DNA of 36,371 bases, from assembly GCA_913061155.1 (NCBI GenBank), contig CAJXSI010000001.1, positions 77,955-114,325 of the forward strand, read 5' to 3'. Source of the DNA: an uncultured Alphaproteobacteria bacterium. GTDB lineage: Bacteria > Pseudomonadota > Alphaproteobacteria > UBA7879 > VGCX01. Of the stretch, positions 1 to 36,371 are shown piece after piece; within the stretch, counting starts at the first letter, position 1, and each line of letters starts with the position of its first letter. The notes beneath the pieces are model-generated. The model had not been told where the DNA came from and ran no database searches. It saw only the letters and a list, made by a program, of their open reading frames with translations. The position numbers were made by a program, and so were the translations under genes.

Positions 1-110
1 AGTCTGCTTTAAGGGCATTATTGGCTGTAGGATTTAGCATTTCTTCTATTAGAGATGTGACCCCAATTCCGCACAATGGAACGCGCCCGCCTAAGCGTCG
101 CCGTGTGTAA
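1..110 (+). CDS. rpsK: 30S ribosomal protein S11, C-terminal part (5' truncated by window)
   Basis: Frame 3 reads [35 protein letters not shown], the typical S11 C-terminus; directly upstream of rpoA as in the alpha operon. Confidence 0.93.
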
Positions 111-143
111 TTTAAGAAAAATATATAATTTTAGGAGCAGCTA

Positions 144-1163
144 GTGATACAGGAAAATTGGCAACAACTGATTAAACCAAGCAACATTAAAGTAGAAACT
201 GGGGATGACCCTCAATTTAACGCTACTCTTTTTGCAGAACCTTTGGAAAGAGGTTATGGGACAACTATTGGAAATGCATTACGCCGCGTTTTGCTTTCTT
301 CTATTAGAGGTGCTGCAGTAACATCTGTTCGCATTGATGGGGTTGTTCATGAATTCTCTACGATTCCAGGTGTTATGGAAGATGTATCAGAAATCATTCT
401 TAACCTAAAGACTTTGGCGATCAAGCTTCACTCTGAGGGCCCAAAGAAAATCACCCTTGTTCATAAAGGAAAAGGTGTTGTTACAGCTTCGATGATCGAA
501 GTAGGTTCTGACGTTGAAATTTTAACACCAGATGTTGTTATTTGTAACCTATCTGACAATGCTGTTTTATCAATGGAATTAACGGTTTCCCACGGTAAAG
601 GATACGTTCCTGCCATACATGGTTCATCTAAAGAAACACAAATTGGCGTAATTCCAATTGATGCCTTTTTTAGCCCGGTTAAAAAAGTGGCTTATCGTGT
701 TGAAAATACACGTGTTGGACAACAGACTGACTATGATAAATTAATTATGGATGTTGAAACTGACGGAACGGTTATTCCAGAAGATGCTTTGGCCTTGTCC
801 GCAAGGATTTTGCAAGAACAGTTTGCACCATTTATTAATTTTGAAGACCCAATTGAAATTAAGCAAGAAAAAGAAGAAGATGAACTTCCAATTCCAAGGA
901 ACTTGCTAAGGAAAGTATCTGAACTTGAACTTTCAGTTCGTGCTGCAAATTGCTTGAAAAATGATAATATCATTTACATTGGTGATCTTGTTCAAAGGTC
1001 AGAAAATGAAATGCTTAAAACACCTAACTTTGGTCGTAAATCATTAAATGAAATCAAAGAAGTTCTTACAGAAATGGGGCTAGGATTGGGAATGGATATC
1101 CCAGGTTGGCCGCCTGAAAACATTGAAGACTTGGCAAAACGCCTAGACGACAATAATTTTTAA
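144..1163 (+). CDS. rpoA: DNA-directed RNA polymerase subunit alpha
   Basis: 339 aa; [44 protein letters not shown] motif and C-terminal alphaCTD ([14 protein letters not shown]); GTG start with upstream AGGAG. Confidence 0.98.
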
Positions 1164-1180
1164 GTTAATACGAGGAAAAG

Positions 1181-1621
1181 ATGCGTCATAAACTAAAAGG
1201 AAGAAAGCTAAATAGAACATCAAGCCACAGAAAGGCTTTGTTCAGCAATATGGCTAACTCATTAATTGCCCACGAACAAATTAAGACAACTTTGCCAAAA
1301 GCAAAAGAGTTACGTGGTGTTGTTGAAAAGTTAATCACAATTGGTAAAAAAGGGGGGTTACATGCCCGTCGCCAATTGATCAGTCAATTGCAAAGCAACG
1401 AAAATTCTAGCAAAGTAATTGATGCTTTGGCAGATAGATATAAAACCAGGTCAGGTGGATACACACGTATCATTAAAGCCGGTTTCCGTTATGGAGACTC
1501 AGCACCTATGGCTGTTATAGAACTTGTTGACCGTCCGGCAGAACCAATTGTTGGGGATGAAAAATCAGCAAAAAATACGACTTCTAAGAAAACAGAAGAA
1601 GCTAAAAAAGACAAAAAATAA
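1181..1621 (+). CDS. rplQ: 50S ribosomal protein L17
   Basis: [45 protein letters not shown] is characteristic of L17; follows rpoA. Confidence 0.98.
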
Positions 1622-1638
1622 GTTTTTAAAAGCATTTT

Positions 1639-1665
1639 AAAACCCAGCATTGCTGGGTTTTTTTA
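1639..1665 (+). terminator. Rho-independent terminator of the ribosomal operon
   Basis: AAACCCAGC-ATT-GCTGGGTTT stem-loop followed by a T run, 18 nt after the rplQ stop. Confidence 0.9.
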
Positions 1666-1858
1666 TGCCTAAATTTTACTATTTGCCGCTTCTTCAGTGC
1701 CTGTCTAAATACCAATATCAAATCCACCAATTTAGGGGGATCAAAAGAATTCTGTTTTCAGGCCTTTTAAGTCCGTTATTATTAAGCGCAGGGTAGCAAC
1801 TTAAAAATCCATGATGTCACACCCCCATCTGGAAAGCTGTTTGGCGTTATTATCGTGC

Positions 1859-2746
1859 CTAATTTCCAGGGCATTTCCATTCTTCAAGTATTTGATCAAT
1901 CATATTTTTTGCAATAGAAACAAGTTTAGGGTTTGTTTGGGTATAATAAGGAATAATAATTAAGGCAATAGATAACGCCCAACCCCGTCCCCGTGTCCAT
2001 GTGTCCTCGTCAATATCCAAGTGATTTTTGAAAGTTTTTCTGGCGCCCGCATCAAACAGACACCATGCTGGAATTAAATCACAAGCTGGATCTCCTTTGC
2101 CAAATAATCCGAAATCTATAATTCCATGTAATTTTCCTTCTTTAATAATTAAATTACTTGGTAGCAGGTCGCCATGCAGCCAAACCCCTGGCTTATGCCA
2201 TTCGGGTGCTTGCAAACAATCTTTCCACAGAGCCGCTATAGCTTTTGGATCATATAGGCTTTTAAGGTCAAGGATGGCTTGTTGGACAGCATCATTTTGA
2301 CTTATTAGGGGGAGGCCCCTTTTTGCTTTGGGTGCGAATTTTGCGCTTATTTTATGGAGTGAGTTGATGAAATTGGCAAGCAATTTTGCCGTATCATTTA
2401 AATTTATTGGCTTATTATCATAAGCCTCAACCCCTTCTATCCAGTTATAAATTGACCAAACATAAGGGTATTTATTATCAGGTTTGCCTATGTCAATAAG
2501 CTCAGGGGTATTCAAAGGTAAATTCGGCCCTAGCTTAGGCAGCCACTTTTGTTCTTTTTTAATTTGATTTTCGCCTTGTTGGGTCCTTGGCAGGCGGATG
2601 CATTTATCTTTCCCCAATTTATAGACGATATTATCTGTTCCTGAATAGGTGATTTCTTTAATGGTTTCCTTTTTCCATTTTGGAAATTGTAAGTAAACAA
2701 GGTCTTTGACTATATCAATATTTATTTTTGCTTCATTTTTATGCAT
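1859..2746 (-). CDS. Aminoglycoside phosphotransferase (APH) family kinase-like protein
   Basis: 295 aa; catalytic HGDLLPSNLI and metal-binding IIDFGLFGKGDPACDL motifs typical of the APH/choline kinase fold; substrate unknown. Confidence 0.85.
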   Translation of the reverse strand: MHKNEAKINIDIVKDLVYLQFPKWKKETIKEITYSGTDNIVYKLGKDKCIRLPRTQQGENQIKKEQKWLPKLGPNLPLNTPELIDIGKPDNKYPYVWSIYNWIEGVEAYDNKPINLNDTAKLLANFINSLHKISAKFAPKAKRGLPLISQNDAVQQAILDLKSLYDPKAIAALWKDCLQAPEWHKPGVWLHGDLLPSNLIIKEGKLHGIIDFGLFGKGDPACDLIPAWCLFDAGARKTFKNHLDIDEDTWTRGRGWALSIALIIIPYYTQTNPKLVSIAKNMIDQILEEWKCPGN

Positions 2747-2824
2747 GGCTGTTTGCTTTGTCCAAAATAAACGGGTTGTTCAAAAAGTATACCCGTAAAT
2801 TTAAAAAATAAATAAGGTTTTTGC

Positions 2825-2852
2825 TTGAAAAAAATCTTTTTCATGGTAATAT
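2825..2852 (+). promoter_or_regulatory. Putative sigma70-type promoter of tRNA-Gly
   Basis: TTGAAA (2825-2830), 16-nt spacer, TAATAT (2847-2852), 11 nt before the mature tRNA 5' end. Confidence 0.55.
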
Positions 2853-2863
2853 TCAAATCAATT

Positions 2864-2938
2864 GCGGGAGTAGCTCAGTGGTAGAGCACAACCTTGCCAA
2901 GGTTGGGGTCGAGGGTTCGAATCCCTTCTTCCGCTCCA
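2864..2938 (+). tRNA. tRNA-Gly (anticodon GCC), CCA encoded
   Basis: GCGGGAG...CTTCCGC acceptor arm, D-arm TAGCTCAGTGGTAGAGCA, anticodon arm CCTT-GCC-AAGG, T-arm GGGTTCGAATCCC, terminal TCCA. Confidence 0.96.
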
Positions 2939-3025
2939 AAAAAATCCCTTGATATAATCAAAATCCAGTGTGGAACGTCGCATTAAAAACTGATATTATA
3001 TTTACTTATATTAAAGGTTTTATTT

Positions 3026-6000
3026 ATGACGCACATGAACGACGATAGCATCAAACAAAAACAAGCCATAATAAAGGCTGTTGTTGATTCTTCAAAAATA
3101 AAAGCAAAAGAAATTAATTCTTTTAGCTCTATTTTATACTCTGGAATAAGTTCAAACGAGATAGCTGAAATGGAAAAGGCTAAGCTTACAGAGTTTCTGA
3201 AAGAAAGCTGGAAAGAATTTCAAAACCGCAAAGAATATAACATTTCCGTCGTGCCAGTTCATAATAAGAAAGAAGATCTTTCCTATACACAAATAATTAT
3301 TTTAAATAGAAACAAACCTTTCCTTGTGGATTCGATTACTTCCTTAATTAATGGTTTAGGTTTCAATATTAATTTCTTAATTCATCCTGTTATAAGGGTT
3401 AATCGATCCAAAAAGGGGGATCTTGATTCTTTTTCTGTCCCTGAAGTCAAACAAGTGGATATAGAGGCTGAGTCAATAGTATGCATTGAACTGCAAGAGT
3501 ATTTAGAAAAAGAAGAAGTATCTGATCTAAAAAAATCGATTAATAATGTTCTTGATGATGTCCGCCGATCAGTGAAAGACTGGCATAAAATGCGTAAGAA
3601 ACTTACGAATGCTTTGTTTGACCTTGATTCAAGAAAACTGTCTTGTAAAAAATATTCGAATATAGAAATTCAATCTTTTCTTCAATGGTTGGATAGGGGG
3701 TATTTCACCTTTTTGGGCTATCGGGAATATGACCTTGATAAAAAAGGATATGCAAACCTAACGGATGCCTTAGGTTTGTTGAAAAATTTCAAGCAGAGCC
3801 TTTTTACAGGCTCTGTCAAAGACGATCAAATGATTGTCCAAGAACGTATGATGAAAGATATTTCCCCCTTTGATATCACCAAAACTCTTCGCAATTCGAC
3901 GGTACACCGGGCGGTTTCTATGGATGTAATCCGCGTTGCAAAAGTTGATAAAGATGGAAATATAATTGGCGAACGGCAATTTTTTGGCTTATTCACATCG
4001 GCTGTGTATAACCGAAGTATCAGGGATATTCCTTTATTACGCCAAAAAGTTCAGAATGTTTTGTCAAAATCAAATGTCGCAGCAGACTGGCATGATGGGA
4101 AAGCTTTGACCCATATTATGGAATCTTTCCCCAGGGACGAGCTTTTTCAAATAGACGAAGAAAAATTGCTTAAAACAACCCAATCAATTGTTCAGCTGCA
4201 AGAACGCCAGAGGGTCGCATTGTATATGCGCCAAGATAAACTAGGGCATATTATTTCTTGCTTGGTTTACGTGCCACGTGATAGGTACACGTCTGATTTA
4301 CGACAGAAATTTTCAGGTATTCTTGAAAAGAGTCTTGAGGCGAAAACGTTAAGTTTCCATACAGAAATTGGCGGAAACCTTTCTTTCGCGCGGGTTAATT
4401 TCATTTTGTCCCCCCGATCATTAAAAACAAAAACAAAAGTTTCCTTAAAAAATCTTGAAAGTGATTTGGAATCTGCCTCTATGCGGTGGGAAGACTTGTT
4501 TATAAAGCAGGCCAAGAAAGAATTCCTAAGATCACAATCTAAAAAAATGATTGAACAGTACGTTCATGCGTTTCCGACTTCTTATCAGGAGTCTTTTAGT
4601 GTTGAAAGTGCCTTTGCCGATATTGGTTTTGCAGAAAAAGCCCTTCAAGAAAATAAATTAAAAATACAATTTTATGACTTTAAAAACAAAGGTAAGCCAG
4701 AGTTTTTATTAAAGCTTTATAACCCAGGGTCTGCAATTGTTTTGTCTTCTATTATGCCGATTTTGGAAAATATGGGGCTTCGGGTTATAACAGAGTCCCC
4801 GTATTCTTTGAAGGTTGGAAAAGAAGGCGCCAATATATGGATGCACTGTTTCAGAACACAATTCAGAGTTGAATGCTCTAGCTTTATCTTTGATGATATT
4901 GCCGATAACTTTGTGGAATGTCTTAATAAGGTTTGGCAAGGGGAAGCTGAAAATGATTGTTTCAATGCTTTGGTTGTGGAAACAGGCCTGGATTGGCGTC
5001 AAATAAGTTTACTTAGGGCTTACTATAAATACCTTCGGCAGATTCATTTTTCATTCGAAAAAGATTTTGTTAAAGATACTTTTAGTCAGCACCCAAAAAT
5101 AACATTGTCCCTGGTACATCTTTTTGAAAGCCTTTTTAACCTAGAGACAAAAATGCTGGCAAAAGAAACTGTTCAAAAAAAGATTTCGGCCATAAAAAGT
5201 TCTTTGGAACGGGTATCAAGTGCCAATAGTGACCATGTCTTTAGAAGTTTTTTGAATTTAATTACCGTAACAATTCGGACAAATTATTATCGGAAAGACA
5301 AGTCAGGCCATCACAGAAATTTCTTGTCCTTCAAGTTCAACAGTGCGGAAATTACGGGCTTGGTTCGACCGCGTCCGGCATACGAAATATATGTTTATTC
5401 ATCTTGGATGGAAGCCATTCACCTAAGGGGTGGCAAAGTTGCCAGAGGGGGTATTCGTTGGTCTGATCGATCAGAAGATTACCGTACTGAAGTTCTGGGG
5501 CTGTTAAAAGCACAAATGGTTAAAAACAGTGTTATTATTCCGGTTGGGGCAAAGGGTGGATTTATAATTAAAAAATCCCTTGATGGCATGACTTATCCTG
5601 AACGTCAAAAAGAAGCAATCCATTGTTATAAAACAATGATCAGGGGCCTTTTTGATGTAACAGATAACTTGGTTAATGGAAAAATTGAATCCCCTGAAGG
5701 GGTAAGATGCCTTGATGATGCAGATCATTATTTGGTTGTGGCTGCAGATAAAGGAACAGCAACCTTTTCTGATATCGCAAATGAAGTGGCGGCGGAATAT
5801 AATTTTTGGATAGGCGATGCCTTTGCTTCGGGTGGATCTGTTGGATATGATCATAAGAAAATGGGAATCACCGCAAAGGGGGCATGGGTTTCTGTCATGC
5901 GCCACTTTAGGGAATTAGGGGTTAATACCCAGAAAGATCCGTTCTCTGTTGTTGGTGTTGGGGATATGTCAGGGGATGTCTTTGGAAATGGAATGCTGTT

Positions 6001-7828
6001 ATCAAAGAAAATAAAATTAATTGCCAGTTTTAACCACTTGCATATTTTTATTGATCCAAATCCTGATCTTGAAAAAAGCTATAAAGAAAGAAGTCGACTT
6101 TTTAAATTACCTAGGTCTTCATGGGGGGATTATGATCAGTCATGCCTTTCCAAGGGGGGCATGATTATAGACAGAGCTTCGAAAAAAGTAAAACTCACCC
6201 CCGAAGTTTCAGCCATCTTATCCTTTCATAAATCTGAGGTCACGCCTAACGAACTTATTCAAGTTTTGTTAAAAGCGCATGTTGATTTATTGTGGTTCGG
6301 TGGGATCGGTACGTTTATTAAATCTGAAGATGAAAGTCACCATGATGTTGGGGATCGTGTGAATGATGCCATTCGTGTGAATGCTTCGGATTTAAGGTGT
6401 AAAGTTGTTGGGGAAGGGGCTAACTTAGGGGTGACCCAACGGGCGCGCATTGAATATTCTTTGGGCGGTGGCTTCATTAATACAGATGCGATTGATAACT
6501 CTGCCGGCGTGGATACATCAGATCACGAAGTTAATATCAAGATTTTATTACAAGATCCTAAGATAAAGAAAACGTTATCAGAAGGTAAAAGAAAAACGCT
6601 ACTGACATCAATGACAGATCATATTGCCGAATTGGTTCTAAGGAATAATTATTTACAATCACAGGCTGTTTCTATGGTTCATTCAAGGGGATACCGCGTA
6701 TTGGGGCGCCAAAGCCGACTTATGCGATCTATTGAAAAAATGGGCAAGCTGGACCGTGATGTTGAATATTTACCAAATGAAAAGTCTTTGAGCAAAAGAA
6801 CCCTTAGTCGCACAGGTCTTTCAAGACCAGAAATTGCCGTTTTGCTGGCTTATGGAAAGATATTCGCCTATGAACAAATAATTGAATCAAGCCTTCCTAA
6901 AAACAAGTTTTTGAAACACACTTTATATGATTATTTTCCAGAAAATATAAATAAAAAATATGCTGCATCCATTGACAAGCACCCTTTGCGGGATGAAATT
7001 ATCTCTACGAATATAGCCAATAGCCTTGTAAACAGGGTTGGCCCAACATTCTTAAATGAAATGATGGATATTTCAGGGGCAAAATTAACAGAAGTTATTC
7101 ATGCCTACCTGGTTGTCAAAGAAAGCTTTGGGCTTGAAAGTTTTTGGACAGATATTGAAGGTTTAGATTATAAAATCCCAGCAGATATACAAATGCAAAT
7201 GCTGATAGATATTGTTGAGCTTATTGAAAAAAATGTTCTATGGTTACTGCATAAAAATAAATCACTTGATTTAGAGGGGTGCGTCAAACTTTACTCTAAG
7301 AAAGTGAATGAATTGCATAAATGTGCGGGGAAAAATTTGTCCAGCATTGTTTCTTTGGCAATAAGTAAAAAGCAAGACGGCTATAAACAAAAGCAAGTTC
7401 CGGCAGAAATTGCTGAGAAATTTTCTGAATTAAACCTTATGAATTATGCCTATTTATTAATTGATTTATCAATCAGTACCAAGGTAGGCATAGAAAAAAC
7501 ATCACAGATGTTTCATAAAATAGGGGATAGATTGGGAATAGATTGGCTGTTATCAGAGCTTAAAAAACAATCGTCTGAAAATACGTGGACAAAAAAGGCA
7601 CTGTATAATCTGAGGGATCAACTTATAGAAATTAAAGACAAAATATGTTTCAAACTTTTGACACATTATAAAGACCTATCGATGGACGAGGCGATTGAAA
7701 CTTGGTTGCGCCAGAATAATTATTTGGCAGAAAAAACAGAAGAAGTTCTGGAAAGTTTGAAAGATAATGATAAAATCGACCCAACAATGTTGTATGTGGC
7801 GGTTCGTCAGCTTGCATCACTTGTTTAA
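3026..7828 (+). CDS. NAD-specific glutamate dehydrogenase, large (GDH-180-type) class
   Basis: 1600 aa; RGGIRWSDRSEDYRTEVLGLLKAQMVKNSVIIPVGAKGGF and VVGVGDMSGDVFGNGML, characteristic of the ~1600-aa bacterial NAD-GDH family. Confidence 0.96.
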   Translation: MTHMNDDSIKQKQAIIKAVVDSSKIKAKEINSFSSILYSGISSNEIAEMEKAKLTEFLKESWKEFQNRKEYNISVVPVHNKKEDLSYTQIIILNRNKPFLVDSITSLINGLGFNINFLIHPVIRVNRSKKGDLDSFSVPEVKQVDIEAESIVCIELQEYLEKEEVSDLKKSINNVLDDVRRSVKDWHKMRKKLTNALFDLDSRKLSCKKYSNIEIQSFLQWLDRGYFTFLGYREYDLDKKGYANLTDALGLLKNFKQSLFTGSVKDDQMIVQERMMKDISPFDITKTLRNSTVHRAVSMDVIRVAKVDKDGNIIGERQFFGLFTSAVYNRSIRDIPLLRQKVQNVLSKSNVAADWHDGKALTHIMESFPRDELFQIDEEKLLKTTQSIVQLQERQRVALYMRQDKLGHIISCLVYVPRDRYTSDLRQKFSGILEKSLEAKTLSFHTEIGGNLSFARVNFILSPRSLKTKTKVSLKNLESDLESASMRWEDLFIKQAKKEFLRSQSKKMIEQYVHAFPTSYQESFSVESAFADIGFAEKALQENKLKIQFYDFKNKGKPEFLLKLYNPGSAIVLSSIMPILENMGLRVITESPYSLKVGKEGANIWMHCFRTQFRVECSSFIFDDIADNFVECLNKVWQGEAENDCFNALVVETGLDWRQISLLRAYYKYLRQIHFSFEKDFVKDTFSQHPKITLSLVHLFESLFNLETKMLAKETVQKKISAIKSSLERVSSANSDHVFRSFLNLITVTIRTNYYRKDKSGHHRNFLSFKFNSAEITGLVRPRPAYEIYVYSSWMEAIHLRGGKVARGGIRWSDRSEDYRTEVLGLLKAQMVKNSVIIPVGAKGGFIIKKSLDGMTYPERQKEAIHCYKTMIRGLFDVTDNLVNGKIESPEGVRCLDDADHYLVVAADKGTATFSDIANEVAAEYNFWIGDAFASGGSVGYDHKKMGITAKGAWVSVMRHFRELGVNTQKDPFSVVGVGDMSGDVFGNGMLLSKKIKLIASFNHLHIFIDPNPDLEKSYKERSRLFKLPRSSWGDYDQSCLSKGGMIIDRASKKVKLTPEVSAILSFHKSEVTPNELIQVLLKAHVDLLWFGGIGTFIKSEDESHHDVGDRVNDAIRVNASDLRCKVVGEGANLGVTQRARIEYSLGGGFINTDAIDNSAGVDTSDHEVNIKILLQDPKIKKTLSEGKRKTLLTSMTDHIAELVLRNNYLQSQAVSMVHSRGYRVLGRQSRLMRSIEKMGKLDRDVEYLPNEKSLSKRTLSRTGLSRPEIAVLLAYGKIFAYEQIIESSLPKNKFLKHTLYDYFPENINKKYAASIDKHPLRDEIISTNIANSLVNRVGPTFLNEMMDISGAKLTEVIHAYLVVKESFGLESFWTDIEGLDYKIPADIQMQMLIDIVELIEKNVLWLLHKNKSLDLEGCVKLYSKKVNELHKCAGKNLSSIVSLAISKKQDGYKQKQVPAEIAEKFSELNLMNYAYLLIDLSISTKVGIEKTSQMFHKIGDRLGIDWLLSELKKQSSENTWTKKALYNLRDQLIEIKDKICFKLLTHYKDLSMDEAIETWLRQNNYLAEKTEEVLESLKDNDKIDPTMLYVAVRQLASLV

Positions 7829-7892
7829 GGTTACCCCTTGAAATATCTTTTTTTGACCCCATATCTATAGTATGGAGCGAGGTATAAAACAC

Positions 7893-8396
7893 ATGTCAAA
7901 AAATAACATTATTTCATTAAATAAAAAAAATAACCAACAAGAAAGTATCGATGTATCTTTATCATATACTGTTGGGAAAATAAGAAAAATTATAGATCAA
8001 TATGATGTTGTTGATCAAATTTCTGAAATAACAAAAGTTATCAAAAATTTACAATTGGGTGAAAACCCGTATACAAAAATGGTCATTTCATATAAGGAAT
8101 GTATGTTTTTCAGGCATCAATTTAACTTAATGGTTAAGAAATTGCCAACCATGGTAACAATAGAGTTAATTGATATTTTGGGAAGTATATGGCCCAAAGA
8201 TGCCGTGGTTATGGATAGGTTGAAAATGATTTTAATTAAGTCCTTAGAAACAGGCATGAACATGAAACAGATTCAGCAGATCTTTTTCAAAGACATGGAT
8301 ACCTGTGATTATTTATTAAAAGGGGCCATCGATTTTGAAAAAAGCATCCTGGGCGATAATATCGTAGAATTTCCTAAAAATCGTTGGGGGCAATAA
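7893..8396 (+). CDS. Hypothetical protein (~167 aa from the internal ATG; the track start is 7872)
   Basis: Intact ORF filling the gap after gdh; GAGCGAGG upstream of ATG 7893 favours that start; no recognised family. Confidence 0.7.
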   Translation: MSKNNIISLNKKNNQQESIDVSLSYTVGKIRKIIDQYDVVDQISEITKVIKNLQLGENPYTKMVISYKECMFFRHQFNLMVKKLPTMVTIELIDILGSIWPKDAVVMDRLKMILIKSLETGMNMKQIQQIFFKDMDTCDYLLKGAIDFEKSILGDNIVEFPKNRWGQ

Positions 8397-8417
8397 ACCC
8401 AAAAAGCCTTAAGAGGG

Positions 8418-9659
8418 TTAGTAGTCTTTGTTTACTGTGGCAATTTTTGTTGCAACAAAAATAAAGACCATGGATAAAATTATCATATAAGTAATGTTTG
8501 AAGTTTCTACACTGCTTAGGGCTATTTTCTCTGATATAAAAGGGGTTGCCCCGGTCAAGGTGGCTTGCCCAAGTGAAAAAGGAACAGCAAACCCAGAGTA
8601 TTTATACTTAGAAGGGAACATTTTCTGAATCATTAAGAACACAGGCGCCCCCTGGAAAGCTGTTAATATAGCAATCAAAAGCTGGCAGCATATAATAAGG
8701 GATAAAATATTATATGAGATAGCAATATAAAAAATAATAATAAGGATGACGTTTAAAATTAAAGAATAATAAAGCAATTTTTTATGGCAAATATAGGTGC
8801 TAAGCCAGCAGAAAAAGATCATAGATAAGCCGCATACAAGCATCATCACAGAAGACAATAATAAAACAGGTGAATCATCAATAAAGAATGTTGCTTTTAT
8901 ATGGCCTGACAGCCAACTGGCGCCAATGTAAAAAGGCACCAGCAACGCAGAACCAAATAAGAATACAGATATTATATTTTTGGGATACTTTGTGACAGCG
9001 TGGATGAAAGGGATAACTTCTTTCGATTTTTCAGATTTTTCCCAGGTTTCAGATTCTTGCATGGAATCTTTAAAAGCATACAAAAAGATACCGTAGACAG
9101 CCCCAAATAAGAACGGAATTCTCCAGCCCCAACTTGGCATAAAGCTTAAAGTTGATCCAGCAGAGATAGATGTACCCAATAAAGCCCCAAAAAATCCCAT
9201 GGATAAAAGGATGCCCATGTTAACATTCTTTTCTTTTTTTGTGCTGGATTCCCCAACAAAGGTAATGGTTCCATAAAAAGCCCCACCGATGCTGGCCCCT
9301 TGAAATAACCGACAGATAATCAGTATAATAGGGGAATAAATGCCAAGTGTTTCATAGCCTGGAAGAATGGCAATAATAATGGCTGGGAAAATACTGGAAA
9401 TAAAAGAATAAGTTACCGCTTTTTTTCGGCCAAACCTATCCCCCACCCAGGAAAATATTCCGGCTCCGAAGGGGCGCATCCAGAATCCAGCGGCAATTGC
9501 CGCATAGATTCCCAGCATTGTTTCTTTGGAATCTTCAGTAGACGGAAAAAATTGAAAAGCAACTAAAGGGCCAAAAAAGGCAAACAATGTATTTTCATAA
9601 TGCTCATAAATATGACCTAGAACAGCATATACAATTGATTTATTTCTTTTTCCTGTCAT
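8418..9659 (-). CDS. MFS transporter, metabolite:H+ symporter (ProP-like) family
   Basis: 413 aa polytopic; GAGIFSWVGDRFGRKKAVTYS loop and RLFQGASIGGAFYGTITFVGE typical of the ProP/MHS subfamily; ATG immediately follows the rne stop. Confidence 0.85.
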   Translation of the reverse strand: MTGKRNKSIVYAVLGHIYEHYENTLFAFFGPLVAFQFFPSTEDSKETMLGIYAAIAAGFWMRPFGAGIFSWVGDRFGRKKAVTYSFISSIFPAIIIAILPGYETLGIYSPIILIICRLFQGASIGGAFYGTITFVGESSTKKEKNVNMGILLSMGFFGALLGTSISAGSTLSFMPSWGWRIPFLFGAVYGIFLYAFKDSMQESETWEKSEKSKEVIPFIHAVTKYPKNIISVFLFGSALLVPFYIGASWLSGHIKATFFIDDSPVLLLSSVMMLVCGLSMIFFCWLSTYICHKKLLYYSLILNVILIIIFYIAISYNILSLIICCQLLIAILTAFQGAPVFLMIQKMFPSKYKYSGFAVPFSLGQATLTGATPFISEKIALSSVETSNITYMIILSMVFIFVATKIATVNKDY

Positions 9660-11921
9660 CTAATCCAATAATTTTTGCCACCAACCTTTGCGGTTAGAAG
9701 AAGGTTTTCTTTCGACAGCCGCAGGTTTTCTTTCACCTTGAGAGTTTCTGTTTGTGTCAGAATTTGACCCACTGTTTTCCTTAGGGCTGGCTGGTCTATC
9801 ACCACTTTCCTTAGGCGTAGAAGGCTTCCTATTATTTTCTTTAGGGTTGGCTGGTCTATCACCACTTTCCTTAGGCGTAGGGGTGTTTCCCCCACCGTCT
9901 GTTTTTCTTTGAGAGTTGTTTTGCTCAAGATTTTTTGGTGCAGAAGAATTATTCTGCTTTCTATTCCTGCGATTTTGCCTATAGTTATTTCTGCGATTTT
10001 GCTTAGGAAGATTTTCTTTTTTTGGTTCTTCCGCAGAATTCACAGAGGTTGCGGCTTCAGGTTCTTTCTTGTGCTGATGAACGGGTTCTTTTTTATGCTG
10101 GTGGACAGGCTTTTTATTTCGGTTCCCAGAAGAATTTGCATTTTGGGAATTGGGTTTAACATCTTTCTTTTTATGCCGGTTGCCTTGGTCTTTTTGCTGT
10201 TGATCAGACGCACTTGTATTTCCATGTCCGTCGGCAACAAAGGCACCGTTTTCATTTTCAATTTTGAAACCCGTGTTAACCAGCCTATTGTCTTCTTTTA
10301 GGTCCAATTTTAATTGGAAACGTTGTTCAAGATCTGAAAGTTCGTGACGTTTTGTCGCAAGCAGATAAAAAGCAACATTTGATGGCATATGAATTGTAAT
10401 TAATCTGCCACATTTTTTGCTTAGACAGGTTTCTTCAATCACACGTAATAGTTGTAAGCCAATAGACGCAACAGATCTAACAACGCCACTTCCGCCGCAG
10501 TTATCACATTTAATCGTACTGGATTCCATAATGCTGGGGCGTAACCGTTGCCGTGACATTTCAAGTAATCCAAATTGGCTGATGCGGCCTGATTGAACCC
10601 GGGCGCGGTCAACGACTAAAGATTCCCTTAACTTTCTTTCAACCAGTTGATTATTTTTTGAATCACTCATGTCGATAAAGTCAATAACAATCAACCCGGC
10701 ATAATCACGTAGGCGTATTTGTCGGGCGACTTCTTCGGCGGCTTCCATGTTGGTATTTAACGCCGTCGTTTCGATATGACGTTCCCTTGTTGCACGTCCA
10801 GAGTTAACGTCAATGGCAACCAAAGCCTCTGTTTGGTTTATAACGATATACCCCCCAGATTTTAATTTAACAGTCGGGGAATACATTTGTTCGATCTGTT
10901 GTTCAACTTTGTATTTAAAGAACAAAGGACATTTGTCATCTTTATAGGGTTGAACTTTTTTTGCATGGCTTGGCACCATGGCTTTCATATATTTTTTGGC
11001 GTTTTTATAACCTTCTTCACCCTCTACATAGACGGCATCAATTTCTTTTGAATAACCGTCACGGATTGTTCGGCGAATTAGGTCGGCTTCCTCATAAACC
11101 AGGCAAGGGGCTGTGGATGTCACTGTTTCCGCACAGATTTCTTGCCATAGCTTTGTTAAATAAGCATGGTCCCTTTTAATTTCTGGCTTACTGCGATCAA
11201 GCCCTGCTGTTCTTACGATCAAAGAACTGCCTTCTGATAAGCTAAGATCTGAAATAATACTTTTTAAGCGACGACGATCGCCGCTATCTGTTATGCGTCT
11301 TGAAATACCGCCCGAGTGTTGGGCGTTGGGCATCAACACACAGTACCGTCCAGCTAGGGAGATAAAGGATGTTAAGGCCGCCCCTTTATTCCCGCGTTCT
11401 TCTTTTACAACTTGGATAAGAACAACTTGGCGGCTTTTGATAACTTCTTGAATTTTATAAAGCTTGTAGGGGTTGGTTTCTTTTGTTTCTTTTTTCTTTA
11501 CGACGTCATCGGCATCGACTTCATTCGTGTCATCATCATTATCAAATTCAGGAATTTCATCTTCATTAAAGTCTGATATTTCTTCATCTGTATCATCATC
11601 CAAGCCATCAACTGAATCAGAAAGTTTCTTAACATTTTCATCGATTGGTTGGTCAAGTTGTTCCCTGTCACCAACAGGAATTCTGAAATAGTCGGGATGA
11701 ATTTCTGTGAAGGCAAGAAACCCATGACGGTTCCCCCCATAATCAATAAATGCTGCCTGTAAAGAGGGTTCAACCCTGACAATTTTCCCTAAATAGATAT
11801 TGCCTTTAAGGGTCTTTTTTGCATTGTTTTCAATATCGAAATCAATAAGTTGATTATCTTCAACGACTGCAACGCGTGTTTCTTCGGCGTGAGCAGCATC
11901 AATAAGTAGTTGTTTTGACAT
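9660..11921 (-). CDS. rne: Ribonuclease E/G family protein
   Basis: 753 aa; VEPSLQAAFIDYGGNRHGFLAFTEIHPDYF (S1), GGYIVINQTEALVAIDVNSGRAT, GLIVIDFIDM, CDNCGGSGVVRS zinc-link; acidic insert in the S1 region and a low-complexity C-terminus. Confidence 0.96.
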   Translation of the reverse strand: MSKQLLIDAAHAEETRVAVVEDNQLIDFDIENNAKKTLKGNIYLGKIVRVEPSLQAAFIDYGGNRHGFLAFTEIHPDYFRIPVGDREQLDQPIDENVKKLSDSVDGLDDDTDEEISDFNEDEIPEFDNDDDTNEVDADDVVKKKETKETNPYKLYKIQEVIKSRQVVLIQVVKEERGNKGAALTSFISLAGRYCVLMPNAQHSGGISRRITDSGDRRRLKSIISDLSLSEGSSLIVRTAGLDRSKPEIKRDHAYLTKLWQEICAETVTSTAPCLVYEEADLIRRTIRDGYSKEIDAVYVEGEEGYKNAKKYMKAMVPSHAKKVQPYKDDKCPLFFKYKVEQQIEQMYSPTVKLKSGGYIVINQTEALVAIDVNSGRATRERHIETTALNTNMEAAEEVARQIRLRDYAGLIVIDFIDMSDSKNNQLVERKLRESLVVDRARVQSGRISQFGLLEMSRQRLRPSIMESSTIKCDNCGGSGVVRSVASIGLQLLRVIEETCLSKKCGRLITIHMPSNVAFYLLATKRHELSDLEQRFQLKLDLKEDNRLVNTGFKIENENGAFVADGHGNTSASDQQQKDQGNRHKKKDVKPNSQNANSSGNRNKKPVHQHKKEPVHQHKKEPEAATSVNSAEEPKKENLPKQNRRNNYRQNRRNRKQNNSSAPKNLEQNNSQRKTDGGGNTPTPKESGDRPANPKENNRKPSTPKESGDRPASPKENSGSNSDTNRNSQGERKPAAVERKPSSNRKGWWQKLLD
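9775..9880 (-). repeat. 60-bp tandem repeat, two copies, coding for TPKESGDRPA(N/S)PKEN... in the RNase E C-terminal tail
   Basis: 9775-9820 and 9835-9880 match over 46 nt with two substitutions at exactly 60 nt offset, in frame. Confidence 0.9.
10060..10107 (-). repeat. 24-bp tandem repeat encoding (K)EPVHQHKK x2 in the RNase E tail
   Basis: Adjacent 24-nt units encode VHQHKKEP VHQHKKEP. Confidence 0.8.
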
Positions 11922-12088
11922 TTAATTTTTAACCTTTTATTTAAGCAATAGTCGCCACTTATTATTTTTGGGCGTTCCATTATCTTATAATTACTGTAAA
12001 TATACATTTGATTCTTTAAAAAAAGTTCACACTTATTACAAAAGTAACTGTTTTGTTATCTTATAATTACGTGAATATAATATTCAGT

Positions 12089-12117
12089 TTGACCTTATTG
12101 GCCGACATATATACCAT
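12089..12117 (+). promoter_or_regulatory. Putative sigma70-type promoter of amiC
   Basis: TTGACC (12089-12094), 17-nt spacer, TACCAT (12112-12117). Confidence 0.4.
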
Positions 12118-12163
12118 ACAACTATTGAGGGGGATTGTACAATCCCAAAAATTAATTATAGGT

Positions 12164-13312
12164 ATGAGGCAAGTCATCCGAAAAATACTCTTACTTATTC
12201 TGGTTATTATATACACAGGAATTCCTTCTGCTGGGTTGGCGCAAAAAATATTAAATGTGCGTTCAGGCGATCAAGGAAAGTTTACCCGTGTCGTTATTGA
12301 TACCACAAACCGCCCTGATTTCAAAAGCACTGTGAATGAAGGGGGGGGTAGTATCAGTGCTTTTATGCCTTCTGTTACCTTTTCTAAATTCAAAGCTCCT
12401 CCTGCTGTTGGAGGTATAAAAAATATTGAAATTATTGATTTACCAAATGGCATGGGGCAGATTTTATTAAAGTTGAAAAATACAGGCCAGATCAAACAGA
12501 CGTTTGTTTTGCCACCCAAAGGGGATATCAAGCATTTTCGGTATGTTATTGATGTTATGACAGGGCCGAAAAAGCCAAAAACCTTGATTAAAAAGCAAAA
12601 AAGTTGCCACAAAAAAGTAAGAAGGATAATAAAGAAGAAAGTGATTGTCATTGACCCAGGGCACGGTGGAAAAGATCCGGGGGCCATCGGACGCAGGGGG
12701 ATTAAGGAAAAAGATGTAACCCTTAGTGTGGCGCTGCAACTTGAAAAGCATTTAAATGCCACAGGATTGTATGATGTCTACTTAACCCGCAGAACAGATA
12801 AATTTTTAAGGTTAGGCCAACGTGTGGCTTTTGCCCGTAAACGCAAAGCAGACTTCTTTATTTCGTTGCATGCAGATAGCCATCCAAGAAAAGATACAAG
12901 GGGCTTATCTGTTTATACCTTATCAAGGGTGGCTTCTGATAAAGAGGCAGAGAAATTGGCCATCAAGGAAAACAAAGCGGATCTGATTGATGGGGTGGAT
13001 TTAAATACGGAATCCCCCGAAGTTGCCAATATTTTAATTGATTTGGTTAAAAGGGAAACAATGAATTTATCCGCCAAATTTGCGTATAATTTAATTAAAG
13101 AACTAAGTACATATGTGCTATTGTTAAGAAACACACATCGTTTTGCCAATTTTGCTGTATTGCGCACACCAGATTTACCAGGGGTTTTGGTTGAAATGGG
13201 ATACATTTCAAATAAGCAAGATGAAAAACTTTTAACCACGCCCAGGTATTGTAATCGCCTTTGCGAAGGTATTGTGAAATCAGTCAAAAGTTATTTTGCA
13301 GTAAATAGTTAA
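12164..13312 (+). CDS. amiC: N-acetylmuramoyl-L-alanine amidase with N-terminal AMIN-like domain (the track ORF starts at 12053)
   Basis: VIDPGHGGKDPGAIG, FFISLHADS and VLVEMGYISN motifs of Amidase_3; signal peptide MRQVIRKILLLILVIIYTGIPSAGLAQ begins at ATG 12164. Confidence 0.92.
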   Translation: MRQVIRKILLLILVIIYTGIPSAGLAQKILNVRSGDQGKFTRVVIDTTNRPDFKSTVNEGGGSISAFMPSVTFSKFKAPPAVGGIKNIEIIDLPNGMGQILLKLKNTGQIKQTFVLPPKGDIKHFRYVIDVMTGPKKPKTLIKKQKSCHKKVRRIIKKKVIVIDPGHGGKDPGAIGRRGIKEKDVTLSVALQLEKHLNATGLYDVYLTRRTDKFLRLGQRVAFARKRKADFFISLHADSHPRKDTRGLSVYTLSRVASDKEAEKLAIKENKADLIDGVDLNTESPEVANILIDLVKRETMNLSAKFAYNLIKELSTYVLLLRNTHRFANFAVLRTPDLPGVLVEMGYISNKQDEKLLTTPRYCNRLCEGIVKSVKSYFAVNS

Positions 13313-13321
13313 AAATAAATA

Positions 13322-15715
13322 ATGAAACAGAAGCTTTATACATTCTCTATTTTTCTTGGATCTTCGTTGATTGTCGGTGTTTTAGGTATCATTTTGATGT
13401 TTTGGTATTTTGGCAAAGGCTTGCCAGACTATAAACAATTGGCCGTATATGACCCCCCAGTTGTAACGCGTATGCATGCAGGTGATGGCAAGCTGTTTGC
13501 CGAATATGCCTATGAACGCAGGGTGTTTGTGCCCATATCATCCATTCCAAAACATATTGTGAAAACTTTTCTGGCGGTTGAAGATAAAAACTTTTATGAC
13601 CATCCAGGAATTGATTGGACCAGTATTTTAAGGGCCGTTTTTGCAAATTCTTTTTCATTTATAAGGGGGCGTGGTGCCACGGTTGGGGGATCAACAATTA
13701 CCCAGCAGGTGGCAAAAAACTTTTTATTAACAAATGAAAAAACAATCATTCGTAAAATTAAAGAGGCCATTCTTGCCTTAAGAATTGAACATACGTTCAG
13801 TAAAGATAAAATTTTGGAACTTTATCTGAATGAAATTTATTTAGGGCATGGGGCTTACGGCGTTGCCAGTGCTGCCATAGAATACTTTGGGAAGTCCTTA
13901 GATGAATTAACCGCTGCCGAAGCAGCCTTTATCGCAGGCTTACCAAAAGCCCCCAGTACCTATAATCCAGAAAGAAATTATAAGGCAGCCATCACCCGCC
14001 GAAACTGGGTTTTAATGCGCATGTACGAAGAAAAATTAATAACAAAAGAAGAAGCTTTGGAAGCTGTGGAAGAGCCGATTATTCTTCAGAAGAGAAAAAA
14101 TATTTCTGTTGTTGATGCTGGTTACTTTGCCGAACATGTACGTCAAGCAATCATCGACAAATATGGAAAGAATACTTTTTATGAAGGGGGGCTTTCGGTT
14201 CGAACGACCCTAGATTCCCGATTACAAGAACTGGCGGACAAAGCTTTGAAAAAAGGCCTGGTTCATTATGATCGGACGTATGGCTGGCGCGGGGCCATTA
14301 CTTATATTAAAACAGATAACTGGGAAAAGAACTTGAAAAAAATTCCAGAATCTTTGGCTGTCAAGCCTTGGGTTGTGGCTGTTGTTCTTGATGTTTCTGA
14401 TGTACAGGCAAAGATAGGTCTTAGATCAGGGGAAACGGGCATAATTCCATTAAAGGAAGTAAAGTGGGCCCGTCCACATATTATAGATACGAAAACAAAT
14501 TACCCCACGGTTGGGGCTGTTGTGAAATCTGTAAAAGATGTCTTGAAAGCTGGGGATGTAATTATGGTGGATTCCCTAAAAGACGGGCAATACAGCCTTC
14601 AGCAAATTCCTGAAATCAATGGCGGATTGATTGCGATGGATCCCCATACTGGGCGGGTTCTGGCCATTGATGGTGGCTATCGTTTTTCACGCAGCCAGTT
14701 TAACCGTGTTATTCAAGCCAAGCGTCAACCAGGATCTGCATTCAAAGTTATTACTTATACAGCGGCTTTGGAATCAGGTTATACACCTTCAACCCTTGTG
14801 CTGGATGCCCCCCTTGTTGTGGAAATGGAAGATGGAAAAGAATGGCGACCACGTAATATTACAAACAAATTTTATGGCTGGGTTCCGTTAAGGAAAGCTT
14901 TGGAAAAATCATATAACCTTGCCGCTGTTCGCATTGGCCAGCAGATTGGTCTTAATAAAATCGAAGAAGTGGCTGTCCGCCTTGGGATTTATGATTCCCT
15001 GCAAAAAGTATTGGCGGTCTTATTGGGGGCAGAAGAAACAACTTTGATGCGAATGGCTGATGGTTTTGCAAGTTATGTAAACGGCGGGAAAAAAGTCACC
15101 CCCATTTTAATTGACCGCATTCAAGATAGGCATGGAAAAACCGTATACAAAGCAGACACACGTCAATGTGAAGAATGTGAAAGCGAAACTTGGTTAGGGC
15201 AATTACCACCCCAATTGGATGATACCCGTCAGCAAATTTTAAACCCAGTTGTTGCCTATCAAATGGCATCGATGCTTGAAGGGGTTGTGCAACGCGGTAC
15301 CGGTAAGCGGGCGCAAGTCCCTGGATACAGTATTGCAGGGAAATCAGGAACAACAAACGAATATTTTGATGCATGGTTTGTTGGGTTTTCCCCTGACTTG
15401 GTCGTGGGGGTGATGGTTGGATTTGATAATCCAAAAAGTTTAGGACGCTTTCAAACAGGGGGAAGTTTGGCCGCCCCAATCTTTGGAGATTTTATGAAAG
15501 AGGCGTTAAAGCATAAGCCGAAAATTCCTTTCAGAATACCTTCAGGTATCAGCTTTTATAGAGTTGACCCAAACACAGGGGCAAAAATGAATTTTAAAGA
15601 TAAAAGAGGCATTATCGAAGCATTTGCAACGGGCACAGAACCAAATACGACGCCAACAGAAAAAGCCGGTAATCAAGAAAACTTGATTTCTGGAAATATT
15701 AGCGGTATCTACTAA
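13322..15715 (+). CDS. mrcA: Penicillin-binding protein 1A (bifunctional transglycosylase/transpeptidase)
   Basis: 797 aa; GT51 motifs EDKNFYDHPGIDW and GGSTITQQVAKN; transpeptidase SAFK and KSGTTNEYFDAWFVG. Confidence 0.96.
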   Translation: MKQKLYTFSIFLGSSLIVGVLGIILMFWYFGKGLPDYKQLAVYDPPVVTRMHAGDGKLFAEYAYERRVFVPISSIPKHIVKTFLAVEDKNFYDHPGIDWTSILRAVFANSFSFIRGRGATVGGSTITQQVAKNFLLTNEKTIIRKIKEAILALRIEHTFSKDKILELYLNEIYLGHGAYGVASAAIEYFGKSLDELTAAEAAFIAGLPKAPSTYNPERNYKAAITRRNWVLMRMYEEKLITKEEALEAVEEPIILQKRKNISVVDAGYFAEHVRQAIIDKYGKNTFYEGGLSVRTTLDSRLQELADKALKKGLVHYDRTYGWRGAITYIKTDNWEKNLKKIPESLAVKPWVVAVVLDVSDVQAKIGLRSGETGIIPLKEVKWARPHIIDTKTNYPTVGAVVKSVKDVLKAGDVIMVDSLKDGQYSLQQIPEINGGLIAMDPHTGRVLAIDGGYRFSRSQFNRVIQAKRQPGSAFKVITYTAALESGYTPSTLVLDAPLVVEMEDGKEWRPRNITNKFYGWVPLRKALEKSYNLAAVRIGQQIGLNKIEEVAVRLGIYDSLQKVLAVLLGAEETTLMRMADGFASYVNGGKKVTPILIDRIQDRHGKTVYKADTRQCEECESETWLGQLPPQLDDTRQQILNPVVAYQMASMLEGVVQRGTGKRAQVPGYSIAGKSGTTNEYFDAWFVGFSPDLVVGVMVGFDNPKSLGRFQTGGSLAAPIFGDFMKEALKHKPKIPFRIPSGISFYRVDPNTGAKMNFKDKRGIIEAFATGTEPNTTPTEKAGNQENLISGNISGIY

Positions 15716-15741
15716 AAATCAGAATATTTTAGGACACAATC

Positions 15742-16849
15742 ATGAAAGCAGAAGTTGAAACTCTCTCAAAAGAAATTAAAAAATCTTTGGATTTAATCCG
15801 GAGGTATCTTTGACGTTACGGCCTTAAAAAATCGTTTTGCTGAAATTACAACGCAAACTGAAAATCCAAACTTGTGGGACAATCCAGACCAAGCCCAAAA
15901 ATTAATGCAGGAAAAAACAGTTGTTGAAGATAGTTTAAATCTTATTTCTTCGTTGGAAACAGATTATGAAGATGCTTTGACTTTCTATGAATTGGGCGAG
16001 ATAGAAGGGGACCAAGCAACCTGTGATGAAGCTGAAAAAGTGTTAATACAAGTTAAACAAAGGGCGGCCCGTCAACAAATTGCCAGTCTTCTTTCAGGGG
16101 AAAGTGACAACAACGATTGCTTTATAGAGGTCAATGCGGGCGCTGGCGGGACAGAGGCCCAAGATTGGGCGCAAATGATTTTGCGGATGTACCTTAGGTG
16201 GGCTGAAGATCATAATTATAAAATTCAGTGGATTGACGAAAGCACTGGGGAAGAAGCAGGGATTAAATCAGCCACTATAAAAGTACAAGGGCCAAAAGCC
16301 TTTGGGTGGTTAAAGACAGAAAGTGGTATTCATCGCTTGGTCCGTATATCCCCTTTTGATTCCAATTCCAGGCGCCATACAAGCTTTGCCTCTGTATGGG
16401 TTTATCCAGAAATTGACGATAATATTGTTATTGAAGTTAACGAAAGTGAACTGCGGATTGATACCTATCGCGCATCAGGCGCTGGGGGGCAGCATATTAA
16501 TAAAACAGACAGTGCGGTGCGGTTAACGCATATTGCCACGGGCATTGTGGTTCAATGTCAAAACGACCGATCCCAACACCGTAACAAAGCCCAAGCCATG
16601 AAAATGATGAAATCCAGATTGTATGAATTGGAAATGCGCAAGCGCGAGGAAGTGGCCCAGGCGGTGGAATCATCCAAATCAGAAATTGGTTGGGGGCATC
16701 AGATTCGTTCGTATGTTTTGCATCCTTATCAAATGGTAAAAGATGTGCGGACTGCCTATGAAAAAGGAAACGCGCAAGGGGTATTGGACGGGGACCTGGA
16801 TGGTTTTCTGGAGGCAGCCCTTTCCCATAAAATTGGGGCAAAAGAATAG
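15742..16849 (+). CDS. prfB: Peptide chain release factor 2 with programmed +1 frameshift: join(15742..15810,15812..16849)
   Basis: ATG 15742 reads MKAEVETLSKEIKKSLDLIRRYL then in-frame TGA (15811-15813) in GGAGG TAT CTT TGA C; the +1 frame continues DVTALKNRFAEITTQTENPNLWDNPDQAQK..., joining the RF2 body (GAGGTEAQDW; RASGAGGQHINKTDSAVRLTH). Confidence 0.96.
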
Positions 16850-16894
16850 AATGCTTGATTTTAATTAAAGGATTCGTCATAAAATGAATTTGTT

Positions 16895-18442
16895 ATGAAA
16901 CTTATTCGATCTGCTTTATCAGTTGCCAGCTTTACGATATTAAGTCGTGCTTTTGGTTTTATCCGCGAATTACTGCAGGCCCATTATATTGGGGTAAGCG
17001 CCATTAGTGATGCCTTGCAGATTGCGATCCGTATCCCAAGTGTGTTTCGACGTATCTTTGCAGAGGGGGCTTTTAATGCTTCTTTCATCCCTTCTTTTTC
17101 AAAAATTTTGGCGGGTGAAGGGCGTGATCAAGCGTTGAAATTTGCCCAGAATGTCTTTTCTATATTGGCGATTACCCTGATAATTTTGGTCGGTGTTATT
17201 GAACTGTTTATCCCCCAATTAATTCCATTGATTTTCAGAGGTTTACAGGACACGCCAGATCGCCTTCATTTGACGATTGAATTTACCCGCATTACATTTC
17301 CTTTTTTAATGCTGATTTCATTTACCGCCTTTTTTAGTGGAATTTTAAATTCTTTTGAACGCTTTGCGGCGGCGGCGGCCTCACCCGCTGCTGGGAATTT
17401 GGCCATTATTGGATCTTTGATGTACCTAACCCCCTATGTGGATAATCCAGGATATGCCTTGGCTTGGGGCGTTTTAATGTGTGGGGTTGTTCAGTTTGTT
17501 TGGGTTCTTGTTCCTTGTTCTTTGCGATGTTTTCTGGTTAAACCAAAACTTCCAGAGATAACACCACAAGTTCGCCAATTTCTAAAAAAGATGTTGCCCG
17601 CGGCTTTAGGATCTGGGGTTGTCCAAATTAATATTTTCTTGGACATGATGGTTGGATCATACCTAAAGACAGGGGGGATATCTTATATTGCTTATGCCGA
17701 TCGGCTGAATCAGCTACCGCTAAGTGTTATTGGGATTGCAATCAGTACGGCATTATTGCCGTTGTTATCAAAACAAATACGTTTAGGACACCTGAAAAAA
17801 GCCAACCATAGTCAGAATATGGCCTTGGAATTTGCGCTATCTTTGACACTACCAGCCTTGGCGGGCTTGATTATGTTGGCCCCAACATTGATTCATTATT
17901 TATATCAACATGGGAAATTTGCCCCTGAAGACGTGATGCCTACAGCCCATACCTTAATTGCATTGGCATCAGGTTTACCGGCTTATGTTCTTGTAAAGAT
18001 TTTCAGTACCAACTTTTTTTCCCGTGGGGATACCAAGACACCGATGTTTGTGGCGGCGCTTTGCGTAACGATTAATCTTTTGTTGAATATTGCCTTGATT
18101 AAGCCGATGGCCCATGTTGGGCTGGCCTTGGCAACGGCCATTTCATCTTGGTTAAATGTTACGATTCTTTTGGTCATTCTTCGGAAAAGAAACTTGTTTA
18201 CTTTTGAATTAACCCTGTTTAAATCAATTTCCAAAATAACCTTGGCATCCTTCTTTTTGGTTGGATATTTGTATTATGCCGTTCCCTTGATTGAAGAATT
18301 GGCGCCAAAGATTATGGATGCCCGATGGTTTATTTTAACGATGATTATCGGAAGTTCTGCCGCCTTTTACTACGGAGTTGCCAGTTATATGGGGGTTTTC
18401 CACTGGAAAGATTTCCATAAAACTCTGGACACAGAACCTTAA
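16895..18442 (+). CDS. murJ: Lipid II flippase MurJ (MviN)
   Basis: 515 aa; SFTILSRAFGFIRELLQAHYIGVSAISDALQIAIRIPSVFRRIFAEGAFNASFIPSF characteristic of MurJ. Confidence 0.97.
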   Translation: MKLIRSALSVASFTILSRAFGFIRELLQAHYIGVSAISDALQIAIRIPSVFRRIFAEGAFNASFIPSFSKILAGEGRDQALKFAQNVFSILAITLIILVGVIELFIPQLIPLIFRGLQDTPDRLHLTIEFTRITFPFLMLISFTAFFSGILNSFERFAAAAASPAAGNLAIIGSLMYLTPYVDNPGYALAWGVLMCGVVQFVWVLVPCSLRCFLVKPKLPEITPQVRQFLKKMLPAALGSGVVQINIFLDMMVGSYLKTGGISYIAYADRLNQLPLSVIGIAISTALLPLLSKQIRLGHLKKANHSQNMALEFALSLTLPALAGLIMLAPTLIHYLYQHGKFAPEDVMPTAHTLIALASGLPAYVLVKIFSTNFFSRGDTKTPMFVAALCVTINLLLNIALIKPMAHVGLALATAISSWLNVTILLVILRKRNLFTFELTLFKSISKITLASFFLVGYLYYAVPLIEELAPKIMDARWFILTMIIGSSAAFYYGVASYMGVFHWKDFHKTLDTEP

Positions 18443-18454
18443 TAAGCCCTGAAT

Positions 18455-18985
18455 TTATTTTCTGTCCTTCAACAGTTGATTCATTCTTTCCCAGTGTTGG
18501 GTGAAATAAATTTCAAACCATTTTGTGAACTTTCTGTGATTATCAACTTCTTTTTTGATATCTTCCAAACGTACCCATTTATAATCTTCAACCTCCATCG
18601 GGTTTGGATTAATGGGGCCTTCATAAGTTCCTGAAACGATATGCACATATTCATGTTCAGTTAGGCCGTTATCAAAAGGGGCTTTATATGTAATTGAAAA
18701 ATTTTCTTTTAAAGAACAAGTAAATCCCATTTCTTCATTAAGACGCCGTTCGGCCGCCCCAATAACATTTTCACCTGGACGTGGATGACCACAACATGAA
18801 TTTGTCCATAAACCGCCAGAATGATATTTTCCAGAATATCTTTTGTGAAGTAAGGTTTCCCCTTTTGTATTAAAAACAAAAACAGAAAAGGCCCGATGCA
18901 ATAAGGCTTTTTCATGGGCCTCTATTTTTTCACACTGTCCGATTTCTTGATCATCTTTGTCGACTAAAATAACATGTTCTTGCAT
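18455..18985 (-). CDS. idi: Isopentenyl-diphosphate delta-isomerase, type I (NUDIX fold)
   Basis: LHRAFSVFVFNTKGETLLHKR, GLWTNSCCGHPRPGE, AAERRLNEEMGF; the likely start ATG overlaps the polA stop (TAATG); the track ORF starts at 19003. Confidence 0.93.
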   Translation of the reverse strand: MQEHVILVDKDDQEIGQCEKIEAHEKALLHRAFSVFVFNTKGETLLHKRYSGKYHSGGLWTNSCCGHPRPGENVIGAAERRLNEEMGFTCSLKENFSITYKAPFDNGLTEHEYVHIVSGTYEGPINPNPMEVEDYKWVRLEDIKKEVDNHRKFTKWFEIYFTQHWERMNQLLKDRK

Positions 18986-21708
18986 TAATGTGCCTCTGCC
19001 CAATTATCCCCAGTCCCTGAATCAACTTTTAAGGGGATCGATAGTTTATAAATATTTTCCATCAAGTCTGTCATAACTTTTATTATTTTTTCTACCTGAT
19101 TTTCAGGCACCTCGAAAATTAATTCATCATGAACTTGCAGTAATAATTTTGCATCCAGCTGATTTTCCTTTAAAACGTTTTCAGTCTGATTCATCGCTTT
19201 TTTGATAATATCCGCATTGCTTCCTTGTAAGGGAGCGTTAATGGCTTGGCGTTCTGCAAACCCACGAAACGCCCCATTTTTTGAATGAATATTGGGGACA
19301 TAGCAGCGACGGCCAGACAGGGTTAATACATGACCATGGGCCCGGGCATACGCAACCATATCGTCCATATATTTTTGAATCCCGGGGTATTGGATATTAT
19401 AGGCTTTAATATAATTACTGGCTTCCCCCCGGCTGATGCCCAGTTGACGCGCAAGACCAAAGGCACTGATACCATAAATAATACCAAAGTTAATCGCTTT
19501 GGCCCGACTTCGGATATCAGGGGTTATCTTTTCCAAAGGAATTCCAAATACTTGGCTGGCTGTTAAGGCGTGAATATCCTGGCCATTTAAGAAGGCTTGT
19601 TTTAATTCTTTAATATCTGCAAAATGGGCCAGTAACCTTAATTCAATTTGGGAATAATCAAACGAGACTAATTTCATCCCTTTTTCTGTAATAAAAGCCT
19701 GGCGAATTTTGCGTCCTTCAGGGGTGCGAATGGGAATATTTTGTAAGTTTGGATCCGATGATGCCAGGCGTCCTGTCGTTGTTCCTGCCATTGAAAAAGA
19801 GGTGTGAACCCGTTTCGTCACGGGATTAATATCATCAACCAAAGCTTCGGTATACGTATTAATAAGTTTGGCCATTTGGCGCCATTTCAAGATCAAGGCC
19901 GGCAAATCATGGTCAAGGGCCAGGGCTTCCAGAACATCAACACCTGTTGCGTAAGCCCCAGATTTTCCTTTTTTTCCTTCGCCAAGTTTCAATTTTGTAA
20001 ATAATATTTCCCCCAGTTGCTTTGGGGATCCAATATTAAATTCTTCCCCAGCTAGGTCATAAATTTTCTTTTCATGTTCTTTTAAATTCGCTGTGAATTC
20101 TTTACTTAATCCCCCCAAAAAAGAAGGGTCAATTTTGAATCCAGTTGCTTCAATTCCCACCAAGGTATCCACCAAGGGGCGGTCAATAATTTCATAAATT
20201 GACGTTAGTTTTTCTTCGAAAATTTGGGGTTTCAAAAGGCTGTAAAGGCGTAAAGTATAATCCGCATCTTCTGCCGCATAGATTGTGGCTTCGGTAATGT
20301 TAACTTGGTCAAAAGTTTTAATATGTTTACTTTTCCCCAGAACTTCCTTGAAAGAAATCATTTTGTGATCAAAATATCTTTTGGCCAATTCATCAAGATT
20401 GTGTGGCCCGGGCGTTAAAAGATAAGATAGTAACATTGTGTCATCATAGGGATGGATACCCACCCCATATTTTTTTAAGACTAACTTGTCATATTTAATA
20501 TTCTGACCGATCTTTAAAAGGGCCGGATTGATCAACAAAGGTTTTAGATGTTGCCATATTATCTCAATAGGCAGTTGCGCATTCTTTTCAGACAATAAAT
20601 CTTGTTCATGATTAATTGGAATATAACAAGCATCCCCTTCAGCCACAGCAAGGGAAATACCAATCAGTTTGGCTTGCATCGCATTCAAAGAATTGGTTTC
20701 TGTATCAATGGCAAAGGTGCCGGCTGCCTGACATTTTTTAACCCATTCGACCAGTTTTTCTTCTGTTTGAACACATTCATACTTTTGTTCTGATTTTGGT
20801 TTGATGGCTTCTTTGGGTTTTGCCCAAACCGCCCCATTAGTATGTTCAAATTTTTTACGGAAGATATTTTCCAAAGATTTAAAGTTTTGCTCTGTTAGAA
20901 ATTCAACAACTTTTTCAAGATCAGGTTGCCCCAAATGCAAAGCGTCCAGGCCTGTATCAAGGGGAACGTTTTCTTCCAGTGTTACAAGCCTTTTTGATAG
21001 GATTGCTTGATCTTTGAATTCAATTAAATTTTCCCGTCGCTTGTTTTGCTTTATGGTATGGGCATTCTCTAAAAGATTTTCAAGCGTCCCAAATTCCTTA
21101 ATAAGGTCTGTTGCCGTTTTGGGGCCAATGCCAGGAACGCCAGGGATATTATCAGAACTATCGCCGGCCAAAGATAAAATATCCAAAACTTTATTGGGGG
21201 GCACGCCAAATTTTTCAATAACTTTTTCTTCATCAATAAAGCGGTTTTTCATGTGGTCATATAAAACAACCTTACCATCATCCACCAGCTGCATTAAATC
21301 TTTGTCTGATGAAACAATCGTAACGTTATATCCTTTGTTGACCGCTCTTTTGGTATAGGTTGCAATCAGGTCATCGGCCTCAAACCCTTCCATTTCAAGC
21401 ATGGGCAGGTCAAAGGCTTTGCAAACTTCGCGAATCAAAGGAAATTGCGGAATAAGGTCTTCGGGGGTTTCCCCACGGTTGGCTTTATAGTCTGGGTAAA
21501 TTTCGTTGCGGAAAGTTTGACGTTTCGCGTCAAAAACAACAGCAATTTTGCTGGCTTCCATTTCCATTAAAAGCCGCGTAATCATATTGGTAAACCCAAG
21601 GACAGCCCCAACAGGCGTGCCATCTTTTCGGGTAAGGGGGGGCATGGCATAAAAGGCCCTAAAAATAAAGCCCGATCCATCAATAAGGTATAAAGTTTCT
21701 TTTGTCAT
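18985..21708 (-). CDS. polA: DNA polymerase I
   Basis: 907 aa; N-terminal 5' nuclease, 3'-5' exonuclease motif FAIDTETNSL, polymerase SFDYSQIELRLLAH and LLQVHDELIFEVP. Confidence 0.98.
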   Translation of the reverse strand: MTKETLYLIDGSGFIFRAFYAMPPLTRKDGTPVGAVLGFTNMITRLLMEMEASKIAVVFDAKRQTFRNEIYPDYKANRGETPEDLIPQFPLIREVCKAFDLPMLEMEGFEADDLIATYTKRAVNKGYNVTIVSSDKDLMQLVDDGKVVLYDHMKNRFIDEEKVIEKFGVPPNKVLDILSLAGDSSDNIPGVPGIGPKTATDLIKEFGTLENLLENAHTIKQNKRRENLIEFKDQAILSKRLVTLEENVPLDTGLDALHLGQPDLEKVVEFLTEQNFKSLENIFRKKFEHTNGAVWAKPKEAIKPKSEQKYECVQTEEKLVEWVKKCQAAGTFAIDTETNSLNAMQAKLIGISLAVAEGDACYIPINHEQDLLSEKNAQLPIEIIWQHLKPLLINPALLKIGQNIKYDKLVLKKYGVGIHPYDDTMLLSYLLTPGPHNLDELAKRYFDHKMISFKEVLGKSKHIKTFDQVNITEATIYAAEDADYTLRLYSLLKPQIFEEKLTSIYEIIDRPLVDTLVGIEATGFKIDPSFLGGLSKEFTANLKEHEKKIYDLAGEEFNIGSPKQLGEILFTKLKLGEGKKGKSGAYATGVDVLEALALDHDLPALILKWRQMAKLINTYTEALVDDINPVTKRVHTSFSMAGTTTGRLASSDPNLQNIPIRTPEGRKIRQAFITEKGMKLVSFDYSQIELRLLAHFADIKELKQAFLNGQDIHALTASQVFGIPLEKITPDIRSRAKAINFGIIYGISAFGLARQLGISRGEASNYIKAYNIQYPGIQKYMDDMVAYARAHGHVLTLSGRRCYVPNIHSKNGAFRGFAERQAINAPLQGSNADIIKKAMNQTENVLKENQLDAKLLLQVHDELIFEVPENQVEKIIKVMTDLMENIYKLSIPLKVDSGTGDNWAEAH

Positions 21709-21770
21709 TTGTGCATGACTTTATCATGTCTTTCAAAAAAAGCAAAGATGGGGGGATATAAAACAATACC

Positions 21771-21799
21771 ATTATACTGAACCCATTGATTTATGTGAA
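21771..21799 (-). promoter_or_regulatory. Putative sigma70-type promoter of polA-idi
   Basis: Reverse strand TTCACA - 17 nt - TATAAT. Confidence 0.5.
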
Positions 21800-21853
21800 A
21801 TTTTCAGATATAAATGAAGTATTGTATAATAAATAATTAATGGGGAACTAAGC

Positions 21854-24475
21854 TTGTCAAAGCGCGCATTGCTTTTATTGATCTGTCTTTTAACGACCAT
21901 CAATCCGTGCTGGGCAACCATTTCTGGGCTATCCTTTTCACAAAAAGATCAAAAAACAACAGTTGTATCTGTTGTCACAAGCGAACCAATTAATTTTAAA
22001 ATCACGCCAGAGTCTGATGAAATTATTGTTCTTGGGGGTTTTCGATTTAAAGATTGGCAAGCCCCAGCAGAAGGCAAAGGACAAGGGGCAGTCATTGATT
22101 ATTTCGTAGAAGAATACGAAGATGGATCAGCAGAACTTGTTCTTCATACCAATACAGGCGCACGTGTAAAAGGGGGGAAATTCAATATGAATGGATCTGT
22201 CCCCCAGTACGATATTTTAATTGAAGACGAGGGCGGTCTACCGAAAGGGGAAGGCATCCCAGTTGTGACAAGCGTTCAAGTTGGTAAAAAGGGGCCCTAC
22301 ACTCGGGTTGTCTTTGCCATGAATGATGCCATTGATTTTAATATAAAATACAACAAAGAAGGGGATAAAATTGCCTTTACCCCTGAACGTAGAATTAAGT
22401 GGACGGCGCCAACTTCTGAAAGAAAAGAAATGGGCTTTTTAGGGGGGTATTATTTGGTTGACCTTGGTTCAAAAGTTGGGGTTATTCTTGATGTTCGCCC
22501 TGGAACAAAAGTTGCCAATAGTACAATTTTGGATGCCCAATCCAATGCGCCCAAATACGTCATTGATTTGGCCCCTGCCTCTATGGAAGGGATTGCTGAT
22601 GACATGTTTGATACGGGTGCCAAAAGACCACCCCTTCCTGGAAATATTGGCATGGGAGCTGTTGGCGGAAATAGGGGGTCCCCTGAAAATAAAAATGACC
22701 AGAACGTTCAAAGTATGAATATTTTTACGCAGAACACAGATACAATTATTAACTTTACGACCCAAAAACCGACTGAATTTGATATTACAGAAAATGAATA
22801 TACAAACCAAGTTACTGTTCATTTACCCCGGACAGACTGGACAGCCGTTGAATCAATGGATAAATCGGGTGGGCTTGTTCAAGGGTATAAAGTTGATCAA
22901 TCAGATCCAAATATGACCAATGTTATATTTAGTGTTCAAGAAGGAACCAATGTTATTGGGCGCAAAGTTTCCTCTGGAGGCGAAGGGCAAAATTCAAGAT
23001 TCGTTGTTCATTTGAACCAAGATGAAAATAAATCCCCTGATTGGTTGGTGGATGATTCTGTTGACAAGCTTCCCTATGATGAAGCGCATCGTGAAGAAGT
23101 GCAAACATCGCAAGTTGTTTATAAAGGCGGCGTTTCTGAATATGCGTCGATTGGGGATGGGTTTTATGGTGGTTTGCAAGTTTCTTATTTTGGATCAGAG
23201 CATAAGAATGAAAGTGCAAACACGACACCTGGGGATACGCGTAGTCTAAGATCAGGTTTTACAGGTGTTTCAGGACAGTTCATTATGGGTCTTGGGAAAA
23301 AGATAGATAAATTTTATGCTGGAGGGGAAGTCTTTGCTGGTTATATGGGGGCAAAGCAAGTTCATCAACAGCAACAAGGATCAACCAACATTTCCAGCGA
23401 GGTTATACCCGGTGTTACCTGGGGGGTTGCCGCCCGTGTCGGCCATTACATATCTCCAGTTGCCTTGCTTTATGGGCGTTTGGGTGTGGTATCGACTGAT
23501 TTTTATTTTAGATCAACGGATTCAGCCAGGGGGGATGTGATTTTCCCAAGCAGTTACGCCAAACGGAACAGGACAGGTTTCTTGTATGCGATGGGAATAG
23601 AAACGGCAATCAGTGATCGAACAAGTTTCCGATTTGAAACGGGCCAGATTAACTATCAAGTTTTTTCCCATAAAACCAATTTGGGGGGACGTAACAATTC
23701 AATTGAACACAGGTTTATTATGAACCAACTTTCATTGTCCGCCATTACACATTTAAGCCCAATGTCAGGCCCATCAGCCATCACTTTGTTTGAAGATAGT
23801 GTCGTCCCAGGCTTGTATGTTGGTGGGTTGTTTGGTTTTCGAAATATAACTGAAAAAAGGGAATTGGATGGCCTGACAAACATAATTGGGGGAGCCAGTA
23901 CAAAACTTTATACGGCAGCGGGAAATACAGATCCGGTTTGGGGTTTTTACGCAGGTTATAGCAAGGTTCGCAACCGCTTTGCCTATGCTGGAGAAATGCA
24001 ACTATCACTGACGGGGGCTTTGATTGAAGAATCAATTAACCGTAAAAACGATGGATCTGGAACCGGATTTGGATTGGAATCTTATAAAGATAGATTGCAG
24101 TGGACGTGTGGGTTGGTTGGTAAAGCAGGTTGGATTTTAAATCATGGGGTGACGGCCTGGGCAAAAGCTGGTTTGGTATCAAGTCGATTTAAACGAACAC
24201 CTTACACGACAGGAACGGGTCGATATTTTGCGGCAGCAAAGGGATACAAGAAAAACATTTTTGGTTTAAGAACAGGGGCCGATCTTGAAATTGCCATTAA
24301 CAGAATGATGGGCGTCAGGGGAAGTTGGACATTTGACTATTATCCTGAATTTAAAATCAAAGATGCAAAAAATGGCTCGGTCAAAGAAACTGTTGCCATC
24401 ATGGACAATCGCTTTGGAATAGGTCTGACAGTTTACTTAAGTGAAACACTGACAAAAGCTGGCTTGTTTAGATAA
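21854..24475 (+). CDS. Exported modular protein: three AMIN-like repeats followed by two tandem outer-membrane beta-barrel-like domains
   Basis: 873 aa, TTG start; signal peptide MSKRALLLLICLLTTINPCWA; three repeated beta-rich modules (aa ~24-126, ~136-241, ~287-389); alternating aromatic/glycine strands in two ~200-aa blocks (aa ~435-636, ~651-863). Confidence 0.75.
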   Translation: MSKRALLLLICLLTTINPCWATISGLSFSQKDQKTTVVSVVTSEPINFKITPESDEIIVLGGFRFKDWQAPAEGKGQGAVIDYFVEEYEDGSAELVLHTNTGARVKGGKFNMNGSVPQYDILIEDEGGLPKGEGIPVVTSVQVGKKGPYTRVVFAMNDAIDFNIKYNKEGDKIAFTPERRIKWTAPTSERKEMGFLGGYYLVDLGSKVGVILDVRPGTKVANSTILDAQSNAPKYVIDLAPASMEGIADDMFDTGAKRPPLPGNIGMGAVGGNRGSPENKNDQNVQSMNIFTQNTDTIINFTTQKPTEFDITENEYTNQVTVHLPRTDWTAVESMDKSGGLVQGYKVDQSDPNMTNVIFSVQEGTNVIGRKVSSGGEGQNSRFVVHLNQDENKSPDWLVDDSVDKLPYDEAHREEVQTSQVVYKGGVSEYASIGDGFYGGLQVSYFGSEHKNESANTTPGDTRSLRSGFTGVSGQFIMGLGKKIDKFYAGGEVFAGYMGAKQVHQQQQGSTNISSEVIPGVTWGVAARVGHYISPVALLYGRLGVVSTDFYFRSTDSARGDVIFPSSYAKRNRTGFLYAMGIETAISDRTSFRFETGQINYQVFSHKTNLGGRNNSIEHRFIMNQLSLSAITHLSPMSGPSAITLFEDSVVPGLYVGGLFGFRNITEKRELDGLTNIIGGASTKLYTAAGNTDPVWGFYAGYSKVRNRFAYAGEMQLSLTGALIEESINRKNDGSGTGFGLESYKDRLQWTCGLVGKAGWILNHGVTAWAKAGLVSSRFKRTPYTTGTGRYFAAAKGYKKNIFGLRTGADLEIAINRMMGVRGSWTFDYYPEFKIKDAKNGSVKETVAIMDNRFGIGLTVYLSETLTKAGLFR

Positions 24476-24539
24476 AGTCTTGTCAATTTTTGTGACAAGT
24501 AAGATTTAAAAGTTTAGGGTGATGTCGAAAGGTTTCCTT

Positions 24540-25940
24540 GTGAAAAAAATATTTTTTTTAATCATTACATTTTCTTGCTGTATTTTCGGAATTCAGGCAC
24601 AGGCCAATATATTGATTTCCAAACAAATATCTGCAGCTGATTTGGTGCCGAATGTTGGGGTGGCTGTTTATGATATTGAAAAACAAAAATTGGTTTTGGG
24701 CATTAATGAATTAAGCCTATATACGCCCGCCAGTCTTCAAAAAATAATTACCGCTGTTTTTGTTCTGAATAAATTGAAAAGGGGGTATACCGCCACAACA
24801 AAAATTTATAAAAACAAACAAGGCGATATATTTATACAATTTTCTGGGGATCCAAAATTTTCCTTAAAACACTTAAAAACGCTTCTTAAATCTTTTCAGG
24901 GGCAATCAGTTGGTAAGGTGTGCCTTGTGGATACATCCTATCAATTACCTTTATTATCACCAGGTTGGACCATTGCGGCAACACAACTTTGTTATGGCGC
25001 CCTTACAACAAAGTCATCTATTGGGGGAAACCGTTTGGTGGCCTATGTAACAGCTGGAAAAATTGGAAAACCGGCCCAAATTAAATTCAAAAAAGGCCAA
25101 GTTAATTACCCGATTATAAACCAGACGGTAACAAAAAAGCTTTGTTACACTGATCCGTCCGTTGGGTGGATGGATCAAATGCAACGGGATAACATTGATA
25201 TGACACGGAAAGGGCTGGTTATAAAAGGCTGTGTTCCCCATGACTTTAAAAATTTCAAAGTATGCTTGCCGATCAAACCAGATGATATTGATTATTATTT
25301 AAAGAAAGCTGTTGGACAAGCTTTTGATGAATCCAAAGTATTAATAAAAAAGGGTATTTTTAGGGCGTGCAATATGCCGGCTGGGGCTGTTTTAATATCT
25401 TCAGTTGAATCCCCTTTGTTAATAGATATGATTAAAGACAGTTTGAAAGATTCAGATAATTTTGTAACTGATTCTTTGTTTAAGGCAGCTGTTGATATTG
25501 ATGAATCAAAGTTTCCGGCCAATTGGTCTTTTGCTGGTAAGGTCGTGCGCAAAGAATTAAACCATTTAATGGGGTTGACCTTTACAGACAAGGATTTAAA
25601 AATTGAAGATGGCTCTGGATTGTCCATGTATAATCGTGTGTCGGCTAAGGCCCTGTCGCAGTTATTGGCAAAGATGCACCAAAAAGATTCCGGGTTTTAT
25701 AAAATGTTACCAAGGGCAGGGACAGATGGGACATTGACAGATCGCTTGAAAAGCGTAAAGGGAAAGATTTGGGCCAAGACGGGGACGCTGAATGGCATTA
25801 ATACCTTGGCAGGGTATATCGTAAAAAATGGCCACCCGAAATATAGCTTTGCCATTATGATTAATGGGCCAACAGATCAGCTCACCCGTAATAAAAACTT
25901 AATCGATCAAATTGTAAGATCTTTAACGGATTCTTTTTAA
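24540..25940 (+). CDS. dacB: D-alanyl-D-alanine carboxypeptidase/endopeptidase (PBP4 family); the track ORF starts at 24519
   Basis: YTPASLQKIITA (SxxK), EDGSGLSMYNRVSAKAL, GKIWAKTGTLNGINTLAGYI (KTG); signal peptide from GTG 24540 or ATG 24522. Confidence 0.9.
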   Translation: MKKIFFLIITFSCCIFGIQAQANILISKQISAADLVPNVGVAVYDIEKQKLVLGINELSLYTPASLQKIITAVFVLNKLKRGYTATTKIYKNKQGDIFIQFSGDPKFSLKHLKTLLKSFQGQSVGKVCLVDTSYQLPLLSPGWTIAATQLCYGALTTKSSIGGNRLVAYVTAGKIGKPAQIKFKKGQVNYPIINQTVTKKLCYTDPSVGWMDQMQRDNIDMTRKGLVIKGCVPHDFKNFKVCLPIKPDDIDYYLKKAVGQAFDESKVLIKKGIFRACNMPAGAVLISSVESPLLIDMIKDSLKDSDNFVTDSLFKAAVDIDESKFPANWSFAGKVVRKELNHLMGLTFTDKDLKIEDGSGLSMYNRVSAKALSQLLAKMHQKDSGFYKMLPRAGTDGTLTDRLKSVKGKIWAKTGTLNGINTLAGYIVKNGHPKYSFAIMINGPTDQLTRNKNLIDQIVRSLTDSF

Positions 25941-26374
25941 TTTCGGTAAACCAAGTGCAAAGGTTCTTGCTTATTAAGGTCATTTTGAAGATGGGAGATA
26001 AGTTGTTTTGGCATGTGGTTATGCTTTTCCAAATCAGACAGTGGAGCCCAAAAGGCTGTCAGTTGATCTTCGCAAGATTTAATTGTTTGATCAGATGGAA
26101 GGTCAAGCAGATCCGTTTTATAAATAAAGGAAATTTCATGGATATCTTTGCCATTTTGCGGGAAAAAGTTTTCCATAATTGCCCAAAGGTCTTTTACCTT
26201 GGCTTTCAGTCCAAGTTCTTCTTTAATTTCACGGATTAGGGCTTCCTCTACCGTTTCTCTAAATTCAACATGTCCCCCGGGCATAAAGGAAACGTTAAGT
26301 TTTTTGTGTTTGACCAGTACGATTTGTTCATTTTTAACGATTAAAGCCCGCGCAGTAATTTCTATCAGATGCAT
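25937..26374 (-). CDS. NUDIX hydrolase (the track ORF starts at 26464)
   Basis: Nudix box GHVEFRETVEEALIREIKEELGL; ATG at 26374 sits 2 nt after the upstream gene's stop. Confidence 0.9.
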   Translation of the reverse strand: MHLIEITARALIVKNEQIVLVKHKKLNVSFMPGGHVEFRETVEEALIREIKEELGLKAKVKDLWAIMENFFPQNGKDIHEISFIYKTDLLDLPSDQTIKSCEDQLTAFWAPLSDLEKHNHMPKQLISHLQNDLNKQEPLHLVYRN

Positions 26375-26376
26375 GC

Positions 26377-26715
26377 TTAGGCCCGGGACGTTAAAAGGAC
26401 GCCGGAAATAATCAACAAGATACCCATAACGTATTGCAGGTTTAAAGATTCGCATAAAAAGCAATAACTTAGAATAGGCACAAGAATGAAAGCTAAGGAC
26501 ATGAACATATATCCTTTGTTCAATGGGACATATTTCAAGGCAAAGACATACATGATGGTGCTGGCGCCGTAAAAAATAAGAGCAAGAATAAAGAATTTAT
26601 CAAAAAGAATTAACCAAGGGGATTTTAATCCGTCAATTTTCCCTGCACTAAGTTTAAATAAAACCTGGCCAATGCTGATAAAAACGGGGGTAAGTATAAG
26701 TAATAAATAGTGCAT
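26377..26715 (-). CDS. Small four-TM DMT/EamA (ArnE/SMR-like) membrane protein
   Basis: 112 aa; four hydrophobic segments, LFKLSAGKIDG and YVFALKYVPLNKGYMFMSLAFILVPI typical of EamA/SMR half-size transporters. Confidence 0.7.
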   Translation of the reverse strand: MHYLLLILTPVFISIGQVLFKLSAGKIDGLKSPWLILFDKFFILALIFYGASTIMYVFALKYVPLNKGYMFMSLAFILVPILSYCFLCESLNLQYVMGILLIISGVLLTSRA

Positions 26716-26723
26716 GCAATTCC

Positions 26724-27062
26724 TTAATGTAATTTTTTGCCATTGGGTATTTCAGTTTTTGGGGCTGCCAGAACGATATTGCCATTTTGGTCTTCGAATC
26801 CTAAAAGAAGAAAATCAGAAATGAAACCTGCAATATTCTTTGTTCCTAAGTTCAAAGCGCCACAAACATTTTGTCCAATAAGACCTTCTAATGTATAGTT
26901 TTGGGTTATCTGCGCCGATGTTTGTTTTATGCCGAAGCCTTCTCCAAAATCAACCCATACTTTATAGGCAGGGTTTCGTGCTTTTGGAAATTCTTCTGTC
27001 TTTACAACTGTCCCGCTTCGAATCTCAACATCGGTAAATTGGCTGTAATCAATAATTTTCAT
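26724..27062 (-). CDS. csaA: CsaA-type tRNA-binding-domain protein (the track ORF starts at 27086)
   Basis: FTDVEIRSGTVVKTEEFPKARNPAYKVWVDFGEGFGIKQTSAQITQNY matches the CsaA/EMAP-II-like tRNA-binding fold. Confidence 0.9.
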   Translation of the reverse strand: MKIIDYSQFTDVEIRSGTVVKTEEFPKARNPAYKVWVDFGEGFGIKQTSAQITQNYTLEGLIGQNVCGALNLGTKNIAGFISDFLLLGFEDQNGNIVLAAPKTEIPNGKKLH

Positions 27063-27111
27063 TGGGCACCTCAAAATATAACTCATATTAAGACCAGGAT
27101 GTATTCCTGTC

Positions 27112-27140
27112 TAGACTTTTATGCCATTTTTAGGTATGGT
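27112..27140 (+). promoter_or_regulatory. Putative promoter of gatCAB, upstream of the palindromic element
   Basis: TAGACT - 17 nt - TATGGT. Confidence 0.35.
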
Positions 27141-27150
27141 GACTGCATAA

Positions 27151-27294
27151 TGGGCTTGTTGCACAATAAGGTTTTTAAGGCGAGTTTTAGGAAAAGTAAA
27201 ATTGGTGACGCGCAGTGCACTTGATGTACACGACCATCACAAATAAACTTTGACGCGAAAATCGTCCAAAAAGCACGGCTACGCAACAGCCCCA
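27151..27294. mobile_element. MITE-like palindromic repeat element
   Basis: Ends TGGGCTTGTTGC / GCAACAGCCCCA (12-nt imperfect inverted repeats); the arms are imperfectly complementary throughout with the centre at ~27223 (GTGCAC TTGAT GTACAC). Confidence 0.55.
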
Positions 27295-27315
27295 TATATT
27301 AGGAGAAAAAGACCT

Positions 27316-27615
27316 GTGGCGATTAATCGTAGTGATATAAAAAGAATTGAAAAATTGGCAAAGCTTAAGCTTTCAGAAGAAAAGATTGATGATTTTTCTG
27401 TAAGAATTTCAAGGGTTTTTGACTGGGTTGACCAGTTGAAGGAAGTTGATGTTGAAGGTGTTGCCCCAATGGCAAGTCCATTGATGGATCTTCAAAAGCA
27501 TACGACTGGCCTTAGAGAAGATACTGTGACGGATGGGGATCGTGTTCATGACGTTATTCAAAATGCGCCCAGTTCACAGCATAACTCGTTCGTTGTTCCC
27601 AAAGTTGTTGAATAA
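27316..27615 (+). CDS. gatC: Asp-tRNA(Asn)/Glu-tRNA(Gln) amidotransferase subunit C (the track ORF starts at 27250)
   Basis: GTG start with upstream AGGAG; INRSDIKRIEKLAKLKLSEEKIDDFSVRISRVFDWVDQLKEVDVEGVAPMASPL. Confidence 0.93.
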   Translation: MAINRSDIKRIEKLAKLKLSEEKIDDFSVRISRVFDWVDQLKEVDVEGVAPMASPLMDLQKHTTGLREDTVTDGDRVHDVIQNAPSSQHNSFVVPKVVE

Positions 27616-27638
27616 ATAATAAATATGGATGGTTCTTA

Positions 27639-29108
27639 ATGACTGACTTAACCCGGTTAGATTATGCCTCAATACGTAAAGGCTTAACATCAAAGGCTTT
27701 CACAACAAAAGAAGTTGTGCAGTCTTATATCAATAAAATGGATAGTACGCGTCCATTAAACTGTTACATCACAGAATGCACAGATAAAGCATTGAAAGAT
27801 GCGGCAGCATCAGATGATCGGATTCAAAATAACGAGGCACGACCTTTGGAAGGTCTGCCACTGGCCATTAAAGATAACTATTGCACAAAAGGTATTTTGA
27901 CAACAAACGGATCAAAAATCCTAAGTAATTTTATTCCCCCTTATGAATCAACAATTACCCATCGCCTTAAAGGGGCTGGGGCCATCGCACTTGGAAAAAC
28001 AAATTTGGATGAATTTGCAATGGGGTCTTCCACTATAACAAGTTATTATGACCCAACGATTAACCCGTGGAAAAAAGAAGGATCTGATCGTGATTTAACA
28101 CCTGGCGGGTCTTCGGGTGGATCATCTGCATCTGTGGCGGCAAGATCTTCATTAATAGCCCTGGGGTCAGATACGGGGGGATCCATTCGTCAACCAGCTT
28201 CGTTTTGTGGGGTTGTTGGGCTTAAGCCAACCTATGGATTGTGTTCAAGGTTTGGAATTATTGCCTTTGCGTCATCTTTAGACCAGGCCGGTCCAATTAC
28301 ACGGACTGTTCGGGATTCGGCAATTGTTTTGAAACAGATGGCGGGCCATGATCCCCATGATTTTACATCTGTGAAGTATCCAGTGCCTGATTACGAGGCA
28401 GCTTTGACAGGAAATATTAAAGGCTTGAAAGTGGGTATTCCAAAAGAATACCGGATGGAAGGCTTGGATTTTGAAGTATCTGAATGGTGGGAAAAAACGT
28501 CCCAATGGTTAAGTGAGGCAGGCGCTGAAATAATTGACGTTTCTTTGCCCCACACACGTTACGCTTTGCCTGTTTATTATATTGTGGCTCCGGCAGAGGC
28601 TTCTTCGAATTTGGCGCGTTATGATGGGGTGCGTTATGGCTATCGCGCAGAAGGGGCAGAAAGTATCGAAGAAATATATGAAATGACCCGGACCCAAGGA
28701 TTTGGTGATGAAGTCAAACGTCGTATTTTGCTTGGGACATACGTTTTATCAGCTGGAAAATACGAAGATTATTACTTGCGGGCACAGCGTGTTCGCCAAA
28801 AAGTTACAGATGACTTTACAGAAGTTTTTAAATCTGTGGACGTTCTTTTGACGCCAACCACACCAACCACAGCCTTTGAATTGGGCGAAAATACAGCAGA
28901 TCCGTTGGCAATGTATATGCAAGACTTGTTCACTGTTGCAACAAACTTGGCCGGTATTCCAGGCATTTCTGTTCCCGTCACAACCTCCAGAGAAGGGCTG
29001 CCCATAGGGATGCAATTGATTGGCCCCAGGTTTGGGGAAGAAGTTATTTTGAGGACGGCTGATGTAATAGAACGTGTTGCTGGATTCAAGTTGAAGGAAG
29101 AATTCTAA
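27639..29108 (+). CDS. gatA: Asp-tRNA(Asn)/Glu-tRNA(Gln) amidotransferase subunit A
   Basis: 489 aa; amidase signature LAIKDNYCTKG, GGSSGGSSASVAAR, LGSDTGGSIRQPASFCGVVGLKPTYG. Confidence 0.97.
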   Translation: MTDLTRLDYASIRKGLTSKAFTTKEVVQSYINKMDSTRPLNCYITECTDKALKDAAASDDRIQNNEARPLEGLPLAIKDNYCTKGILTTNGSKILSNFIPPYESTITHRLKGAGAIALGKTNLDEFAMGSSTITSYYDPTINPWKKEGSDRDLTPGGSSGGSSASVAARSSLIALGSDTGGSIRQPASFCGVVGLKPTYGLCSRFGIIAFASSLDQAGPITRTVRDSAIVLKQMAGHDPHDFTSVKYPVPDYEAALTGNIKGLKVGIPKEYRMEGLDFEVSEWWEKTSQWLSEAGAEIIDVSLPHTRYALPVYYIVAPAEASSNLARYDGVRYGYRAEGAESIEEIYEMTRTQGFGDEVKRRILLGTYVLSAGKYEDYYLRAQRVRQKVTDDFTEVFKSVDVLLTPTTPTTAFELGENTADPLAMYMQDLFTVATNLAGIPGISVPVTTSREGLPIGMQLIGPRFGEEVILRTADVIERVAGFKLKEEF

Positions 29109-30577
29109 TGTCAAAAAATTATGTGAAAACATCCACAGGAACATGGGAAGTTGTTATCGGGCTTGAGGTCCATACCCAGATCAAAACTAATTCAAAGTTA
29201 TTTTCCGGGGCGGCCACAACCTTTGCGGGGGAACCAAATTCCCAAGTATCTTTTGTTGATGCGGCAATGCCTGGCATGTTACCTGTTCCAAACAAAGCCT
29301 GTATTGAGCAAACTGTTAAAACAGGATTGGCCTTAAATGCCTTAATCAACTTAGTTTCCGTATTTGATCGAAAGAACTATTTCTATCCTGACCTTCCGCA
29401 GGGATATCAAATCAGTCAGTTGTATCACCCCATTGTTGGGCCCGGATATCTTGAAATAGATATTGATGATACGGTTAAAAAAATAGGCATCGAACGTATT
29501 CACATAGAACAAGATGCGGGGAAAAGTGTGCATGATGTTATGCCCAGCAGTTCCTTAATCGACTTAAATCGTTCAGGAATTGGGTTAATGGAAATTGTGA
29601 CCCAACCAGACATTCGATCTGGCGAAGAAGCAATGGAGTTTATCCGCAAGCTGCGTCTTCTTTTATGGTATCTGGGCACAAGTGATGCCAATATGGAAGA
29701 AGGCAGTTTACGTGCTGACGTAAATATTTCCATGCACCGACCTGGCACACCATTTGGTACACGGGCAGAAATTAAGAATGTGAATTCCATTCGTTTTATC
29801 GGCCAAGCCATTGAATATGAAATCAATCGCCAAATTGGTTTGCTTGAAGAGGGCGAACAAGTTGTCCAAGAAACCCGCCTATTTGATGCAGCCAAAGGCG
29901 TAACAAGATCGATGCGCGGCAAAGAAGACGCCCAGGATTATCGTTATTTTCCAGATCCAGATTTACTGCCCGTTATTTTGGATGAAGGCTTTGTCCAAGG
30001 CTTGAAAGACAGCCTGCCAGAGTTGCCAGATCAAAAGAAAAAACGATTTATGGAAAGTTATGGTTTATCCAAGTATGATGCATCTGTTATTATTTCCGAT
30101 ATTAGAACCCCTACTTATTTTGAATCAGCGGTTAAAAATGCAGGCGAAAAAGAAGGCACAGCCAAATTAATCGCCAACTGGGTGACAACAGAATTATTCA
30201 GAGTTTTAAAAGAAGAAAGCCTTGAAATTGACCAATCAAAAATCCCAGCTGCATCGCTGGCAGAGCTGGTCAATTTAATCCAAGATGGAACGATTTCTGG
30301 GCGTACTGCAAAGGAAGTTTTCCTTGATATGTGGACCACTGGGAAACCTGCCAAAATCATTGTCGAAGAAAAAGGTCTTTTGCAGATCAGTAATACATCT
30401 GAACTGGAACAGCTTGCCGAAAATGTGATACAAGAAAACCCTGACGTGGTACAAAAGTACAAAGCTGGTAAAGATAAATTATTGGGCTTTTTCGTTGGTA
30501 AAATGATGCAATTAACGGGGGGGAAAGCCAATCCCAAAATCGTTAATGAAATCCTTGTCAAAAAATTATCAGAATAA
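29108..30577 (+). CDS. gatB: Asp-tRNA(Asn)/Glu-tRNA(Gln) amidotransferase subunit B
   Basis: 489 aa; WEVVIGLEVHTQIKTNSKLFS, RKNYFYPDLPQGYQISQ; TAATG overlap with gatA. Confidence 0.98.
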   Translation: MSKNYVKTSTGTWEVVIGLEVHTQIKTNSKLFSGAATTFAGEPNSQVSFVDAAMPGMLPVPNKACIEQTVKTGLALNALINLVSVFDRKNYFYPDLPQGYQISQLYHPIVGPGYLEIDIDDTVKKIGIERIHIEQDAGKSVHDVMPSSSLIDLNRSGIGLMEIVTQPDIRSGEEAMEFIRKLRLLLWYLGTSDANMEEGSLRADVNISMHRPGTPFGTRAEIKNVNSIRFIGQAIEYEINRQIGLLEEGEQVVQETRLFDAAKGVTRSMRGKEDAQDYRYFPDPDLLPVILDEGFVQGLKDSLPELPDQKKKRFMESYGLSKYDASVIISDIRTPTYFESAVKNAGEKEGTAKLIANWVTTELFRVLKEESLEIDQSKIPAASLAELVNLIQDGTISGRTAKEVFLDMWTTGKPAKIIVEEKGLLQISNTSELEQLAENVIQENPDVVQKYKAGKDKLLGFFVGKMMQLTGGKANPKIVNEILVKKLSE

Positions 30578-30589
30578 TAAGGAATTATT

Positions 30590-31585
30590 ATGACAGCACA
30601 AGATAAATTCTTAGGTCAAAACAAAGAACAGCTTTTAAAGCTTTATGAACAAATGTTATTGATTCGTCGCTTCGAAGAAAAATCAGGCCAATTATATGGT
30701 ATGGGGAAAATCGCCGGTTTTTGCCACCTTTATATTGGGCAAGAAGCCGTGGTTGTTGGGGTTCAAAGTCAACTGAATCAAGATAAAGATACGGTTATTA
30801 CGGCTTACCGTGACCACGGTCACATGCTGGCTTGCGGTATGGATCCAGGCGGTGTATTGGCTGAACTAATGGGCCGCGAAGGCGGTTTTTCCAAAGGTAA
30901 AGGCGGGTCCATGCATATGTTTAGTGTGGAAAAACGCTTTTACGGTGGCCATGGTATTGTGGGCGCCCAGGTTCCTATTGGGACAGGCCTTGCCTTTGCC
31001 CATAAATATGAAGAGGATGGCGGACTTGCTGCTGCTTATATGGGTGACGGGGCGGCCAACCAAGGTCAGGTTTACGAAGCCTTTAACATGGCCTCGTTAT
31101 GGAAATTACCCGTTCTTTATATTATTGAAAACAACCAATATGCGATGGGAACATCAACCGAACGTCATTCATCATCTGAAAAATTTTATTTACGTGGCGA
31201 ACCTTTTGGCATTAAAGGCGAAGCTGTCGACGGCATGAATATTTTGGAGGTTCAAAAAGCGGCTGCCCGGGCAACCAAGCATATTCGTGAAGGCAAGGGG
31301 CCGTATCTTTTGGAAATTGAAACGTACAGATACAAAGGTCATTCCATGTCTGATCCCGCAAAATACCGGGATAAAGAGGAAGTTGATGCTTATCGTAAAG
31401 ATAATGATCCAATTATCAATTTTAAAAAAGATCTTTTGAATTCAGATTTGTTTAATGACGAAGATTTCAAATCAATCGAAGATCGCATCAAAGAAGAAGT
31501 TAAAAAAGCTGTTGAATTTTCAGAGGCATCACCAGAACCAGATGCCAGCGAACTATATACAGATATCTTAGTGGAGTCCAAATAA
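30590..31585 (+). CDS. pdhA: Pyruvate dehydrogenase E1 component, alpha subunit
   Basis: ThDP motif [55 protein letters not shown]. Confidence 0.96.
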
Positions 31586-32565
31586 TGACAACATTAACCA
31601 TTAGAGAAGCCTTAAGAGACGCAATGGCAGAAGAAATGCGCCGTGATGAAAAAGTTTTTGTCATGGGGGAAGAAGTTGCCGAATATCAAGGGGCCTATAA
31701 AGTTACCCAAGGCTTATTGCAAGAATTTGGGGCCAAGCGTGTTATTGACACCCCAATCACAGAGCATGGTTTTGCTGGATTGGCAGTTGGGGCGGCGTTC
31801 CGTGGATTACGCCCTGTTGTGGAATTCATGACGTTTAACTTTGCCATGCAGGCGATTGACCACATTATTAACTCTGCTGCAAAAACGCTTTATATGTCTG
31901 GCGGGCAAATGGGATGCCCCATTGTTTTCCGTGGGCCAAACGGCGCGGCTTCCCGTGTTGGGGCACAACATTCCCAATGTTATGCATCATGGTACAGTCA
32001 CTGCCCAGGTTTAAAAGTTATTGCGCCTTACAGTGCCGCAGATGCAAAAGGTCTTTTGAAGGCTGCCATTCGCGATCCGAACCCTGTTGTTTTCTTGGAA
32101 AATGAATTGATTTATGGAACGTCTTTTGATGTGCCGGATGGGGATGATCATATTATTCCAATCGGAAAGGCAGCTGTCGTTCGTAAAGGAAAAGATGTCA
32201 CAATCACAGCGTATTCAATTATGGTTGGTAAGGCCTTGAAAGCCGCAGAAGTTTTGGCTGAAGAAGGCATTGACGCCGAAGTTATTGATTTACGGACCAT
32301 TCGCCCAATGGATACAGAGACAATTATTGATTCTGTTAAAAAGACAAATCGTCTTGTCGCAACCGAAGAAGGTTGGGGACAATCAGGGGTTGCCGCTGAA
32401 ATCAGTACCGTTGTTCAAGAACAGGCCTTTGATTATTTGGATGCGCCAGTGGCCCGTGTATCTGCCAAAGATGTGCCCTTGCCGTATGCTGCAAACTTGG
32501 AAAAATTGGCTTTGCCACAGGTTGAAGATATTGTCAAAGCTGTTAAAGGCGTTTGTTATAAATAA
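31585..32565 (+). CDS. pdhB: Pyruvate dehydrogenase E1 component, beta subunit (no N-terminal lipoyl domain)
   Basis: 326 aa; [45 protein letters not shown] overlap with pdhA. Confidence 0.96.
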
Positions 32566-32580
32566 TCCAGAGGAATTAAT

Positions 32581-33828
32581 ATGCCCATAGAAATTTTAAT
32601 GCCAGCCTTATCCCCCACAATGACAGAGGGAAACCTTGTTAAATGGCACGTAGCCGAAGGGGATAAAGTCGAAGCTGGAGACTTACTGGCCGAAATTGAA
32701 ACAGACAAAGCCACCATGGAAGTGGAAGCTGTGGATGAGGGGACAATCGGCAAAATTTTGATTGCAGAAGGTACCCAGGATGTAAAAGTTAATGCGGCGA
32801 TTGCCCTTTTATTAGAAGAGGGTGAGGCGGCAACTGCTTTGGATGGATATACATCAAAAGGTGATGCCCCCCAATCTGCCCCGGCGGAAAAAGAACCTGA
32901 TCAACCTCAGACAGTGCAAGAATCTGCGCCAGCACCAGTTGTGCCCACAAATTCACAAGATCGTCTATTTGCCAGCCCACTTGCAAAACGCATTGCCTTA
33001 GATAAAGGTGTGGATTTAAACAGTGTCAATGGTAGTGGCCCACACGGACGCATTGTTAAACGTGATGTAGAAGGATTATCGGGCGGACAAGCTGCGCCTG
33101 CGCCATCCATTCAACAACCAACCAGCACTGGCCCTGAATTTGAAGATGTTCCATTATCCGGCATGCGTAAAATTATTGCCAAACGTTTATTGGAATCCAA
33201 GCAAACAATTCCCCATTTTTATCTGACAGTTGATTGTCAGCTAGATGACTTAATGGCAACACGCAAACAATTGAATGAAGGCTTGGCAGATCAAGGCAAA
33301 AAAATCACCGTTAATGATTTTGTCATCAAGGCCGTTGCCATGGCTTTGCGTGATACGCCCGATGCCAATGCCAGTTGGGTGGGGAATGCCATCCGTCGTT
33401 ACAAGCATAGTGATGTATCTGTTGCTGTGGCGATTGATGATGGTTTGGTGACGCCGATTATTAAAAAAGCCGAATTGAAATCAATTGTGACTGTTTCTGA
33501 TGAAATGAAAGTATTGGCCAAAAAAGCCAAGGACGGCAAGTTAAAGCCCGAAGAATTCCAAGGGGGCAGTTTCAGCATTTCCAATTTGGGTATGTTTGGT
33601 ATTAAACAATTTAATGCCATAATTAATCCCCCCCAAGCCTGTATTATGGCAGTCGGGGCAGGGGAGAAACGCCCTGTAATTGTGGATGGTCAAGTGACAT
33701 CCAGAACTGTGGTAACCATTACTTTGTCATCCGATCACCGTGTTGTAGACGGCAAAGTTGGGGCTGATTTCTTAACGGCCTTTAAGAAGTATATGGAAAA
33801 CCCTGTTTTGTTATTAGCGCAAGGATAA
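32581..33828 (+). CDS. pdhC: Dihydrolipoamide acetyltransferase (E2) of pyruvate dehydrogenase
   Basis: Single lipoyl domain ([18 protein letters not shown]), E3-binding domain ([33 protein letters not shown]), catalytic [16 protein letters not shown]. Confidence 0.97.
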
Positions 33829-33831
33829 GAT

Positions 33832-35214
33832 ATGACAAAAAAATTTGATGTTGCCATAATTGGTGCCGGCCCAGGCGGATATGTTGCTGCCATTCGGGCA
33901 TCCCAATTGGGATTAAAAACAGTTGTTATTGAAAAAAATAACCTTGGGGGCGTATGCCTAAACTGGGGATGCATTCCAACGAAGGCCTTATTACGGGCGT
34001 CTGAAATTCATCATTTGCTGCACACTGTTGGGGATTACGGTTTTTCTGTCGATAATATTAAATTCGATATGAAAAAAGTGGTTGAACGATCCCGTAATAT
34101 TGCCAAACAATTATCCTCTGGGATTGCCCATTTATTAAAGAAAAACAAAGTGGAAACCATCAAAGGGTATGCCCGTCTTAAGGGAAATAAACAAATTGAT
34201 GTGGATGGTCAAACGGTTGAAGCAAAGCATATTATCTTGGCAACAGGGGCTCGGCCACGGATTTTGCCAGGATTGGAACCTGATGGAAAATTGGTTTGGA
34301 CGTCTAAAGAAGCCATGATTGCCGAAAGTATTCCTGAAAAGTTATTGGTGATTGGGTCCGGGGCGATTGGCGTTGAATTTGCCAGTTTCTATCAAAACAT
34401 GGGGGCCAAAGTTTCGATCGTGGAACTGCAAGACAGGATTTTACCTGTTGAAGACGGCGAAATTTCAGACTTTGCAAGGAAATCCTTTGAAAAACAGGGC
34501 ATGAAAATTCATACCCAAACAACTGTTAAGAAGCTGAATAAATCTGACAAGACTGTGACAGCCACTTTGGATAAAAAAGGCACAGTTACAGAAGAAACTT
34601 TTGATCGTGTGATTGTTGCCATCGGGATTCAGGGCAATACAGAAGACCTGGGTCTTGATAAAACTAAGGCAAAAGTGGATCGCAATCAAATTCAAGTGAA
34701 TGATTGGTATGAAACAGCTGAACCCGGTCTGTATGCCATTGGCGATGTGATCAGTGGCCCCTGGTTGGCCCACAAGGCAAGCCACGAAGCAACCATCTGT
34801 ATTGAAAAAATTGCCGGGCAAAAAGATGTTCATAAGTTAAATAAATTAAATATTCCAGGCTGCACATATTCTCGTCCGCAAATTGCCAGCATTGGCCTGA
34901 CAGAAGCCGCAGCCAAAGAACGAGGACTTGATATCAAGGTTGGGCGTTTTCCTTTCCAAGGGAATGGGAAAGCCATTGCATTGGGTGAACCTGAAGGCAT
35001 TGTCAAAACAATCTTTGATAATAAGACGGGCGAATTACTGGGCGCACATATGATTGGGGCCGAAGTGACCGAAATGATCCAAGGCTTTGGCATTGCCAAA
35101 ACGCTTGAAACGACTGAAGTTGAATTAATGCAAACCATCTTTCCGCATCCGACGCTTTCTGAAATGATGCACGAGTCTGTTTTGGATGCCTTCAAACGTG
35201 TGATACACTTTTAG
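33832..35214 (+). CDS. lpdA: Dihydrolipoyl dehydrogenase (E3)
   Basis: IIGAGPGGYVAAIRASQLG, GGVCLNWGCIPTKALL redox-active disulfide, C-terminal HPTLSEMMHE. Confidence 0.98.
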   Translation: MTKKFDVAIIGAGPGGYVAAIRASQLGLKTVVIEKNNLGGVCLNWGCIPTKALLRASEIHHLLHTVGDYGFSVDNIKFDMKKVVERSRNIAKQLSSGIAHLLKKNKVETIKGYARLKGNKQIDVDGQTVEAKHIILATGARPRILPGLEPDGKLVWTSKEAMIAESIPEKLLVIGSGAIGVEFASFYQNMGAKVSIVELQDRILPVEDGEISDFARKSFEKQGMKIHTQTTVKKLNKSDKTVTATLDKKGTVTEETFDRVIVAIGIQGNTEDLGLDKTKAKVDRNQIQVNDWYETAEPGLYAIGDVISGPWLAHKASHEATICIEKIAGQKDVHKLNKLNIPGCTYSRPQIASIGLTEAAAKERGLDIKVGRFPFQGNGKAIALGEPEGIVKTIFDNKTGELLGAHMIGAEVTEMIQGFGIAKTLETTEVELMQTIFPHPTLSEMMHESVLDAFKRVIHF

Positions 35215-35235
35215 TAATCACAAAATTGGTGTTAT

Positions 35236-36159
35236 ATGACAGTTAAACCTATACGCGATAAACAGCCCGAACAAAAGTTGCCCAAGCCAGACTGGCTGCG
35301 GGTTAAGGCGCCTGTGTCCCAAGGATACAAGGAAACCAAAATGTTGATGGGTGTGTCGCGTTTGAATACGGTATGTGAGGAAGCGGCCTGCCCAAATATT
35401 GGGGAATGCTGGGAAAAAAAGCATGCCACCATTATGGTTATGGGCGATACCTGCACGCGGGCCTGTGCCTTTTGTAATATTAAAACGGGCCGCCCAGAGG
35501 CTTTGGATGCGCAAGAACCTGCGCGTGTTGCAGCGGCCTTAAAGTCACTGCAACTTAAGCATGTGGTGATTACATCTGTGGACCGGGATGATTTGCAAGA
35601 TGGCGGTGGGGCGCATATTGCGGCAACCATTCGGGCCATTCGTGCCGAAAATCCAGGCACAACGATAGAAGTTTTAACCCCAGATTTCCTGCGCAAGCCA
35701 GGGGGCTTAGAAAAAGTGGTTGAGGCCAAGCCAGATGTGTTCAATCATAATCTGGAAACAGTGCCAGGGCTTTACCCAACGGTACGTCCAGGGGCACGGT
35801 ATTTTCATTCCTTAAGTATTTTAAAGCGTGTAAAGGAATTGGATCCCACTATTTTCACCAAGTCCGGCATCATGGTTGGCCTGGGAGAGGAAAAAACAGA
35901 AGTTCACCAAGTGATGGATGATATGCGCATGGCCGATGTGGATTTTTTGACCATTGGTCAATATCTGCAACCAACGCCAAAGCACCACCCACTTATGAAA
36001 TTTGTGACGCCCGATGAATTCCGTAACTACGAACGCATGGCATGGGGCAAGGGATTCTTGATGGTTTCGGCGTCCCCCTTAACGCGATCATCTTATCATG
36101 CGGGGGATGATTTTGATCGCCTGCGCAAAGCACGCGAAGCATACCTGGCAAAGAATTAA
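35236..36159 (+). CDS. lipA: Lipoyl synthase
   Basis: 307 aa; [13 protein letters not shown] auxiliary-cluster motif and radical-SAM [32 protein letters not shown]. Confidence 0.98.
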
Positions 36160-36298
36160 GCCGTTTCCTTTCTGTGATATCATCATGTTTCCCTTACAAA
36201 AGCCAACCGCATTAATAAAAATGACTAGGGCGCGCCGTGCAACAAGCCCGAATAGATGGCCCCAGCACTTACAAACTGCCTGTAATACGGAATATTGC

Positions 36299-36329
36299 AA
36301 TTAAACCGTATTCATGATACGGTTTAATT
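36299..36329. promoter_or_regulatory. Perfect 13-bp-stem inverted repeat upstream of the last partial CDS
   Basis: AATTAAACCGTAT-TCATG-ATACGGTTTAATT. Confidence 0.75.
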
Positions 36330-36344
36330 AAAAGGAAACAGATT

Positions 36345-36371
36345 ATGTCTTATGCACAACGTTTTTATCCG
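36345..36371 (+). CDS. Start of an unidentified CDS (MSYAQRFYP...), truncated by window
   Basis: ATG preceded by AAAAGGAAAC Shine-Dalgarno-like sequence; open to window end. Confidence 0.4.

Follow-up and report, generated by a model that had tools for sequence, protein, structure and literature searches.

The gene at positions 21854-24475 of the window (the complete stretch of 36,371 nucleotides that was analysed) belongs to a small-genome bacterium and codes for an 873-aa protein in which a predicted signal peptide is followed by three AMIN domains, a linker, and two tandem barrels of an outer-membrane type. Each of the six genomes by which the order was sampled encodes an ortholog. We consider it likely, with a probability of about 0.6, that this is an integral outer-membrane protein which serves as a non-covalent tether to the peptidoglycan, a niche otherwise associated with OmpA. 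The two OMP_b-brl barrels would lie next to each other in the outer membrane, their ends being in the periplasm. The N-terminal arm, in which flexible linkers carry two to three AMIN domains, would reach and bind the peptidoglycan, and the repetition of the AMIN domain could provide avidity.

The gene and its neighbourhood

The features of the gene, and those used for comparison, are as follows.

12239..12574 (+): AMIN domain of the window's AmiC amidase (gene 12053-13312; Amidase_3 E 2e-49), comparison reference
21854..24475 (+): gene of the 873-aa protein, with signal peptide, three AMIN domains, linker, and two tandem outer-membrane barrels; orthologs in 6/6 genomes of the order
21854..21916 (+): predicted signal peptide, aa 1-21, ending in NPCWA (read from the sequence by eye)
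21917..22234 (+): AMIN domain 1, aa 22-127 (profile comparison with the AmiC AMIN domain, AlphaFold2, fold matches in the PDB, PilQ-like frames)
22259..22585 (+): AMIN domain 2, aa 136-244 (profile comparison with the AmiC AMIN domain, class-wide amidase frames)
22706..23029 (+): AMIN domain 3, aa 285-392 (profile comparison with the AmiC AMIN domain)
23036..23053 (+): PDWLVD motif, aa 395-400, after the last AMIN domain
23144..23761 (+): barrel 1, aa 431-636, OMP_b-brl type, eight amphipathic strand peaks (Pfam PF13505, profile of stand-alone barrels)
23762..23809 (+): inter-barrel linker, 15-16 aa in all six orthologs
23810..24448 (+): barrel 2, aa 653-865, OMP_b-brl type (profile comparison with barrel 1 and stand-alone barrels)
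24519..25940 (+): S13 D-Ala-D-Ala carboxypeptidase, downstream neighbour

The ORF is opened by TTG, which is also the first in-frame start codon in L002 and L003; it is GTG in L005 (all are putative starts). The divergent neighbour is a large minus-strand ORF (18985-21708), and the genes for AmiC, a class A PBP, and MurJ are found about 3-10 kb upstream. The gene neighbourhood of the ortholog varies between families of the order: an S13-carboxypeptidase-like frame is also located downstream in L002 and L003, and tyrosyl-tRNA-synthetase-like frames are found there in L004 and L005 (translations read by eye). Promoter and terminator scans returned matches at chance level only. Elsewhere in the window, positions 3026-7828 code for an NAD-dependent glutamate dehydrogenase of 1600 aa, which belongs to the large bacterial type.

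The N-terminal AMIN domains

The original prediction had described three AMIN-like segments which resemble each other and the N-terminus of the window's AmiC. All strings quoted in it are present in the ORF. With sub-alignments from the orthologs, hhalign matched segments 1, 2, and 3 to the AmiC AMIN set at 86.7%, 98.8%, and 97.0% (E 6e-17 for segment 2 and 8e-11 for segment 3) and to one another at 84.7-95.1%, which bears out both likenesses. Cross-controls between AMIN and barrel profiles reached 0.1-6.7%. Chance likeness of short motifs is rejected, as profiles with shuffled columns (60 versions per profile) scored well under those observed: 37.0, 94.3, 61.6, and 132.3 against shuffled maxima of 18.2, 20.9, 26.8, and 25.0, respectively.

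The Pfam AMIN model (PF11741) matched the 873-aa protein below its gathering score (best E 0.15, 12.6 vs. 20.5 bits), so the AMIN assignment rests on profile and fold comparison. The best PF11741 match among the orthologs has E 0.025, and the AMIN domain of the window's AmiC is similarly weak in Pfam (E 0.11). A local AMIN model, built from segments 1-3 and AmiC AMIN rows, places the domains at aa 23-125, 137-243, and 285-391, close to the limits predicted originally (24-126, 136-241, and 287-389); as this model includes the query, its scores are not independent. Its count is three AMIN domains for L004, L005, and the window protein, as against two for L006.

For AMIN domain 1, the weakest of the three, AlphaFold2 returned a model with nine strands (pLDDT 83.8, pTM 0.78) from an input of segment 1 together with segments 2 and 3 and the AmiC AMIN domain, all from the window. 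When compared by Foldseek to 350,542 PDB chains, its ranks 1-3 were the PilQ B2 domain (4aqz), AmiC (4bin), and PilQ (4av2), each with probability 1.00, E values of 3.9e-3 to 3.5e-2, and TM-scores of 0.61-0.67 normalized to the query; no match reached E 0.001, and entries below rank 3 were weaker. The top matches of the model are thus the AMIN-bearing structures which one would expect. The AMIN fold which had been anticipated for the N-terminal segments is predicted by this model for domain 1 and suggested by profile comparison for domains 2 and 3.

Database searches with larger samples point in the same direction. Among 387 genomes of the class, positions ~124-260 of the six-row ortholog profile matched many frames of 400-550 aa; those which were read (L007, L008, L044, L045, and L046) show, by eye, an AMIN-type segment and, after it, an amidase-like domain. 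Among 399 genomes of the phylum, positions 7-152 matched frames of 832-851 aa, one of which (L118) is PilQ-like by eye. PDB sequence searches with the protein gave no match, and NCBIfam has no family for it. By profile comparison and these searches, the three N-terminal segments are homologous to the AMIN domains of AmiC and PilQ.

Distribution and other AMIN proteins

The orthologs share 24-42% sequence identity with the window protein over the alignment, the lowest value being that of the most distant ortholog. A survey of domain architectures, as suggested originally, found 2-3 AMIN domains and two barrels in all six genomes of the order, six being the number by which the order was sampled. 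The arm described as triple is triple in the window protein; across the lineage it has two to three domains. Frames that combine AMIN and barrel were not found outside the order in the class and phylum samples (387 and 399 genomes, with up to two candidates scored per genome). A first scan of a contig collection with the protein revealed no relative, and a plasmid collection yielded one weak barrel match only.

The order also has shorter AMIN proteins (L009, L010, L016, and L071), in which one to three AMIN-like stretches but no barrel were recognized, and AmiC-like proteins (L058, L066, L067, and L069 by eye; the window's own AmiC by Pfam). L009 (1405-2691, plus strand, contig C10 of the same genome) is a 429-aa AMIN-repeat protein without barrels. 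A P-x-W-[LV] motif as in the linker of the window protein is found near the C-terminus of the soluble paralogs L009 (P-D-W-V), L016, and L071; the end of L010 is devoid of it. L042 (1510-2400, minus strand) codes for a 297-aa lipoprotein-like protein with a C-terminal AMIN domain above the Pfam cut-off (27.4 vs. 20.5 bits).

These relatives bear on the best-surviving alternative, which is that the protein acts mainly at the division site, its AMIN domains placing it on septal or polar peptidoglycan rather than providing a general tether. It would then couple outer-membrane invagination to AmiC action or compete with AmiC for denuded wall. AMIN domains 2 and 3 are close to that of AmiC, AmiC-like and soluble AMIN proteins are encoded in the same genomes, and it is through AMIN domains that PilQ, an outer-membrane protein, is recruited to division sites (PMC5285504, PMC10653833). 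However, no divisome gene adjoins, and the neighbourhood differs between families of the order. We regard this role as unlikely, while ranking it ahead of the other alternatives. A general tether may itself be enriched at the septum or the poles, because the AMIN domains of AmiC and PilQ prefer septal and polar wall.

The tandem barrels

PF13505 (OMP_b-brl) matched aa 431-607, within barrel 1 (E 3e-6); for barrel 1 only, the score was 27.9 bits in the protein scan, against a cut-off of 28.7, and 30.3 bits in the genome search. The two C-terminal blocks, predicted to be alike, match each other at 99.3% (E 2e-20, 202 columns; hhalign). Seven stand-alone single barrels were matched end to end by barrel 1 (99.6% over 200 columns) and by barrel 2 (99.0% over 202 columns). 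Depending on the threshold, barrel 1 has eight (stricter) to ten (looser) amphipathic peaks and barrel 2 has seven to nine. In the proposed tether, each barrel is probably eight-stranded. The full protein, modelled by AlphaFold2 from its single sequence (pLDDT 33), gave no confident model of the C-terminal half.

It might be that the barrels carry the main function, as a surface adhesin, porin, or receptor, and that the AMIN arm only positions them. OMP_b-brl is a broad family with many functions, and each of the six genomes has at least three matches to it. Nevertheless, AMIN domains and linker make up nearly half of the chain and are kept in all orthologs, and Pfam and NCBIfam revealed no signature of a surface function, which makes this reading improbable.

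We give equally little credence to a C-terminal half that forms a single 16-stranded barrel. In its favour, larger barrels are known to arise by internal duplication, and the AlphaFold2 run gave no confident model of this half. Against it, both halves can be aligned with stand-alone barrels over their whole length, barrel 1 closes with a signature like that of a terminal strand (SYKF, GYKF, or HHF) in five of the six orthologs, 15-16 aa separate the halves, and other proteins (L020, L022, and L099) differ in their number of units. The tandem arrangement originally proposed is therefore upheld as far as each unit matches a complete barrel, with separate closure favoured but not proven.

Tandem OMP_b-brl chains without AMIN domains were found in L020, L022, and L099 (Pfam) and in L031 (by reading). 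In a single chain each, L020 (1504-3990, minus strand) and L022 (1498-3969, minus strand) have a BBP2_2 barrel and, after it, OMP_b-brl barrels, and the 720-aa frame L099 (226-2385, plus strand) has three OMP_b-brl stretches (all by Pfam).

A candidate tether and other envelope ties in the order

The search for alternative ties covered the OmpA domain (PF00691) and YkuD. In the order, PF00691 finds two proteins per genome (six genomes). One is short, lipoprotein-like, and of Pal type (L094 and L120-L124; Pal assignment by eye). The other (L095 and L125-L129; 237-273 aa) combines a hydrophobic helix at the N-terminus with a coiled-coil-like stretch and the OmpA domain. It is too short for a barrel plus OmpA domain and is read by eye as a putative inner-membrane protein. 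An OmpA-type protein with barrel and OmpA domain was thus not found by PF00691 in any of the six genomes, and the window protein and its orthologs do not match PF00691 either. The YkuD L,D-transpeptidase domain was detected in none of the six genomes; as it was also undetected in 40/116 sampled genomes of the class, its absence provides only moderate support.

For a tether we count the identity and fold of the AMIN domains, the barrel matches, the conservation in 6/6 genomes, the lack of any detected YkuD domain, the restriction of OmpA-domain proteins to Pal-type and inner-membrane ones, and the nearby peptidoglycan genes (AmiC, class A PBP, MurJ, and S13 carboxypeptidase). Against it we count the presence of Pal as another link between outer membrane and wall, the low conservation (24% to the most distant ortholog), the sampling of the order by only six genomes, and the fact that lack of YkuD is not unusual in the class. 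Precedents exist for both parts of the proposal. In Pseudomonas, PilQ has AMIN domains that co-sediment with peptidoglycan and that it needs in order to be recruited to division sites (PMC5285504; for PilQ see also PMC10653833), and SlpA connects the outer membrane to the wall in one chain (PMC9388160). Peptidoglycan binding, stoichiometry, topology, localisation, and an effect on envelope stability are inferred. The OmpA/Pal-like tether of the original prediction is plausible and gains support from the conservation and from the lack of detected alternatives in the order.

In the order, the protein would fill the niche held elsewhere by OmpA-type barrels or by proteins linked through L,D-transpeptidases. 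A more tentative proposal, for which we see somewhat less than even odds, is that this lineage-specific protein has taken over from OmpA-type and covalent anchors in the order and is the main integral tie between outer membrane and peptidoglycan there.

Relation to known systems

The PilQ secretin of type IVa pili also carries N-terminal peptidoglycan-binding AMIN repeats on an outer-membrane protein (three in Myxococcus xanthus, two in Pseudomonas aeruginosa; PMC5285504, PMC10653833), and the AMIN 1 model matches PilQ structures. In contrast to PilQ with its multimeric secretin, the 873-aa protein has small barrels; the Pfam secretin domain matched neither it nor its orthologs. With OmpA and Pal it shares an outer-membrane anchor and a (here putative) peptidoglycan-binding periplasmic part, but AMIN domains take the place of the OmpA C-terminal domain, the arm is N-terminal, and there are two barrels. 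SlpA of Deinococcus radiodurans likewise joins an outer-membrane barrel to the cell wall in a single chain (PMC9388160), as is putatively the case here; it differs by its SLH domain, coiled coil, and 30-stranded trimeric barrel. TonB-dependent receptors have AMIN among their N-terminal domain types (PMC6434023); theirs is a large plugged transporter barrel, whereas the 873-aa protein is devoid of a plug. The tandem OMP_b-brl proteins (L020, L022, L031, and L099) also have two or three small barrels per chain but no AMIN arm, and L020 and L022 start with a BBP2_2 barrel.

AMIN domains on outer-membrane proteins (PilQ, some TonB receptors) are therefore known already, and tandem barrels are seen elsewhere. 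The combination of an AMIN arm with tandem small barrels appears to be new; no paper on a fusion of AMIN and small barrels was found in a literature search that covered few subscription papers.

It is an open question how lineages that have neither OmpA-type anchors nor L,D-transpeptidases tie their outer membrane to the wall. If our reading is correct, the protein would represent another such tie, made of domains that are familiar from pilus secretins and amidases, and would provide a defined protein with which the connection between outer membrane and wall can be tested.
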